Assembly: GCA_016791475.1 (NCBI GenBank)
Contig: JAEUWI010000036.1
Span: 1 to 64,000 of the forward strand
Length of the DNA: 64,000 nt
Source of the DNA: Candidatus Hydrogenedentota bacterium
GTDB lineage: Bacteria; Hydrogenedentota; Hydrogenedentia; Hydrogenedentales; JAEUWI01
Reading direction: 5' to 3'
Position 1 is the first letter of the stretch; each line of letters starts with the position of its first letter. Below the pieces are notes generated by a model. The model did no database searches. It was not told the origin of the DNA and was given only the letters and a program-made list of their open reading frames with translations. The translations under genes were made by a program, and so were the position numbers. Below, piece by piece: positions 1 through 64,000 of this stretch.

Positions 1-259
1 AGTATAGCCAATTCCAACCCGGAGCCCACAACTATATTTATCTGGCATTATTAGCGGTAATAGCAGATCTGCACCCTTGTTTTATCTGTGCCGATCTGTG
101 TGACTCTGTGGGAGGGTTCTTTGGTTGCGGCCAGTGATTGCTCCCGATGTCCTTACTGCCTGCGTCTAGATTGCACACGCTCACTGTTTCGAGCGGGACG
201 GAAATGGTAACGTACCTGAAGTACTTCTTAGAGTCGTCAGCCAAGCCCAAAGGATAACC
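1..259. other. Upstream region with phased TCTGTG repeats
   Basis: No convincing gene is visible before the first coding sequence. The hexamer TCTGTG occurs three times at exactly 10-bp intervals, at 85-90, 95-100 and 105-110. A similar pair occurs near 19371-19389. The role is unknown; 10-bp phasing would place all copies on one face of the helix, but the motif may simply be a dispersed repeat of this genome. Confidence 0.4.
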
Positions 260-3094
260 ATGCGCCTCATCCTGCTCTGTTCGCTCGTTTTCTCTCTCGC
301 CACATCAGCCCAGGAGGCTCCGCTCAGTCCGGGCGATTCCGACTGGAGATTTGTAGAAACCTTGTCCGCGCCGGCAACCTGGCATCCCCACTGGACCCGC
401 GACACAAAAGCCGACGGCGAGGCGAGCCTTCAGGGCGGCGTTCGGGTCGAAGCGAATTTCCCCGATGGCGAGCAGCTCCTTGAAACAGCCTACGAGGATC
501 TTGGCAACTTCTTCAATGCGGTCGGCATCCCCGCGGGCGGCCCTTTCCGAATTATCACGGAGCAGGTCCCCACCACCGAAGCCGAATCCTTCACCCTCGA
601 AATCAGCACGGACGAATGCCGCATCCAGGCGAACGATGCGGAGGGCATTCGCCGGGGCATCTACTTTCTTGAAGATGAACTGCTGCGCGCGGACGGGCCC
701 TTCCTGACCATCGGGAAGATCCAGCGCGCGCCCTTTATCAAGACACGCATTTCGCGCTGCTTCTTTGGCCCCATCAAGCGCCCACCCATGAATCGCGACG
801 AGCTGCTCGACGAAGTGGACTACTATCCGGACGGCTATCTCAATCGCCTCGCCCGTGACGGCGTGAATGCCCTCTGGTTGACCATCGAGCTGAAGGACTT
901 GCGCAAGACCTCGCTCAACATCCCCGTCAGTCCCGACCGGGAACAGCGTCTGGAGAAGCTCCGCAAGACGGTGGGAAAGTGCCGTCTTTACGGCATCCAG
1001 GTCTACCTCTTCACCCTGGAGCCCATCTATATGACGCCCGGTGATCCCCTGATTCTGGCCTATCCGGAGCTTGGCGGCATCACCGTGACGGGCAACTACG
1101 CCAAGACCTTTTGTCCCTCCTCCGAAACGGCGCAGACCTACCTTCGCGAAGCTTTGTACAGCATCTTTTCCGAAGTACCCGGCCTCGGTGGTCTGATCAA
1201 CCTCAGTTATGGTGAAGCGCCCACCACGTGCCTGAGCGAGGCCAAGGGCCCCGAAGGGCGCATGGACTGCCCCCGCTGCGCCGATAAGAAGCCCTGGGAG
1301 ACGCTCAATGCTTCGCTCGGCGCCATGGAGCGGGGCGTGCATGAGGCCGCGCCCGACGCCAACGTCATCTCCTGGCTCTATGTGCCCGATGGTGATTCGG
1401 AAATGGTGCTTGACCTCGTGCGAAACACCCCACCCGGCGTCACGGTCCAGTTCAACTTCGAGTCCGGCGGCAGCAAGGAACAGCTCGGCAAAGCGCGGCG
1501 CGCGAGCGACTACTGGCTCTCCTATCTGGGCCCAAGCGATTCCTTCCGGCGCGTCGCGGCGAACGTAAACCCCGAGGCCGCCGGGATGGCCGCGAAGATT
1601 CAGGCATGCAACTCCCACGAGGTCGCTTCGGTGCCCTTCATTCCCGTACCGGGTCAGCTCTTCGGCAAGTACCGCGAGATGCGCGGCCTGGGTGTGGAGA
1701 CCGTCATGCAGTGCTGGTACTTCGGTAATCTGCCCTCCATGATGAACCGCGCCGCCTCCAGCGCGCTGCCCTTTGCGCCCGAGGGCGTGAGCGAGGGTGA
1801 ATTTCTCCAGAACTTGGCGCGCCGCGATTGGGCGGCGGCGGATGTGCCTCAAGTTGTGGAGGCGTGGCGTCTGTTTGCCAAAGCCTACGAGAACTATCCC
1901 CTGTCCAACGCGTTTCAGTTCTATGGCCCCGTGACGGACGGTGTCGTGTGGCCGCTCCACCTGAAACCGGCACAGCGCGTGCTTGGGCCGACGTGGCGCG
2001 TGGACTACCCCATCTCAGGCGACCGCATTGGCGAGGCCTTTTCAGGGACGCACACCTACCCGGAAGTACTCCAACTTTGCAAGGCCCTTTCCGACACCTG
2101 GAACCAGGGACTCGAACTGCTCACCACGTTGAAGCCGAAGTATGCGAACGAGCCGGATCGGATGATGGACTTTTCCGTGGCCCAGGCGCTGGGCATCCAG
2201 TTTCGTTCAAGTTACAACATCCTCCGCTTCTACGACCTTCGGGAGACACTACTTTACGGCCCTGCGGAGACGCGAAGCGCCACCCTGAAAACGTTGCGCG
2301 AAATCGTGGAGGAAGAAATCGGCAACGGAGCGACGCTCTCGGCGCTCTGCGAATCGAATCCCTTCCTCGGTTTTCATTCCGAAGCGGAGGCCTACAAATA
2401 CTTCCCCGCGAAGCTCCAGTGGCGTGTCGACCTGCTGCGTGAGCTGCTCGACACGGAGTTTGTCGAGGCCGAAGCGGAGGTGGCTGCGGACGAAATGGTC
2501 TTCCCGGCTCTCTCCGGCATGACAGGCGAACCACTCGCGTACACGTGCTCGCCCGCACCGGATGGCTTTGCCGCCGCATGGCGTGAAGACGCCGCGTGGC
2601 AGGCTTTGCCAGTGGAAGCTGCCGCGCTCGAGCCCGGCGAGCCCGCCGCATCGTGGCGGGCCGTGCGTGATGCCGAGTCGCTTTATGTAAGCGTCCAATT
2701 ACGCCAGACCGATGGCGCGGCACCGATGTCCGCGAGCGTGCATATCCAGTCCGCCCACATTTATCCCCGGCGCACCTTTGAGCTGGATGAACAGGGCACC
2801 CGAAACACACAGCTCGCGTGGCACGCCTTTAACGACCAATGGGAGAGCGAGACCACGGCGGCGAACGGAATCCGAACCTTCCGATTCCGCATTCCTTTCA
2901 CCGCGTTCAATGGAGAGTTCGACCCGGCCCGTTTTCCCGCGCGGCCCATGCGGATCAACGTGCAGCTCAAACCAACCGCTGCCGCGACCGTCAGCCACAC
3001 TTGGGCCCCCGCTTCTCCCGCGCCCCCCGTGAATCGCCTGGGCTATGGTATGGAGGATCCCGCCGAAATGGGCTGGCTGCGCTTCGTGCCTTGA
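260..3094 (+). CDS. Secreted GH20-like glycoside hydrolase with C-terminal carbohydrate-binding domain
   Basis: A 944-residue exported protein. Residues 1-17 form a signal peptide ending TSA. Residues about 95-155 resemble the small alpha/beta domain that precedes the barrel in beta-N-acetylhexosaminidases and alpha-glucuronidases (IRRGIYFLEDELL). A barrel-like region follows to about residue 520. The last 180 residues look like a CBM9/DOMON-type beta-sandwich ending in a GWLRFVP motif. I could not identify a catalytic Asp-Glu pair with certainty, so the substrate is unknown. It likely acts on polysaccharide outside the cytoplasm, and the sulfatase gene that follows on the same strand fits that role. 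The ATG at 260 has a weak AAAGGA ribosome site. Confidence 0.6.
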   Translation: MRLILLCSLVFSLATSAQEAPLSPGDSDWRFVETLSAPATWHPHWTRDTKADGEASLQGGVRVEANFPDGEQLLETAYEDLGNFFNAVGIPAGGPFRIITEQVPTTEAESFTLEISTDECRIQANDAEGIRRGIYFLEDELLRADGPFLTIGKIQRAPFIKTRISRCFFGPIKRPPMNRDELLDEVDYYPDGYLNRLARDGVNALWLTIELKDLRKTSLNIPVSPDREQRLEKLRKTVGKCRLYGIQVYLFTLEPIYMTPGDPLILAYPELGGITVTGNYAKTFCPSSETAQTYLREALYSIFSEVPGLGGLINLSYGEAPTTCLSEAKGPEGRMDCPRCADKKPWETLNASLGAMERGVHEAAPDANVISWLYVPDGDSEMVLDLVRNTPPGVTVQFNFESGGSKEQLGKARRASDYWLSYLGPSDSFRRVAANVNPEAAGMAAKIQACNSHEVASVPFIPVPGQLFGKYREMRGLGVETVMQCWYFGNLPSMMNRAASSALPFAPEGVSEGEFLQNLARRDWAAADVPQVVEAWRLFAKAYENYPLSNAFQFYGPVTDGVVWPLHLKPAQRVLGPTWRVDYPISGDRIGEAFSGTHTYPEVLQLCKALSDTWNQGLELLTTLKPKYANEPDRMMDFSVAQALGIQFRSSYNILRFYDLRETLLYGPAETRSATLKTLREIVEEEIGNGATLSALCESNPFLGFHSEAEAYKYFPAKLQWRVDLLRELLDTEFVEAEAEVAADEMVFPALSGMTGEPLAYTCSPAPDGFAAAWREDAAWQALPVEAAALEPGEPAASWRAVRDAESLYVSVQLRQTDGAAPMSASVHIQSAHIYPRRTFELDEQGTRNTQLAWHAFNDQWESETTAANGIRTFRFRIPFTAFNGEFDPARFPARPMRINVQLKPTAAATVSHTWAPASPAPPVNRLGYGMEDPAEMGWLRFVP

Positions 3095-3283
3095 CCCTCC
3101 GGTGGGCCAGCGATGTCAGGGGGATATCAGACCGCAAAAAGCCGCACAGAACGCAAAGTGAAACCGCACATTCCTTTCACAGTTGTTCAAGGCACACACA
3201 CTGATCCAATCTGGCAACGCCGGCAGAAAACCAGCTTGCCGGCCAATTCCATGTTACACAGGCCCCCTGCTTGTAAATTATTG

Positions 3284-3313
3284 TTGACACGATCAGGGTG
3301 CCTCCTTTAGCAT
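3284..3313 (+). promoter_or_regulatory. Candidate sigma-70-type promoter for the arylsulfatase gene
   Basis: TTGACA at 3284-3289 and TAGCAT at 3308-3313 are separated by 18 bp, 64 bp before the chosen start codon at 3378. The rest of the 3095-3377 gap shows no gene. This is a pattern match only. Confidence 0.4.
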
Positions 3314-3377
3314 TTGTACTAGTTCGCTCAACTTGGAATAGTTGATGTCACTAGCACCATCTGGAAAGGGGAAGAGC

Positions 3378-5723
3378 ATGAGAACTCAATTCCTGCGCGC
3401 AATTCTACAGGCGACGTTGCTCTTGTTGGTCGCGAGCTCTACTGCAATGGCGACTGTCGACCGCACCACGTTGCCAATTCAAGAGCCGCCGACTCAACCG
3501 CAGACAATCCTGGACGCGCGCAATGCGACCGCACCGCCGCGTTTCGAAGTGAAAGCGCCGGAAGGCGCCCCCAACGTGGTAATCGTCTTAATAGACGACA
3601 TGGGTTTTGGACACAGCAGCGCCTTCGGCGGCCCGGTCAACATGCCCACCGTGGAAAAATTGGCTGCGGGCGGACTGCGCTATAATCGCTTTCACACCAC
3701 AGCGCTTTGCAGTCCTTCGCGCACAGCACTGCTCACGGGCCATAACCACCATGCAAACAATGCGGGCGCCATCATGGAACTTGCCACGGCATATCCCGGG
3801 AATACCGGCATTCGCCCGCGTTCGATTACCACCCTCGCGGAGATTCTGCGCCAGAACGGGTACAGCACCGGCGCATTCGGCAAGTATCACGAGACGCCCC
3901 CGTGGGAAGTTTCCGTGTCGGGCCCCTATGACCGCTGGCCGACGGGTTCGGGTTTTGACAAATTCTATGGGTTCATTGGTGGTGAAACAAATCAGTGGGC
4001 GCCTGCCATTTTCGACGGTGTCACGCGGGTTGAACCACCGGCGACCCCGAACTATCACTTCACGACCGACATGACGGACAAAGCAATTGCCTGGGTGAGC
4101 GCACAGCAGTCCCTGACGCCGGATAAACCGTTCTACCTGTATTTTGCGACGGGCGCAACCCACGCGCCACACCATGCGCCGAAGGAATGGATTGACAAGT
4201 ATAAGGGCAAATTCTCCGGCGGTTGGGACAAGCTGCGCGAAGAGACCTTCGAGCGGCAGAAGAAACTTGGTATCGTTCCCGCAAATGCCAAACTCACGGC
4301 GCGGCCCAAAGAAATTCCGGCCTGGAAGGATATGAGCGCGGATCAAAAACGCCTCTTTGAACGGCAGATGGAGACTTTCGCCGGATTCGCCGAACACACC
4401 GACAGCGAAGTGGGCCGCCTGGTTGCGCAGCTCGAAGCAATCGGCGAGTTGGACAACACGCTTTTCTTCTACATTCTCGGCGACAATGGTTCGAGCGCCG
4501 AAGGCGGGCCCGAAGGTACCTACAACGAAATGATGGCGTTGAACGGTATCGTGGGAAGTGCGGACCAGATGATAGAACATATCGACAACTGGGGCGACCC
4601 GACGACATTTCCGCATTTCGCCATTGGTTGGGCCTGGGCCGGCAACACGCCGTTTCAGTGGACCAAGCAGGTTGCCAGCCACTTTGGCGGGACGCGCAAT
4701 GGCATGGTAATGCACTGGCCGAAGGGCATCAAGGCGAAGAACGAGATCCGCGATCAGTTCCATCACCTCATCGACGTTGCGCCCACGGCCCTCGAAGCGG
4801 CTCAGATTCCGCAACCCACGATGGTGAACGGCGTGAAACAGCGCCCGATGGACGGCGTGTCCATGTTGTATTCCGCGGACAATGCTGAAGCCGCCGATAC
4901 GCGGACGACGCAGTATTTCGAGATGTTCGGCAATCGCGGCATCTACCATGAGGGATGGGTGGCCTGCACGCGCCATTCGATTCCCTGGCTGATGGTCCCA
5001 CTTCCCGCCCTGGAGAACGACACGTGGGAACTGTACAACATTGACGAAGATTTCACACAGGCAAACAATTTGGCCTCGAAGAATCCCGAGAAACTTAAGG
5101 AACTACAGGATCTGTTCTTGCAGGAAGCGGAACGCAACCACGTACTTCCCCTCGATGACCGGCGCTCCGAGCGGTTCAATCCGGCCATTGCCGGGCGCCC
5201 CGATCTCCTGGGCGGCCGCAAGTCCCTTACCGTGTATCCGGGCATGATGGGGATGCTGGAGAATGCGTTTATTAATGTGAAAGGCGTCCATCACACGGTC
5301 GAGGCCGAAGTCGAACTGAAAGACGATATGACCAACGGCGTCATTATCGCCCAGGCAGGATATTTTGGCGGTTGGTCGCTCTACATGAAGGATGGCAAAC
5401 CCCATCACGAGTACAATTGGTTCGCGCTGGAACGGACAAACATAGGCGGCGACACCGTGCTGCCCGCAGGCAAGCACACGATCGGGTACGAGTTTATTCC
5501 GGATGAAGCGAAACCTGGTACGGGCGGCAAGTCTATCCTGAGCGTGAACGGCAAGAAGGTGGCCGAAGCGCAAATTCCGAAGACGCAGCCCTACGCCTTC
5601 TCCGGAGACGAAGGCGCCGACGTGGGCCTCGACTCGGAAACCAATGTGTCGCCCGACTACAAGCCGGGAATTCCCAGCATGTTCACGGGGAAAATCGTGA
5701 AGGTAACCGTGGAGCAGAAGTAG
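3378..5723 (+). CDS. Secreted arylsulfatase (formylglycine-dependent)
   Basis: Sulfatase family enzyme of 781 residues that hydrolyses sulfate esters in the periplasm or outside the cell. A signal peptide spans about residues 1-25. Metal-binding Asp-Asp are at 73-74, and the CSPSR signature at 111-115 supplies Cys111, the residue converted to formylglycine in this family. Asp369-Asn370 are the late metal ligands. The C-terminal quarter (about 610-781) is a beta-rich extension typical of large arylsulfatases. An in-frame ATG exists at 3342, but the ATG at 3378 has a strong purine-rich ribosome site (GGAAAGGGGAAGAG) and starts exactly at the signal peptide. No formylglycine-generating enzyme is encoded nearby. 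Confidence 0.92.
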   Translation: MRTQFLRAILQATLLLLVASSTAMATVDRTTLPIQEPPTQPQTILDARNATAPPRFEVKAPEGAPNVVIVLIDDMGFGHSSAFGGPVNMPTVEKLAAGGLRYNRFHTTALCSPSRTALLTGHNHHANNAGAIMELATAYPGNTGIRPRSITTLAEILRQNGYSTGAFGKYHETPPWEVSVSGPYDRWPTGSGFDKFYGFIGGETNQWAPAIFDGVTRVEPPATPNYHFTTDMTDKAIAWVSAQQSLTPDKPFYLYFATGATHAPHHAPKEWIDKYKGKFSGGWDKLREETFERQKKLGIVPANAKLTARPKEIPAWKDMSADQKRLFERQMETFAGFAEHTDSEVGRLVAQLEAIGELDNTLFFYILGDNGSSAEGGPEGTYNEMMALNGIVGSADQMIEHIDNWGDPTTFPHFAIGWAWAGNTPFQWTKQVASHFGGTRNGMVMHWPKGIKAKNEIRDQFHHLIDVAPTALEAAQIPQPTMVNGVKQRPMDGVSMLYSADNAEAADTRTTQYFEMFGNRGIYHEGWVACTRHSIPWLMVPLPALENDTWELYNIDEDFTQANNLASKNPEKLKELQDLFLQEAERNHVLPLDDRRSERFNPAIAGRPDLLGGRKSLTVYPGMMGMLENAFINVKGVHHTVEAEVELKDDMTNGVIIAQAGYFGGWSLYMKDGKPHHEYNWFALERTNIGGDTVLPAGKHTIGYEFIPDEAKPGTGGKSILSVNGKKVAEAQIPKTQPYAFSGDEGADVGLDSETNVSPDYKPGIPSMFTGKIVKVTVEQK

Positions 5724-5857
5724 GCCGCCCATTAGAAAATGGGCCGGACCATAGTGAAGTCCAGTCGCCAATGCCGCGACCCGGTTTAGCCTGATATGGC
5801 GGCTGGGTTGGTCTGGCGGCATCCGGTGCCAGGCGAGGTAAACCCGCAATCGTTTGC

Positions 5858-5895
5858 AGCGACCGCAAAGAGGCGTTAGCCTCTTTGCGGTCTCG
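5858..5895 (+). terminator. Hairpin after the arylsulfatase gene
   Basis: Arms around CCGCAAAGAGGC and GCCTCTTTGCGG, with a four-base loop, are followed by a short T-rich stretch. It lies 135 bp after the sulfatase stop. The remaining 5724-6077 DNA has no convincing gene; an in-frame extension of the next gene (59 codons back to 5901) is Arg-rich and unlike coding sequence. Confidence 0.5.
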
Positions 5896-6077
5896 CTATT
5901 TTGATGCGGTCACGATATTCTGAGGTTGAGCGGCGTGAACGGCGGGTGGATTCTATGCATAATAGGGGCGGCTCAGGACCCTTCGCTGGGGCGCCCGCGA
6001 TCGAGGCGTCGGGTTTTCAACTCCGCGGATTTCGCATACGCTCTTCCTCCAGAATTAAACCCCATAGAAACCAATTC

Positions 6078-7016
6078 ATGAACCGCCACGCCCTGGCCTA
6101 TACCGCTCTTGCCGCCGCCACCTTCGGCTGGGCCCTCTCCCCCATTTTCATGCGCTACATGACGGGGGCCTACGACCCCTACACGCAGTCTTTCCTGCGC
6201 TATGGCTTCGCCACGATCATCCTGCTGGCCATCTCGGCCATCGGCTATCGCGCGGGCTTCATGGCGGCGCTGCGCCGTCCGAAGGCCACCCTGGGCCTCG
6301 CGCTCCTCAATTTCGTGATGCAAACCGCCTGGACGGTTTCGCTGTATCACACCACCGCGACCGCGGCCCAGCTTATTACCAAGATTCAGGTGCTCATGAT
6401 CATCGCCATGAGTTATTTCCTTTACCACGAGGAACGCGCCGTGATTAAGAGCCCGCGCTACATCGTCGGCACCGCGTTGGGCTTCCTCGGTCTGGCGGGG
6501 GTGCTCATGGACGACCCATCGAAGTCCCTCTTCCCCACCCTCGATCTCGCGGTATTTCTACTGCTCTTCGTTTCGGTCTGCTGGTCGGTCTACGCGGTAT
6601 GGGGCAAGCATGTCGTGCGAGACCTCCACCCCGTGCCCATGTTCACCGTGGTGTCGCTCTACACTACGATTGGCTTTGCCGCGAATATGCTGATCTTCGG
6701 CGACCCCGGCACGATCATCTCCGGCGGAAGCTACATGCTGGGCATTGCGGCGCTGTCGTCGGTGCTACCCATTGCCGTGGCGCACGCGGCCTATCACTAC
6801 GCCCAGCACCGTCTGGGAGCGGCCTTCTGCATCAGCGTGCAATTGGTAACCCCGGCCATCACCAACGGCCTCGCGGTGCTGTTCTGGCCCGATGAATCCA
6901 TGAACCTCATTCAATGGATTGGCGCGGGGGTGTTGACGGCGGGCAGCCTCTTCGTGATTCAGGCGCAACGCAGGGCCAGCGCCGACGGCGCGCCCCTGAC
7001 AATTACAGAGGGCTGA
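6078..7016 (+). CDS. EamA/DMT-family membrane transporter
   Basis: A 312-residue integral membrane protein with about ten hydrophobic helices in two halves, the layout of the drug/metabolite transporter superfamily with two EamA domains. It opens at residue 1 with a TALAAATFGWALSPIFMR helix, as expected for EamA half 1; the second half starts near residue 160. Substrate cannot be told from sequence. The ATG at 6078 is preferred because upstream codons look non-coding, although no strong ribosome site is visible. It converges with the lipoprotein gene, whose stop is 21 bp away. Confidence 0.85.
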   Translation: MNRHALAYTALAAATFGWALSPIFMRYMTGAYDPYTQSFLRYGFATIILLAISAIGYRAGFMAALRRPKATLGLALLNFVMQTAWTVSLYHTTATAAQLITKIQVLMIIAMSYFLYHEERAVIKSPRYIVGTALGFLGLAGVLMDDPSKSLFPTLDLAVFLLLFVSVCWSVYAVWGKHVVRDLHPVPMFTVVSLYTTIGFAANMLIFGDPGTIISGGSYMLGIAALSSVLPIAVAHAAYHYAQHRLGAAFCISVQLVTPAITNGLAVLFWPDESMNLIQWIGAGVLTAGSLFVIQAQRRASADGAPLTITEG

Positions 7017-7037
7017 AAGCCCCCGGCTTGGCCCCGG

Positions 7038-7625
7038 TCAATGCTCCGGCGGATCCAGGGCGCTCAGGGCTTCCAGGAATGCGGGCGAGAGGGGAAATCG
7101 GCCCATCGGAACGCGTTCCTTGTGGCCATCCAGAAAAAGGACGTCCGCATCGTGCGCGCCGGATTCCGGCTGAGAGATAATTACCGGGATCGCTGCGCCT
7201 GTCGCCGCCGGCCCTCTCGGGTCGTTGATGTCGCTGTAGTACAAGCGCCCGACCCCCGCGCGCAACGGGTATAGAAGATTCGAACCGCCCGCGCCTCGGC
7301 CTTCCCCAACGTCCAGTGGTTCTGGAAAGGGCTTGCGTTCCCGCGCCAGCGCCGTGAGCGTTTCCACCAGCGCAAGGCCCTGGGCTTCGTCGATCACGGC
7401 GTAGGGCAGATACCAGGCGTGCCCAAACTCGCTGGCCGCGCCGGGAAAGGCCTGAGCCATTTCCGGAACGCGGAGTATATCCTGCGGGATCCCCGGCAAC
7501 GTCGAGGCGCCGTGGCGCGCAACCGCGCTCGCGGATCGATCGCCAGCCTCCTGCACGAAGCAGGCATTGAGGAGACACAGCGCCCCCACGCTCAACAATG
7601 CCAGTCGAATTCGAAGTGAACCCAT
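7038..7625 (-). CDS. Putative lipoprotein with a DG-type C-terminal motif
   Basis: A 195-residue protein with a lipoprotein signal peptide: a hydrophobic segment ends LLNAC, with Cys22 the predicted lipid-attachment site. Near the C-terminus, DADVLFLDGHKE resembles the H-x9-DG region that ends the two pseudopilin-like proteins at 52-54 kb, but no pilin helix is present. It follows the GH98-like gene by 72 bp on the same strand and may be co-transcribed. No family was recognised. The ATG at 7625 places the signal peptide at the N-terminus. Confidence 0.6.
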   Translation of the reverse strand: MGSLRIRLALLSVGALCLLNACFVQEAGDRSASAVARHGASTLPGIPQDILRVPEMAQAFPGAASEFGHAWYLPYAVIDEAQGLALVETLTALARERKPFPEPLDVGEGRGAGGSNLLYPLRAGVGRLYYSDINDPRGPAATGAAIPVIISQPESGAHDADVLFLDGHKERVPMGRFPLSPAFLEALSALDPPEH

Positions 7626-7697
7626 GCTGCTACTCCCGGTTGTCGGGCTGATCGTAGCGCCCGCGCGCCTATCATAGCATTCGACGGGCAATGTCCC

Positions 7698-10022
7698 TCA
7701 ATATTCGTCCGCACCCAGGGGAAAGTTGTCGTAAGGCCCCGCGTCGTAGCTCAGGATCTCGCGAAAATTCGGGAAGGCCGGATTGGTGCGCACGATGCGC
7801 CACACTCCTTCGGCATTGCTCCATGTAACCCAGACCTCGGCCTCGGGCGTCCTCGGGATGCTGACGGGGATGTCCGCGCGAAGCCCCAGGCTGTCGGTCA
7901 GCAATACCGCCGATAACTTGCAGTAGAGCAGCACGTTCACCTGGCCGGTGGAATCAAAGTTGGAAAAATCCCAGCGGCGGATCTGGCGGTGCAGTTTAAT
8001 GGCGCGCCATCGTTCCAGCATGGCCTGGTTGGCCCGCTTGACGTAGGCAAAGTCCCAGCCCTGGGGGTCTTCGTAGCTGGTCTCATAGGCCGCCATGATC
8101 CCGTTGAGGTTGCGATCGTGAATCGCCTCTTCCCACAGGCCGATCTGTTCCACGATCGCGTCGGCGATTTCCCGGTGCGCCTCGGAAACCCCTTCGAAGC
8201 TCGGCCACCAGGGCGCCTCGACTTCCACGCCGGGCCGCGCCTCGTTTACGGGCGTGCTGTCCGCACTCGCGAGCAGCGGCGTGAGTATGACCTCCTCGGC
8301 GATTCGGCTTTCATTCACGCTGTAGGACCGGTATTCCCCCTGCTCCAGAATGCCCTCCAGAGGCTCCCGCTCATCGGTCATGGCGGTCACCGCATAGGCG
8401 ATGGTCTGATCCGCGGGGGATTCGCTGTCCACGTACTGGAGTTGCTCCTGCTCAAGGCGCGCGATCAAGGTGAAACCGGTCTCCGGGAAGACCCGTTTGT
8501 ATACCCGATAGTTCAAGTCGTTCTCGCGAAAATCCCAGGCCAGCACCACCGCGCCGCCATCGCGGCGGGCGCTGAACTTTCGCAGCGGCACGGGAACACC
8601 GTCGATGGTAAAGGGCTGCTGCTCGCGCGTGTTCTCCCGAGTGTTCATCACAAAGATGCCGCGGCCCACCTCGGTAACAAAGGCCGTTCCCGTGCCCTGG
8701 GGGCGGCGCAGGGGCGCAAGTGCCTGGGTCCACGCGTCCAGGGTGGGCAGACTGCCGGCGGCGAACACCTTCTCGAAGCCCTCCAGCGCGGCGCCCTCGG
8801 CATAGGGTGAAATGAAAGGGATCCAGTACAGGTCGCCCCGGTCGGGGATCAGCTCGGCAATCTGGCCGGGGCGGGCCAGACCGTATGCCGCCTTCATGAG
8901 GTTGCCTTCGTCCAGCACCCCGTCGATGTCCTTCAAGTTCAGGTGAAACTCCTCCGGCGTAGAGGAGGGCGCGAGCCGCAGACCGACACGGGCGCCGCGG
9001 GCCACGAATTCCCGTCGCGCAATGACCGCCTTATCCACCACCTCGCGCAGCCCCGGCAGGATGCCCTCGTCCCAGTGTCGGCGGGACGGGCCATACCATA
9101 GATCTTCGCCATTCTCAAACGAGTAAACCGTTGCGCCGGTCATCGCGCCGCTCAGGATCATGGCGCGGTAGAGCGAAGAAGGCACGACCTCCGGTCCCGC
9201 GGCGGCCCCGAAACGGCCCGGCCCCGCATAGCCCGCGTCGGTATACCAGCGCGCGTCCGCCGCCATGCCCCAGTTGGCAACAGCCCCCTCAAGCCACAGG
9301 CCCATCAGGGCCGACTGGTTGCCCAGCAGGTGATCGCCCCGGGTAAGGCAGGCGGGGATGACGTAGTCGCGACAGGCCACGAGCTGCCGATACAAGGGTG
9401 CGCAGGCCGTGTTGCTCATGACCCGCGCCCACTGGAGCTCATCCATGGGCAAATACACAAATCGGCCATAGCTCGCGGCGGTATGGAGCACCATGGAGAG
9501 CCACGCGACCATGGTGGGTGTCTGGCCATCGTACATGCGGGGAGAGGAGTAATAACGAAAGTCGAGGCCCGATACCTCCACGCCCTTGACCATGGTGAAA
9601 GCCCGCAAAAGGCTTTTCAACTGCTCCTCCGCCACATCGAGCGGCTGGGCGAAGGCCGCGCGCCGGGGATCGCCCGTGAGCCGAACAACCGTGGGGATCT
9701 GCTGCTCCTGCAACGTCGCGAGCACGGTCGTCAGGTGCGTAATCGCGGCCTCCCCTTCACCAGGCGCCTGGATCTTGATCATCCCGTTGGAGTGGAGCGC
9801 CTCGGGCATTTGCTCCCAGGCCGACAACACGTGATCGCGCTGACGGGCGGGGTCCCCACGGTGCGCCGAGAGATCCTGAAACAACATCAGGGGATGTTCC
9901 GGGCTGATCTCCACCGCCAGGGGCGGATACTCCGCGCAGACCGCCGGAAGGCAAAAAAACACGCCCAGGAGCAGAAGGCATCGGGGAGTGAGGCGGCTGA
10001 AGCGTCGGTTTTCGAAGTGCAT
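7698..10022 (-). CDS. Secreted GH98-like multidomain protein
   Basis: A 774-residue exported protein with a signal peptide ending near residue 32 (LPAVCA). The first about 400 residues have features reminiscent of GH98-type catalytic domains (an NWG motif and a GATVYSFE segment), but this match is from memory and weak. A fibronectin-III-like segment follows at about 480-580 (YRVYKR ... YAVTA). The last about 150 residues look like an NTF2/SnoaL-type alpha-beta barrel. The ATG at 10022 starts the signal peptide; longer in-frame extension to 10211 is Arg-rich and rejected. It is divergent from the hydrolase at 10210. Confidence 0.5.
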   Translation of the reverse strand: MHFENRRFSRLTPRCLLLLGVFFCLPAVCAEYPPLAVEISPEHPLMLFQDLSAHRGDPARQRDHVLSAWEQMPEALHSNGMIKIQAPGEGEAAITHLTTVLATLQEQQIPTVVRLTGDPRRAAFAQPLDVAEEQLKSLLRAFTMVKGVEVSGLDFRYYSSPRMYDGQTPTMVAWLSMVLHTAASYGRFVYLPMDELQWARVMSNTACAPLYRQLVACRDYVIPACLTRGDHLLGNQSALMGLWLEGAVANWGMAADARWYTDAGYAGPGRFGAAAGPEVVPSSLYRAMILSGAMTGATVYSFENGEDLWYGPSRRHWDEGILPGLREVVDKAVIARREFVARGARVGLRLAPSSTPEEFHLNLKDIDGVLDEGNLMKAAYGLARPGQIAELIPDRGDLYWIPFISPYAEGAALEGFEKVFAAGSLPTLDAWTQALAPLRRPQGTGTAFVTEVGRGIFVMNTRENTREQQPFTIDGVPVPLRKFSARRDGGAVVLAWDFRENDLNYRVYKRVFPETGFTLIARLEQEQLQYVDSESPADQTIAYAVTAMTDEREPLEGILEQGEYRSYSVNESRIAEEVILTPLLASADSTPVNEARPGVEVEAPWWPSFEGVSEAHREIADAIVEQIGLWEEAIHDRNLNGIMAAYETSYEDPQGWDFAYVKRANQAMLERWRAIKLHRQIRRWDFSNFDSTGQVNVLLYCKLSAVLLTDSLGLRADIPVSIPRTPEAEVWVTWSNAEGVWRIVRTNPAFPNFREILSYDAGPYDNFPLGADEY

Positions 10023-10209
10023 GGGTGAAATTGTATGATAGGTGGGTAACATAGGACAAGCTATGTCCGCCGCGCGGCGCCCGGCAGTGCATGAGGTTAA
10101 TACCCCAAAACGCGCCATGGGTTTCCCCGGCAATGTGTGCCGGACGGCTCCGCGGCGCTTCGCGCGCACCCTGCCGGCGCTTCCCGTCCCAATTGAAGGA
10201 TTCCGGCCC

Positions 10210-11127
10210 ATGTCTTATCCCATACCCGAACCCGTGGAGCAGGTGGATCGCCCCCGGGGCGCCCTGCGTGTCCGCCCACGCTCCCAAGGCAACTACATCC
10301 AGCACTGCAATGTCGTCTATGCCGAAACCCATGGCCTGGGGCTCGTCATGGATATCTTCGAGCCAGCCCAATCGCCCAATGGCCTCGCAATCGTGGATGT
10401 GATCTCCGGCGCCTGGCATTCGGATCGCGTTCGGATGAACGAACACATTGGCCTGGGGGCGATTGATGCCTTCTGCGAGGCGGGCTTTACCGTTCTTGCG
10501 GTGGCGCCGGGCTCGGCGAGCCTCTTCAACGCCGCACGCATGGTGAAACACCTCCATGCCGCCATACGCTTTGCGAAAAATCACGCCGCGACCTGGAAAG
10601 TGGACCCTGATCGGCTCGGCATTTTTGGGGTCTCCGCCGGCGGGCATCTCGCCGCGTTAACCGCCCTGGCCCCGGAGCCCGCCGACCCACGCGCGCGCCT
10701 GCCCTGGTACAAGCACGACACGAGCATCGCAGCGGCGGGGTTGTTCTTCCCGCCGGCGGATTTGCTGGAATATTGGGCCGGGCCTTTTGATTTTCGCCGG
10801 GATTCGGAACCCACCCTCGCGCGGATGCTGTTCGAGGAGGGTATGGGCGAACAATCGGATGCCGAAATCGCCTCTGCCGCACGGGCCATTTCTCCGCTGC
10901 ACCAGATTCAGGGAGGTCATCCCCCCTTCCTCGTGGCACACGCCACGGGCGACAACATAGTTCCATACAGCCAGTCCAGACGCTTCGTGGCAGCCCTGAC
11001 GGCGGCGGGCGTGGAGGCCACGCTCCTTACCCATGATGGCGACGGCCACCCCTGGCGCGGCGTGGACCGGGAGTGCAACCAGATGGCGGCCTGGTTTGCG
11101 GAAATGCTGAGCACCCGGAGTGATTGA
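10210..11127 (+). CDS. Alpha/beta hydrolase (esterase, BD-FAE/acetyl-esterase type)
   Basis: A 305-residue cytoplasmic hydrolase. The nucleophile elbow GVSAG places Ser at 142; Asp248 (TGD) and His280 (DGDGH) are in the right order for the catalytic triad. Carboxyl-ester or acetylated-sugar esterase activity is the family expectation, and the carbohydrate-active neighbours are consistent with a de-esterification role. The start at 10210 has GAAGGA eleven bases upstream. No signal peptide is visible. Confidence 0.8.
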   Translation: MSYPIPEPVEQVDRPRGALRVRPRSQGNYIQHCNVVYAETHGLGLVMDIFEPAQSPNGLAIVDVISGAWHSDRVRMNEHIGLGAIDAFCEAGFTVLAVAPGSASLFNAARMVKHLHAAIRFAKNHAATWKVDPDRLGIFGVSAGGHLAALTALAPEPADPRARLPWYKHDTSIAAAGLFFPPADLLEYWAGPFDFRRDSEPTLARMLFEEGMGEQSDAEIASAARAISPLHQIQGGHPPFLVAHATGDNIVPYSQSRRFVAALTAAGVEATLLTHDGDGHPWRGVDRECNQMAAWFAEMLSTRSD

Positions 11128-11319
11128 GTTCCCGGCCTGCCGCACACGTCCGAGGGCGCCGGCTGAATACAAGGGTAGTGATTCGCGGAAGAAAGGAAAA
11201 GTGTGCATTTTCCCAGAATCATTGCTATCGTAAAGAGATATGAACGGTATAGAGGCAGCAACGCCCCGATTGGGATCGTTCCCGGTGAGGCGACGCTCAA
11301 CGATGAGGATAAACAAATC

Positions 11320-11964
11320 ATGAAAAGCTGGTACGGAATCGGTGTGTTCTGCATGGGCGTGGCTATCGCTGTTTCAGCCGGCGCCAAGGAAGAAGCGGCG
11401 GCAACGCCCGAAACCGCCGCCGCGCGCGTGGGCGACGCCTACACCCTGGGCACCTGCCCGGTCTCGGGCGAAAAGCTCGGCTCCATGGGCGACGCGGTGG
11501 TGCTCATTCAGGACGGCAAGGAAGTCCGCCTCTGCTGCGAAGGCTGCAAGAAGAAGTTTGATGCCAACGCCGAGGCCATGGTGAAGGAAATCGATGCGAA
11601 ACTGATTGCGGATCAGGAAAGCCACTATCCCACGAAGACCTGCATCAACTCCGGTGCGGAGCTGAAGGACGGTGGCGTCTCTTTCGTGGTGGGCAACCGC
11701 CTCGTGAAAACCTGCTGCGCCAAGTGCGAAGAGAAGGTGAAGGCCGACCCGGCCGCTTTCCTGGCCAAGCTGGACCAGCAGGTGATTGACGCGCAGAAGG
11801 CCGACTACAAGGCGACCGCCTGCCCCATCTCCGGCAAGCCCCTGGGCGATGCGCCGGTGGAAATGGTCGTGGCCAATCGCCTCGTGAAGCTCTGCTGCGA
11901 AGGCTGCAAGAAGGGCGTGGACAAAGACCCCACCGCCGCCATCAGCAAGATTGAAGGCAAATAA
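11320..11964 (+). CDS. Exported protein with three TRASH/YHS-like Cys repeats
   Basis: A 214-residue protein with a signal peptide (about 1-22) and three tandem units of about 60 residues. Each unit has one Cys in a C-x-x-SG motif, then a CC-x-x-C motif: Cys46/72/73/76, Cys108/132/133/136 and Cys168/192/193/196. TRASH and YHS domains bind heavy metals through similar Cys patterns, so metal binding or metallochaperone function is inferred. Units 1 and 3 share CCEGCKKG/K; unit 2 starts CINSG. GAGGAT precedes the ATG at 11320. A strong terminator follows. Confidence 0.75.
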   Translation: MKSWYGIGVFCMGVAIAVSAGAKEEAAATPETAAARVGDAYTLGTCPVSGEKLGSMGDAVVLIQDGKEVRLCCEGCKKKFDANAEAMVKEIDAKLIADQESHYPTKTCINSGAELKDGGVSFVVGNRLVKTCCAKCEEKVKADPAAFLAKLDQQVIDAQKADYKATACPISGKPLGDAPVEMVVANRLVKLCCEGCKKGVDKDPTAAISKIEGK

Positions 11965-11983
11965 GATATTCGATTGAATCGAG

Positions 11984-12014
11984 GCCCGCCCCCTCCTGGG
12001 GGCGGGCTTTTTTT
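11984..12014 (+). terminator. Rho-independent terminator of the triple-Cys-repeat gene
   Basis: GCCCGCCCCC and GGGGGCGGGC arms with a four-base loop, followed by seven T residues, 20 bp after the stop codon. Confidence 0.9.
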
Positions 12015-12131
12015 GTGCCAGGAGGTGGGCGGGCCTGGTCGTATGAGTTGTATGGGATTGGGGCGTGTGCGTTATCACCCAATCGGTAAAGGCCATCGGC
12101 CCTGATTGTCCTATCCGACCAATGCCCTCCC

Positions 12132-12177
12132 CAAAAAAAGAACGACCGCCGCGGTCGCACTCGCAACCGCGGCGGTC
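12132..12177 (-). terminator. Rho-independent terminator of the beta-propeller gene
   Basis: Arms at 12144-12155 and 12166-12177 (GACCGCCGCGGT and its complement) are followed on the minus strand by a run of seven T (A-run at 12133-12139). It lies 20 bp past the stop of the minus-strand gene. Confidence 0.88.
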
Positions 12178-12196
12178 TGTCAGGCATGCATTTCGA

Positions 12197-14953
12197 TTAC
12201 AGCGGCAGGGTCACCAGACCGTAGTAGCCCACGGGGAAATAGGCGTTTTCCTCGCCGAAGCGCACCTTCGACGGGTAGCCCGACACGGCCGTCAGGCTCA
12301 CCTGTGTTCCCACACCCTCACTGAATTCATACTGGGCGATGGCGCCGTAGCCCACGCTGAGGAACACGTCGTCGCCCTGAGCACCCAGCAGGGATCCGTA
12401 GTATCCGGGCAGTTCGACCATCTCACTCAAGGTCAGGACACCATCCGTGCCGACTATGGCCTGATACAGCCCGTAGGACGGCGAGTATACGTCGAAGTAC
12501 ACGCGATCGCCCGAGGCAATCGTATTGCTGGTGTAGGCGGGCACCTCCAGGCTGTCCAGGGGATCAACCGCCGTACCGCCGCTCCAACGGACCGTCTCCA
12601 GCGAGGATTCAACGCCGCCGTCGGGCGTCCACTGCTGGTCGCGAAGGGTGAGCACATCCGTGGCCGGATCATATTGCACAAAGTAGCCCGGCACGTTGGC
12701 CGCGGGACCGGCGGTGCCGTTGAGCACGTCGATCTCCTGGATATAACACGCCGCGAGAGGTCGGCCAAAGGGGAAGAAATCGAGAGATTCTTTGTTGCCC
12801 AGATAAAGCTTGTCGCCCACAACGTCAAGCGAGGTGATGTAGCTGTAGCCCAGCCCCACCGTGGACTCAAACGCTCCCGTTTCGAGGTTGATCAGCGCCA
12901 GTCCCTGCTGGGCGTTCCCGGTACCGAGCACGGAATCAAATTCACCCGCGTAACAGCGAAGGGCGAGGGTGTCGCCCAGCACGAAGCCGGTCTGGCCACC
13001 AAAGTTGTAGTAGGGCAGGCCGATGGCCACATCCTTCAGGGCATCCGTACCCGGTTCGGGAAGTCCGCCATCGTAGTAATACCCGTAGTAGAAGTAATAG
13101 GGCGTCACGTTGACCTTGATGACGTCGCCCGCCTCGGGATTCTCGGGCGAGCTCACGTCCACCAGGACGACTTCGTAGCCCGGTTCGACGTCCCACGCGG
13201 TCCCCACGAGGGCGACTCTGGATCCCGCCGGATAGGCACCCTGGAAGGCGCTGATATTCACAACTTCTTCGCCCAGGACAGCGCCATTCCCATCGACCGT
13301 ACGAATCAGGACCTGGCCTTCATCGTAGCGCTCGACAATCTCCACGCCTTCGCCGCCCGGCAGCTCAAGGTAATCCACCACGTTTTCCGCAATGGTAATG
13401 GACGAGTCCACCACGGGATTGTCCAGATCGCTCGCATCAATGCGGGCCACCTGTTCCGTCGTCACGCCAAAGTAATACGCCCCATATTCGAGGGAGCGAA
13501 GGATGGATCCGCTCAAATCCACGCTGCCGCGCAACTCGAGGTCGTCCTGCGTGTAGGAGACGAACTGCAGGCGCTCGAAGCCGCCCGACTCACCGCTCCA
13601 GCCCGAGAAGGGAACGATGATCACATCGTCGAGAATCGTCAGCGCCTTTACATCGCCATAGGCGTTGGACCAGGACCAGTCCTCGCCGAAGCTGACGCGG
13701 TCGCTCAGGGTCGGCGCGCCGTTGCCGGAAACGTCGAATATACTGACGCTGACGTGGCGGCCACCGGTGTCGTCGACACCCAGGGCGATGAGCCGATCAC
13801 CGCGCGGTTCAATGTGGGTCGAGTAACCGGGTACTTCCAGCGCGCCCAGGAGCGCGGGCGCCGCGGGATCGCTGAGATCGAGCACGAAAAGCGGATCCAC
13901 CACCAGATACGTCACCACGTAGGCGCGGGCGCCGTCAAATCGCGTCGCAAAAAGGGTCTCGCCCTCGGCGCCTTCGAGGGGCATCTCCGCAAGCTTCGGA
14001 AACCCTGCCTGATTCAGGTCGAAGGTCGTCACATAGACTTGATTCGTTTCCTGCCACGCCGAAGAAACCACCCGCAGGGCGCCGTTCCACTCGTCCAGCT
14101 TGAAGCGATCCCCCACATAGCCCCGGACACTCACCGCGCCCGCGTTGACCATGACACCGCCGGGATCGGTAATGTCCAGCACGGTAATATCCGTCTCGTT
14201 GTTCTGCCAGTCGGAACTGGCCACGAAGGCCCGCTGGGCGTTGACATGAACCACATAGCCCGATCCGTCGAAGTCGAGCGCATCCACCTGCGCCACATGG
14301 TCGGGGTCGCCCACGTCGATACTCGTCACCGTGGTGCCGTTCTCGCTGCCCGCGTCTTCCACGCCATAGTAATAGTAGTCGTAATGGGCCGTAACCGCAT
14401 AGAGGATGTTGCCCACCAGACGGCTGTCCACCAGATCGCCCTCAAAGTCCATGCTCGATCGGATGGCGGCCTCCGCCGGCGTGGCGACATCCACCACATA
14501 GAGACGGCTGCTCGCTTCGCGCTCGGGCGACACCGCAACGTCCTTCGCCGCAACATCGAGTCCGAAATAACCGTAGCCCGGATTGCCCACCAGCACGTAG
14601 GCCTGGCCATTCGCGAAATACAGGTCGCGCGGGTAGCCCGTCGTCGGTACCTGCGCCAGCAGTGCCTGGGATTCCAGATCCACGATGGTGAGACCGCGAT
14701 ACTGGTTCAGCACGTACAAAAGATTGTCAACGCGCCGGATCACATCCGGCTCCACCACTTCCCGCTCTTCCCCCCCGCCATTGTCCGTCCCGGGCGATTC
14801 GCCTTCGCCTTCACCCCCCTCGGCATCCCCGTCGAGCGCGCCGTTGCTGTTCACATCCGCGCTGGTAAAGGTTCTTACCTGCTCGATGATGGGACAGCCG
14901 GCAAGGGGCAGCAACAGCAGTATGAATATAAGCCAATGTCTCGCCCTGGTCAT
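12197..14953 (-). CDS. Secreted beta-propeller lipoprotein
   Basis: A 918-residue lipoprotein: hydrophobic signal followed by LAGC with Cys20 as the lipid site. Residues about 35-60 contain a Ca-binding-like DVNSNGALDGD stretch and a short GEGEGES linker. The rest is a long run of blade-like repeats with motifs such as LYVLNQYRGLTIVD, typical of the bacterial secreted beta-propeller family (Beta_propel). Function is probably surface binding; no catalytic motif was seen. GGAGGT ten bases before the ATG at 14953 decides the start over a codon at 14968. Divergent from nnrE. Confidence 0.8.
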   Translation of the reverse strand: MTRARHWLIFILLLLPLAGCPIIEQVRTFTSADVNSNGALDGDAEGGEGEGESPGTDNGGGEEREVVEPDVIRRVDNLLYVLNQYRGLTIVDLESQALLAQVPTTGYPRDLYFANGQAYVLVGNPGYGYFGLDVAAKDVAVSPEREASSRLYVVDVATPAEAAIRSSMDFEGDLVDSRLVGNILYAVTAHYDYYYYGVEDAGSENGTTVTSIDVGDPDHVAQVDALDFDGSGYVVHVNAQRAFVASSDWQNNETDITVLDITDPGGVMVNAGAVSVRGYVGDRFKLDEWNGALRVVSSAWQETNQVYVTTFDLNQAGFPKLAEMPLEGAEGETLFATRFDGARAYVVTYLVVDPLFVLDLSDPAAPALLGALEVPGYSTHIEPRGDRLIALGVDDTGGRHVSVSIFDVSGNGAPTLSDRVSFGEDWSWSNAYGDVKALTILDDVIIVPFSGWSGESGGFERLQFVSYTQDDLELRGSVDLSGSILRSLEYGAYYFGVTTEQVARIDASDLDNPVVDSSITIAENVVDYLELPGGEGVEIVERYDEGQVLIRTVDGNGAVLGEEVVNISAFQGAYPAGSRVALVGTAWDVEPGYEVVLVDVSSPENPEAGDVIKVNVTPYYFYYGYYYDGGLPEPGTDALKDVAIGLPYYNFGGQTGFVLGDTLALRCYAGEFDSVLGTGNAQQGLALINLETGAFESTVGLGYSYITSLDVVGDKLYLGNKESLDFFPFGRPLAACYIQEIDVLNGTAGPAANVPGYFVQYDPATDVLTLRDQQWTPDGGVESSLETVRWSGGTAVDPLDSLEVPAYTSNTIASGDRVYFDVYSPSYGLYQAIVGTDGVLTLSEMVELPGYYGSLLGAQGDDVFLSVGYGAIAQYEFSEGVGTQVSLTAVSGYPSKVRFGEENAYFPVGYYGLVTLPL

Positions 14954-15030
14954 GAGAAGTACCTCCATCCGGCGCCGGAGCGCGTGTATTGCAGTTCGCC
15001 CAAGGATTATTCTAGCACGCCCACGTTACA

Positions 15031-15083
15031 ATGGGACAGGGTAAAGTGTTACTCCCATAGTAACGGGTCCTGCTCACTTTACC
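15031..15083. promoter_or_regulatory. Nested inverted repeats in the divergent beta-propeller/nnrE region
   Basis: GGTAAAGTG (15040-15048) and CACTTTACC (15075-15083) form perfect 9-bp arms. Inside lie GTTAC (15048-15052) and GTAAC (15060-15064). A third pair, ATGGGA (15031-15036) and TCCCAT (15053-15058), would compete with the inner hairpin. It could be an operator for the divergent genes or a leader RNA structure of nnrE, 54 bp upstream of its ATG. Confidence 0.45.
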
Positions 15084-15136
15084 AACGGCCCCGGGAAATC
15101 GTTCCCGCCCGTACCGCGAAATTATGGAGACCTTGA

Positions 15137-15805
15137 ATGACGACGAAGATCCACCGCTATGTGAGCGCGGCGCAGATGAGGGAAGCGGACCGCCGATGCA
15201 TCGAAGAGATCGGGATTCCGGGCGCGGTCCTCATGAACAATGCCGGATCGGCAGTTTTTCGCCAGATCGCCGGGGGGCCGGTCGCTATCGTCTGCGGCAA
15301 GGGAAACAATGGGGGCGACGGCTACGTCGTGGCGCGCCTCGCCCACCTGGCCGGTATGAAGACGCGGGTCGTCGTACTCGCCCCCCGTGACGACATCACC
15401 GGCGACGCCCGCACCTTTCTGCGCGCCTACGAGCGCCTGGGCGGCGAAGTGACTTTTGAGGCGGAACCCGCCGGGGCGGCGGTGGCCGTAGCCGGACTTG
15501 CGGGCGCGGCCGTGCTGGTCGACGCGATTCTGGGCACGGGAATTGCCGGTACCGTCCGAGGGGTGGCCCGGGCCGCCATCGAGGCCTGGCCCGAGGGCCG
15601 CACCATCGCCGTGGACCTGCCCTCCGGCATGGACGCCGACACGGGCGAAGCCTGCGGGGCGTGTATTCGCGCCGATTGCACCGTGACCTTTCAATTTCCC
15701 AAGCTGGGCTTCAAGAACCCCGCCGCGAGACGCTGGCTTGGCGAACTCATCATCGCCGATATCGGCATCCCCGAATCCTGTGCCGACGCCCCGGAACCCG
15801 GATGA
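15137..15805 (+). CDS. nnrE: NAD(P)H-hydrate epimerase
   Basis: A 222-residue YjeF N-terminal-domain enzyme that interconverts the R and S epimers of hydrated NAD(P)H so the dehydratase can repair them. Diagnostic motifs are GKGNNGGDG at 54-62, a DAILGTG segment near 130-136 and LPSGMDADTG near 160. Length suits the stand-alone epimerase; the ADP/ATP-dependent dehydratase domain (NnrD) that is often fused is absent and not encoded next door. GGAG lies in the twelve bases before the ATG. YggT and pcm genes follow on the same strand. Confidence 0.92.
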   Translation: MTTKIHRYVSAAQMREADRRCIEEIGIPGAVLMNNAGSAVFRQIAGGPVAIVCGKGNNGGDGYVVARLAHLAGMKTRVVVLAPRDDITGDARTFLRAYERLGGEVTFEAEPAGAAVAVAGLAGAAVLVDAILGTGIAGTVRGVARAAIEAWPEGRTIAVDLPSGMDADTGEACGACIRADCTVTFQFPKLGFKNPAARRWLGELIIADIGIPESCADAPEPG

Positions 15806-15896
15806 AAATCACGGCCTTTCTGTGGCATGATGGGGTGGTAGGTGATGCCCCATTTAACAGGGGGCGCGCCGGCAACCCAAGGAGTGCCCTCGCGAA

Positions 15897-16148
15897 ATGA
15901 TCAGCGTTTCTCTTTCCATCATCTATTGTGGACTCACGTTGTACATGATGGCGATATTGCTGCGCTGGCTGGGCCCCTGGCTGGAACTGGAATTCCACGG
16001 GCCTTTCCTCGGCCTGTTGCCCAAGGCGACCGACCCGCTGGTGGACTTCATGAAGCGGGTTCTCCCCAATATGGGCCCCATGGACTTCTCGCCCATGGCG
16101 GCCGTCATGTGTGTCTACATTGTCCGGCTGATTCTCGTCCGGCAATAA
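15897..16148 (+). CDS. YggT-family small membrane protein
   Basis: An 83-residue protein with two hydrophobic helices separated by a short loop containing FLGLLPKATDPLVDFMKR, the pattern of the YggT family (one repeat). The role of the family is not settled; links to osmotic tolerance and cell-division or photosystem assembly have been reported for relatives. AAGGAG lies 13 bases before the ATG. It is between nnrE (91 bp upstream) and pcm (20 bp downstream), probably one operon. Confidence 0.8.
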   Translation: MISVSLSIIYCGLTLYMMAILLRWLGPWLELEFHGPFLGLLPKATDPLVDFMKRVLPNMGPMDFSPMAAVMCVYIVRLILVRQ

Positions 16149-16168
16149 CCCATCTGGAGCTGTTCCCC

Positions 16169-16846
16169 ATGGACAGCAGGCGCGAAGAGCGGGACAGGAT
16201 GGTGGCGACACAACTCGCTTCCCGGGGGATTGCTTCCCCGGCGGTCCTCAACGCCATGGCCTCCGTGCCCCGACACCGCTTCGTGCCGGTGGATTGCGAA
16301 CATCTGGCCTATGAAGACCGCCCCCTGCCCATCGGTCTGGGCCAGACCATTTCCCAACCCTACATGGTGGCCTGCATGACCGAGCTCCTGGCCCTGGCCC
16401 CCGCGGATCGGGTACTGGAAATCGGCACGGGCTCCGGCTATCAGACCGCCGTGCTGGCGCGACTTTGCGCCCAAGTGGTCACGGTGGAGCGACACCCGGA
16501 ACTCCAGGAACGGGCGAAGGTTCAATTGGGCCGCCTGGGTTACGACAACATCCGCTACGTCACGGGGGACGGAACGCTGGGATGGCCCGACGAAGCCCCC
16601 TACGACGCCGTTCTTGTCACGGCGGGCAGCCCGCGAATTCCAAGTGCCCTTCTGGAACAACTGGGCGATGGGGGCCGGCTCGTGTGCCCCGTGGGTGAAC
16701 GAACCCGACAGCGGCTCGAATTGGTCACCCGGCAGGGAAACACGCTGATCCCGGAAGTATACACGGAATGTATCTTCGTTCCATTAATGGGCCAGGATGG
16801 CTGGCCCCCGGACGGGGATTGTGCGCGCTTCCCTGCGGGGACATGA
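16169..16846 (+). CDS. pcm: Protein-L-isoaspartate O-methyltransferase
   Basis: A 225-residue SAM-dependent methyltransferase that initiates repair of isoaspartyl residues in aged proteins. The substrate-side motif GLGQTISQPYMV is at 56-67 and SAM motif I, EIGTGSG, at 84-90; VLVTAG near 150 is the post-II motif. Length and motif order match bacterial Pcm. The ATG at 16169 follows a CTGGAGC ribosome site and sits 20 bp after the YggT stop. Codons further upstream in frame overlap YggT and are rejected. Confidence 0.93.
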   Translation: MDSRREERDRMVATQLASRGIASPAVLNAMASVPRHRFVPVDCEHLAYEDRPLPIGLGQTISQPYMVACMTELLALAPADRVLEIGTGSGYQTAVLARLCAQVVTVERHPELQERAKVQLGRLGYDNIRYVTGDGTLGWPDEAPYDAVLVTAGSPRIPSALLEQLGDGGRLVCPVGERTRQRLELVTRQGNTLIPEVYTECIFVPLMGQDGWPPDGDCARFPAGT

Positions 16847-16903
16847 ATTTCAGAGGGAAAGTTTCAGGTACGAACCCGCGGGGGCCGACCCGATGGGTCT
16901 ACT

Positions 16904-17320
16904 TCATTCACCGGCCATGTCGTAGGGCAGGGCGCCGGAATCGATCGCGTCCTTGACGTCCTTACGCACGTCGGTCGCGGAGATCCCGCTGGCGATGCAC
17001 TCGGCCACCGCATCCCGAAGGTGCATGCGAACCATATCCTGAACACTCGCCTTGCAAAGCCCGGCGGCCTTCTCGGAAATGGTAACGCCCACGCCCCGGC
17101 GCGTGTGAACCAACTGCATCAGCTCGAGGTCGCGGTAGGCTTTCGTCACCGTGTTCGGGTTGATCTGCAGCATGCTCGACATATCGCGTACGGACGGAAG
17201 GGTATCACCGGCAACCAGCTTGCCCGAGGCAATGGCGAAACGCACCAGATTTTCAATCTGCACGTACACCGCGATCGGGCTATCAAGATTGATACTGTAC
17301 TTCAGGTTCTTCTTAGCCAT
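16904..17320 (-). CDS. GntR-family transcriptional regulator (YtrA type)
   Basis: A 138-residue regulator. Residues about 13-80 form the GntR winged helix-turn-helix, with the hallmark LPSVRDMSSMLQINPNTVTKA segment in two parts (LPSVRD; NPNTVTKAYRDLE). The short helical C-terminus of about 55 residues fits the YtrA subfamily. Such regulators usually sit with ABC transporter genes; none is present, so the target is unknown. AAGGAG stands nine bases before the ATG. A dyad in its upstream DNA could be its own operator. Confidence 0.88.
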   Translation of the reverse strand: MAKKNLKYSINLDSPIAVYVQIENLVRFAIASGKLVAGDTLPSVRDMSSMLQINPNTVTKAYRDLELMQLVHTRRGVGVTISEKAAGLCKASVQDMVRMHLRDAVAECIASGISATDVRKDVKDAIDSGALPYDMAGE

Positions 17321-17448
17321 ATCAATACTCCTTTATGTGGCTAACTTGGGGTAGCATTCGCGGACTACTCAATCGCGAACACGCGGCCTGTTGAGGCCAA
17401 ACTATCGACACGCCCCCCGAAATGCGCAAAGGGATTATTCGTTATTGC

Positions 17449-17478
17449 TGACCCACAATACTACATCACCTTGGGTCA
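17449..17478. promoter_or_regulatory. Dyad upstream of the GntR-type regulator gene
   Basis: TGACCCA (17449-17455) and TGGGTCA (17472-17478) are perfect 7-bp arms with a 16-bp spacer, 129 bp before the regulator's start codon. Autoregulation is common for this family. The match to an operator is inference. Confidence 0.3.
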
Positions 17479-17514
17479 ATTCAACCTTTTTAATCAAGAT
17501 TCCCCTTAAATCCC

Positions 17515-18213
17515 TTATTCTGGACGAAGAAACTTGGGATTATCGCCGGATATAACAACACAAATCTCACCTTTTACCTTTTTTTCCGCAAATTGCGCCG
17601 CAAGCTCGCCCAGATAACCACGCTCGACCCGCTCAAATTTCTTCGTCAGTTCAATGCACACCGCCGCCATCCGCTCCCCAAGTACCGCGTGGGCATCCGC
17701 CAGCAACTGGCCGATTCGAAAGGGCGATTCGTAGATCACCATCGTGTGGGGGCGATCGGCGTCCTCCTGGATCCAGCGCTGCCGCGCACCGCTCTTACGG
17801 GGCGGAAATCCCTTGAACGTGAAACTCGCGGTGGAAAGGCCCGATGCCAGCAGCGCCGTCGTCACCGCGGTCGGCCCCGGAAGGATTTCAACCTCGTGGC
17901 CCGCTTCGCGGCAATCGCGGATAATGCGATACCCCGGATCGCTGACGCCCGGACAACCGCCGTCGCTGCACAGACCAACCTTTAGACCCTCGTTAAGCAG
18001 CCCCAGGATTCGCCTGCCCGCCTGCTCTTCGTTGTGCTCGTGGTAGCTGAAGGTCGTGCGCGGACGCTCGATTTCGTAGCGCTCCAGCAGACGCTGGGTC
18101 ATGCGCGTGTCTTCGCAGGCCAGCGCGTCCACCTCTCCCAGTACGCGGTGAGCGCGGTACGACAGGTCCTCAAGATTGCCGATCGGCGTGGCTATGACAA
18201 ATAAAGTTCCGAT
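17515..18213 (-). CDS. rsmI: 16S rRNA (cytidine-1402-2'-O)-methyltransferase with apparent ATC start
   Basis: RsmI methylates the ribose of C1402 in 16S rRNA. The reading frame encodes the family N-terminus GTLFVIATPIGNLEDLS, then ACEDTR, SDGGCPGVSDPG and LPGPTA, the SAM-binding tetrapyrrole-methylase motifs. No ATG, GTG or TTG precedes this N-terminus: a stop codon lies three codons before an ATC at 18213-18211. AGGTGA (18220-18225) is six bases from that ATC. The first ordinary start, GTG at 18132, would delete the first motif. At 232 residues it is shorter than many RsmI proteins and lacks much of the C-terminal tail. It follows the GHMP kinase by 38 bp. Confidence 0.88.
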   Translation of the reverse strand: MGTLFVIATPIGNLEDLSYRAHRVLGEVDALACEDTRMTQRLLERYEIERPRTTFSYHEHNEEQAGRRILGLLNEGLKVGLCSDGGCPGVSDPGYRIIRDCREAGHEVEILPGPTAVTTALLASGLSTASFTFKGFPPRKSGARQRWIQEDADRPHTMVIYESPFRIGQLLADAHAVLGERMAAVCIELTKKFERVERGYLGELAAQFAEKKVKGEICVVISGDNPKFLRPE

Positions 18214-18251
18214 AGTGCTTCACCTGCAGGCGGCATAGGGGCCGCCGGGTT

Positions 18252-19250
18252 CTAACCGATCACGGTTGGTTGAAATACGGCAATGTTGCCTTCGCGCATT
18301 TTTTCCACCAGGCGCTCATACATGGCCTGATCCTCGTAGGTGCCGACAATCGCGCCGCCGGAACCGGAAAACTTTCCGTGGGCACCCACCGAGCGGGCGC
18401 GCTGAACCATGTCGATATTGCGCGGGTCCAGGGTGTACAGGCTGCACCGGCGGTCAAAGTTCTTGTCCATCAGCGGGCCGATCTCGCTGCCCCGCCCCGC
18501 CACCATCAGATCCCGCGCCTCCTGCGCATAAGAAGCGAAATCTTTCATCGCCTGGATCACCTCGGCATCGCCCGACAGCCAGCGCTCCTTGATATTGTTA
18601 TGGAAAGTCTCCGAACCCTCGCCCAAATCGAGGCGATAGGCGATAAACAAATTCGGCAACAGGCCCGGATCAATTTCTTCGTAGCGCCCGTATCCGTGGG
18701 CCGCCATGTGCTCCCGGTCAAAATCCATGAAAACACAGCCCTCGTACACCTGGATGACCCGATCCTGAAGGCCCGCCGCAATGCCCAGCTTACCCGTCTC
18801 CACTTCCAGTATCAGATTCGGCTGGCGCGTCCGCGGTATTTCGACCTCGTAGTAATCCATCAGACAACGCAAGGTCGCCGTAATGAGCGCGCTGGACCCC
18901 GCAAGCCCGAGGCGGCGGGGAATGGTGGAACGATAGCGGATCGAAAAATTCTTGTGGCTGATGTCGATCCCTTCTTCCCGGCAATACTCGATGAAACGGC
19001 AGATCGTGGCTTTCATAAGCCGGATGCCGCCATAGTACCCGTTGTTCTTTACGTCGTCGTAAAGATCCTCGGCGGACTTGTATTTCGATCGGTCCTGAAG
19101 GCTCGGCACAATCTCCAACTCGGGGCTTTCATACAGACTGACCTTCGCCGCAAAATCGCGTATGACAAAACTGATCGTCTTACCAAAATAGCCGTCGGAT
19201 GGATTACCTATAAGTCCGGCGCGGGCATAGGCGGTGGCTTCGCAGGCCAT
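18252..19250 (-). CDS. GHMP-family sugar kinase, glucuronokinase-like
   Basis: A 332-residue GHMP kinase. The opening RAGLIGNPSDGYFGKTIS resembles the N-terminus of plant glucuronokinases, which phosphorylate glucuronate at C1 for UDP-glucuronate salvage. The ATP-loop motif GLAGSSA is at 115-121, and motif 3, KFSGSGGAIVG, near 295-305. Substrate is inferred only; other GHMP kinases (L-arabino-, fuco- or mevalonate-type) remain possible. AAGGAG lies nine bases before the ATG at 19250. rsmI follows at 38 bp, probably co-transcribed. Confidence 0.8.
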   Translation of the reverse strand: MACEATAYARAGLIGNPSDGYFGKTISFVIRDFAAKVSLYESPELEIVPSLQDRSKYKSAEDLYDDVKNNGYYGGIRLMKATICRFIEYCREEGIDISHKNFSIRYRSTIPRRLGLAGSSALITATLRCLMDYYEVEIPRTRQPNLILEVETGKLGIAAGLQDRVIQVYEGCVFMDFDREHMAAHGYGRYEEIDPGLLPNLFIAYRLDLGEGSETFHNNIKERWLSGDAEVIQAMKDFASYAQEARDLMVAGRGSEIGPLMDKNFDRRCSLYTLDPRNIDMVQRARSVGAHGKFSGSGGAIVGTYEDQAMYERLVEKMREGNIAVFQPTVIG

Positions 19251-19637
19251 GGAACACTCCTTCTTGGGCAGGGAACTTGGGGAGCATACGCAACAGGGGG
19301 GAAGCAGTTCAAGAACACGAACAGAAGAGCTAAGCACTAAACTAATAAAAGCGATAAACCCGCCGGGTTATCTGTGGTCAGCTCTGTGGAATTTTATAGT
19401 GCTTCTCCAACTATGTGGTATTATCAATGTGGTTACGTGGCTCCCTCCCCCCATGGGTGATGAGCCACAACCGGGGTTGTGCCCTCTTAAGAGGGATTCG
19501 GGAATCGACGACTTGGGATTCGCCTGCCCCCGGGAGAGAGTAAGAATCCCACGGATGGGCCGACTCCTGTACTGACCGGCGACGTGGAACATGTCCCTCG
19601 AAAACCTTTGCAACGGTGATTGGGTTTAGGAGCAGCA
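19251..19637. other. Intergenic region with back-to-back palindromes
   Basis: No gene is supported in this divergent gap. CACAACC/GGTTGTG (19466-19481) and the 14-bp palindrome CCCTCTTAAGAGGG (19482-19495) sit directly side by side about 150 bp before the giant surface-protein gene. A paired TCTGTGG motif lies at 19371-19377 and 19383-19389. A regulatory role for the palindromes is possible but unproven. Confidence 0.4.
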
Positions 19638-22600
19638 ATGTTGAAGATCTCGAGTTTTGTCGGCCGGCTGATTGGGAACCGGCACTTTCCCCTCGCCCTG
19701 GTGCTGGTCACCGGTTTGCTCCCCGCCTCGGTGGGACATGCGATGGAAATTACGGTCACCGCTTCAAACAGCACCGTGGACGGTGTGACCACTTCCATCA
19801 CCGATCTGCTGACCAATCCCGGTTCGGACCTCAAAGTGAGCCTTCACGAAGCGGTCACCGCGTGTAACAACACCCCGGGGGCCGACAACATCCGCTTTGA
19901 CCCATCGCTTGCCAGCACGATTGTATTCTGCAGCGGCATCGTTCCGACCATCACGGAAACACTGATAATCGACGGCGAACAGCAGGACATTATTCTCGAC
20001 TGCGACGGCGCCTCGGGCACGGCGGTGTTCACCCTGGGGAACGGCTCGGGCGGGAGCGCGATCAAGGGTTTCTCCCTGATCAACGCCAGCGCGGGCGGCA
20101 TACGCATCGAGAGCGCCGGCAACACGATCCAGCAGATGATAATCTACGGCAATGGCGCGTCCGGCATCGTCATCGACAATCAAGGCGGCTCCGGCAACAA
20201 CACGATCACCGCGTGCAAAATCGGCACCGATGGAACGACGGATTTTGGCAACTCGGGCAACGGCATTACCATCGTTGATTCCTCCAACAACGCCATCGGC
20301 GGCCTGAACGCGAGCGACCGAAATATCATCTCGGGCAACACGGGCGCGGGCATCGCGATACAGATTTCCGGTTCGGTCAATACCGCCAACGGCAACCGAA
20401 TCCTCAACAACACCATCGGAATGAGCGCGGACGGCCACACCGAAATGGGCAATGACGCCCACGGCGTTTACGTCCTCGGAACGGCGGGACCGGCGGGACA
20501 CCTGGACAGTACCCTCATCGGCGACGTGCTCGAAGGACCCGGCGGCAACCTCATCTCAGGCAACGGCGCATCCAACATCTACCTGTCCGGCGCGGCCGTC
20601 ACGAATACGAAGATTCAGGGCAATATCGTCGGCCTCGACCTGGAAGGCGACGATGCGATTTCGGTGGATGCGAGCCACGGCATCGTGCTGGAAAGCGGGG
20701 TCAGCGCGACCCTCATCGGCGGAACGACGGAGACCACCCGCAACATAATTTCCGGCAATAACGCCAACGGCATCACCATTCAGGATTGCAGCGACAACGC
20801 TATCGAAGGCAACTACATCGGTACGGCGGCGGACGGCGCCACCAATGTCGGAAATGTCGGCGAAGGTATCCAGATTTCCGCATCGGGTCTGGGCTCGACC
20901 GGCAACGTGATCGGCGGGGCCCAGAACGCGGGGAATATTATCGCCTTCAACGGACTCAACGGCGTGTCCTTGACCCGAGCCACGGCGAATGTGGAGCAGA
21001 CCACCATCACCTATAACTCCATTCACTCGAATACCAGCGACGGCATCAAATTCAGCCTGTCCAGTATCAACGGTAATATGACTCCGCCCGGAATCTCCGC
21101 GATTAACGCCACCGCCCCCTACTCCGTTTCCGTTATCGGCGCGCAAGTAGGTGAATCGGTGCATCTCTACGCCGATTCCGACGACGAAGGCATGAAATTT
21201 CTCACGAAAGTCATTATCGCCGTGGCCGGCGGACCCACCGTAATCCCCGTCAACCTGGCCCCCTTCGACGGCAAGAACATCACCGCCACGCGGACCGACG
21301 CCAATGGAAACACCTCGGAATTCAGCGTGGTAACCAGCCCCAACCCCGTTCCACCGATTGCGCCTACGCTGGAGCTAGAAGTCCAGGAAGGACAGGCCGA
21401 CCCCACCAACACCCTGCCCGTCCATTTCGTCCTGTCGCCCGATGAAACCATCTCGGGCCTGACGACCGGCGACATCGTCAATGACGGCACCGCCACCGGC
21501 GTGACGTTCGACATCAGCCTGGTGGGCGGAACCAATACCTATCACATCGACGCCTCAAGCGTGACCGGCGAAGGAACGATCCAGCCCCGGATCCCCGCGG
21601 GCGCCGTCACCGACGCCGCGACCAACCCGAGTACCGCGGATTCCGCCCCGAATCTCTCCGACGGCGTTGTACTCTATGACACCATACCCCCGGCGATTGC
21701 GGTGGACTTCCTGCTGACCAACGACAGCTCACCGGCCCTCAGCGGCACGGTCGACACGCCCAGCGCAACGATTTCGGTCACCGTGGACGGCGGCAGCCCC
21801 GTGAACGCCACCAACAACGGCGACGGCACCTGGGACGTGGCGGACGGCGGCGTGGGCACGCTCACCGACGGCGACCACGAAATCGAAGCAACCGCCTTCG
21901 ACGGCGTCAACTACGGCACGGACGGCAGCAGTCTCGAACTGACCATCGATACCTTCCTGCCCACCGGAACCGCGGACTCGCTCATTACCAATGACCCGAG
22001 CCCGGCCCTCACCGGAACCATCGACGACCCCGACGCGACCATTCTCGTGAGCGTGGATACCAGCACCGGCCTTTCCGCCACCAACAACGGATCGACCTGG
22101 ACGCTCCAAGGCGGCCTCATCGCGCCGCTGAATCAGGGGCACTATGATGTCACCCTGGACCTCCTCGATCCCGCCGGCAACACGAATCAGATCGTCGTCA
22201 GTGGCGCCCTGATCGTGGACTTGACCGATCCGATCCTCACGGTGGACAACACCATCATCGCCGATCTCACACCGGAGCTGACCGGCACCGTGACGGACGC
22301 CACGTCCACCACGGTCGAAGTCACCGCGGACGGCCAAACGGTCACCGCGAGCGTCAATAGCGGCGTTTGGACGGCCACCCTGCCCAACGCCGTCGCGGAG
22401 GGCGAGTACGCGGTGGATGCCGTGGCCACCGACGCGGGCGGCAATGTCGGTACGGCCAGCGCCCCCAGCGGCCTCATCATCGATATCACCCCGCCCACGG
22501 TAACCGTAGAAACCGTCGAAACGATTGACCGGAATCCCGCGCTGTACGGCACGGTGGACGACGGCAGCCCGGCCCGCACCGACAGCGTGGTGCTGTCCGT

Positions 22601-25600
22601 TACGGTGAACGGCAACACCTATGCCGCGACAAACGAGGGCTCGGGTGTCTGGAGCCTGGCCCAGGGTATCATCGCGCCCAACCTGGACGACGGCGCCTAT
22701 GACGTCGCCGTGACCGCCACGGACAGCGTGGGCAATGCCGGGAGCGATACGACCACCAACGAGTTGACCGTGGACAATGGCGCGCCGGAAGTTACGGTCG
22801 ATGCGCTGACTACCGCATCGGCAAACCCAACCCTGACCGGCACGGTGAGCGACCTGCTCGACACCACGGTATCCGTCACGGTCAACGGCGAGACCATCAA
22901 TGCGACGGTCGGAGGCGGCGTCTGGACCGCGGAGGTCACCCAGCCTCTGGTCGACGGCGCCTACGAGGTGTCGGCCAGCGCGACGGACGCCCTCGGGCAC
23001 GTCGGCACGGACGCCACCACCGACGAATTGCTCGTCGATGGCGCCGCGCCCACGGTCACGGTGAACCTCCTGGTTACTTCCAACGTGACCCCCACGGTGA
23101 CGGGCACGATAGACGAGCCAAACCTGGCCCATCTCAAGGTAACCGTCAACGGCGTCCTCTATTCGGCCACCGTATCCGGAAGCGACTGGTTCGCCGACAT
23201 TTCCGCCGGCCTCGAACCGGACACCTACTATGATGTCGTCACCGAGGCGACCGACACCGCGGGCAATATGGGAACGGATGGAACGGTCGATGAACTCTTA
23301 GTCGATAGAACCGCTCCGGTAGTCACGGTGGATTCCCTCGTCTCGCCGGAATTCACCCCCTCGATCACCGGCACGGTAAGCGACCTCAGTGAAACGGAGG
23401 TTGACGTGACCGTAGACGGCGTCACCTATATCGCATTCGTCGATAACGGCCTGTGGGTCGCCCAATTGACCAGCCTGGCGGCGGATGGGATCTATGATGT
23501 CGCGGCACGCGCCACGGACGCCGCCGGCAACGAGAGCTTTGATACCACGACCGACGAACTCGCCGTAGACACCACCGCGCCCACCGTCACGGTGAACGCG
23601 CTGAGCACGAACGACTCCACGCCGATTCTGAGCGGCACCGTGCTCGACCTCACCGCCACAACGGTGGAGGTGTCCATTGACGGCGTTACCTATCCGGCGA
23701 CGGTGGACGGCGCCACCTGGCTCGCGGACATCGTCAATGGCCTGTCGGACGGCACCTACGATGTCGCCGTCGCCGCGACGGACGCCGCGGGCAATGTGGG
23801 CAATGACGCCACCTTTGACGAAGTACTCGTGCAGGTTACCGCGCCCTCGATCTCTGTGGACACGCTCGCGACCAGCAATCCCACGCCGAACCTAACCGGC
23901 ACGGCGTCGGGCGATTTCCCGATCGAAACCGTCGATGTTACCGTCAATGGCAACACCTACTCCGCCGTTGTATCGGACACCACGTGGAGCGCCGCCATCA
24001 CCCATGCCCTCTCCGATGGCGACTACGATGTGACCGTATCCGCCACCGATGCAAACGATATGACGGCATTGGAGACATTCCCGGCCGCGCTGACCGTGGA
24101 CACGGTGGCTCCGGTGGTAACAGTCGATTCGCTCCTCACAAACACGCCCCTGCCGCAGATCACCGGCACCGTCGTGGATGCCGACGCCTCCGTCGCGCTG
24201 GTTGTCCAGGTAGCCGGGCAGTCCTACACTGTGCCCGCGGAGGGTACGAGTTGGAACGTCACGCCCGAGGCGGATCTTGCCGATGGGATCTATGACATCT
24301 CCGCCACCGCAACCGATCGTGCCGGCAACACGGGCAGCGACGCCACAACGGATGAACTTACCGTGGACACCGCCGCACCAGCGGTCAGCCACTTCGATAT
24401 TGCCGGGAGCTCCCCCACCAACGTGGACACGGTGCATTTCGCCCTGAACTTTGACGAGCCGGTAACGGGCGTTGACACCGCGAACTTCACCGTGATCGTC
24501 GACGGCATTCCCCAGGATGAAATGCCGAAGCCCATCGGCGGACTTCTCCTGAGTCATACGGTCAGCGGCGGCGGTGACGCCTGGGATATCGCCGTCGGAA
24601 CGGGCACGGGCGATGGCGCCATCGGGCTCCGGCTTAAGAATATCGATACCATCCTCGACGCCGCGGGCAATCCGTTGGGCGCGGGGCTGGACAGCGCCGG
24701 GGCCTATATCATGGACCGGACACCGCCCACAATCCAGATTACTTCCAAGGAAGCCAGCCCCACGAGCGCCAATCCGATCCCCGTGTCGGTGACGTTCAGC
24801 GAGCCCATCAGCAGCTTTGAAGCGGATGAGGTCATCCTCACAAACGCGACCGTGGCGAGTTTCGAGGGCGATGGACTCGAGTTTGAAGCCGCCCTGATCC
24901 CAACGGCCGAAGGCGAAATATCCGTGACGGTAAACCCGGACGCGGTGCTGGACGCCGCGGGCAATGGTAACGTGGAAGGCGCTTCGTTCGCGATCACCTA
25001 CACGCCCGGCGGCGAGGGTGAAGGTGAAGGCGAGGGAGAAGGAGAAGGAGAAGGGGAAGGAGAGGGTGAAGGAGAAGATTGCGCAAGTGGGTGTGCGCCC
25101 GACACGACCGACGCCGATGGCGATGGACTCTCCCCCTGCATTGAAACCTGTATCGGCACCCGTGATGACACCATCGACTCCGACGGTGACGGCATGGCCG
25201 ACAACTTCGAGTTCAAGTACAAGCTGAATCCCCGCCGATTCGACAGCGACGAGGACAAAGACGGCGATGACTTGAGCAACCTGGATGAGTTCCTCGCCAA
25301 CAGCGACCCGACGAATCCATTTTCGCCGGACCGCACCTATTTCGTCGGGAAGACCGGCAATGACGAGACGGGCGACGGCAGCCGGGCCAATCCCGTGCGG
25401 ACCATCGGCCGCGCCCTTTCACTGCCCCGCCCCCTGAGCTACCAGGATGCCCGCATTGTGGTCGGCGACGGTATCTACGAAGAAGACGTCGCTCTGAAAT
25501 CGCGCTACATCGTCGTGGCCGAAACCGGCGCCGAGGTGATCATCGTCGGACAGGTCACCGGCGCCCAGCGCTCCGCCCTGCGCCGGGTGACGATCATGGC

Positions 25601-26525
25601 CGCGGAGGGTGATGACTACCTGTTCGATATGAACGATGTGGCCATGGAACTGACCGAAGTGACCTTCGTCGGCTCCGAGGCGCGGGACATGACCGGTATG
25701 CTGGTCGATGGATTCAACCCGGCCGGCGCGCTCATCGACTTGTGCCACTTCTCCAGCCTCGGCGTGGGCATCGACATCGGCGGGGCCATTCCCGTCATCC
25801 GCCGCTGCACCTTCGCCGATATCCCCGAGACCTTCGGCGATCCGCCCCAGCCCGGCGCGGCCATCATTCTGCGCGCGCTGGATGGAAAGCAGACCGGCGG
25901 CGAAACCCAGTCCCTCGGCGATTCCACCAATCCGGACACCGGCTGGAACGATTTCCTCCGCAGTGTGGAAGGTCTTGCCGTCATCAACGAGCGCGAGAAC
26001 GCGATCCTGATGCAGGACAACTACTGGGGCTTCACCGATCCGGCGGACTTCAGCAAGCGCGTGGAAGGGCCGGCGGTGCTGGAGCCCGTGTTGGCCCAGA
26101 GTTCCGCCGTGCTCGCCGCGTCCATCTTCTGCACGGTCTGGAACGACACCGAGCAGAAGCGCATCGGCACCGCCGCGATCGACCTGAATATCAGTTCCTT
26201 CAAGTCGGTTACAAACAACAATGACGGCGTGTACGCATTTCCGGCCATTTCGGAAGGCACGTACGATATTGTGGTCAAAGCGGACGGATTCCGGCAGGAG
26301 TCCGTGGCGGTGGATGTCGCCGGCGGCGAACTCAAGTCCGTCACCATTGCCCTGCGCTCCATATTGCCCGGCGAGGGCGAAGGCGAGGGCGAGGGCGAAG
26401 GATGTCCGGAGCCCGCCAACGCACAGAAGGCCATCGCGGCCTACGGTAGCGACCTCTTCCTGGGCGGTCTGACGCTGTTGGCCATGGTCGCGATGAGCCT
26501 GCGCTACCGGCGCCGGGAAGAGTAA
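19638..26525 (+). CDS. Giant surface protein: beta-helix, Ig-like repeats, Ca-binding repeats, anchored C-terminus
   Basis: A 2295-residue exported protein. Order: signal peptide (to about 40); right-handed beta-helix with NNTI/GN-x-x-GI repeats (about 75-475); ten Ig-like repeats of about 90 residues opening APxVTVDxL and GTV (about 682-1575); two SbsA-like Ig domains (about 1578-1790); an acidic Gly-Glu linker (about 1792-1814); thrombospondin-type-3 Ca repeats (DADGDGLS, DSDGDGMADNFE; about 1815-1895); a second beta-helix of DUF1565 type (about 1902-2150); a carboxypeptidase-regulatory-like domain (about 2158-2241); a second Gly-Glu linker, one Cys, a membrane helix and a RYRRREE tail. Likely an adhesin or matrix protein held in the envelope. 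AGGAG precedes the ATG at 19638. Confidence 0.85.
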   Translation: MLKISSFVGRLIGNRHFPLALVLVTGLLPASVGHAMEITVTASNSTVDGVTTSITDLLTNPGSDLKVSLHEAVTACNNTPGADNIRFDPSLASTIVFCSGIVPTITETLIIDGEQQDIILDCDGASGTAVFTLGNGSGGSAIKGFSLINASAGGIRIESAGNTIQQMIIYGNGASGIVIDNQGGSGNNTITACKIGTDGTTDFGNSGNGITIVDSSNNAIGGLNASDRNIISGNTGAGIAIQISGSVNTANGNRILNNTIGMSADGHTEMGNDAHGVYVLGTAGPAGHLDSTLIGDVLEGPGGNLISGNGASNIYLSGAAVTNTKIQGNIVGLDLEGDDAISVDASHGIVLESGVSATLIGGTTETTRNIISGNNANGITIQDCSDNAIEGNYIGTAADGATNVGNVGEGIQISASGLGSTGNVIGGAQNAGNIIAFNGLNGVSLTRATANVEQTTITYNSIHSNTSDGIKFSLSSINGNMTPPGISAINATAPYSVSVIGAQVGESVHLYADSDDEGMKFLTKVIIAVAGGPTVIPVNLAPFDGKNITATRTDANGNTSEFSVVTSPNPVPPIAPTLELEVQEGQADPTNTLPVHFVLSPDETISGLTTGDIVNDGTATGVTFDISLVGGTNTYHIDASSVTGEGTIQPRIPAGAVTDAATNPSTADSAPNLSDGVVLYDTIPPAIAVDFLLTNDSSPALSGTVDTPSATISVTVDGGSPVNATNNGDGTWDVADGGVGTLTDGDHEIEATAFDGVNYGTDGSSLELTIDTFLPTGTADSLITNDPSPALTGTIDDPDATILVSVDTSTGLSATNNGSTWTLQGGLIAPLNQGHYDVTLDLLDPAGNTNQIVVSGALIVDLTDPILTVDNTIIADLTPELTGTVTDATSTTVEVTADGQTVTASVNSGVWTATLPNAVAEGEYAVDAVATDAGGNVGTASAPSGLIIDITPPTVTVETVETIDRNPALYGTVDDGSPARTDSVVLSVTVNGNTYAATNEGSGVWSLAQGIIAPNLDDGAYDVAVTATDSVGNAGSDTTTNELTVDNGAPEVTVDALTTASANPTLTGTVSDLLDTTVSVTVNGETINATVGGGVWTAEVTQPLVDGAYEVSASATDALGHVGTDATTDELLVDGAAPTVTVNLLVTSNVTPTVTGTIDEPNLAHLKVTVNGVLYSATVSGSDWFADISAGLEPDTYYDVVTEATDTAGNMGTDGTVDELLVDRTAPVVTVDSLVSPEFTPSITGTVSDLSETEVDVTVDGVTYIAFVDNGLWVAQLTSLAADGIYDVAARATDAAGNESFDTTTDELAVDTTAPTVTVNALSTNDSTPILSGTVLDLTATTVEVSIDGVTYPATVDGATWLADIVNGLSDGTYDVAVAATDAAGNVGNDATFDEVLVQVTAPSISVDTLATSNPTPNLTGTASGDFPIETVDVTVNGNTYSAVVSDTTWSAAITHALSDGDYDVTVSATDANDMTALETFPAALTVDTVAPVVTVDSLLTNTPLPQITGTVVDADASVALVVQVAGQSYTVPAEGTSWNVTPEADLADGIYDISATATDRAGNTGSDATTDELTVDTAAPAVSHFDIAGSSPTNVDTVHFALNFDEPVTGVDTANFTVIVDGIPQDEMPKPIGGLLLSHTVSGGGDAWDIAVGTGTGDGAIGLRLKNIDTILDAAGNPLGAGLDSAGAYIMDRTPPTIQITSKEASPTSANPIPVSVTFSEPISSFEADEVILTNATVASFEGDGLEFEAALIPTAEGEISVTVNPDAVLDAAGNGNVEGASFAITYTPGGEGEGEGEGEGEGEGEGEGEGEDCASGCAPDTTDADGDGLSPCIETCIGTRDDTIDSDGDGMADNFEFKYKLNPRRFDSDEDKDGDDLSNLDEFLANSDPTNPFSPDRTYFVGKTGNDETGDGSRANPVRTIGRALSLPRPLSYQDARIVVGDGIYEEDVALKSRYIVVAETGAEVIIVGQVTGAQRSALRRVTIMAAEGDDYLFDMNDVAMELTEVTFVGSEARDMTGMLVDGFNPAGALIDLCHFSSLGVGIDIGGAIPVIRRCTFADIPETFGDPPQPGAAIILRALDGKQTGGETQSLGDSTNPDTGWNDFLRSVEGLAVINERENAILMQDNYWGFTDPADFSKRVEGPAVLEPVLAQSSAVLAASIFCTVWNDTEQKRIGTAAIDLNISSFKSVTNNNDGVYAFPAISEGTYDIVVKADGFRQESVAVDVAGGELKSVTIALRSILPGEGEGEGEGEGCPEPANAQKAIAAYGSDLFLGGLTLLAMVAMSLRYRRREE

Positions 26526-26558
26526 GCCCCGACCCATCGCACCATTCGGTAAATCCCC

Positions 26559-26588
26559 TCGCGGGGGCGGCCCAGGCCGCTCCCGCGA
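26559..26588 (+). terminator. Terminator-like hairpin between convergent genes
   Basis: TCGCGGGGGCGGCC and GGCCGCTCCCGCGA pair with one mismatch and a two-base gap, followed by TTTGCTTT. It lies 33 bp after the giant surface-protein stop and 38 bp before the stop of the convergent kinase gene. Confidence 0.7.
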
Positions 26589-26626
26589 TTTGCTTTCGGA
26601 ACATCGCCCCGAAGCGCCCCGGGGCT

Positions 26627-28429
26627 TCAGTTCGGCTGGATCAGTCCCCGAACCGCCGCAAGCAGGGCCTCGCGGCCATAGGGCTTCTTAAGAATTTCGG
26701 CGCGCGGCCCCGTGTTCCACACGCCCGGTTCGGCATAGCCCGAGGTCAACAGAACGCCCTTTCCCGGAAATCGCTCTTGAAACTGTTGCGCGAGTTCCGG
26801 GCCGAGCACGCCACCCGGCAACATGATGTCGCTGAAGAGCAGTTCGAGCGGCACGCCGCTCTCCATGAGCGAAACCGCCTCGGTGGCGTCGGCCGCCGAA
26901 TATACCCGATACCCGTTCGCTTCCAGTACGCGCGTCGCAAACGCACGCAGGGCGGGCTCATCTTCGACAAGCAGAATCGCCTCGCCGCGCCCCGGCCGGA
27001 CAAGCGCCACCGGGACCGCCGCATCCGCTTCCTTGCGGGTGACCACGTGAACGGCGGGAACCAGAATCGTAACCGTCGTGCCGCGCCCGGGCGCGCTGTT
27101 CAAACGGATACACCCTTTGGACTGGCGGGCGAAGCCATCCACCATGCTCAACCCCAGCCCCGTCCCCTTGCCGGGCTCTTTGGTGGTGTAGAAGGGTTCG
27201 AGCACCCGCTCCAGCACTTCGGGCGCCATACCATTGCCCGTGTCCGCCACATCGATGCGGACATAGAGCCCCTGGGCGATATCTTCGGCCGCGGAAAACC
27301 GTTCGTCCACCTCCTCCAGCGCGGTGGCGATACTCAGCACACCGCCCTCCGGCATGGCGTCCCGGGCGTTTATTGCCAGATTGAGAATCGCGCTTTCGAG
27401 TTGCACCGGATCGAGCAGGGCGCAGAGGCCCCCGGGATCCAGCGCATACTTGACCGTTATGGTCTCCCCAAGGCTGCGGGTGATCAGCGTGTGCATATCC
27501 CGGATGGACTTGTTCACATCCACCTCCTGCACCAGTAGTATCTGGTTGCGCGCAAAGGAGAGAAGCCGATCGATAAGACTAGCCGCCTGGAAAGAGGCCC
27601 GGCTTCCCTCCCGGGCAAGATTGATCCGCTCCTCGTCCGAAACGGCGCCGCCCTGCAGCAACTGGAGACACCCGATGATCACCGTAAGGTGGTTGTTGAA
27701 GTCGTGGGCGATACCCCCGGTGAGACGCCCGAGGGCATTGAGCCGCTCCGTGCGCTGGAGCTTCTCCTCCAGCGAGACGAACTCCGTAATGTCCGTGGAT
27801 ATCCCGCAGATCGCCGACACCCCGCCCTGCGCGTCATCCACCGGAAACTTCACCGAAAGGTACGTGTGCACAGTGCCGTCGGGGTGGGGGACTTCTTCCT
27901 GGAAATTCATCGTCGCGCGTGATTCCAGCACGTCAAGGTCGTTCTTCCGAAGCAGGTCGGCCGTCTCCCGGGAAAAAATATCATAGTCCGACTTGCCCGT
28001 GAGCTCCTCCGGCGTGTGTTGGAAAAGGCTGCAGAAACGGGGATTCGCCGAGATGATGCGCCCCGCCGGATCCTTGAGATACATGACGGCGGGCGAGTTC
28101 TCCAGGACGGCATTGAGGAAGGAGCGCTGTTCCCGCAGCGCCTTTTCCGCCTGCTCGATCTTCACCAGCTCCCGCACCATGAGAATATAGATGACCACCG
28201 AGCTCAAGGTCACAAACGCCCAACCCTTGATGCTCTGGACGGACGTGATGAGGCCGGGGTCGTCGAAGGCCAGATAGACCGCCTGATCGGAGAACAGGAT
28301 ATATACGCTGGAAAAAAATGCGTAGCGGAGTGCCACCCGGCACGCCGCCCGTCTGATCACGCCAACTCTGAACACGTACCGCGCTCCCCCGCCATTGCCA
28401 GGTTGCCTGCTCGAAACCCTTCCGGCCAC
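26627..28429 (-). CDS. Membrane hybrid histidine kinase (PAS, HisKA, HATPase, REC)
   Basis: A 600-residue sensor kinase. Two hydrophobic helices (about 33-52 and 68-86) are followed by a PAS domain (about 105-215), the H-box GGIAHDFNN with phospho-acceptor His242, the N-box LNLAINARD, G-boxes DTGNGM (near 395) and GTGLGLS, and a C-terminal receiver domain with an Asp near 534 (FSDIML) and a conserved Lys in LKKPY. The GTG at 28429 is the most upstream start; the true one may be slightly downstream, since the first 25 residues are Arg/Gly-rich. No response regulator gene is adjacent, so its output is unknown. Confidence 0.9.
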   Translation of the reverse strand: MAGRVSSRQPGNGGGARYVFRVGVIRRAACRVALRYAFFSSVYILFSDQAVYLAFDDPGLITSVQSIKGWAFVTLSSVVIYILMVRELVKIEQAEKALREQRSFLNAVLENSPAVMYLKDPAGRIISANPRFCSLFQHTPEELTGKSDYDIFSRETADLLRKNDLDVLESRATMNFQEEVPHPDGTVHTYLSVKFPVDDAQGGVSAICGISTDITEFVSLEEKLQRTERLNALGRLTGGIAHDFNNHLTVIIGCLQLLQGGAVSDEERINLAREGSRASFQAASLIDRLLSFARNQILLVQEVDVNKSIRDMHTLITRSLGETITVKYALDPGGLCALLDPVQLESAILNLAINARDAMPEGGVLSIATALEEVDERFSAAEDIAQGLYVRIDVADTGNGMAPEVLERVLEPFYTTKEPGKGTGLGLSMVDGFARQSKGCIRLNSAPGRGTTVTILVPAVHVVTRKEADAAVPVALVRPGRGEAILLVEDEPALRAFATRVLEANGYRVYSAADATEAVSLMESGVPLELLFSDIMLPGGVLGPELAQQFQERFPGKGVLLTSGYAEPGVWNTGPRAEILKKPYGREALLAAVRGLIQPN

Positions 28430-28538
28430 CGAACCGCGCAGATGCCGGAGTGCGGAGAGCGTCCGGCATCGGTATCATTATAGTCATGCGGGGTCGGATT
28501 GACCAGTCCCATTTCTATCCCCGCCTGAAGCGCGCGGA

Positions 28539-29639
28539 CTACTGGCTGAGCGCTCGCCGCTGTACCGCGATTTCCCGCCTGTAACGGGCCACCGCCGCTT
28601 CGTGATCCTTCAGCGTTGCGCTGAACGTGTGGGTCTTGCCGTCGGCATTGGAGACGAAATAAAGGTAGTCCACCTGCGCGGGCGCAAGCGCCGCCCGGAT
28701 GCTCGCGGCGCCGGGACTCGAAATCGGCCCGGGAGGAAGCCCGGTGTTCTGATAGGTGTTGTAGGGCGAATCCACTTCCTTATCCTCGTTCAGCATCCGC
28801 TGGCCATACTTCCCCAGCGCATACTGCAACGTCGAATCCATCTGAAGCGGCATGCCCAATTTCAGCCGATTGTACAGCACGGCCGCGATCAGCGCCCGCT
28901 CCTCCTCCACCCGCGCCTCTTCCTCCACGAGCGAGGCAATCGTCATCACCGCCGTACGATCGAGGGCCTCACTTCCGGGCAGCCCCTTTGTCAACGCCGC
29001 ATAGACCGATTCAAAATGCTCGACCTGGCGCTCGATCAGCGCCGCCGCATCCGGCTCCCGATCGAAAAAATACGTGTCCGGCATCAGGAATCCTTCCAGC
29101 GACTCCCCTTCAATGCCCAGCCGACTGATCAGGGCGGGGTCGGATGCCGCCCGGACATACGCCTCGCCGTCGGGCCGCAATTCGGCTATCTGGGCGATCG
29201 CCAGCCCCTCCGGTATCGTGATCTTCACCCGATCCGCATCCAGGGGCTTCGACGGCCCCTCCTGAAGCTGCCGGAGCAGTTCCGAGGCCGACAATCCCTG
29301 ATTCAACGTGTAGTTGCCGTGCTGAATGTGCTTCCCGGACTTGTCCAGTTGGAGTGCAAGCCGAAAAAAGCCCTCGTACTCCACCAGCCCCGCATCGGCC
29401 AGCAACTTGCCCACGTCGCGCCCCGTGGAGCCCTTGGGCACGGCCAGCTCCACGGCCGGCCCCTTGACCCCCGGTGAGGTCACATGGTCGTACAGCATAT
29501 AGCCCACCCCCGCCGCCGAAGCCACAATCAACACCGCGCCGGCCATGCCATACATCGCAAGGGAAAGCATCCAGCGCCAGAAGCGGAATCTCTTCCGCTC
29601 GCTTCTGCGCGCGGACTCTATCAGTTCTTCACTCGACAT
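28539..29639 (-). CDS. mltG: Endolytic murein transglycosylase
   Basis: A 366-residue YceG-family enzyme that cleaves nascent glycan strands in the periplasm and sets their length. One N-terminal membrane helix (about 27-50) follows a charged cytoplasmic tail; a LysM-like subdomain precedes the catalytic domain. Glu239 in ASLVEEEA aligns with the catalytic Glu of E. coli MltG. Family motifs PLQMDSTLQYALG and SPYNTYQN-TGLPPGPI are present. It starts 8 bp after the ruvX stop, an arrangement consistent with co-transcription. Confidence 0.95.
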   Translation of the reverse strand: MSSEELIESARRSERKRFRFWRWMLSLAMYGMAGAVLIVASAAGVGYMLYDHVTSPGVKGPAVELAVPKGSTGRDVGKLLADAGLVEYEGFFRLALQLDKSGKHIQHGNYTLNQGLSASELLRQLQEGPSKPLDADRVKITIPEGLAIAQIAELRPDGEAYVRAASDPALISRLGIEGESLEGFLMPDTYFFDREPDAAALIERQVEHFESVYAALTKGLPGSEALDRTAVMTIASLVEEEARVEEERALIAAVLYNRLKLGMPLQMDSTLQYALGKYGQRMLNEDKEVDSPYNTYQNTGLPPGPISSPGAASIRAALAPAQVDYLYFVSNADGKTHTFSATLKDHEAAVARYRREIAVQRRALSQ

Positions 29640-29647
29640 CGCTCACT

Positions 29648-30085
29648 TCACGGCCGCGCGCCGACCTCCCGGCGCTCCAGGTAGCTGCTCAATATCTGCG
29701 CCGCCGCGATCTTATCGATCACATCCTTGCGCTTTCGCCCCTTGCCGCCACGCGCGTGAAACACATCGTCGGCCGCCAGCGTGGAATAGCGCTCGTCTTC
29801 AAACACCACGGGAACCTCGGTCCGCGCGGCCAGCAGGGCCATGAAATTGCGGACCCGGCGCGCCTGCGGTCCCTCATCACCATTTTCCAGCAAGGGCAGC
29901 CCGGAGACGATCAGAATCGGCTCCAGCGCGGCGACCATCTCCAGAATCTCCGCGATGGCCTTGTCGCGCGAGGGCTGCGCAACCACCGCATGGGGCGATA
30001 CGATCGTCTGGCTCGGATCGGTAATGGCCACGCCCGTGCGGGCATCGCCCACATCCAGCGCCATGATCCGGCCCGGCAATTCCAT
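29648..30085 (-). CDS. ruvX: Holliday-junction-resolvase-like pre-16S rRNA nuclease
   Basis: A 145-residue RuvX/YqgF protein with an RNase H-like fold, implicated in 16S rRNA 5'-end maturation. LDVGDARTGVA at the N-terminus, FEDERYST in the middle and IDKIAAAQIL near the end carry the acidic catalytic residues of the family. The ATG at 30085 has GGAG twelve bases upstream; a GTG at 30097 sits directly on that site and is rejected. mltG follows at 8 bp. Confidence 0.92.
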   Translation of the reverse strand: MELPGRIMALDVGDARTGVAITDPSQTIVSPHAVVAQPSRDKAIAEILEMVAALEPILIVSGLPLLENGDEGPQARRVRNFMALLAARTEVPVVFEDERYSTLAADDVFHARGGKGRKRKDVIDKIAAAQILSSYLERREVGARP

Positions 30086-30139
30086 CGTCTCTCTCACTCC
30101 GAATTCGTCAACCGGGACACGGGGGCCGGGATCTCAAGG

Positions 30140-32950
30140 TCAATGCGCGGCGATCCGTGGGCCACGCCCACGGCGCAATACGCGCCAGACCGCAACCCCG
30201 ACCAACAGCCCGACCAGCAGCGGACTCTTCATCCACAGCGCCACCAGCGCCAGCGCCGGCAGCAGCGCAACGCGCACCGCCAAAGCCAGCACGGGGCTGT
30301 CCGCCACGGCATCCGCCACGGGCGGGCTCACGCGATAGTAGGCATCCACCAGCGCGGTACCGGCGCTGCTGGTCAGCAGCCACTCATCGCGGAAATCCCG
30401 GAGCAGCGCCACGGCGCCCGAAAGGGGCGTGCCCGACGCGGCTGTGGCAATGAAGCAGGGGCCGCCGATGCCGCTCTCACCGTCCTGAAGCAGAAAGATG
30501 CTCAGCAGGGCATAGAAGCCGGACAGATCATCGACATTCGGATCCTGGAGCGTATACACATCCACCAGAATCACCGACGTGCTCTGGCTGGCAATACCGG
30601 TCACTGAGATACGTGCCTGACCCTCGGCCACGCCCGTCATCACGCCACGGCTTGTCACCGTCACGACGGACGTGTCATCCGAAGTGAAGGTAAAGGAGGT
30701 GTCTCCCGGATGGACCGAACGCACCTGGATGGCCCGGTTCTGACCCACGGGCAGGAATATGTGGCGGGGAACGCCTGTAAACACTACACCGTCCGTCGTG
30801 AACTCGCCATCATCGTCCGACAGGGTCGTGTTCTGGCTCTGGTCCACGGCGCGTATGACAAAGGAGTAGTTGGTACCCTTCGCCAGGTTCGTAATGAGCA
30901 CCGCATGGCTCGTGGCAAGGCCCGTCGTGGCCTGGATCAACTCGTAGTCGCCCGCATCGAAGCCCACGGCAATATCGCCACTGGACAGTTCATCCGTCTC
31001 CCAGCTAAGCAGGACGGTATTCTCGCCAAACTCGCTGGCCACCGGCTCACCGACAAACTCGGGGCCGTCTTCATCGGGATCTTCGCCCGTCGTGGCTTCC
31101 AGAGTCTCGCTGTCACCGGTGCTATTGCCCGCAAGATCGGTGGAACTGATCGTGAATTCATACGTCGACTCGGCCTCCAGACCGCGGATGGTGGCCAAAT
31201 GCTCCGTCGTCAGCCCGCCGTCGTGATAGAACTGCGCCGGCGCCTCGCCTGCGGGTCCATATTGGACCAGCGAGTCCGAAGGCTCGTCCGTCGTCCACAT
31301 CACCGTAAAGCCCGCGTCGGTCTCACCCACAACGAAGGGTCCTTCGACGATAACGGGGGCTGTTGTGTCGGACGTCGCGGCGGTGGTGAAAAACTGATCG
31401 TCGGCCGCCGACACACCGCTGAGCCCATCGAGATCAGTCGAGGTGCAGGTGAACCCATAGGTCGTCCCAGGGAGCAGCCCCGTCAGGGTCACCTGATGAC
31501 GAACCGCCAGCGCCGCGGACCCGGCTCGTGATGCGCGGCTCGCCCCGACGCCAAAGGTTACAAAGGAATCGGACGGCTCGTTGGTTTCCCAATAGATGGT
31601 CGCCGTCGTGTCGCCCAGGCCAATCACCTGGGGTGCCGTGGAAAAGCTCGGTGTGGAAATAACAGGCTCTTCCAGCGGTGTCAGCAGGAAGGTCTCCGTG
31701 TCGTCCGGACCATTGCCGATCCAGTCACGGGAATCGATCTGCATGCCGTGTACCGTGCCCGATTCGAGGCCGGCAAGGACCAGATGATGCTCCAGGCGAA
31801 GCCCCGGAAGGGTATGATGAAACTCAAAGGCCTGGGTCTCGCCGAATTTCATGGCCGTGGTTGCAGGCTTACTCGTGCGCCAGCGAACATGGATCGTGGT
31901 GTCCGTGACGTGCTCCACGATGAGCCCGTCCACGATGACCGGGTCGGTCGTGTCTTCTTCCGCGAGCGTCGTCGCTTCGAGCGTGGCCGAACTCCGGTTA
32001 CCGGATGTGTCGGTGGCGTTCACGAGAAGGGTATAGGCCGTGGATGGGTCCAAATCTTCAATTACGACGGTGTGGACCTGGGCCGGAATATCCTCCACCA
32101 CCTGCGCCACGCCCAGATCATCACTCACGACGATCTCGCCCGCCGCCGCTTCGTCCGTGACCCAGCTCACCAGCAGCGAGGTATCGTTCAGGCCGTCCAC
32201 TGCGGGCGCGTTGATGAATACCGGGGCAACCGTGTCGGCGGTCACGGGCGTGACAAAGCTGAAGACGCGGCTCTCGCTTTTCAACGTGCTGCTGGGCACC
32301 GCCGTCTCCACCTGTACGAAGTACTCTGTCCCAGGCTCAAGATCGCTCAGCGAAATCTGCTGGACGCCATCCGCCCCTTCGGTCGCCTCCGTCTCGTCCA
32401 ATGCATCTTCGGCAACACCATAGCTCACGGTGCCCGTGGCGTTCAGGGCCGTCTTCCAGGATATCAGTGCCGATGTGGGGGTCAAACCCTCGGCGAGGGG
32501 CCCTTCGATGATCACCGGTGTGGTTGGATCGCCCTCTTCACCTTCACCCTCGCCTTCACCTTCTCCTTCGCCTTCACCCTCGCCCTCGCCTTCACCCTCG
32601 CCTTCGCCAGCGGGAACCAGCGCCTCCAGATCGGCCTCGGACACCTCGCCGTCGCTGTCACCGTCGAGAATATCGAACTGCTGTTCGGTAACGGTCGCAT
32701 CCGCAGCCTGGATCTCTTCCAGACTCAGGCGCTGATCATTATCGGTGTCCACCGTGTCGAAATTGTCCAGAAGCCCCACGGCCAGCGCGGCCAGACCCGA
32801 CGTGCCTTTGGTGGACGCGGCCTGGGCCGCTCCGGTCATGCCGACAACGACCAGCGCCAGGGCAACACCCAGCACCCCGGTCCGCTCGACGGATGAGAAA
32901 CCAAGGCCCCGGCGCGCAACCCGACCGGCGAACGAAAAAAATCCCAGCAT
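30140..32950 (-). CDS. Exported fibronectin-III/BIG2 protein with CFI-box C-terminal domain
   Basis: A 936-residue envelope protein. After a signal peptide (to about 45), two EF-hand-like loops (67-79, 95-108) lead into an acidic Gly-Glu linker (about 115-140). Six fibronectin-III-like domains follow (about 145-715), each with a DTT/TSA-x-xxW strand and an SGTxY-like strand. A BIG2-type Ig domain spans about 720-800. The C-terminus starts CFIATAASG at Cys832, then LRDFRDEWL and YYRVSPP, the CFI-box-CTERM signature, and ends in membrane helices and an Arg-rich tail. AAGGAA precedes the ATG at 32950. Function is probably surface structure or adhesion. Confidence 0.85.
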   Translation of the reverse strand: MLGFFSFAGRVARRGLGFSSVERTGVLGVALALVVVGMTGAAQAASTKGTSGLAALAVGLLDNFDTVDTDNDQRLSLEEIQAADATVTEQQFDILDGDSDGEVSEADLEALVPAGEGEGEGEGEGEGEGEGEGEGEGEEGDPTTPVIIEGPLAEGLTPTSALISWKTALNATGTVSYGVAEDALDETEATEGADGVQQISLSDLEPGTEYFVQVETAVPSSTLKSESRVFSFVTPVTADTVAPVFINAPAVDGLNDTSLLVSWVTDEAAAGEIVVSDDLGVAQVVEDIPAQVHTVVIEDLDPSTAYTLLVNATDTSGNRSSATLEATTLAEEDTTDPVIVDGLIVEHVTDTTIHVRWRTSKPATTAMKFGETQAFEFHHTLPGLRLEHHLVLAGLESGTVHGMQIDSRDWIGNGPDDTETFLLTPLEEPVISTPSFSTAPQVIGLGDTTATIYWETNEPSDSFVTFGVGASRASRAGSAALAVRHQVTLTGLLPGTTYGFTCTSTDLDGLSGVSAADDQFFTTAATSDTTAPVIVEGPFVVGETDAGFTVMWTTDEPSDSLVQYGPAGEAPAQFYHDGGLTTEHLATIRGLEAESTYEFTISSTDLAGNSTGDSETLEATTGEDPDEDGPEFVGEPVASEFGENTVLLSWETDELSSGDIAVGFDAGDYELIQATTGLATSHAVLITNLAKGTNYSFVIRAVDQSQNTTLSDDDGEFTTDGVVFTGVPRHIFLPVGQNRAIQVRSVHPGDTSFTFTSDDTSVVTVTSRGVMTGVAEGQARISVTGIASQSTSVILVDVYTLQDPNVDDLSGFYALLSIFLLQDGESGIGGPCFIATAASGTPLSGAVALLRDFRDEWLLTSSAGTALVDAYYRVSPPVADAVADSPVLALAVRVALLPALALVALWMKSPLLVGLLVGVAVWRVLRRGRGPRIAAH

Positions 32951-33272
32951 AACCGTTCCTTCACAGTGACAACAGGCCCTGCGGCCCACTTCCCCGCAAG
33001 CCCGGGGTAGGGCATGACGCGCGGGCGGTTGGAACCGCCGCGGCAAATATTCCTCGCGTAATGAGAATAACACGGGACGCCACGCCACGTTACAGAAGCG
33101 CTCCCGAACTATGTTGTACACAATTTACCACGATAACGGAGTCCAGTAAAACGTTTCTCTCATCCCGCTCCCCCCTCCCACACCCCGGCCATTCGGGCAA
33201 AAGGTGCGCATCCAACCGCCTGTTTGCTAAACTAGGGACTTCCCTTGCCCGCACATTGAATGGAGAAATACC
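32951..33272. other. Divergent intergenic region before alaS
   Basis: This gap holds the 5' regions of the CFI-box gene (minus) and alaS (plus). I see no gene, no T-box-like leader and no strong hairpin. An in-frame upstream extension of the minus-strand gene (to 33121) lacks a signal-peptide context and is not accepted. Confidence 0.4.
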
Positions 33273-35903
33273 GTGAAAAGCGATGAAATCCGCGCAAAAT
33301 ACCTCGAGTTCTTCAAGGAGCGCGGCCACGTTATTGAGCGCAGCGACACCATCGTCCCCAGCAACGACCCCACCCTCCTCTTCACGAGCGCGGGCATGGT
33401 CCAGTTCAAGCCCTATTATACCGGTGAAGTCCCCGTGCCCTATCGCCGCGCCGCCACCTCCCAGAAGTGCCTGCGCGCGGGCGGCAAGGCCAACGACCTG
33501 GACGAGGTCGGCAAGACCTCGCGCCACCTCACCTTCTTCGAAATGCTGGGAAATTTCTCCTTTGGCGACTATTTCAAGCGCGAAGCCATCCAGTGGGCTT
33601 GGGAATTCTCCACGGAAGTGCTCAAGTTCAAGCCCGACTCCATCATCGCCACGGTCTACCGGGACGACGACGAAGCCTACACCATCTGGAATAAAGAAAT
33701 CGGCATTCCCGAGAGCCGCTTGTTCCGCCTGGGCGAGAAGGACAATTTCTGGGGCCCGGCGGGCGATTCCGGCGCGTGTGGCCCCTGCTCCGAACTCCTT
33801 TTCGATAAGGGCGCTCATATCGACCCGACCGCGGACCCGGAAAACGACCCGAAAGAGCGCTTTCTCGAGTTCTGGAACCTCGTGTTTCCCCAGTTTGACC
33901 ACCAGCTCGACGGCAGCCGTCCGCCGCTGAAAAATCGCGGCATCGACACCGGCATGGGCCTGGAGCGCCTCGCGGCGCTCCTCCAGGGCAAGGAAACCGT
34001 CTTCGACACGGATGGCATCTTCCCGATCATCCAGGCGACGGAGGCCATCACCAGTGTGGCCTATAAAGACAATCCCGTGCCCTACCGCGTGATCGCGGAC
34101 CATATCCGGGCGCTGTCCTTCATGATTGCCGACGGTATCCTGCCGAGCAACGAAGGCCGGGGCTATGTGGAGCGCCGTCTGCTCCGCCGGGCCGCCCGCT
34201 TTGGCCGGGAACTGGGCCTGGAGCAGCCTTTCCTCTATAAGGTCGCGCCGACCCTGGTGGATCTCATGAGCCACCACTACCCCGAGCTGGCGGAGAAGCG
34301 CGTACAGATCGAGAAGATCATTCAGACCGAGGAAGAGCGCTTCGGCAGCACCCTCGCGCGGGGCATGGCTCTGCTCGACGAGATCTTCGCGGACATGGAG
34401 AAGAGCGGCCTGAAGGAAACGCCGGGCGAAGAGCTTTTCAAGCTCCACGACACCTACGGCTTCCCGCTGGACCTGGCCACGGACATCGCGGAGGACCGGG
34501 GCTACACGGTCGATCGCGAGGGCTTCAAGACCGCCATGGCGCGCCAGAAGGAAATGGCCCGCAGCGCCTGGGCCGGCAGTGGCCAGGACGCCATCGCGCC
34601 GGTCTACAATCAGCTTCGCGAACAGCTCGGCGACACCGAGTTCAAGGGCTATGAAACCACCACCTGCGACGCGGTGGTCACCGCGATCATCGTGGACAAG
34701 CAGTCGGTCAACGAACTGGCCACGGGCCAGAGCGGCGATATCGTACTGAGCCAGACCCCCTTCTACGCGGAGTCCGGCGGCCAGGTGGGCGACACCGGCG
34801 TGCTCGACAGCGTGAACGGCAATGCCGCCGTGACGGACGTGAAGAAGATCGCGGGCAAGATGTATTGCCACAAGGCCACGGTCAACAGCGGTGTGTTGAA
34901 AGTGGGCGACAAGGTCGAAGCCATCGTGGACGCCTCGGCGCGCAAGCAGACCGAGAGCCACCACAGCGCGACCCACCTGCTCCAGGCCGCCCTGCAGAAC
35001 GTCATCGGCGACCATGTGCATCAGGCCGGTTCGCTGGTTACCCCCGAGCGCCTGCGCTTCGACTTTACGCACTTCGAAGGCATCGAGCCCGAGCGCTTGG
35101 ATGACATTGAACGACTGGTGAACGACTACATTCGCCGCGACGAGCCCGTGTCCATCGAAAGCAAATCCCTGGAAGAAGCCCGCGCGGCCGGTGCCATGGC
35201 CCTCTTCGGCGAAAAATATGAAGATGTGGTCCGCGTGGTGAGCATGGGCGATTTCTCCATGGAACTCTGTGGCGGCACCCACGTGCCCCGCACGGGCGCC
35301 ATCGGCTATTGCAAGATTCTATCCGAGGCCTCCATCGCTTCCGGCGTGCGGCGCATTGAAGCGGTGTGCGGCGAGCCCTGCGTGACCACGCTCCAGGCCC
35401 GCGAACGCCAGCTCAACCACACGGCCCAGTTGCTCCACACGAGCCTGGACAGCGTGGAAGATCGCGTGCGCATCCTGCTGGAAGAAAACCGCAAGCTGAA
35501 TAAGGAAGTCGAAAAGTGGAAGGCGGCGGCGGCGGCGGGGAACATCGCCGAGCTGCTCGATGGCGCTCAGGACGTGGCCGGGGTAAAGCTCATCACCGGC
35601 AGCGTGGATGGTCAGGACGGCAAGGGCTTGAAGACCCTCCTGGAGAAGCTGCGCGACAAAGTCGCCTCCGGCGTGATCGTCCTCGGCAGTGTGGCCGACG
35701 ACAAGGTTTCCCTCGGCGTTTGCGTCACCAACGACCTCACCGGCCGCATCAAGGCGGGCGATATTGTGAAGCTGGTCGCTCCCATCGTGGGCGGCGGCGG
35801 CGGCGGCAAGCCCGACATGGCGCAGGCCGGGGGCAAGATGCCCGAGAAGCTGCCCGAAGCGCTGGCGAAGACGCCGGAGATCGTGAAGGGGCTGTTGGGC
35901 TGA
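33273..35903 (+). CDS. alaS: Alanyl-tRNA synthetase
   Basis: An 876-residue class II synthetase charging tRNA-Ala. The N-terminal catalytic domain carries TSAGMVQFKPYY and SRHLTFFEMLGNFSFGDYF (split here in two conserved blocks). The editing domain has HHSATH at 563-568 and CGGTH at 666-670, the zinc-binding editing-site residues. The Gly-rich C-Ala domain ends GGGGGGKPDMAQAGG. Full family length. The start is a GTG at 33273 with GGAGAA nine bases upstream. Followed by the glycerophosphodiesterase gene. Confidence 0.98.
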   Translation: MKSDEIRAKYLEFFKERGHVIERSDTIVPSNDPTLLFTSAGMVQFKPYYTGEVPVPYRRAATSQKCLRAGGKANDLDEVGKTSRHLTFFEMLGNFSFGDYFKREAIQWAWEFSTEVLKFKPDSIIATVYRDDDEAYTIWNKEIGIPESRLFRLGEKDNFWGPAGDSGACGPCSELLFDKGAHIDPTADPENDPKERFLEFWNLVFPQFDHQLDGSRPPLKNRGIDTGMGLERLAALLQGKETVFDTDGIFPIIQATEAITSVAYKDNPVPYRVIADHIRALSFMIADGILPSNEGRGYVERRLLRRAARFGRELGLEQPFLYKVAPTLVDLMSHHYPELAEKRVQIEKIIQTEEERFGSTLARGMALLDEIFADMEKSGLKETPGEELFKLHDTYGFPLDLATDIAEDRGYTVDREGFKTAMARQKEMARSAWAGSGQDAIAPVYNQLREQLGDTEFKGYETTTCDAVVTAIIVDKQSVNELATGQSGDIVLSQTPFYAESGGQVGDTGVLDSVNGNAAVTDVKKIAGKMYCHKATVNSGVLKVGDKVEAIVDASARKQTESHHSATHLLQAALQNVIGDHVHQAGSLVTPERLRFDFTHFEGIEPERLDDIERLVNDYIRRDEPVSIESKSLEEARAAGAMALFGEKYEDVVRVVSMGDFSMELCGGTHVPRTGAIGYCKILSEASIASGVRRIEAVCGEPCVTTLQARERQLNHTAQLLHTSLDSVEDRVRILLEENRKLNKEVEKWKAAAAAGNIAELLDGAQDVAGVKLITGSVDGQDGKGLKTLLEKLRDKVASGVIVLGSVADDKVSLGVCVTNDLTGRIKAGDIVKLVAPIVGGGGGGKPDMAQAGGKMPEKLPEALAKTPEIVKGLLG

Positions 35904-35913
35904 ATTAAAGAAT

Positions 35914-36080
35914 GAAGGACTTAAGGGACGGAAAGGACGTAAGGGACGTGAACGAATTCGCCACGAAAAGGGTGAACCGCGATTCCCAAAGCGCGCTCGC
36001 CGGGTCTCGGCCCGGCGTGGCAAGCGAGTCCGCCAGCAATGGTGGGCTCGAAACGTCCTTCAGGTCCTTTCCGTCTTTTA
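35914..36080. repeat. Facing arrays of 9-bp GGAC repeats
   Basis: Four tandem 9-bp units of the type AAGGGACGT run from 35914 to 35949. The inverse complement of three such units occupies 36053-36080, where it reaches the start codon of the next gene. The 12-bp core GACGGAAAGGAC is exact in both arms. About 100 bp of GC-rich DNA separates them. Related 9-bp arrays occur at 41885-41930, 58645-58708 and 59793-59860. Confidence 0.7.
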
Positions 36081-36862
36081 TGTCGTTTGTCCTTGGGCTG
36101 GTTCTCGCAATCGGCGCTCTTTCGGTACCCGCCCAGATCTGCGCCCACCGGGGCGATGTTTCCGCGGCACCGGAGAATACCCTGCCGGCCTTCAGATCCG
36201 CCGTAGAAAAGGGCGCGCAACAAATCGAATTTGATGTCGACCTCACGAAGGACGGCGAGTTGGTCATCATGCACGACGCCACGGTGGATCGCACCACAAA
36301 CGGCAAGGGCAAGGTTACCGAGTTGACCTTCGACGAAATTCGCGCGCTGGACGCGGGCGCGAAGTTTTCAGCGACCTTCAAGGATACGCGCGTGCCCACG
36401 CTCCGCGATGCGCTGGAGGTCATTCCGCCCAAAATCTTATGCAACGTTCACCTCAAGGGGAACACCGAACTGGCCCGGAAGGCCGCCCTGCTGATACAGG
36501 AAATGGGCCGATTGGAGCAGTGCTTCCTCGCCTGCGAACTTGAAAGCGTAGCGGCCGCACGCGAGGTCGTTCCCACGATCAAGACCTGCAACATGAGCCG
36601 CCAGGCCGGTAACCGCGCCGCCTACATTGACGCCACCATCGCAAACAAATGCGAGTACATTCAGCTCCACGAGCGCGACGGCCACGAGAATATCGAAGCG
36701 GACGTGAAAAAACTGCACGACCATGGCGTCACTGTCAACTGGTTCGGCGCCGATGACGCCGCCTTGATCGAAAAACTCAACCGCGCGGGTGTAGACTATG
36801 TTCTGACCGACAAGCTCGATCTCGCGCTAGCGACCATTCAGAAAATAAGGGCCGACAGGTAG
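36080..36862 (+). CDS. Glycerophosphodiester phosphodiesterase
   Basis: A 260-residue GDPD-family enzyme that cleaves glycerophosphodiesters to glycerol-3-phosphate and an alcohol. His23-Arg24 (AHRGD), PENT at 31-34, Glu50 and Asp52 (EFDVD), and His65 (MHD) are the Ca-binding and catalytic residues in the proper order. A hydrophobic N-terminus suggests export. The start at 36080 is uncertain: there is no ribosome site, and the ATG abuts a fold-back repeat arm. Upstream in-frame codons from 35912 are repeat-derived and not believed. Confidence 0.85.
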   Translation: MSFVLGLVLAIGALSVPAQICAHRGDVSAAPENTLPAFRSAVEKGAQQIEFDVDLTKDGELVIMHDATVDRTTNGKGKVTELTFDEIRALDAGAKFSATFKDTRVPTLRDALEVIPPKILCNVHLKGNTELARKAALLIQEMGRLEQCFLACELESVAAAREVVPTIKTCNMSRQAGNRAAYIDATIANKCEYIQLHERDGHENIEADVKKLHDHGVTVNWFGADDAALIEKLNRAGVDYVLTDKLDLALATIQKIRADR

Positions 36863-36923
36863 AGTCCGAGCCCCCAGTCACCCATACGGCCATTCCCGTT
36901 TTCTTCACGAAAGCCAAGACACC

Positions 36924-38036
36924 ATGCCCTACCCCCAGTTCAACCGACACGCCCTGCACATCAAGCCATTGAGCCAGCGCAAAGACAAGGTCTACATCGA
37001 GCGCGATCATGTCGCACCCGACACGACCCCGCGCCCCTTTGACGAAAAGGGCCAGAAACTCATCGCGGAGACCGTGGACCGCATCGTGGCCGCGCGCGAA
37101 GCGGGCAAGTCGCGCATGCTGACCTTTGGCGCCCACTCCATCAAGAACGGCCTGGCGCCCGTCTTCATCAAGCTCATCGAAGAGGGCTGGGTCACCCACC
37201 TGGCCACCAACGGCGCGGGCATCATCCACGACTGGGAATTCGCCTTCCAGGGCCACAGCAGTGAAGACGTGCGCACCAACGTGGACCGGGGCGAATTCGG
37301 CACATGGCAGGAAACCGGCTTTTATCTCAACCTCGCCATCGTGGTCGGCGCCTATGAAGGCCTGGGCTACGGCGAGTCCGTCGGCGCCATGGTGCAGAAC
37401 GAGGGCCTGAAAATCCCGTCCCTCGACGCGCTGACCAAGGAAATTCAGAAGGCCGCCGACCAGGACTACGCCGAACACGCCGCGGCCGCGTGCGACCTCA
37501 TCAACGTGATCAGGAAGTTCAAGCTCGAACCCGGCTTCATGGCGATCAAGCACCCCTTCAAGCAATATGGTATCCAGGGCGCGGCCTACCGCCTCGGCGT
37601 GCCCTTCACCAGCCACCCCATGATCGGGCACGACATCATTTACGTCCACCCGATGAACCAAGGCGCGAGCATTGGCCGCACGGCCGAGCGCGACTTCCTC
37701 ACCTTCGCCCATGGCGTCGCCAACCTCGACGGCGGCGTCTACATGAGCATTGGCTCCGCCGTCATGTCCCCCATGGTCTTTGAGAAGTCCCTTTCCATGT
37801 CGCAGAACCTGGCCATCCAAAAAGGCCAGCATATCGACAATCACTACATGATTATTGTCGACCTGCAGGAGTCCCACTGGGACTGGACCCAGGGCGAGCC
37901 CCCGGCGGACAACCCCGACTACTACCTCCGCTACAACAAGAGTTTTAATCGTATGGGCGGCTCCATGCGCTACCTCACGGCGGACAACCGGGACTTCCTG
38001 CTGGCGATTGCTCAAGGGCTGGACGCAAGGAAGTAG
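36924..38036 (+). CDS. Conserved protein of unknown function, possibly deoxyhypusine-synthase-like
   Basis: A 370-residue cytoplasmic protein with no signal peptide or membrane helix. Conserved-looking stretches are FGAHSIKNGLAPVFIKL, THLATNGAGIIHDWE, SHPMIGHDIIYVHP and GGVYMSIGSAVMSP. The alternation of small Gly-rich turns with strands suggests a Rossmann-like fold, and the overall pattern is faintly reminiscent of deoxyhypusine-synthase relatives, but I could not match the known lysine or NAD-site motifs. No function is assigned. It is 61 bp after the glycerophosphodiesterase on the same strand, and the REP/RAYT region follows. Confidence 0.6.
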   Translation: MPYPQFNRHALHIKPLSQRKDKVYIERDHVAPDTTPRPFDEKGQKLIAETVDRIVAAREAGKSRMLTFGAHSIKNGLAPVFIKLIEEGWVTHLATNGAGIIHDWEFAFQGHSSEDVRTNVDRGEFGTWQETGFYLNLAIVVGAYEGLGYGESVGAMVQNEGLKIPSLDALTKEIQKAADQDYAEHAAAACDLINVIRKFKLEPGFMAIKHPFKQYGIQGAAYRLGVPFTSHPMIGHDIIYVHPMNQGASIGRTAERDFLTFAHGVANLDGGVYMSIGSAVMSPMVFEKSLSMSQNLAIQKGQHIDNHYMIIVDLQESHWDWTQGEPPADNPDYYLRYNKSFNRMGGSMRYLTADNRDFLLAIAQGLDARK

Positions 38037-38067
38037 AAGGTTCTCTCAAAAACTTGGAGGGAGCCCC

Positions 38068-38106
38068 GGGTGCCACCTCAATCCGGCCTCAGCCGGTTTG
38101 GGTGCC
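38068..38106 (+). repeat. REP-like hairpin, family A, copy 1
   Basis: A 39-bp unit: GGGTGCCACCTCAATC, a GC hairpin, then GTTTGGGTGCC. First member of an inverted pair before the RAYT gene. Confidence 0.85.
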
Positions 38107-38247
38107 TCCGAGGGAAACAGGCCACGAGCTACAACAACACCCAAGGTCCGGCTTGTGAACTCCGAACGATAGAGTCCGAGTTTCCTTCCAGAGGCTCAAC
38201 AGGTCCACCCAGGTTACGATCTCCGAGTGCCAATACTCTTTGCTCAA

Positions 38248-38285
38248 GGCACCCAAACGAGCGTTGCTCGATTGAGGTGGCACCC
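38248..38285 (-). repeat. REP-like hairpin, family A, copy 2
   Basis: Inverse orientation to copy 1, with the same 16-bp head and 11-bp tail but a different hairpin core (GAGC-AAC-GCTC). Adjacent to the 3' end of the RAYT gene. Confidence 0.85.
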
Positions 38286-38316
38286 GAGGCCGGTCTTTCG
38301 AGTCGAACGGTCATCC

Positions 38317-38883
38317 TTATAGATCAGGGTATGATTCTAGGTTCAATCGAATCAGCCCAGTCCCCTCCCGTTCCCATTCCCGGGCACTGGACCACTTCCA
38401 GTCCGCGGGCTCGACGGCCAGTCCTCGGCGAACGGGATTGTTATGGGTGTAGTCCACCATATATCGAAGCGTTTTGAACTGAATCACATTCCTATCATAA
38501 CCACCGCCCGCCAACCAGAACCGGTACGGGGCATGCTTTTGGCCTGTGCTCAAATGCTTGAGCCCCTCTGGATTGTTACTCCGGAGCCAGGCCATAGCCT
38601 TGCGTGACACCGAGAGCTTGATCGTCGACAAGATAGATTCCATTTGATACTCCGCATATACTGGCCAAAGCACAAGATGCACATGCTCCGGCATGATCAC
38701 GAAAGCCCAAATGTGGACATTGTGCTGCTTTCGCATCAGCTCAAGAGCCTCAACAAAATACTCACGGGTGCGATCCCGGCTCAGAAACTGCCGTCGCTTG
38801 AAACAACTGAAGGTCACGCCATGGGCCTCTCCCTCGGTGTTAAATGCTTTTCGGGTCTTGCGGATTACCTTGCGGACGACCAT
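38317..38883 (-). CDS. REP-associated tyrosine transposase (RAYT, Y1/HUH superfamily)
   Basis: A 188-residue single-strand DNA transposase of the IS200/IS605-like Y1 superfamily. The HUH metal motif reads HVHLV in MPEHVHLVLWP; the C-terminal YMVDYTHNNPVRRG segment holds the likely catalytic Tyr and the typical HxNPV signature. Length is normal and no frameshift is seen, so it may be active. GGAGG lies ten bases before the ATG at 38883. Two REP-like hairpins lie on each side, the classical arrangement for RAYTs, which are domesticated single-copy genes thought to mobilise REP pairs. Confidence 0.92.
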   Translation of the reverse strand: MVVRKVIRKTRKAFNTEGEAHGVTFSCFKRRQFLSRDRTREYFVEALELMRKQHNVHIWAFVIMPEHVHLVLWPVYAEYQMESILSTIKLSVSRKAMAWLRSNNPEGLKHLSTGQKHAPYRFWLAGGGYDRNVIQFKTLRYMVDYTHNNPVRRGLAVEPADWKWSSAREWEREGTGLIRLNLESYPDL

Positions 38884-39053
38884 TGGACAACCTCCATGCG
38901 GGAAGGGAGACTTCGTATTGCTTCGTCTATCAGTGATTCTTATTCAAAAAAACTATATTAGTACAATTATGCAAGTCAATTCCAACAAGGTGGAATGCCT
39001 CCCATTCCCCGAAAAAGATGCACATACAACCCAAAACTTGCGCCGCCAACCTG

Positions 39054-39092
39054 GGGTGCCACCTCAATCCCGCCTAAGCGGGTTTGGGTGCC
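39054..39092 (+). repeat. REP-like hairpin, family A, copy 3
   Basis: Same head and tail as copy 1, with the hairpin core CCGC-CTAA-GCGG. Confidence 0.85.
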
Positions 39093-39232
39093 CAGAGGGA
39101 GACTTGCCAGGTACAGTCACGACAATTTTAGATCCGGCTTGCTACACCTGAGCCAGTCCAGCTAAACACCGCCAGACGCCCAAAGAGCTCAATCTGGGTC
39201 GCATAAACGAGCCTGAGGTGTCGTCGCTCAAC

Positions 39233-39269
39233 CCACCCAAACGAGCGTTGCTCGATTGTGGTGGCACCC
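39233..39269 (-). repeat. REP-like hairpin, family A, copy 4
   Basis: Inverse orientation; shares the GAGC-AAC-GCTC core with copy 2. One head base (CACAATC for CTCAATC) and the last tail bases differ. Confidence 0.85.
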
Positions 39270-39433
39270 GGGGTTGGCCCTGTTCCAATTGATTGGTATC
39301 TGATATAACGCGGATTCGTACAAGTAGTTCCGAAACCAAGACAATACGTTTTACGTGGAATATGACATAATTCCCAATCGACCCACGGTGCCCCTTACCA
39401 AAGTCCAGACCACAACCCCCGGGAGAACCTACC

Positions 39434-40456
39434 ATGCTGGAAGCCTTGCGCGCCCACGACCCCAATACCGTTGAGCTGCCGTGCGGAAAGGGGAGCGTTC
39501 TCCTGCCGCCCTCACTGGCCGGTCGTATTTTCTGCCAGTGGGACGGGGAACTGATCCATCGCCTGGACGCGGACTCTCTGGGCGCGCCCGCGGGGGGCGA
39601 CTATATCAATCTCGGCGGCAACTCCCTCTGGCCCGCGCCGGAGGGTGGCGAGTACGCCTTTAACTATGGCGAGAACAGCGATGCATGGCTGGTGCAGGAG
39701 GGCATCGCCACGACACCCGTCGCCGTCTCTCTCAGCGGGGACAGCGCCGTCGTGAACAAACAAATCACGCTGAATAACCGCAAGGGCAAATCGCTCAACC
39801 TGACCTACTGCCGCGCCGTCTCCGTCGAAACCGCCCTGACCGCCGGTTACGAGCTGGAAGGCCTGCGCTATTTCACGGAAGACCGCTTCGATCCTGAGGC
39901 GGATCAGGACGCGACCGACGTTCTTCTGGCGCCATGGTCTCTCGAGCAGTTCCCCGGCGCCGAGGGCATCGTGGCCTTTGGCACGCTTGGGGACCCCTCC
40001 CAGCCGTTGAACCTCGATTTCTACGGCGACCCAGGCCATCGCATCGTCCACGCGGCAGGCCAGTTCACTTTCCACCTCGGCGGCGTGGACCGGCACCAGA
40101 TCGGCATTCCCGTAGCCAGCCAACCGACGCTCATCGGCGCCCTCGATTTGAATCGCTCCCTCCTCTTTGTCCGCAGGACCGCGCCCCAGCCCGGCCGCTA
40201 CTTCAACATCGCCGACAACGATCAGGCTGCGGGCCCCTGGTCCGCCGCCGATCTCTTCAGCATCTTCAACGGCGGCGAACTCGGCTTCTTCGAGCTGGAA
40301 ACCATCGGCGCGATGAACGTGCAAGACGGACGTCTGGGCAAGAGCAGCCTCCACTCCGAAACGCTTATTTTGAAGGGAAGTAAGGACGAGCTGCTGCGCT
40401 ACAGCGCGGAGGTGCTGGGCGTACACTTGGAGAAGGCCGCGGACTCCGCGAGCTGA
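39434..40456 (+). CDS. Conserved protein, possibly DUF6786/galactose-mutarotase-like
   Basis: A 340-residue cytoplasmic protein rich in short beta strands, without signal peptide. NLGGNSLWPAPEGGEYAFNYG near residue 57 and later VNKQITLNNRKGKSL resemble the beta-sandwich of aldose-epimerase-fold proteins, as in the DUF6786 family described from planctomycete-type genomes. That family assignment is from memory and not certain. No catalytic residues identified. GGGAGA lies eight bases before the ATG. It is isolated between the REP region and the nested inverted-repeat element. Confidence 0.6.
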   Translation: MLEALRAHDPNTVELPCGKGSVLLPPSLAGRIFCQWDGELIHRLDADSLGAPAGGDYINLGGNSLWPAPEGGEYAFNYGENSDAWLVQEGIATTPVAVSLSGDSAVVNKQITLNNRKGKSLNLTYCRAVSVETALTAGYELEGLRYFTEDRFDPEADQDATDVLLAPWSLEQFPGAEGIVAFGTLGDPSQPLNLDFYGDPGHRIVHAAGQFTFHLGGVDRHQIGIPVASQPTLIGALDLNRSLLFVRRTAPQPGRYFNIADNDQAAGPWSAADLFSIFNGGELGFFELETIGAMNVQDGRLGKSSLHSETLILKGSKDELLRYSAEVLGVHLEKAADSAS

Positions 40457-40485
40457 GCTATTTTCTAAGAAATTCGGCGAGCCGT

Positions 40486-40803
40486 AGGGACAGCGTCGCC
40501 CGGTGACGCTGACAGATGAGTGACACCACGGGTAATTTATTTTTCCCAAACAGAGTCTAGACCGCCGCAAAAGGGCGGGGCTGTCCTGTCGTCTGACGTC
40601 GTGGCTGGGCACATCACTGGTAGTCGCACGGCAGGGATGAGATCCTGGTCGCGTACGCACGACTGGCTGTAATTGAGCGTTCGCGTTTCCTTCCCTGACC
40701 ACAGGACAGCCCCGCCGGTTGAGATCGCCTTCGCTCAGTCAGATCGGAGTACTTGATCCGGGGTTTCTCTCGCGATTTGTAGACGTGGGGCGACGCTGTC
40801 CCT
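40486..40803. repeat. Nested inverted-repeat element
   Basis: Outer arms at 40486-40501 and 40788-40803 (AGGGACAGCGTCGCCC and its complement) are a perfect 16-bp match. Inner arms at 40574-40589 and 40701-40716 (GGCGGGGCTGTCCTGT and its complement) are also a perfect 16 bp. The whole unit is 318 bp without a credible gene and resembles a non-autonomous MITE-like element. No target-site duplication is obvious. Confidence 0.75.
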
Positions 40804-40819
40804 GTGGCGCGGCGAAAAG

Positions 40820-41851
40820 CTACGGCTTCCCCCGGCGCGGTCCGTCTCCCGTGCCCGTATACCGGTGTCGGTAGGCAATTGGCGTGATGCCCTGGTGCTT
40901 CTTGAACATGTTGGTGAAGTGGGCCGAATCGCAAAAGCCCAAATCGTGGGCGATCTCCGTGAGGGACCGACTCAAATCCAGCAGGTGATTGCAGGCATGC
41001 TGGATCCGACGCCTTTGATAGTAGGTGCTCGGGCTGAACCCGGTCGCCTCGCGGAAAATGGTGCTGAGGTGATCGGAACAATAGCCTAGATCTTCCGCGA
41101 GCTGACTCACATTGAAGGAATCACTTCGCAGGATGGCCTCTTCGATGTGCTCCAGTGCATCCACGATTTCTTCGCGAAATCCGAGCCCCACTTCGACCGG
41201 GCTCTGGCGCGTGTAGGACCGGCTGAGCAATATCAACGCTTTCAGCAGGCTTGACCGCAGAAAGGTGAGCGAGGGCTGTGGGAGCATCGTCTCCCGGCCG
41301 ATATCCGCCAGTTCCCGGTCCAGCGCGGCCATCTCGCTATCGCTGAGTTTGAACTGCACCACGGGGCCATCTTTCGGACGGCGAAACAGGGCCGCCGCGA
41401 GGAACAAAGGCACCAGCCCCGCCTCGCGCCAGTGGGCCATCAGATCGTCGGCCAGCCACTCCGTCAGGTAATACAAATTGGTCTGGTGCAGCCCCTCCAG
41501 CCCGTAGATGGCGTGGGTCATCCCCGGCGCCAGCACGATCACGGTGCCGGGAAGCAATTCTTCCGTTCCGAAAACGGTCCGGTGTAATGCACGCCCGGCG
41601 CGGATGATGGAAATCTCGAAGTGGGCATGGGTGTGGGGCCGGCGATCCTGCAACTCGGGCACATAAACCGGATTCCCATAGTGCGCACCGGGGTAGTCCG
41701 GATGACTTGGCAGCAGGCTGCGAAAGGGCCCCTCTCCGGCAATCCACGAGCCCACCCGAACAGGACGATGGGCCGAAACGCCCACCGCGTCGAGCGTGGA
41801 GGTGTACTGGGGGACGAAGTCGTCCATATCGGGCATGGCGCGAGCCGGCAT
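40820..41851 (-). CDS. AraC-family transcriptional regulator
   Basis: A 343-residue regulator. The N-terminal half looks like a cupin-type sensory domain (HTHAHFEISIIRAG near 74-86). The C-terminal about 100 residues have two helix-turn-helix motifs; the second carries the family signature SLTEIAHDLGFCDSAHFTNMF in two blocks (IAHDLGFCD; HFTNMFKKHQGITP). Most such regulators respond to a sugar or sugar acid. It is divergent from the polysaccharide deacetylase gene and may control it, but no operator is visible. The ATG at 41851 lacks a clear ribosome site; in-frame ATGs at 41836 and 41827 are alternatives. Confidence 0.9.
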   Translation of the reverse strand: MPARAMPDMDDFVPQYTSTLDAVGVSAHRPVRVGSWIAGEGPFRSLLPSHPDYPGAHYGNPVYVPELQDRRPHTHAHFEISIIRAGRALHRTVFGTEELLPGTVIVLAPGMTHAIYGLEGLHQTNLYYLTEWLADDLMAHWREAGLVPLFLAAALFRRPKDGPVVQFKLSDSEMAALDRELADIGRETMLPQPSLTFLRSSLLKALILLSRSYTRQSPVEVGLGFREEIVDALEHIEEAILRSDSFNVSQLAEDLGYCSDHLSTIFREATGFSPSTYYQRRRIQHACNHLLDLSRSLTEIAHDLGFCDSAHFTNMFKKHQGITPIAYRHRYTGTGDGPRRGKP

Positions 41852-41884
41852 GGGGGGTCACTTTCCGGACGATATAGTAGCAGA

Positions 41885-41930
41885 GATGCCGCCATTTTCG
41901 ACGTCCCTGATATCCCTGCGATGTTGCCCA
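41885..41930 (-). repeat. Isolated 9-bp GGGAC repeat array
   Basis: Reading the minus strand, units of the CAGGGAtat, CAGGGACGT type follow each other at 9-bp spacing between the AraC and deacetylase genes. No facing partner was found, unlike the other arrays. Confidence 0.4.
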
Positions 41931-42026
41931 TACAACCCCCGCCGGATTCCATTCAATACCCGCTGGCCCGAATCTGCAAGAATAAGGTATCCTAGCGGCC
42001 GGCACTATCATTCAGGAGTCAAGAAC

Positions 42027-42911
42027 ATGAGCGCATTGAAAGTTGTCCTCGGCTTTGACATGGAAACCGATATCGGCAGTTGGACCACCGGCTACGAGGG
42101 CCTTGTGCACGGCACGCCACACATCCTCGATATTCTTGCGCGCAACAACGCCGCAGCCACCTTCTTTTTCACGGGCGACAGCGTCAAGGCCCACCCGGAG
42201 GTGGCCGAAAGCGTGAAGGCCGCCGGCCATGAAATCGCGGCCCACACCCTTTTCCACGAGACCATCGGCGATTCACTCTTTGAAATCCCCGGCATGCTGC
42301 CCGTGCTCCCGGAGGAAGTGCCCAATCGCCTTCGCCTTTGCACCGAGCTCATCGAATCCATCACGGGTGAACGGCCCGTGTCGTTCCGCTGCCCCCGCCT
42401 CTTCGGCTCCACCGCCGTGGTAAATGCCCTGGAAGACCTGGGCTATGTGGCCGATGCGACCTACCCCATGTACTACTTCCGGGAACAGTTGGCGCCCTAC
42501 CATCCCAGCCGGGAAGACTGGACCAAGCCCGGCGACCTGCGCATCGTGGAGCTGCCCAATTTCGCCGATCTTTCCATGACCTCGACGGACCCCTATGGCC
42601 GCGACATGGACCAGTGGCCCCTTTTCAGAACCCAGAGCGCGGCGGCCATGCTGGAGCACCTCGACCGCTTCATCGCCTATGCGGAATCGAAAAACATCGA
42701 ACCCTTCCTCTGCTTCTATTTTCACCCGTGGGAGTTCCACCCCATGCCCCAGGGCGAAATTCGCTCCAGCGAAGGCAGCGTGCGCCCCGACCCCTTCATC
42801 ACCCTGAACTGCGGCGACTACGCCGTGGAACAGTTGAACCTACTCGTCCAGGGCCTCCAGGCGCGCGGTGCGGAGTTCCTCGAAGCGCGCGAGGCTGCCG
42901 CGCGTTGTTAG
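42027..42911 (+). CDS. Polysaccharide deacetylase (NodB-type)
   Basis: A 294-residue carbohydrate esterase-4-like enzyme predicted to deacetylate N-acetylated glycans. The first motif is FDMETD with Asp11 (NodB proteins usually have Asp-Asp). The zinc histidines are in AAHTLFHE, His73 and His77. RCPRLFGS near 122-129 and FYFHPWEF later fit the remaining motifs. The substrate is unknown; no signal peptide is seen, so it may act on a cytoplasmic precursor or have an unclear export route. AGGAG lies ten bases before the ATG at 42027. Divergent from the AraC gene. Confidence 0.85.
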   Translation: MSALKVVLGFDMETDIGSWTTGYEGLVHGTPHILDILARNNAAATFFFTGDSVKAHPEVAESVKAAGHEIAAHTLFHETIGDSLFEIPGMLPVLPEEVPNRLRLCTELIESITGERPVSFRCPRLFGSTAVVNALEDLGYVADATYPMYYFREQLAPYHPSREDWTKPGDLRIVELPNFADLSMTSTDPYGRDMDQWPLFRTQSAAAMLEHLDRFIAYAESKNIEPFLCFYFHPWEFHPMPQGEIRSSEGSVRPDPFITLNCGDYAVEQLNLLVQGLQARGAEFLEAREAAARC

Positions 42912-42968
42912 GACGCGCTGACACACATCGTTGTTTGTTCAGTCCTGAAGACGTCGGTACCTATGGAA

Positions 42969-43055
42969 CGGGGGCTTTTCAACCCCCGAGATGTGCAACG
43001 CAGTTGCACGGCAAGGCCTGTCGATTTTTCGGTGGGCCTTTCTATTTCGAAATAG
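42969..43055. repeat. Run of three small hairpins
   Basis: CGGGGG/CCCCCG (42969-42988), GTGCAAC-GCA-GTTGCAC (42993-43009) and the 14-bp palindrome CTATTTCGAAATAG (43042-43055) lie one after another between the deacetylase and MFS genes. A terminator role is unlikely without T-runs. It may be a further mobile repeat. Confidence 0.5.
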
Positions 43056-43155
43056 GGGGCTGGAAGGCACCCACTCGATGACTCCGCACCCCTGAGACAA
43101 TCTTCCAGATGCAATTCCGTGTAGTCTATCCGTCGCCAGGACGCAGGTATTTCCG

Positions 43156-44355
43156 ATGCTGTTAAAACCCCATCACCGCATGTACGCCGCGGCGTTCCTC
43201 CTGGATTTCTCCGTCGCCATCGCGCTCACCGCCCTGCCCTTTTTTATCTTCGAGCGACTCGGCGGCGGCCCCGCCATGTCCGGCGCCGTTGGGGCCTTTC
43301 AGATGGCGATCTACGCCGCGGGCTGTCTCCTCTCGGCACGCTATGTCACCGGCGCGCGCAGCGGCCTCTACCTGGCCATCATCGGCGTCGCGGCCTTCGC
43401 CCTCCCCTTCACGCTCATCCCGTGGATGACCTCCCCGCTGGTCTGCGGCGTCGCAACGTCCCTCCCCTTCTTCGGCCTCGCCCTCGCCTGGCCCGCCATG
43501 CAGTCCTGGCTCGGCGGCGAGCCCGACCCCGAAGCCCGCGCGCGACACCTCACCGGGTTCAACACCGCCACGGCCTTCGGCTTCACCTTCAGCCCCCTCT
43601 TCGCGGGACCGCTCTACGACTTCGACTACCGCCTTCCTTTCTTTCTACTGTTTGTCGTCGGCGTTGTCGTCGTTCTCCTTCTTCGTTCACTACCGAAGGA
43701 AGTCAGGGTCGCGGAAAGCAACGTTTCCGGTGACGCCGACGATTCCGAAGCGGACACGTTTTCCCCCGGCCTGCTCTATGCCTCCTGGGGCGCCACGCTG
43801 TCGGCCAACAGCCTCTTCGCCGCCCTTCGCTCGGTCTACCCCAGCCGTGTGGAAACCCTGGTGTCTGAAGGGAATCTGGATCTCTGGAGCGGGTGGCAGC
43901 CTGCCTGGCTGCTCTCCGTGGGACCGGCCACGGCCTTCTCGTGGCTCGCCTTTATCCTTCCCCTCGCCACGGTGGCCAGCTTCACCGTACTCGGGCGCAC
44001 GAAGTCCTGGCGGGGGCGATTCGACTATATGGTCGCGGGGCAACTCATCGCGGCGGCCTCCCTCATTGCCCTGGCCCACACCCACAGCGTTGGGATGATG
44101 CTGCTCTGCTTCATCGCGGTCGGCGCGAACTACGGGCTCTGCTTTTTCTCCAGCCTGTACTACAGCCTCGCGGTGGCAAGTGAAAAGCACCGCCGCGCCG
44201 CCATCAACGAAGGACTCCTCGGCGTCGGCGCGGTCCTCGGCGGCATCGGCACGGGATACGCCGCCGGCGCCATCGGCCTCACCGCCGCCTTTCAGTGGAC
44301 GCCGGTCGCGGTGATGGTGGCCGTGGCCGTGCAGGTGTGGTTGCTGCGGAGATAA
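43156..44355 (+). CDS. MFS-type membrane transporter
   Basis: A 399-residue protein with about twelve hydrophobic helices and a charged central loop (about 180-200, SGDADDSEADTF) separating two six-helix halves, the major facilitator layout. The loop RYVTGARSG between helices 2 and 3 is in the place of the MFS motif A but poorly conserved. Substrate unknown. AGG lies 12 bases upstream of the ATG at 43156. It follows the deacetylase by 244 bp that contain the hairpin run, so co-transcription is doubtful. Confidence 0.85.
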   Translation: MLLKPHHRMYAAAFLLDFSVAIALTALPFFIFERLGGGPAMSGAVGAFQMAIYAAGCLLSARYVTGARSGLYLAIIGVAAFALPFTLIPWMTSPLVCGVATSLPFFGLALAWPAMQSWLGGEPDPEARARHLTGFNTATAFGFTFSPLFAGPLYDFDYRLPFFLLFVVGVVVVLLLRSLPKEVRVAESNVSGDADDSEADTFSPGLLYASWGATLSANSLFAALRSVYPSRVETLVSEGNLDLWSGWQPAWLLSVGPATAFSWLAFILPLATVASFTVLGRTKSWRGRFDYMVAGQLIAAASLIALAHTHSVGMMLLCFIAVGANYGLCFFSSLYYSLAVASEKHRRAAINEGLLGVGAVLGGIGTGYAAGAIGLTAAFQWTPVAVMVAVAVQVWLLRR

Positions 44356-44390
44356 CGAGACTTTCCAAGCGAACAATACGGGCTCAAATC

Positions 44391-44427
44391 GTGCCACGCG
44401 ATTCCGCCTCGGGCGGATTCGTGTGCC
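44391..44427 (+). repeat. REP-like hairpin, family B, copy 1
   Basis: A 37-bp unit starting GTGCCACGCGATT, with a CCGCC/GGCGG stem, ending TTCGTGTGCC. Head and tail resemble family A (both have GTGCCAC at the start and GTGCC at the end). Confidence 0.8.
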
Positions 44428-44545
44428 CGTTGTGAGGATTACTGCCCCCGCCCCAAAAAGCTCTGGGCGAACGGCGGGTACAGAAGAAATGAGAACCAAC
44501 CGCTCGCCCAAGTAACATACAAGACTCAAAGGACGCGCCGCACAA

Positions 44546-44582
44546 GGCACACGAATCCGCCTGAGGCGGAATCGCGTGGCAC
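44546..44582 (-). repeat. REP-like hairpin, family B, copy 2
   Basis: Inverse complement of copy 1 with a single loop difference, 118 bp away. Together they form a BIME-like pair between the MFS and M24 genes. Confidence 0.8.
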
Positions 44583-44602
44583 GACAGAAGTCAATTGTGT
44601 CC

Positions 44603-45769
44603 CTACTGCGTCAGCAATTTATCCATTTTCGGGCTGAAAGGCACCGCGCCGTCTTCCGTAATTTCATAACCCGTTTCGATGCGGGCACCGTGCCACTCGG
44701 GATGGCCGAAGAAGCTCACGTCGATGCACACCGCCATGCCCGGCTTGAGCACGTCGGAGCTGTGGGGGCCGAAGAAGGGCGCCTCCGCTTCGTGCAAGCC
44801 GATGGTGTGGGCGAAGGGGCACACGAGGTATTTCAACAGGCCGTGTTGCTGGTAGTAGGCGCGGCCGGGCGCGTCGATTTCGCTTCCTTTAACGCCGGGC
44901 CGGAGCTGAGCCTTCGTCAGGCGGAACACTTCCTTCAAATGGTCCAGGCATTCCTGCTGCGAGGCGGTGTAAGAGCCCGATACCGGCAGTGTGTGCCCTA
45001 CCACGCCCGCGTAGCCGTTGCACTTGGGCGCAATGCCGATCATCACCACTTCGCCGGGTTCCAGTACCTTCTTCGTCGCCGTCGGCACCACCGCGTTTGA
45101 GCGGTCGCCCGATCCCACGATGGCGCTGAATCCAAAGCCCGTGGCGCCCCGGCTGCGGGCCGCGTATTCACCGGCCGCCGCCACTTCAATTTCCATCTTG
45201 CCCGCCGTGATCGATGCGGCCATGGCGTCGTAGCAGTGATCGGCCAGACCGAAGGCCGCTCGAATCTGCTCCAGTTCCCAGCCCGACTTGTCGTAGCGAA
45301 GGGAGACGTAGTCGTCCGTAATATCGATCATCTCTACGCCGCTGAAGCCCTCGTTGATCTGGCGATAGCAATCGGCGGGCATACGGCCCGCGCCCACCAG
45401 GCCGCCGCGTCGAATCGCGCCCGCGCGCCCTTTCAGTTCCTCAAAAAGCGCCTCAAAGCTCGTGATTGTCGCGTTGGGGTATTCCTCGTCCGGCACCATG
45501 AAGACGGGAAAATTGCGCGTCTCCGTGATAGCGCTGTCCAGCTTCGCAAAGGGCTCGCTCTCGGGACCGCCCAGGAGCATGGGGTCGCCCTCGCGCAGTA
45601 CCAGCACCGCACCGCTCTCAAACTGCGGACACCAGCCCGTCAAGTACCAGCCATTGCCGATATTGAACTCGTCATAATAGACCAGAGCCAGATCGAGGTC
45701 CTTTTCCTGCATGATCCTGCGCACATTCGCCAGACGCGCGTCCCGCTCGCTTGTTCCGAGGTATCCCAT
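44603..45769 (-). CDS. M24-family (creatinase/prolidase fold) protein with lost metal ligands
   Basis: A 388-residue pita-bread-fold protein with an N-terminal creatinase-like domain (about 1-150). Active M24 aminopeptidases use Asp, Asp, His, Glu, Glu. Here the first Asp position reads VMIGIAP (Gly245), the second YAGVVGHT (Val256), and the first Glu is replaced by Asp350 (VCIDVSFFG). His321 (FAHTIGLHEAEAP) and Glu365 are retained. Creatinase itself is a metal-free member, so a hydrolase that does not use metal is possible. The substrate is unknown. Not a classical metallopeptidase. Confidence 0.8.
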   Translation of the reverse strand: MGYLGTSERDARLANVRRIMQEKDLDLALVYYDEFNIGNGWYLTGWCPQFESGAVLVLREGDPMLLGGPESEPFAKLDSAITETRNFPVFMVPDEEYPNATITSFEALFEELKGRAGAIRRGGLVGAGRMPADCYRQINEGFSGVEMIDITDDYVSLRYDKSGWELEQIRAAFGLADHCYDAMAASITAGKMEIEVAAAGEYAARSRGATGFGFSAIVGSGDRSNAVVPTATKKVLEPGEVVMIGIAPKCNGYAGVVGHTLPVSGSYTASQQECLDHLKEVFRLTKAQLRPGVKGSEIDAPGRAYYQQHGLLKYLVCPFAHTIGLHEAEAPFFGPHSSDVLKPGMAVCIDVSFFGHPEWHGARIETGYEITEDGAVPFSPKMDKLLTQ

Positions 45770-46091
45770 GACTTACCGATCTCCGTGGATTTGTGAAAGA
45801 GGATGTAAAGGCCGCAACAGGCCGAGTGCTGAAAGATATCATCGCACACCCGCCCAAAACGAACTTGTGCATTTCCTCAGCGGCTTTGTACATTTCCGAC
45901 GCCCCGAGGGGAAGTAAGGTCACGACCCGAACGTCAGACACACGACCAAGAAGTACTCCCTTTATTCCGAGTCACCCCACCCATCTTTTGGGACAGGCCC
46001 ACGCATCGAACACATCGCGCTCATCGGAGCATGTCTTGCGTTATCGAGCTCCTGATGTTATGCGGCGTCACCTTGGCGCGGGTCCGTCCCC
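45770..46091. other. Intergenic region upstream of the M24 gene
   Basis: A 322-bp gap. Short open frames of up to 89 codons exist but have no ribosome site or family signature, so none is called. No strong hairpin or repeat was seen. Confidence 0.3.
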
Positions 46092-46316
46092 TCATCGCCA
46101 GAACCGGCTCACCAGATTGAGCAGCACCGTCAGCACCACACTCACGACGATGCAGGTCACAACGGGAAAGTGAAAGGAGCTCCGTTCCCCTTCGACATGG
46201 ATATCGCCCGGAAGCTGGCCGAGGTTTATGCCCAGCTTCCCCAGCAGCAACATCACGCCACCGACAAGAACCAGCACCACTCCCGCGCCGATGATTAATT
46301 TGGCCATTTCATTCAT
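46092..46316 (-). CDS. DUF2905-family small membrane protein
   Basis: A 74-residue protein with two hydrophobic helices and a short middle loop with LGQLPGDIHVEG, the hallmark of DUF2905. The function is unknown. Its ATG overlaps the stop of the M16 peptidase gene by four bases (ATGA at 46316-46313), so its translation is likely coupled to that gene. Confidence 0.88.
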   Translation of the reverse strand: MNEMAKLIIGAGVVLVLVGGVMLLLGKLGINLGQLPGDIHVEGERSSFHFPVVTCIVVSVVLTVLLNLVSRFWR

Positions 46317-47773
46317 GGCCAGCCTTGCTCCCCTGCGGCCACGCGCCGCTGTTTGTTCCGCCGATGCCGCCAGGCGTAGGCCGCGATGGCCAGTGCCGTG
46401 CTCGCGGCCGCGAAGATCGCCAGTTCGTTCGCCGTGCAAATCGGATCATACACGATCACATAGCTGCGTTCGGGCGTGAAGTAGGTTTCCGCCACGCGCT
46501 TCAGATCCGCCGCCGTCACTCCGTTGATCGCCGTGTCGAAATCCGGAATCGGGGTCGTCCCGTCTCCGGGCAGGTGGGTATACTGAATGAGTGCAAAGGC
46601 GTGGGCGTAGTTGCTCTCCATGGCCAGGGCGTGTCGCCCGATGATCGTCTTCTGCGCTTCGGACACTTCAGCCTCGCCGATGTTGCCCGCCTTGATGCCG
46701 TCGATCTCCGTCGCGATCAATTGCTCCACCCGGGGCAGATGCTCCCGCTTGGCCCGGGCCGCGACGCGAAAGTCGCCCACGTCGCTGAAGAGTTGCTGCT
46801 GTGCGGCCACGGAATAGACTAGGCCCTCCTGAATGCGCAGCTTCTGAAAGAGGCGCTCCTGGAGCACATGGCCCAGCACGTCGAAGACCCAGCGATCAGC
46901 ATTCGCCACACCTTCGGTCCGCGCGCCCATCCAAACCGCCCCTTCGTCCTGGATGTCCATGCCCCGCTGGGTGATGCGGATTGGCCCGCCTTCCGGCAAC
47001 TTCGGCGAAGCGGGCCAGGGCACTTCGGCGCCCTTCGCCCAGGACCCGAAATAGCGCTTCGCCGCCTCCTCCACCACTGGGGCCTCGATATTTCCGACCA
47101 CGAGCAGCAGGGCATTGTTCGGTACGTAGTGGGCCTGGTAATACGAGGTGAGCGTCGCGTGGTCCATGGCCTCCAGCGAAGCGTTGCTCCCGATGATCGG
47201 AAGATTCAACGTGGACCCGGGGAAAAGCCGCCCGTAGACCTCTTCCTGGGTCGGGCCGCCGTAGCCGATCTTGTTGCACCAGTCCACGAACCAACTGTTC
47301 GGTCCGCCGTTCTCGCGAAAAATGATCCGTCGCTCTTTTTCAATGTGCTCCGGGGCCATCTTCGAGTGGAGCACCACCTCCGCGATCCAGTCCATGGCTG
47401 GTTCGAAATATTCCGGCGCGGCGATGTTGTACCACGTGGTGCGCTCGCTCTCGGTTGTGGCATTGTTCACGCCGCCCAGGCGGTTCATCACCTGAAAAAC
47501 CTCGCCCTCTTTCCATCGCTCCGTCTCGGTAAAGAGAAAATGCTCCAGGAAATGTGACACGCCGTTGTTCTGTTCATTTTCGTAGCGGCCACCCGCGCGC
47601 ACCACGAGAAATATGGCCACCGACGGGCTCTCATGCCGGGGCAAATGCCACACGCGAAGGCCGTTGTCCAGCGTGAACTGGTGCAACGGCGCCCCCTGAA
47701 ACTGAGTGGTTTCGCCCCGGCTCGCAAAGGCGGCCAGGCAGGCCGCCACCATCACAACAACACGCAACCCCAT
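46313..47773 (-). CDS. M16-family zinc peptidase (pitrilysin/processing-peptidase type)
   Basis: A 486-residue protein with a signal peptide (MGLRVVVMVAACLAAFA). The inverted zinc motif HFLEH lies at 74-78, followed by KERRIIFRE, where the third zinc ligand is expected. The second M16 half is present but has no HxxEH, as usual. A C-terminal membrane helix and a basic tail (WRHRRNKQRR) probably anchor it, so it would act on proteins or peptides at the envelope. GGAGGT is nine bases before the ATG at 47773, which is preferred to an ATG at 47782. DUF2905 follows with a four-base overlap. Confidence 0.9.
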   Translation of the reverse strand: MGLRVVVMVAACLAAFASRGETTQFQGAPLHQFTLDNGLRVWHLPRHESPSVAIFLVVRAGGRYENEQNNGVSHFLEHFLFTETERWKEGEVFQVMNRLGGVNNATTESERTTWYNIAAPEYFEPAMDWIAEVVLHSKMAPEHIEKERRIIFRENGGPNSWFVDWCNKIGYGGPTQEEVYGRLFPGSTLNLPIIGSNASLEAMDHATLTSYYQAHYVPNNALLLVVGNIEAPVVEEAAKRYFGSWAKGAEVPWPASPKLPEGGPIRITQRGMDIQDEGAVWMGARTEGVANADRWVFDVLGHVLQERLFQKLRIQEGLVYSVAAQQQLFSDVGDFRVAARAKREHLPRVEQLIATEIDGIKAGNIGEAEVSEAQKTIIGRHALAMESNYAHAFALIQYTHLPGDGTTPIPDFDTAINGVTAADLKRVAETYFTPERSYVIVYDPICTANELAIFAAASTALAIAAYAWRHRRNKQRRVAAGEQGWP

Positions 47774-47874
47774 CGAATTCATACCTCCAGCGGCGCGCTG
47801 CGACCGCACCGAAAGCGTAGTGCACGGCGGGGCCGTCGGGCAAACCCGCTTCCCCCTCCCCGACCGTCTCGAAG

Positions 47875-48150
47875 CTATTCCTCTTCCTCAAGTTTGGCCA
47901 CGCCGGGCAGGGGAACCTTGTTACCGACCCGCTCCCGCACCTTGCGCAGGAGCATTCGGGCCCACACGACCTCGGACGACAGGAGCACCAGACCGCCCAG
48001 AATCGCCGGAATTCCGGGCCCCGGAATCAGGAGCATGATCGCCCCGGCGCCGACGAGCACGGTTCCGCCCAGGATCGCACCCGCCCGGCGCACCTGGCGC
48101 CAGACGGGTGAAGATTCACTGGAATTGTTCGTGGGTTCACTTGGGTCCAT
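47875..48150 (-). CDS. PGPGW-family small membrane protein
   Basis: A 91-residue protein with a central hydrophobic region containing MLLIPGPGIPAILGGL, the PGPGW family motif, and a Glu-rich C-terminal end. Role unknown. Its start overlaps the end of the upstream terC gene by 14 bp, suggesting translational coupling. Confidence 0.8.
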   Translation of the reverse strand: MDPSEPTNNSSESSPVWRQVRRAGAILGGTVLVGAGAIMLLIPGPGIPAILGGLVLLSSEVVWARMLLRKVRERVGNKVPLPGVAKLEEEE

Positions 48151-49102
48151 AGTCGTTCTTTGCGGCGGCGAGCACCGAAGCGCCGATGCCCACCAGCAGG
48201 ATTCCGCCGATCAGCGCCAGGGTCACCGGAATCGGAATGGGATAGTGGTGTACCAGCATCATCTTCACCGCAACGTAAGCCAGAATGAACACCAGGCTGA
48301 TCTTGAGGTAACGGAATTTATCCATCAGTCCGGCGAGCGCGAAGTAGAGCGAACGCAGCCCGAGAATCGCAAAGACATTGGACGTAAACACGATAAAGGG
48401 GTCCTGGGTCACCGCAAAAACCGCGGGGATGGAATCCACCGCGAAGAGCAGATCCGTCGTCTCCACCATGATCAGCACCAGGAAGAGGGGTGTGATATGG
48501 GTGATGCCGTTGATTTTCGTAAGGAAATGTCCCCCCGACATGTCGGTCGTTGCCGGCATGAAGCGGCGCGCCAGCCGGATCAGCCAGTTGTTCTCCGGAT
48601 CAAAGTTGTCGTCGCGCTGCACCAGCATCTTGATGGCCGTGATCAGCAGAATCGCGCCGAAGATATAGGTGACCCAACTGAATTTATGAATCAGCGCCGC
48701 ACCCAGAGCAATCATGATGCCCCGCATGACCAGCGCTCCGAGAATGCCCCAGAACAGCACCCGATGCTGGTAGATCGCCGGAATCTTGAAAAACCCAAAA
48801 ATCATGGCGATGACAAAGATATTGTCCAGGCTCAGCGACTTCTCAAGCAGATACGCGGCGAAGAACTCCAGCGCCGCTTCCTGCCCCCCCAGAGAAAAGT
48901 CGATGGTCGGCGCAAGTCCCCAGCCGCCCCGCTCATACAGCACGTACACGAAGGCATTGAAGCCCAGCGCGAGCACCACCCAGAAGGCCGTCCACGCCAG
49001 CGCCTCCTTCGGCTGGATTACATGGGCCTTTCGGTTCAAGACACCCAGATCCAGCGCAAGTAAGGCCAGAATCAGCAACAGGAAAACAGACCAGATCAGC
49101 AT
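48137..49102 (-). CDS. TerC-family integral membrane protein, copy 1
   Basis: A 321-residue protein with about nine helices. The TerC signature SLSLDNIFVIAMIF (about 87-100) and ETTDLLFAVDSIPAVFAVT (about 205-223) contain the conserved acidic residues likely involved in cation transport. Members are linked to tellurite resistance and Mn efflux, with metal loading of exported proteins proposed for some. The partner paralogue is 158 bp upstream. PGPGW follows with overlapping ends. Confidence 0.92.
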   Translation of the reverse strand: MLIWSVFLLLILALLALDLGVLNRKAHVIQPKEALAWTAFWVVLALGFNAFVYVLYERGGWGLAPTIDFSLGGQEAALEFFAAYLLEKSLSLDNIFVIAMIFGFFKIPAIYQHRVLFWGILGALVMRGIMIALGAALIHKFSWVTYIFGAILLITAIKMLVQRDDNFDPENNWLIRLARRFMPATTDMSGGHFLTKINGITHITPLFLVLIMVETTDLLFAVDSIPAVFAVTQDPFIVFTSNVFAILGLRSLYFALAGLMDKFRYLKISLVFILAYVAVKMMLVHHYPIPIPVTLALIGGILLVGIGASVLAAAKNDYGPK

Positions 49103-49260
49103 GCTTCAAAGAACTCCGAATTGAAGTATGTTGTACGTACCGGCGCACCGGCGGGCACGACCGTACCTCCCGGACACGCCCCGGGAATCACCCCGGAACT
49201 ACATCCATCGCCTGAAGTTTATTCACATGTCCGCCAGAATATTTCCGGGTCCCCGCGAAA

Positions 49261-50271
49261 TCAGTCCTCGTGGCGCCTTAAAGTGATGTCCTCCTCCGGC
49301 AGGGGGGACTCCAGCGGCGAGGTGTCTTTGCCCGCGCCGAAAATCGACGCCAGAATCCCCACACTCAGGATGCCGCCAATTACGCCCAGCGTCACGGGAA
49401 TGGGTATGGGATGGTGGTGGGCCAGCAGCATCTTGACCCCCACATAGGCCAGGATAAAGACCAGGCTCATTTTCAGATACTGGAACTTGCTCATGAGCCC
49501 GGCCAGGGCGAAATAGAGGGAGCGAAGACCCAGAATCGCAAAAACATTGGACGTGAATACAATAAACGGGTCGTGGGTCACGGCAAATACGGCGGGAACG
49601 GAGTCGACCGCGAAAAGCAGATCCGTCGTCTCCACCATCAGCAATACGAGAAAGAGCGGCGTGACATAGGTCACACCCTCCTTCCGCAGGAGAAACTTGC
49701 CCTCCGACATCTCCGTCGTCGTGGGCATGAAGCGCCGCGCGAGGCGGATCAACCAGTTGTGCTCGGGGTCGATGTTGTCGTGGCGCTGGATCAGCATCTT
49801 CACCGCCGTGACAATGAGAATCGCCCCGAATATATAGGTCACCCAGGTAAAACGCTCAATCAACGCCGCGCCAAGCGCAATCATCCCGCCGCGCATGAGC
49901 AGCGCGCCCAGAATACCCCAGAACAACACGCGGTGCTGATACTTCCCCGGTATCTTGAAATACGCGAAAATCATCGCAATTACGAACATGTTGTCCATGC
50001 TCAGCGACTCTTCCAGCAGATACGCGGCGAAAAACTCCAGGGCCGCGTCTTTCCCGCTCACGCCGAACACCTTTCCCGGCGCCCAGCCCCAGCCCTGGTT
50101 CTCATAGAAGTAATACACAAACACGTTGAAAGCCAGGGCCAGCGTGACCCAGAAGGCCGTCCACAGCAGCGCCTCTTTCGCATGGACCACATGGGCCTTG
50201 CGGTTCAACACCCCCAGATCGAGGGCCAACAGGGCAAGAATAAGCCCGATAAACAGGATCCAGATCAACAT
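49261..50271 (-). CDS. TerC-family integral membrane protein, copy 2
   Basis: A 336-residue paralogue of the neighbouring TerC, with SLSMDNMFVIAMIF and ETTDLLFAVDSVPAVFAVT. It is similar along its full length and has a C-terminal tail of about 15 extra residues (SPLPEEDITLRRHED). Differences throughout show it is a diverged duplicate, not an assembly artefact. Which ion each copy handles is unknown. Confidence 0.92.
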   Translation of the reverse strand: MLIWILFIGLILALLALDLGVLNRKAHVVHAKEALLWTAFWVTLALAFNVFVYYFYENQGWGWAPGKVFGVSGKDAALEFFAAYLLEESLSMDNMFVIAMIFAYFKIPGKYQHRVLFWGILGALLMRGGMIALGAALIERFTWVTYIFGAILIVTAVKMLIQRHDNIDPEHNWLIRLARRFMPTTTEMSEGKFLLRKEGVTYVTPLFLVLLMVETTDLLFAVDSVPAVFAVTHDPFIVFTSNVFAILGLRSLYFALAGLMSKFQYLKMSLVFILAYVGVKMLLAHHHPIPIPVTLGVIGGILSVGILASIFGAGKDTSPLESPLPEEDITLRRHED

Positions 50272-50491
50272 GAAACTGCAGACTCCGTAGCATTGGATAT
50301 CAGCGGGGGCCGCTGGGCGGGCCGGGCGGAAAAGAAGCTCCCGAAGGAGGTGAGGCGTAATTTATCAAGCGCTACCCAGCGCGTAACGAGCCAGAGGTTT
50401 GGACAAGTTTCGCGGGGGGCATACCGCATACCAGCGATACGGCGGCGCGCATTGTGCTTGGTCCCGTGCCGGACAATCAAGTTTTCCCCGA

Positions 50492-51982
50492 TCAACTCCG
50501 ACGCCAGAAGCTCGGAAGCAACAGGACCAGGAAGGTAACCATCTCCAGTCGACCCACCAGCATATTCACGGTCAGGTAAATCGTTCCAACCGTGTTAATG
50601 TCGCTGAAATCCGTACTCGGCCCGACCACCCCCAGACCGGGGCCGCAGTTGTTCATCGTCGCGATCACCGAAGTCACAGCCCCTTCAAAAGGCAGGCCCG
50701 CAAAAGACATGAAGAAAATACCGAAGGTCATCCACAGCACATAAAGCCCCAGAAAATACATGACCCGATTCGCCACGTCGGCCTCGACCACCGTCTTGTT
50801 CACCCGCACCGTCGTGACCAGCTTCGGGTGGCAGGATCGCTCCAGCCAGTTGTACAACACGTGATAAAGCACCACGAGCCGCAGAATCTTGAAGCCGCCC
50901 GCCGTGGAGCCGACGCAACCGCCGGTCATCGTAACCAGGAAAAGCATGAGCTGGGAAAACACGGGCCACTCGTCATAATTCACCAGCACGAAGCCGCAGT
51001 CCGTCATCATGGTGGACACTTCAAAGGAGGCGTGGCGCAGCGCCGTAACCACATCGTAGGTGACCGTAGCCGCATCCGCGCCGGCCATCTGCAATTGCGC
51101 GCCGCAAAGATTTGCGGTGATCAACAAGGTTGCACCCGCAAAGATACCCAGAAATACACGCAGCTCCGTGTCGTACAAAGGACCGCCCCACTGCCGCAGG
51201 ATGAGCTTGTAATACATCAGGAAGTTGATTCCGCCCGCGAGCTGGACAAGGATCGACACCAGCTCTACGGGGTAACTTTCGAAGGACGCAATGCTGTTGT
51301 AACGCGTGGAAAACCCGCCCGTCGAAATGGCGCTGAACGCGTGGTTGATCGCCTCGTAGAAATTCAGGCCAACAAGCATGTACGCCCCTATCCCGATTAC
51401 GGTCAGCCCAACATAGATCAGGAACAGCAACATGGCCGTATCCTGGGCCTTGGGCTCGATGCCCTTGGGGGTGGGCCCGGTCGACTCCCGCAACAACAGG
51501 AGCTTGCCGCCCACGCCAAGCTGCGGCAATACCGCGATCAACAACAGGATAATGCCCATCCCGCCCAGCCAGTGGGTGACACTGCGCCACATCGCCAGCG
51601 AACGCGGGATGCTGTCAAGTTGGCGCATGACACTGGAGCCGGTCGTCGTGAAACCCGATACGCTCTCGAAAACCGCGTCGACAAAGCCCAACTCGCCGGC
51701 AAACATAAAAGGCAGCGCACCCAGCAACGAAGCGAGGACCCAGCCCGAGGCCACCACGAAGATGGCGTCGCGGGTGCTTATATTCCGCGCGGGCTTTCGG
51801 CCCACCAGGCCGCAGACCAGCGCAAAACCCAGGCAAACCAGGATGGAAAGCATGAAATCGCGAAACATGCCCCATTCCCCCATCAAAACGGAGGATATGG
51901 AGGTCAGAGCGAGGCTCAAGGCAATGCCGAGGCTCAGGGCCCCCCATATTCGGGCGATTACACTGATATTGCGCGGCAGCAT
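50492..51982 (-). CDS. TrkH-family potassium uptake channel subunit
   Basis: A 496-residue membrane protein with four pore-loop repeats that form the K+ selectivity filter: GFTTTGSSV, ISTGGFSTR, TGGCVGSTAGG and NNCGPGLG. It forms the channel of the Trk/Ktr uptake system, which is normally gated by a cytoplasmic TrkA/KtrA subunit; no such gene is in this window. The ATG at 51982 is preferred over more distant in-frame codons up to 52165, which encode a soluble, Arg-rich stretch. No strong ribosome site is seen. Confidence 0.93.
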   Translation of the reverse strand: MLPRNISVIARIWGALSLGIALSLALTSISSVLMGEWGMFRDFMLSILVCLGFALVCGLVGRKPARNISTRDAIFVVASGWVLASLLGALPFMFAGELGFVDAVFESVSGFTTTGSSVMRQLDSIPRSLAMWRSVTHWLGGMGIILLLIAVLPQLGVGGKLLLLRESTGPTPKGIEPKAQDTAMLLFLIYVGLTVIGIGAYMLVGLNFYEAINHAFSAISTGGFSTRYNSIASFESYPVELVSILVQLAGGINFLMYYKLILRQWGGPLYDTELRVFLGIFAGATLLITANLCGAQLQMAGADAATVTYDVVTALRHASFEVSTMMTDCGFVLVNYDEWPVFSQLMLFLVTMTGGCVGSTAGGFKILRLVVLYHVLYNWLERSCHPKLVTTVRVNKTVVEADVANRVMYFLGLYVLWMTFGIFFMSFAGLPFEGAVTSVIATMNNCGPGLGVVGPSTDFSDINTVGTIYLTVNMLVGRLEMVTFLVLLLPSFWRRS

Positions 51983-52141
51983 GGCTGGTTCCCGGAACTG
52001 CGAGTTTAGGTCGGGACACCACATCCAGGGGGACCCGAACGACCGTTCCCGGGCGACGCGTCGCGCCCCGGGGTATACAAGGTGATTCGGGGCGGGAGTA
52101 TAACACACATGGAGCCTCGCAACCTCCGGCAAGCCCACCCC

Positions 52142-52179
52142 AAAAACGTACGGGGCCCGGACCAATGGCCGGGCCCCGT
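52142..52179 (-). terminator. Rho-independent terminator of the first pseudopilin-like gene
   Basis: ACGGGGCCCGG (52150-52160) and CCGGGCCCCGT (52169-52179) pair perfectly; on the minus strand the hairpin is followed by a short T-run (A-run at 52142-52146). It lies 21 bp after the stop of the 52200 gene. Confidence 0.75.
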
Positions 52180-52199
52180 CGTGAGAAGGTGGTTAAGGA

Positions 52200-53093
52200 T
52201 TACGGGTGGGCGTGACCGTGACCTGCTTCATGGAGCAGCAGGCCAGCTTCGTTCAAAGGAAACTCCCCGTCCACACCCACGTATTTCACAAAGCTGACGT
52301 GGCCGTCCATATAGAGGACGTTCGAGCCGCCGGGAATGTGATTGAAATGGTCGGGCTCATCCGACACGGCGTCGTGCATCACGACAATCTCGGACTGGGC
52401 CTTGCTGCTCGCACCCGCATTGTTGATATCCGTAATGAAGAAGCGCTCGATGCCCTCGCGAAGGCGAAGCACGGAAGTATAGCCATTCACCGGCACCGTC
52501 ACCCCGCCGTCGTCGCGCATGGGCCAGTCGCGGTCAACGGCTTCCACATCGCCCAGCTCGATGATTTCGCCCCAGGACTCGATGGCCATCTCGAAGTTGA
52601 GGAAATCCTGCTCGATCTTGAAAAGCTGATCGAACAGTGCGTATCCGTAGTAATAATAGGGCTCCGCCGTCAGTTCGCACGCCTCAACGATGCCATTGTT
52701 ACTGAAGCCGGGCACTTCCTCCCAGGCCGGGCTGGGCGTGTTGCCTTCGTCCCAGTGCTCCAGCGCCGTAGCCCCGGCCGCATTGCTCGGGCAGATCAGC
52801 GTGTCCCAGTCGGTCAGGTATTCCGGATAGATCAGGGCCGGCTCAAATACGGCGTTCCACGGCTGGATCTCCGCATCGCAATTCAGCACCTTCATCTGCG
52901 GAAACTTCTGCCCTTTCGACTCGTTGGCGTACATTTTGAAGACCAGACCCAATTGCTTCAGGTTGTTCTGGCAACTGGCGCGACGGGCCGCCTCCCGCGC
53001 GCGGGCCAGCGCGGGAAGAAGTATGGCGGCGAGGATTCCGATAATGGCAATAACGACAAGCAGTTCAATTAAGGTAAAACCAGTGCGACGCAT
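52200..53093 (-). CDS. Pseudopilin-like protein with H-x9-DG C-terminal motif, copy 1
   Basis: A 297-residue type IV pilin-like protein. The prepilin cleavage site is [15 protein letters not shown] at the N-terminus; the ...[20 protein letters not shown] helix follows (written here in short form). The C-terminus has [14 protein letters not shown], the H-x9-DG motif of the DUF1559-type family that is abundant in planctomycete-like bacteria. Such proteins are probably displayed or secreted by a type II/IV-like system, and their function is unknown. The ATG at 53093 has GGAG about twelve bases upstream. The His-rich C-terminus (HGHAHP) is a local oddity. Confidence 0.88.
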
Positions 53094-53307
53094 GGCTTGA
53101 AACTCCAAATAAAATTCCGGTGTAAAAGGGAAAAAGCAAGGGGAATTCTATTGCGGGGAGTCATTCCCAAACCGCGCTGGACACACGGCGGGCGTTGAAC
53201 CATACCGGATCCTACGCTGGGGAAAGCGGCATGCGGCGTGTCGGAATCGCCACCCGGCACACCCATCGGGCGTGGCGGGTCACAATTCGCAACCCTGGAA
53301 TATGACT

Positions 53308-53595
53308 CTACGCGATGGAGACCTGCGGGGGGCCGCGGCGATGCCGGAGCATCCAGAGGAACCGCGAGGGACCGGTGGCACCGTCCACACGGTGCACAAT
53401 CGCCACAAGTGAGACGGCAAGAAACTGCGCAAAGCAAGGAAGGGTGGCAACGGAGGCCGTCGTGCAGAACCAGCAGCCGCCCAGAGCATCTTCATGATGG
53501 TCATGATGATGCAGACTCCCCACCAGAGGGAGGAGGGCGATGACGAACACCATGCTCAGTAGGAGCAGGGCGCGCTGCGGTGTGGTCAACTTCAT
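53308..53595 (-). CDS. Small His/Cys-rich membrane protein, unknown
   Basis: A 95-residue protein with an N-terminal hydrophobic helix, a His-rich stretch HHHDHHED at 29-36, then Cys41, Cys44 and Cys54 (GGCWFC), a second hydrophobic segment and a basic tail. The His and Cys arrangement suggests metal binding, as in small DUF2946-like membrane proteins, but no family could be confirmed. The ATG at 53595 is the best start; its ribosome site is weak. It sits between two pseudopilin-like genes on the same strand. Confidence 0.45.
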   Translation of the reverse strand: MKLTTPQRALLLLSMVFVIALLPLVGSLHHHDHHEDALGGCWFCTTASVATLPCFAQFLAVSLVAIVHRVDGATGPSRFLWMLRHRRGPPQVSIA

Positions 53596-53676
53596 GTTGC
53601 AGAGGGCCTGTCTTTGATAAGCTTCTCTCAATAATACCCCCGAGGCGCACAATTGTCAAGGGGACCGTCGAACCGA

Positions 53677-53713
53677 AAATAGTCCGCGGGACCCCGCTCG
53701 GTGGCGAAGTCCC
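53677..53713 (-). terminator. Terminator-like hairpin after the second pseudopilin-like gene
   Basis: CGCGGGAC and GTCCCGCG arms, followed on the minus strand by GACTATTTTCGG, about 53 bp after the stop at 53766. Confidence 0.5.
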
Positions 53714-53765
53714 GCGTGCGGTGACCGGCTACGGACCGATCACACTCTGATCCAGGGCTAGTGGA

Positions 53766-54644
53766 TTACTGTCCGGCGGCCGCGAGGTCGAGGCCCGCCT
53801 GATTCAGGGGGAAGTCACCGTCCACCCCTGCATACTTCACAAATGTGGCGTGACCGTCCATGTAAAGAACGTTCGAACCGCCGGGAATGTGGTTGAAGTT
53901 GGCGGAGTCCGCCGCAATCGCGTCGTACATCACCGTAATGACGGACTGGGCCTTGGCGCTGGCGCCGGGATTGTTGACGTCGGTGATGAAGAAGCGCTCG
54001 ATGCCCTCCCGCAGACGCAACACCGAATCGAATCCGTTGATCGGCACCGGATTGGCGCCCGTGTCTTCCAGGTACCAGTCCTCCTCCACGATACCGGCGT
54101 CACCGCCGATGAGAAGCGCGTCGTAGCCCTCGATCGCGAGCTGGAAGTTGGTGAAGTCCGCCGCCGTCACAAACATCTGGTCCGTGAAGGCATAGCCCAG
54201 ATAATAGTAGGGCTGGGCCGTAAGCTCGCAGGCTTCCACGATTCCATTGTTGGAGTATCCCGGAATATCCACCCATTGCACGGCCTTCGTCTGGCCTTTG
54301 TCCCAGAGTTCTTCCGCGCTGCCGCCCGCGCCGTTGCTCGGGCACACGAGGCTGTCCCATTCCGTCAGATACTCGGGGTACACCTTCTCCCCATCAAAAA
54401 TGGCGTTGAAGGTGTGGATGGTATCCGCACAGTCGTACACCTTCATCGGGGGAAACTTCTGCCCCTGCGACTCGTTCGCGTACATCTTGAATACGAGTCC
54501 GAGCTGCTTGAGATTGTTCTGGCAACTCGCCCGGCGCGCGGCTTCCCGGGCACGGGCCAGGGCCGGCAGCAGTATCGCCGCCAGAATGCCGATGATGGCA
54601 ATTACGACCAAAAGTTCGATGAGGGTGAAACCTTTTTTCCGCAT
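53766..54644 (-). CDS. Pseudopilin-like protein with H-x9-DG C-terminal motif, copy 2
   Basis: A 292-residue paralogue of the 52200 gene with the same [15 protein letters not shown] prepilin cleavage region and [15 protein letters not shown]-terminus. The central region ([14 protein letters not shown]) is also shared with copy 1. AGGAG stands nine bases before the ATG at 54644. The pair may have arisen by local duplication with insertion of the His/Cys-rich gene. No pilus assembly genes are nearby. Confidence 0.88.
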
Positions 54645-55060
54645 GCTACTTCTCCTGTTTGTTAATCGACTGCACAACCATAACCAGAGAATCGCGAGAC
54701 CCACCGGACAACGCCCGGACGCTTTGGGTCTCCCATCTATATTGAACTGTCCCGTATTGCCCCGCCCTCATGACCGGGGTGAACCGCGCTCTCCCCGCTT
54801 CCCCCGGCCTTCACCGGGTTCCGCTCGCCCAGGAGCGCGGATGTCTTCTTCAGGCAGTGTTGGATTCGATTTTTCCTCGAACCCATCGCCTCCGCCAAAC
54901 CTTATATCAGCAATATACAACAGAGTCGCGTATTTGTCAAACCATTTTTACGTTTTTACGATCTGCTTACGTAAAAACATCGCCAAGGGTGCGACAGGCA
55001 ATACAAAATCGATATACTCAACCCCGATATCACCCCAAAAACCGATAGAAGGATTGCCCC
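54645..55060. other. Divergent intergenic region upstream of the SIS-domain gene
   Basis: No gene is supported in these 416 bp. The part near 54900-54990 is unusually AT-rich for this window and includes the inverted repeat listed separately, a sensible place for promoters of the two divergent genes. Confidence 0.45.
54952..54978. promoter_or_regulatory. Perfect 9-bp inverted repeat, candidate operator
   Basis: GTTTTTACG (54952-54960) and CGTAAAAAC (54970-54978) with a nine-base spacer. A further TTTTTACG directly precedes the left arm, so three copies of the half-site occur. The site is 83 bp upstream of the isomerase-like gene. Confidence 0.5.
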
Positions 55061-55723
55061 ATGCCCGCCCTCTCAACCCTCGAACAGGAAGTACTCCAGG
55101 GACTTACCAACCGCCGACCCGACCTCGCCGGATGCGTGGACAAGCTACTGGAACTCCACGACACGCTGGTCCAATGCTATGAAGGGGGGGGCACCCTTTT
55201 TACCTGCGGCAACGGCGGATCCAACGCCGATGCGCTCCACATCGTGGGCGAACTGAACAAGAGCTTTGAGCGGCTGCGCCCCCTGAGCCCCGAACTCAAG
55301 GGGAAATTCGCCGGCCTGCCTTTTGGCGAAGAGCTCGCCAACAACCTCGAAGCGGGCCTGTCTTCCCACGCCCTCGGCTTCAACGGTGCGCTGAAAACGG
55401 CGGTGGAAAATGACAACCCCATCCGCGACATCGCGTTCGCGCAGGAACTCAACGCCCTCGTCCGCCCCGGCGATGTGCTCCTGGCCATTTCCACCTCCGG
55501 CAACGCCAACAACTGCCTCATGGCCATGTCTACCGCGAAAGCCTATGGCGCCACGGCGGTCTCCCTCACCGGCCCGAAGGGCGGCAAGATGGCCGAATTC
55601 GCGGATATCGCCATCAAGGCCCCCGGCGACTCCACCAAGATCATCCAGGAAGGGCACATCGCCCTGTGGCACACCATGTGCCTCCTGATTGAAGTGCACT
55701 ATTTCCCCGACATGCGGGTGTAG
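55061..55723 (+). CDS. SIS-domain sugar isomerase, GmhA-like (sedoheptulose-7-phosphate isomerase)
   Basis: A 220-residue SIS-domain protein. TCGNGGSNADALHIVGELNKSF (given as two blocks, TCGNGGS and ADALHIVGELNK) and AISTSGNANNC are the phosphosugar-binding loops seen in GmhA, which makes D-glycero-D-manno-heptose 7-phosphate for LPS or S-layer glycan. Length suits GmhA. The ATG at 55061 has only a weak ribosome site. The next gene is an MBOAT transferase, consistent with an envelope-glycan theme, but other heptose genes are not seen here. Confidence 0.85.
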   Translation: MPALSTLEQEVLQGLTNRRPDLAGCVDKLLELHDTLVQCYEGGGTLFTCGNGGSNADALHIVGELNKSFERLRPLSPELKGKFAGLPFGEELANNLEAGLSSHALGFNGALKTAVENDNPIRDIAFAQELNALVRPGDVLLAISTSGNANNCLMAMSTAKAYGATAVSLTGPKGGKMAEFADIAIKAPGDSTKIIQEGHIALWHTMCLLIEVHYFPDMRV

Positions 55724-55770
55724 TTGCCTTCGGCAACCCGGAACGATTCCGCGACACGAGGGAAGACGCG

Positions 55771-55930
55771 CAAGTTGGGAGCGCTGGCATCTTTGCCGGC
55801 CCCCGCACCGCAGGTGCGGACCAGGGCTATGGTCGACCGGCGAACAACAACGTCGGACAGTCTTACGATAGGAAGTGATTCGTTCATCCATGGTGAACGT
55901 GCCGGCAGGGATGCCAGCGCTCCCAGCTTG
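55771..55930. repeat. Long inverted-repeat pair, family C
   Basis: Arms at 55771-55800 and 55901-55930 agree at 27 of 30 positions in inverse complement; a core block reads TGGGAGCGCTGGCATC. The 100 bp between them contains another small hairpin, CCGCACC-GCA-GGTGCGG (55803-55819). It fills the gap between the SIS and MBOAT genes and ends 26 bp before the MBOAT start. Confidence 0.75.
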
Positions 55931-55956
55931 TGCGATTCTATGACAATCGAGATCCC

Positions 55957-57396
55957 ATGCTATTCAACTCCATGCACTTCTGCGTCTACTTTCCCATCGT
56001 GGTGGGGCTGTACTTCCTCATCCCGAAGTCGACGCGCTGGGCCTGGCTGCTGGCGGCAAGCTACTACTTCTACATGGCCTGGGAGCCCGGCTATGTGCTG
56101 CTCCTCTGGCTTTCCACCCTGCTGGACTTCACCGCCGCACTACAGATCGGAAAAGCCCGCTCGCCCCGGGCGCGCAATACCTGGCTCGCCGCCACCCTCG
56201 GCTCCAACCTGGGCATGCTCTTCTTCTTCAAATACTACAACTTCTTCAGCGACTCCCTCGGGGCCTTCTCAGAGCGGGTCGGCTTCGCCATCGACTTGCC
56301 CCACTCCGAATTCCTTCTGCCCATCGGTATTTCCTTCTACACTTTCCAGACGATGAGCTACACCATCGACGTCTATCGCGGCGTCATTCCCCCCGAACGC
56401 CACCTCGGCCGATTCGCCCTCTACATCTGCTTCTTCCCCCAACTCGTCGCCGGCCCCATCGAGCGCGCCAAAGATCTCCTGCCCCAGATGAAGCTGGAGC
56501 GCGATTTCGACTATACCCGCGCCACCGACGGCCTGCGCCTCATGGCCTGGGGCTTCTTCAAGAAAATGGTCATCGCCGATCGCCTCGCCATGGTCGTGGA
56601 GCACGTCTATCGCGATCCGGAAAACCACGGCGGCCCGGCGCTCGCCATTGCCACGCTCTGCTTCGCCTATCAGATTTACTGCGACTTCTCCGGTTACAGC
56701 GATATCGCCGTGGGCGCCGCGCGGGTGCTCGGCGTCCGCCTTTCCACCAATTTCAACCGCCCCTATGCCGCCGCCTCCATCGCCGAATTCTGGCGGCGCT
56801 GGCATATCTCCCTCTCCACCTGGTTTCGCGACTATGTCTACCTCCCTCTCGGCGGCAATCGCGTTTCTTCCAGGCGCTGGGCCGTCAACATCATCGCCGT
56901 CTTTGCCATCAGCGGACTGTGGCACGGGGCCCACTGGAAATTTCTTCTATGGGGACTGATCCACGGCGCTGCGCTCCTCTTGGAACACGCCCTGGCGCGG
57001 CGCTTCCCCGCCACCACCCGACTGCCCCGCGCTGTCAAGGTCGCCATGACCTTCGCCATCGCAAACTTCGCCTGGATATTCTTTCGCGCGGACTCCCTCG
57101 CCGACGCCTGGCTTGTCATCGCCAACCTGCCCCGGGGCTGGGGCGTGCTCCTCGCCCCCGAATTCTGGAACCGCTCCATCAAGACCCTGGGCTTGCCCCC
57201 CGGCGCTCTCCTCTTCGCGCTCGTCGCCATGATCGTCTGCGAGCTCGTGCAACACGCCCAGGCCCGCGCGCCCCTTCAACCCTGGTTCCGCGCGCGCCCC
57301 GTCGCACTCCGCTGGGCCGTCTACACGGCGATCTTCTGGACCCTCTTCCTCGGCGGCATCTTCCGCCAGACGGAGTTTATCTACTTCGAGTTCTGA
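55957..57396 (+). CDS. MBOAT-family O-acyltransferase (AlgI-like)
   Basis: A 479-residue polytopic membrane enzyme that transfers acyl groups, usually acetyl, to extracytoplasmic glycan in the AlgI-like subfamily. About ten helices are seen; GISFYTFQTMSYTIDVYRG and the catalytic His323 in ISGLWHGAHWKF are the family landmarks, with a supporting PYAAASIAEFWRRWHISLSTW block. The ATG at 55957 is used since the family begins at MLFNS; the ribosome site is weak. The partner AlgX/AlgJ-type acetyl carrier is not adjacent, so the acceptor is unknown. Confidence 0.93.
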   Translation: MLFNSMHFCVYFPIVVGLYFLIPKSTRWAWLLAASYYFYMAWEPGYVLLLWLSTLLDFTAALQIGKARSPRARNTWLAATLGSNLGMLFFFKYYNFFSDSLGAFSERVGFAIDLPHSEFLLPIGISFYTFQTMSYTIDVYRGVIPPERHLGRFALYICFFPQLVAGPIERAKDLLPQMKLERDFDYTRATDGLRLMAWGFFKKMVIADRLAMVVEHVYRDPENHGGPALAIATLCFAYQIYCDFSGYSDIAVGAARVLGVRLSTNFNRPYAAASIAEFWRRWHISLSTWFRDYVYLPLGGNRVSSRRWAVNIIAVFAISGLWHGAHWKFLLWGLIHGAALLLEHALARRFPATTRLPRAVKVAMTFAIANFAWIFFRADSLADAWLVIANLPRGWGVLLAPEFWNRSIKTLGLPPGALLFALVAMIVCELVQHAQARAPLQPWFRARPVALRWAVYTAIFWTLFLGGIFRQTEFIYFEF

Positions 57397-57586
57397 GCGG
57401 TGTCCCGAATTCCAATTCACTGCCGCCGTGTAGTAAAATGCCCCCGCGCAATCACGCCCGGCTTCGCGCCGCGCCGCGTGCCCAAGTCGGGGACGCACGC
57501 CGCAACCTCAACGCGGCGGACACCACCCGGGAGCGCCCCCGTTAAGTAACCCCATACCCGTGTATTGCACACGAAGGAGAACCACC

Positions 57587-58537
57587 ATGTCCGTCGGAAA
57601 GAAATTCAAGATCGCATCTATCGGCGCCGGTAACGTGGGCGCTACCGCCGCCCAGTACTGCCTGGAGCTCGAACTCGGCGACGTGGTGCTGACCGATATC
57701 GCCGAAGGCGTGCCCCAGGGCAAGGCCCTCGACCTCACCGAAGCCGGCCCCATCCGCGGTTACAGCAGCCAGTGCACCGGCACCAATGACCTGAAGGACA
57801 TTGAAGGCGCGGATGTCGTCATCGTCACCGCCGGCCTGCCCCGCAAGCCGGGAATGAGCCGCCAGGACCTGCTGGCCGTAAACGGCGGCATCATCACCCA
57901 GGTCTGCGAAGGCATCAAAACCTACGCCCCCAACTCCACCGTCATCATCGTCACCAATCCCCTCGACGTCATGGTTTACCTCGCCTATAAGAAACTCGGC
58001 TTCCCGGCGGAACGCGTCATCGGCATGGCCGGCTGCCTCGACAGCTCCCGCATGCGCTCCTTCGTCGCCATGGAACTCGGCGTCAGCATGAAGAACGTGG
58101 ACACCATGGTACTCGGCTCCCACGGCGACGACATGGTGCCCCTGCCCCACTATACCACCGTCTCCGGCATCCCGATCACCAAGCTCCTGCCCCAGGACCG
58201 CATCGACGCCATCGTCGAGCGCACGCGCAAGGGCGGCGGCGAGATCGTGGCCCTGCTCAAGACCGGCAGCGCCTACTACGCCCCCGCCGCGAGCGCCGTC
58301 CGCATGGCCCAGAGCATCATCCGCGATGAGAAGCAGCTCCTCCCCTGCGCCGCCCTGCTGACCGGCCAGTATGGCCTGGACGACATCTACATGGGCGTGC
58401 CCTGCGTCCTCGGTAAGAACGGTGTCGAGAAGATCCTCGAACTGGAAATCTCCGACGCGGATCGCGCCTCCCTTCACAAGTCCGCCGAAGAAGTCCGCAC
58501 GGGCATTCAGGAACTCAAGAACGCGGGCGTCCTGTAA
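57587..58537 (+). CDS. mdh: Malate dehydrogenase
   Basis: A 316-residue LDH-like malate dehydrogenase that interconverts malate and oxaloacetate with NAD. The Rossmann motif GAGNVGATAA is at the N-terminus; the catalytic His179 lies in VLGSHGDDMVPL; substrate-binding Arg residues occur in PRKPGMSR. Length and the GxGNVG variant fit the lactate-dehydrogenase-like (MDH type 3) class. AAGGAG stands nine bases before the ATG at 57587. A strong terminator follows. Confidence 0.96.
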   Translation: MSVGKKFKIASIGAGNVGATAAQYCLELELGDVVLTDIAEGVPQGKALDLTEAGPIRGYSSQCTGTNDLKDIEGADVVIVTAGLPRKPGMSRQDLLAVNGGIITQVCEGIKTYAPNSTVIIVTNPLDVMVYLAYKKLGFPAERVIGMAGCLDSSRMRSFVAMELGVSMKNVDTMVLGSHGDDMVPLPHYTTVSGIPITKLLPQDRIDAIVERTRKGGGEIVALLKTGSAYYAPAASAVRMAQSIIRDEKQLLPCAALLTGQYGLDDIYMGVPCVLGKNGVEKILELEISDADRASLHKSAEEVRTGIQELKNAGVL

Positions 58538-58552
58538 TCCTGGAACATATCG

Positions 58553-58596
58553 CGGCCCGCAACGGATCCCCTCGGAACTGTTGCGGGCCGTTTTTT
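58553..58596 (+). terminator. Rho-independent terminator of mdh
   Basis: CGGCCCGCAAC and GTTGCGGGCCG arms, followed by six T residues, 16 bp after the mdh stop. Confidence 0.92.
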
Positions 58597-58644
58597 ATCA
58601 CGTATAAAATAACCCCAGGTATGCCGCCTCGTTCTCAGGAACAG

Positions 58645-58708
58645 CAGCGACGGCAGAGACGACCGTGTTTTCATTTCTGCCGTCGCTGATGTCCCTGTAG
58701 TCCCTGCC
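58645..58708. repeat. 9-bp GGGAC repeat pair between mdh and the FmdB-like gene
   Basis: CAGCGACGGCAGA (58645-58657) pairs exactly with TCTGCCGTCGCTG (58676-58688). The right arm continues through two further 9-bp units (GTCCCTGTA, GTCCCTGCC). It shares the unit structure of the 59793-59860 palindrome. Confidence 0.65.
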
Positions 58709-58765
58709 ACCGAAGGGCGTCGGCCCGATACTCAGTTGCCAATGACTCCATGGAGATTCACCACC

Positions 58766-59062
58766 ATGCCCATATACACCTATCAAGTCATTCACGATGA
58801 CGGCACCGAAGGCGAAGTCTTCGAGCACGTCCACGGGATGAGCGAGCCCGCCCTGACGGAACACCCCGAAACGGGCGAAAAGGTCGTTCGCGTTTTTCAG
58901 TCGCCCCACATCGCCGGCTCCGGCCACGAGCGGATTCAGAAGCAGAACACGAGCGACAAGAATCTGGAGCGGTTGGGCTTCACCAAGTACGTCAAGAATG
59001 GAAAGGGCCATTACGAGAAACATGTTGGCAAGGGACCGGACAATCTGAGCCCGGGCGATTGA
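58766..59062 (+). CDS. FmdB-like small protein lacking the zinc ribbon
   Basis: A 98-residue protein that begins MPIYTYQV, as FmdB-family zinc ribbon proteins begin MPIYEY. The two CxxC pairs that normally bind zinc in that family are absent; there is no Cys at all. The remainder is hydrophilic and ends GKGPDNLSPGD. It could be a degenerate FmdB relative. Function unknown. GGAG lies 13 bases before the ATG; it is 125 bp upstream of lspA. Confidence 0.6.
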   Translation: MPIYTYQVIHDDGTEGEVFEHVHGMSEPALTEHPETGEKVVRVFQSPHIAGSGHERIQKQNTSDKNLERLGFTKYVKNGKGHYEKHVGKGPDNLSPGD

Positions 59063-59188
59063 GTCGCCTCCACATCGGTTGCTGATTGACTCGTTTTCCC
59101 CGCCTTTCCTATACTGGAGGCCGCCCCGAACCGCGTGGGCTCCCGGCTACAACCCCCTGCGTGCCCGTCGCGTTTTCAGAAGATCCCC

Positions 59189-59731
59189 ATGACCTATAAG
59201 AACCGCATTACCCTGATCCTGACCATTGTTGCCGTCAGCGTGGTCCTCGATCAGGCCACGAAGCGCATGGCTATTGCCTGGCTGATGAGTTCCCCGCCTC
59301 ACATTTATCTCGGCGATTTCTTCCGGCTCCAGTATGCGGAAAATACCGGCGCGTTTCTCGGGCTCTTCGGGAAAATGTCGGAAACGCTACGCCAGATATT
59401 ACTCGTCGGTTTCAATTCCGTGATCCTCGCCGTGGTCTCGGGCTTCCTCTTCTTCTCCCGCGACATGGCCAAGCTGGTGGCCGTGGCCCTGGCCCTCATC
59501 CTGTCCGGCGGCATAGGCAATCTCATCGATCGCGTGGCCTACGGCGGCATCGTGGTCGACTTCATGAACATGGGCCTTCCCTGGGTGAGTATCCGGGGCT
59601 GGGAGCCCCGCACCGGCATCTTCAACGTCGCCGATCTCGCCATCGTCGGCGGGCTCGTGCTCATGGTGATCGCGGAGCTCTTCAAGACCAATGCGCCCGA
59701 TGAAGCGCCCGAGGCGACTGCGGAAGACTGA
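59189..59731 (+). CDS. lspA: Lipoprotein signal peptidase (signal peptidase II)
   Basis: A 180-residue inner-membrane aspartyl protease that cuts lipoprotein signal peptides just before the lipidated Cys. Four helices are seen. ENTGAFLG is at 51-58; the catalytic aspartates are Asp124 (VVDFMN) and Asp149 (FNVADLAI), with NLIDR at 111-115. The lipoproteins encoded at 7.0 and 12.2 kb are examples of substrates. The start at 59189 aligns with the family N-terminus; codons upstream to 59135 are rejected. Confidence 0.95.
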   Translation: MTYKNRITLILTIVAVSVVLDQATKRMAIAWLMSSPPHIYLGDFFRLQYAENTGAFLGLFGKMSETLRQILLVGFNSVILAVVSGFLFFSRDMAKLVAVALALILSGGIGNLIDRVAYGGIVVDFMNMGLPWVSIRGWEPRTGIFNVADLAIVGGLVLMVIAELFKTNAPDEAPEATAED

Positions 59732-59792
59732 TCGGGGGAGGTGGTAACGGGCGCCATACCAGATTCCCTCACACACTCCGGCCAAATTTGCA

Positions 59793-59860
59793 GGGACGGC
59801 AGGGACTACAGCGACAGCAGGGTCAAATCATTCTGCTGTCGCTGTAGTCCCTGCCGTCCC
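59793..59860. repeat. Perfect 28-bp palindromic repeat (9-bp GGGAC units)
   Basis: Arms at 59793-59820 and 59833-59860 are exact inverse complements over 28 bp with a 12-base loop. Each arm is three 9-bp units, GGGACGGCA, GGGACTACA and GCGACAGCA, plus one G. It separates the convergent lspA and beta-propeller genes. No T-run follows, so it is not a standard terminator. Confidence 0.85.
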
Positions 59861-59902
59861 GGTAACCAATCAATACGTTCCCCCACGCCCCGCCTGCATC
59901 AC

Positions 59903-61333
59903 CTACTTGAACTGCACGGCGTACAAGTCCGCGTCTTTCATCACAAAGCGCACCCGGATCGGTGTACCCGCCAGGGCGCTGATATCGGTGTTGCCGTTCC
60001 ACGCCACCGCGCGCTCCACCTGATTTCCGATGATCTCGAAGCACTTGTCCGCCTCGTAGCCCGGAATCACCACGCCGTCCCCGTCCAGCAATTCCACCCA
60101 GATGCTGCCCGCAGCCGAAGTCGCATAGTTCAGATACAGGGATTTCCCCGTAAAGGTGATGGTCTTCGTGATCATTTCCCCGCCCGCATAAGGCGCCTCT
60201 ACCGCGACGAATCCGTCGGGCCGCAGGGCATAGCGCTGGAGACCCGCCGTCGGCTGACCGTAGTTCGTCTGGACATAGAGGGAGATCTCCCGCTCGCTCG
60301 TGGGCACGATGCCCCAGGCCGGATAGTTCGTGCGCGAAGTCCAGTTTTCCAGGCCAATCCCCGGCTTCAGAAACCCATCCATGAAGGTGCGATCATAGCG
60401 ATTGCCGCCGCGGCTCGTCATCAGCACGCTGTCGGAGCAGTCCCCCGAATAGCTGCTCTCCACCCCAAAGGCCGCCGCCTCCGCTTCGCTGGCCACGCGG
60501 CGCTCGGGCATGAATCGCGCCGCAACACTTACGTAGATGTGAGGCGCGCGAAAATAGGGAAAAGTCTGGTTGGTGTACAGATGCTCCCGGGGTGTATCGC
60601 CGAAATCCATCTCCTGTTTCTCGCTCCACGTCACGAAATCCGGCGACGTGGCGCGGCTGATGCTTCGGAAGCCCTTGAAGCCGCCCTGGTGCCAGGTGCG
60701 GAAGTAGCACACATATTGCCCCTCGCTTTCGGACCAGAAGGCCACATTCTGCGAGTCAAACGCTCCATCCGTAATCAGCGCCTTGTCCTGCTTGGTCCAG
60801 TGGATGCCGTCCGCGCTGTAGAAAGCGTGAAGCCCCGTCTCCGAAGTCCCCGCGATGGCCTTGTATTGCGCTTCCGCCGGCACACCGGGACGCGTATCCT
60901 TGAACGGTGCAAAATTGTGGGAGAAGGGAGCCTGATTCGCCAGGAATATGTTGTTCGCCTTCGACCCCTCGTACTCGTGCATTCCAAGTTCCGGCTTCGT
61001 AAAGTGGATGCCGTCGGGGCTCTCCGCATAGCAGGTCACTTCCCAGTCCGATCCATCCTTGCCCGACGTGGGATTGCCCCGGTAGTACATGCGATAGCGG
61101 TCGCCATCCTTAAAAACCGTAACATAGCCGCAATAACGTCCCTCCCACTTGTCATTGAACTGAATTACCGTCTCCGCGGGACGGGGCACCTGCAGCCGGA
61201 GCGCCGTGTTGGCCTGAGAGCCAATCAAGTAGGTATCGAGGAAGGGCTCGAGCCGGCTGTCGATGGCAATGGGGGGGGAGGCCAGCGTGGTGGCGCTGGC
61301 GAGCAGGCTGAGGGCGACGACAATGCGAATCAT
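59903..61333 (-). CDS. Secreted protein with five-bladed beta-propeller glycosidase-like fold
   Basis: A 476-residue exported protein with an 18-residue signal peptide. Repeated strands such as YRMYYRG, AESPDGIHFTKPELG, YSADGIHWTKQD and ATSPDFVTWS are typical of the five-bladed propeller of GH32/GH43/GH130-like proteins, often found near sulfatases in planctomycete-like genomes. A C-terminal beta-sandwich (about 375-476) is seen. No catalytic Asp/Glu set was recognised, so activity on glycans is inferred from fold only. Confidence 0.65.
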   Translation of the reverse strand: MIRIVVALSLLASATTLASPPIAIDSRLEPFLDTYLIGSQANTALRLQVPRPAETVIQFNDKWEGRYCGYVTVFKDGDRYRMYYRGNPTSGKDGSDWEVTCYAESPDGIHFTKPELGMHEYEGSKANNIFLANQAPFSHNFAPFKDTRPGVPAEAQYKAIAGTSETGLHAFYSADGIHWTKQDKALITDGAFDSQNVAFWSESEGQYVCYFRTWHQGGFKGFRSISRATSPDFVTWSEKQEMDFGDTPREHLYTNQTFPYFRAPHIYVSVAARFMPERRVASEAEAAAFGVESSYSGDCSDSVLMTSRGGNRYDRTFMDGFLKPGIGLENWTSRTNYPAWGIVPTSEREISLYVQTNYGQPTAGLQRYALRPDGFVAVEAPYAGGEMITKTITFTGKSLYLNYATSAAGSIWVELLDGDGVVIPGYEADKCFEIIGNQVERAVAWNGNTDISALAGTPIRVRFVMKDADLYAVQFK

Positions 61334-61417
61334 GACGGGGCACTCCGTGGGGTTGGGGCTTTGTTGTTATAACCAATTATACGGACACCCAAAACCCAAT
61401 ACAAGCGCCCCCGCCTC

Positions 61418-62035
61418 TCAATCGCCCCCGCGCTTTACCGGCGGGCGCTTCGCCTGCCGCTCGTCGTAGTCCGGATAAATGCCCACAACGTCCTGGTAGA
61501 AATCTCGAATCTTCTGGAAGTCCTGCTCAATATCGCCCGTCAGGTAAATGGGCTCGCCCACGCCGATGCGCTTGGTCTGGTGGTTGATATAACCCGGCAC
61601 GATCGGCACCTTCGCCTGCAGCGCCATCCAGTAGAAGCCCAGCTTCCAGTGCTTCACTTCCTTGCGCGTGCCTTCCGGCGCGATCAGCAGCGCCAGATCC
61701 TCCCGGCTGTTAAACACCTCCACGATCTGATGTACCACATTCGTCGCGGCGCGGCGATTCACCGGCACACCGCCGAGCTTGCGCCAGATCATACCGGCAG
61801 GCCACCAGAAGGCCGTGTCTTTCATCATCCACGTGGCCGGTATTTTCATCGCCAGGGTCCCGAAGAGCATGTAGAAGAGGTCCATGTTCGTCGTGTGGGG
61901 TGCGGCCGTGAGCACATACTTCGGAACGGCAGGCTGTGGACTGGCCTCGCGCCAACCCATGAGCCGAAGACAGATCTTGCCAAAGAGGCTGGCAACAGGC
62001 CCCACGGAAGTGCGAATATTGGTATTCTCGTGCAA
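61418..62035 (-). CDS. PlsC-type 1-acylglycerol-3-phosphate acyltransferase
   Basis: A 205-residue LPLAT-family acyltransferase. The catalytic block HTTNMD gives His47 and Asp52 (H-x4-D); the phosphate-binding block EGTR is at 121-124. It probably acylates lysophosphatidic acid or a related lipid at the membrane, but lipid substrate cannot be set from sequence. The protein is shorter than typical PlsC and has no clear long membrane anchor. It is divergent from the lipase-like gene across the 9-bp repeat array. Confidence 0.88.
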   Translation of the reverse strand: MHENTNIRTSVGPVASLFGKICLRLMGWREASPQPAVPKYVLTAAPHTTNMDLFYMLFGTLAMKIPATWMMKDTAFWWPAGMIWRKLGGVPVNRRAATNVVHQIVEVFNSREDLALLIAPEGTRKEVKHWKLGFYWMALQAKVPIVPGYINHQTKRIGVGEPIYLTGDIEQDFQKIRDFYQDVVGIYPDYDERQAKRPPVKRGGD

Positions 62036-62128
62036 CGGGAGTATTCCTATAAAGGGAGGAAAGGTCGGCAGAATTGTACTTGCTTTGATTGTTTGATCTC
62101 AAACGAAGTAAGAAACGCACGAGCCCCC

Positions 62129-62299
62129 ACAAGACCCACAAGACCCACAAGACCCAAAAGACCCACAAGAACCACAAGACCCACAAGAACCACAAGAACC
62201 ACAAGAACCACAAGAACCACAAGACCCACAAGAACCACAAGAACCACAAGAACCACAAGAACCATAAGACCCATAAGACCCATAAGACCCATAAGACCC
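62129..62299 (+). repeat. Nineteen tandem 9-bp repeats ending at the lipase start codon
   Basis: Nineteen contiguous 9-bp units, ACAAGACCC or ACAAGAACC, the last four ATAAGACCC, end exactly where the ATG at 62300 begins; the ATG is itself the start of a twentieth unit. Spacing is a multiple of three, so copy-number change does not shift frame. There are no spacers and it is not a CRISPR array. Confidence 0.9.
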
Positions 62300-63151
62300 A
62301 TGTCCCCTGACCCATTCGCCGGAACCGCCAACATGCCCGAATCCTGCTTCTGCCGCTCCTGGCCCCCGGAACAGAGCCCCCAGGCTCACCTGGTCATCGT
62401 TCACGGCTACGCCGAGCACAGCGGTCGCTATGAAGCCCTCGCCCGCGAGTTAAACGATGCGGGCCTGCACGTCCACGCATGCGACCTGCGAGGTCATGGT
62501 GAAACCCCCGGCAAACGCGGACAGATCAAGGACTTTACAACGCTCGTCGCGGACCTGCGCCATTTCGTTGATCAAACACGTGAAAGGGTCGGTGGAAAGC
62601 CCCTGTTCATCCTCGGCCACAGCATGGGCGGCCTGCTCACCGCGCACTACCTGGCCGGGGAGCCAATCGGAATTTGTGGCGCGATCTTTTCAAGCCCCCT
62701 GATGGCCATTCCGGATCATGTCGCGCCACTCCTGCTGCGAATGTCCGGGCTCTTGAGCAGGGTAGCACCGGGACTCCCGGTAGACCGAATCGAAAGCAAG
62801 GGCATCGCCAGGGATCCGGAAGTCGTCCGGGCTTACGACACCGATCCCCACGTCTACCATGGCCCAATTCGCGCCCGAACCGGGGCGGAGCTCGCCCACG
62901 CCATCCAGGCCCTGCCCGACATAGTGCCCAGGATTACCACCCCCTTCCTCGTCTTCCACGGCACCGCCGATACCATCGCCCCGCCGTCGGGAATCCAGTT
63001 GCTCATCGAACGCGCCGGCAGTACCGACAAGACCCGTTTTTGGGTTGAAGGCGGATATCATGAATTGCTGAACGACACCGGCCGCGGGGAAGTCATTCAG
63101 AAGGTACTGGCCTGGATCGGCCGACATCACGCGTCGAGTGGCGGTCATTGA
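62300..63151 (+). CDS. Monoacylglycerol-lipase-like alpha/beta hydrolase
   Basis: A 283-residue serine hydrolase of the monoglyceride-lipase group. [10 protein letters not shown] (35-44) is the oxyanion-loop signature, the elbow GHSMGG puts the nucleophile at Ser108, and the triad is completed by an Asp in HGTADTIAP (about 224-226) and His254 (GGYHE). The substrate may be monoacylglycerol or another lipid ester. The ATG at 62300 has no ribosome site and directly follows the 9-bp repeats; the ATG at 62333 is an alternative start. Frame stays open upstream through the repeats, so an N-terminal Thr/Arg/Pro extension cannot be ruled out. Confidence 0.85.
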
Positions 63152-63279
63152 GCCAGACTGAAAACGCCCAGAACCTGCCCGCGGGTGGCGGCGCAAAGGA
63201 GCATGGAGTGCCGACGCAATCCCCTTCGTCATGCGTTCATTCGCGCACTGCACACCAAACAATCCCGCACAAACAAATC

Positions 63280-63309
63280 GGCCCCCGCGCTCTGCGGAAC
63301 GCGGGGGCC
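63280..63309 (-). terminator. Terminator-like hairpin after the partial exported-protein gene
   Basis: GGCCCCCGCG and CGCGGGGGCC arms with a ten-base loop, followed on the minus strand by a loosely T-rich GATTTGTTTG. It lies 18 bp past the gene's stop. Confidence 0.65.
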
Positions 63310-63327
63310 GTATTGTTAATCATACCG

Positions 63328-64000
63328 TCATCGCACGACGCGGGCGCGACCGCTCCAGACCAACAACGCCAGCAGGCCCAGCGCGACAACTAAATCGCCC
63401 GCCCAGAAGGTGCCGACGCCTTGGCCCGGCGCGCAGGAAGCGCCATTCGGATCCTTGCCCGCCTCGGGGGTCAGCGGGGCGAAGAGGGACAGATTCACCG
63501 CCTCGCCCTGGAGGGTGGCGCCACCCACGGTCACATTCTGAATGGAGGCCGAGCTCCAAGTTCCCTCGCCCACTTCCAGATCGAAGCCACCGTTGCCATC
63601 CGGCGCCGCCGTCGTCGGGAAGCGCACGAAGGACGCCGTTTCCGCGTCGGGAATGTCGACACCGGTGAGGCTGAACCGTACCGGACGCGCCGCCAGTCGG
63701 CTCGCGGCGATGGGCGCGAAGGAATCGCCGCCATTGCCGCTTACCACCAGCGTCACATCAAAGAAAGGCCCGTCGTCCGCAACGCCGGCGGGCGCGGCCG
63801 GAATCGCGCCTGCCTCTGAAGGGTTAAATATGTTCCCCAGGCTCTCGCCAAAGGCAACCGTCAGGATGCCCTGCTCCTCACAATCCAGCAAAGCCCGCTC
63901 CACGGAAACCGTAAGCACCTGGGCGCTGTTCTCGGGATTGCGCACCCGCACTTCCACACGCTCGTCCGAGGCGCCGTCGCAATCGCCAAACCAGGTGGTC
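63328..64000 (-). CDS. Exported protein with C-terminal anchor (partial, N-terminus off window)
   Basis: The reading frame is open to the window edge, so about the last 223 residues of a longer protein are seen. A DCDGAS block near the edge suggests a Ca-binding or acidic loop. The domain is beta-rich and of unknown family. The C-terminus has a single Cys (GASCAPGQG), a hydrophobic helix (DLVVALGLLALLVW) and a short basic tail (RARVVR), comparable to the C-terminus of the giant surface protein. Probably an envelope-displayed protein. Confidence 0.65.
   Translation of the reverse strand, partial: TTWFGDCDGASDERVEVRVRNPENSAQVLTVSVERALLDCEEQGILTVAFGESLGNIFNPSEAGAIPAAPAGVADDGPFFDVTLVVSGNGGDSFAPIAASRLAARPVRFSLTGVDIPDAETASFVRFPTTAAPDGNGGFDLEVGEGTWSSASIQNVTVGGATLQGEAVNLSLFAPLTPEAGKDPNGASCAPGQGVGTFWAGDLVVALGLLALLVWSGRARVVR

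Follow-up and report, generated by a model that had tools for sequence, protein, structure and literature searches.

The window analysed in this work comprises 64,000 nucleotides from the draft genome of a member of Candidatus Hydrogenedentota, an uncultured phylum to which named relatives assign its genus. Since this genome (7.7 Mb) is spread over 529 contigs, the repeat counts given below are lower bounds. The window carries the gene of a REP-associated tyrosine transposase (RAYT) and, on either side of it, an inverted pair of REP hairpins (REPIN), with the following features:

38057..38067, + strand: sequence just outside REP 1 that is repeated along with it; 17 of 18 copies have C at −4
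38068..38285, no strand: REPIN A, 218 bp in length, which lies downstream of the RAYT gene past its stop codon and is predicted to fold as a two-armed hairpin
38068..38106, + strand: REP 1, forming the left end of REPIN A; hairpin preceded by 5′ GGGTGC
38070..38073, + strand: tetranucleotide GTGC at the guide position of REP 1, directly 5′ of the hairpin foot; same place in REPs 2–4
38144..38155, + strand: core motif AGGTCCGGCTTG of REPIN A, nearly the sole conserved part of the core
38248..38285, − strand: REP 2, right end of REPIN A, hairpin unit
38317..38883, − strand: RAYT gene, 188 aa, ATG start; HUH/Y1 single-strand transposase with H67-V-H69, W123, catalytic Y145 and N149
39054..39269, no strand: REPIN B, 216 bp in length, which lies upstream of the RAYT gene before its start codon
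39054..39092, + strand: REP 3, left end of REPIN B, hairpin unit
39130..39141, + strand: core motif AGATCCGGCTTG of REPIN B
39232..39269, − strand: REP 4, diverged copy at the right end of REPIN B, with CCACC-A-CAATC and the tail GGGTGGG

The complete Y1-type transposase that had been predicted at this locus was confirmed: the 188-aa open reading frame is intact and retains H67, H69, Y145 and N149 (HUH and Y-x-x-x-N), which are invariant in 83 aligned members of its clade. The protein scored 82.9 bits against the NCBIfam model NF047646 for REP-associated tyrosine transposases, a narrow pass of the cutoff of 80, and 27.4 bits against Pfam Y1_Tnp (cutoff 23). The best PDB match of its predicted structure (pLDDT 90) was TnpAREP (4er8; Z of 17.2, rmsd of 2.4 over 145 residues), compared to a Z of 12.1 for the IS608 transposase and of about 12 for that of ISDra2. 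The model thereby fits the REP-bound TnpAREP well above these two. The mechanism of the RAYT-REP couple would most likely be that of known REPtrons. The RAYT motifs EHVH / WL / YTHNNP form a row that is absent, as an exact combination, from the TnpAY1 subclass table of PMC6006769, the comparison being by table only.

Heads of the sequence GGGTGCCACCTCAATC were located at 38068-38083 (+), 38270-38285 (−), 39054-39069 (+) and, with one mismatch, 39254-39269 (−); when up to 3 mismatches are allowed, the window holds exactly these four matches, while dinucleotide shuffles averaged 0.77 and never reached four. Tails of the sequence GTTTGGGTGCC were found at 38096-38106 (+), 38248-38258 (−) and 39082-39092 (+), copy 4 terminating in GTTTGGGTGGG. 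The four heads are thus far more than chance would give. Two inverted pairs of imperfect hairpins of 38–39 bp, one pair on either side of the RAYT gene, are present with shared heads and tails and a diverged fourth copy, as the original prediction had it; the pairs face outward. The repeated unit turned out to be wider than first drawn, with about 11 bp outward, where all but one of the 18 copies have C at −4, and TTGAG inward.

Folded as single-stranded DNA, the unit is predicted to leave its 5′ GGGTGC unpaired; the hairpin after it comprises CACC, a bulged T, CAA, a T·T mismatch, a 5-bp stem and a loop of 3–5 nt. Bases 1–6 are unpaired in the predicted folds of REPs 1–3, and copy 4 pairs one extra base. 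It had been proposed that only the loop cores differ among copies; differences are indeed present, but they concern mostly upper stem pairs whose two bases vary jointly with pairing preserved (CCGGC/GCCGG, CCCGC/GCGGG, CGAGC/GCTCG). In 16 genomic units, 97.4% of the stem cells were paired versus 89.0% in shuffles, and 13 stem cells, located in two stem pairs, were changed on both sides versus 5.1 in shuffles, far above slid controls. These compensatory changes support the view that the hairpin is what is kept. On a larger scale, the region of REPIN A (38064-38289) is predicted to fold into a long two-armed hairpin with an MFE of −53.8 kcal/mol (z of −6.1).

The 16-bp head, searched at up to 1 mismatch, gave 18 matches in its own genome and none with a reversed-pattern control; the REPs beside the RAYT are thus also found scattered through its own genome. 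The same search in 99 other genomes, three congeners included, gave 0 or 1 match each. Eighteen copies are few compared with classic REP families. Most of them make up 7 full outward-facing pairs of 204–243 bp, that is, REPINs, as well as one pair, on contig C22, that has collapsed to a single 43-bp palindrome. GTGC occupies the guide position in all four copies of the window and, genome-wide, in almost every head. REPIN ends are near-identical across copies; the cores are unalike save for a 10–12 bp motif resembling ATCCGGCTTG at a fixed place in most of them (38144-38155 and 39130-39141 in the window). By ORF position the sites are largely intergenic, with ORFs overlapping three of them (C22, C52 and C63). 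Near a REPIN of this family on contig C33, a REP-like hairpin of a different family with the canonical tag GTGGCACAGGCGTCCCGCCTGTG was observed (L007:1421-1450).

No near-identical second copy of the window RAYT was found in its own genome, where the paralogues are 58% and 23% identical. The former, at C10:120880, carries in its flanks another head, GGGTGCCACCCACACCCGG, present in about 24 copies; two distant RAYT-like genes at 23% identity lie at G000:C9:73089-73598 and G000:C14:39707-40183. The congeners G001, G002 and G003 possess RAYTs at 53–60% identity, and their own heads, at up to 2 mismatches, occur 23, 194 and 93 times, respectively. The flanks of the RAYTs G001_C13, G002_C411 and G003_C255 bear those heads or close variants, and every related RAYT examined that had a hairpin tag had its own head. 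Since heads are RAYT-specific both in this genome and in the congeners, the REP family follows the RAYT. The link between copy number and the presence of this RAYT, for which a check had been proposed, was therefore borne out, and the small hairpin-repeat family around the window RAYT was apparently generated by that RAYT. A third REP family, GGGTGCCACCCTCAAGCG, was counted 8 times in the same genome when 1 mismatch was allowed (e.g., L078, L085, L091 and L097). The assembly contains no RAYT to match it; G001 and G003 do have RAYTs bearing this head, and the family is either an orphan or has its gene inside an assembly gap.

The GDPD and GSU2086-family genes at 35912-38036 of the window are also adjacent in the three congeners. 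Behind this conserved pair the congeners carry neither a RAYT nor the next gene of the window, which encodes a DUF6786 protein, and therefore insertion and rearrangement are indistinguishable there; this comparison with the congeners gave no sign of an empty site or of movement.

Given the observed anatomy, dispersal, RAYT-specific families and compensatory stem changes, together with the predicted fold, the locus is very probably a REPtron, i.e., a domesticated single-strand-DNA transposase gene with its cognate REPs, for which we infer REP binding, cleavage and mobility in the cell. We take it for a genuine REPtron that would operate as known REPtrons do, but with a non-canonical guide. In the mechanism that we propose, a strand that becomes single-stranded would allow each REP to fold into an imperfect hairpin with the unpaired 5′ GGGTGC, and the RAYT would recognize this hairpin together with the GTGC guide adjoining its foot. 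Cleavage of the strand by Tyr145 would follow at the HUH/metal site, and REPINs, the inverted REP pairs of about 204–243 bp, would be moved or copied by the RAYT into intergenic places. Through use by the RAYT the REP ends would stay alike while the REPIN core drifts, and RAYT and REP would diverge jointly, resulting in one REP family per RAYT lineage.

The repeats could instead be functional intergenic RNA or DNA elements (terminators or mRNA stabilisers) under host selection, the RAYT being a neighbour by chance or only their ancestral source. Their mostly intergenic sites and the very stable predicted folding of the long inverted pairs agree with such a role, but the repeats are confined to one species while a flanking gene is conserved at 84–88% in congeners, several families within one genus track RAYT identity, and no Rfam match was obtained, so we regard this explanation as improbable. 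About as improbable is an insertion sequence of the IS200/IS605 type, in which the RAYT would be the transposase of a hairpin-ended element and the other copies its deleted remnants. The HUH/Y1 fold is identical in kind and hairpins flank the gene on both sides; however, the protein reached only 24.4 bits against the NCBIfam IS200 model (cutoff 55) while passing the REP transposase model, the genome lacks the near-identical second gene copy, and each side bears a complete inverted pair instead of one end, with dispersed pairs of similar length that display no signs of gene remnants. Least probable is a TIRtron, a tyrosine transposase between long non-REP terminal inverted repeats (TIRYT, PMC3733652), given that, although the outer 16–25 bp of each pair do form long inverted repeats, each repeat is a hairpin in its own right, with stem pairs that covary, and the repeats are dispersed, stand as inverted pairs on both sides and have the tag-plus-hairpin layout of REPs.

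The REPtron of the window shares with that of E. coli (TnpAREP/RAYT, 4er8; GTAG REP, BIMEs) the HUH/Y1 fold, Y-x-x-x-N, a W at the guide site, imperfect bulged hairpins with an unpaired 5′ guide, and inverted REP pairs; it differs in its guide (GTGC instead of GTAG), in the L after W where the E. coli enzyme has Q95, and in an identity of 21% over the structure alignment. As in the REPINs of Pseudomonas fluorescens (PMC3116915), inverted REP doublets linked to a RAYT are dispersed as a unit, but here they measure 204–243 bp with unalike cores, bear another tag and belong to another phylum. Short palindromes with an unpaired tetranucleotide are likewise typical of the GTAG- and CGTC-tagged REP superfamilies (PMC3733652) and of the TnpAY1 subclasses (PMC6006769); the last guide base of the present family is C. 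The original prediction placed the established pairing of RAYT and REP in Gammaproteobacteria; the pairing is known, but also outside that class and within the PVC group, as GTAG-type REPs have been reported in Planctomycetes and Verrucomicrobia (PMC3733652, PMC6006769). Our literature search found no description of RAYT-REP pairs in Hydrogenedentota, and the locus extends such pairs to this phylum. As far as we searched, the Hydrogenedentota families, the GTGC guide, the repeated switch between GTGC and GTGG and the candidate residue 30 treated below are new. To our knowledge, there is no biochemistry for the clade of the window RAYT.

In published REPs, the bases directly 5′ of the hairpin are GTAG, GTGG or close variants ending in G (PMC3733652, PMC6006769, PMC2817692), and with GTGC in that place the window family falls outside the GTAG-type superfamily as defined by GTAG or GTGG (GTRG). 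No natural GTGC guide was found in the open literature, most subscription papers lying outside the scope of the search. In the Marinomonas REPtron Mb, an engineered GTAC guide shifted cleavage from C(A/T) to G(A/T) (PMC8266576); since these laboratory guides were cleaved, at GA/GT, a C in last place can work. That C was introduced by mutation, whereas it is natural in the window family.

We also analysed 80 relatives of the RAYT in named genomes, mostly Planctomycetota and a few Zixibacteria, which were retrieved with an alignment query, a single-protein scan of genome contigs having given none; the phylum around genome G324 comprises 7 genomes. The two 8-mers most enriched near these RAYTs were GGGTGGCA, at 48 of 80 loci versus 7.7 expected, and GGGTGCCA, at 31 of 80 versus 4.2, the two counts overlapping in part because near-palindromic heads such as GGGTGCCACCC can be read as both. 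With the hairpin setting the orientation, the clade tag is GG-GTG[G/C]-CA, common to Hydrogenedentota, Planctomycetota and Zixibacteria. The unit had been considered lineage-specific, which is correct for its lower sequence but not for the first eight bases, GGGTG[G/C]CA, which belong to this wide multi-phylum clade. Of 85 rule-labelled RAYTs, 34 had GTGG as the tetranucleotide at the guide position, 27 had GTGC and 4 were mixed, while the remaining 20 gave no call; repeat searches built on GT[AG]G would overlook families of the GTGC type. If the guide must stay unpaired, the first base after the hairpin is expected to avoid pairing with the last guide base, and the two were the same in 48 cases and complementary in 11 (p of 1.3e-7, kinship ignored), which suggests that the guide needs to remain single-stranded.

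This clade bears on how domesticated transposases select their repeats and remain matched to them. Among the 60 RAYTs that were labelled first, residue 30 stood out, being R (21), Y (3), H (1), Q (1) or K (1) with GTGC, and N (10), G (9), R (5), S (3) or others with GTGG. The prediction derived for residue 30 was fixed before 80 further loci, mostly with Planctomycetota RAYTs, were fetched, and it held: among 42 new RAYTs (less than 85% identical to the first set), small and large residues numbered 12 and 10 with GTGG, and 0 and 20 with GTGC (Fisher p of 7e-5). In the combined sets, R, Y, K, H or Q stood at residue 30 in 48 of 48 GTGC RAYTs, while GTGG RAYTs often had N, G or S. On the tree we counted at least 19 guide changes versus 34 for shuffled labels, so the guide partly follows descent. 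Well-supported branches provided only 6 independent pairs, of which on average 4.5 agreed and 0 disagreed (sign test p of 0.03–0.5), and with so few pairs the tracking of the last guide base by residue 30, weak once phylogeny is corrected for, is suggestive and not established. In the model, residue 30 would lie just past the strand 20–27 (end of beta-1), and sequence alignment places it near R22/R23 of 4er8; as the region around beta-1 touches the guide in the E. coli enzyme (PMC8266576), such a role is structurally plausible. It is possible, although we lean somewhat against it, that the last guide base of the clade switches repeatedly between G and C and that the transposase follows via residue 30 and perhaps a few other positions, with R/Y/K/H/Q accompanying GTGC and N/G/S accompanying only GTGG. 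If true, this correspondence would amount to a specificity code, natural and readable, that links a single-strand transposase to its guide. The clade offers dozens of natural RAYT/REP pairs that vary in a single guide base, and because a candidate residue tracks this base, recognition is testable by simple swaps; the in vitro comparison consulted (PMC8266576) spans three pairs.

Other candidates were discarded. At Q124 (Q95 in E. coli), residues other than Q occurred nearly only with GTGC, but many of those rows are close relatives of the window RAYT and a phylogeny-aware test was null. Cleavage retargeting would have made G[ACT] the more conserved flank at GTGC loci and C[ACT] at GTGG loci; the opposite was seen (one-sided p of 0.999), and since the flanking-dinucleotide shift expected from Marinomonas was not seen here, we claim no changed cleavage site. 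A flank motif common to all REP families amounted to just a weak C/T at −1, and no convincing motif was shared by the cores of the other REP families. Positions 66 and 153 were associated with the guide, but appear to track one GTGG subclade. In a Hydrogenedentota RAYT subclade comprising L064 (G001:C47), L136, L138, L141 and L150, position 66 is N or T and position 153 is A, tagged relatives having mostly E and R, respectively. The GGGTGSCA tag with a hairpin was not found near the RAYT genes of these five loci; L064 bears an array of inverted copies with GTGTGCCAGTCGT.
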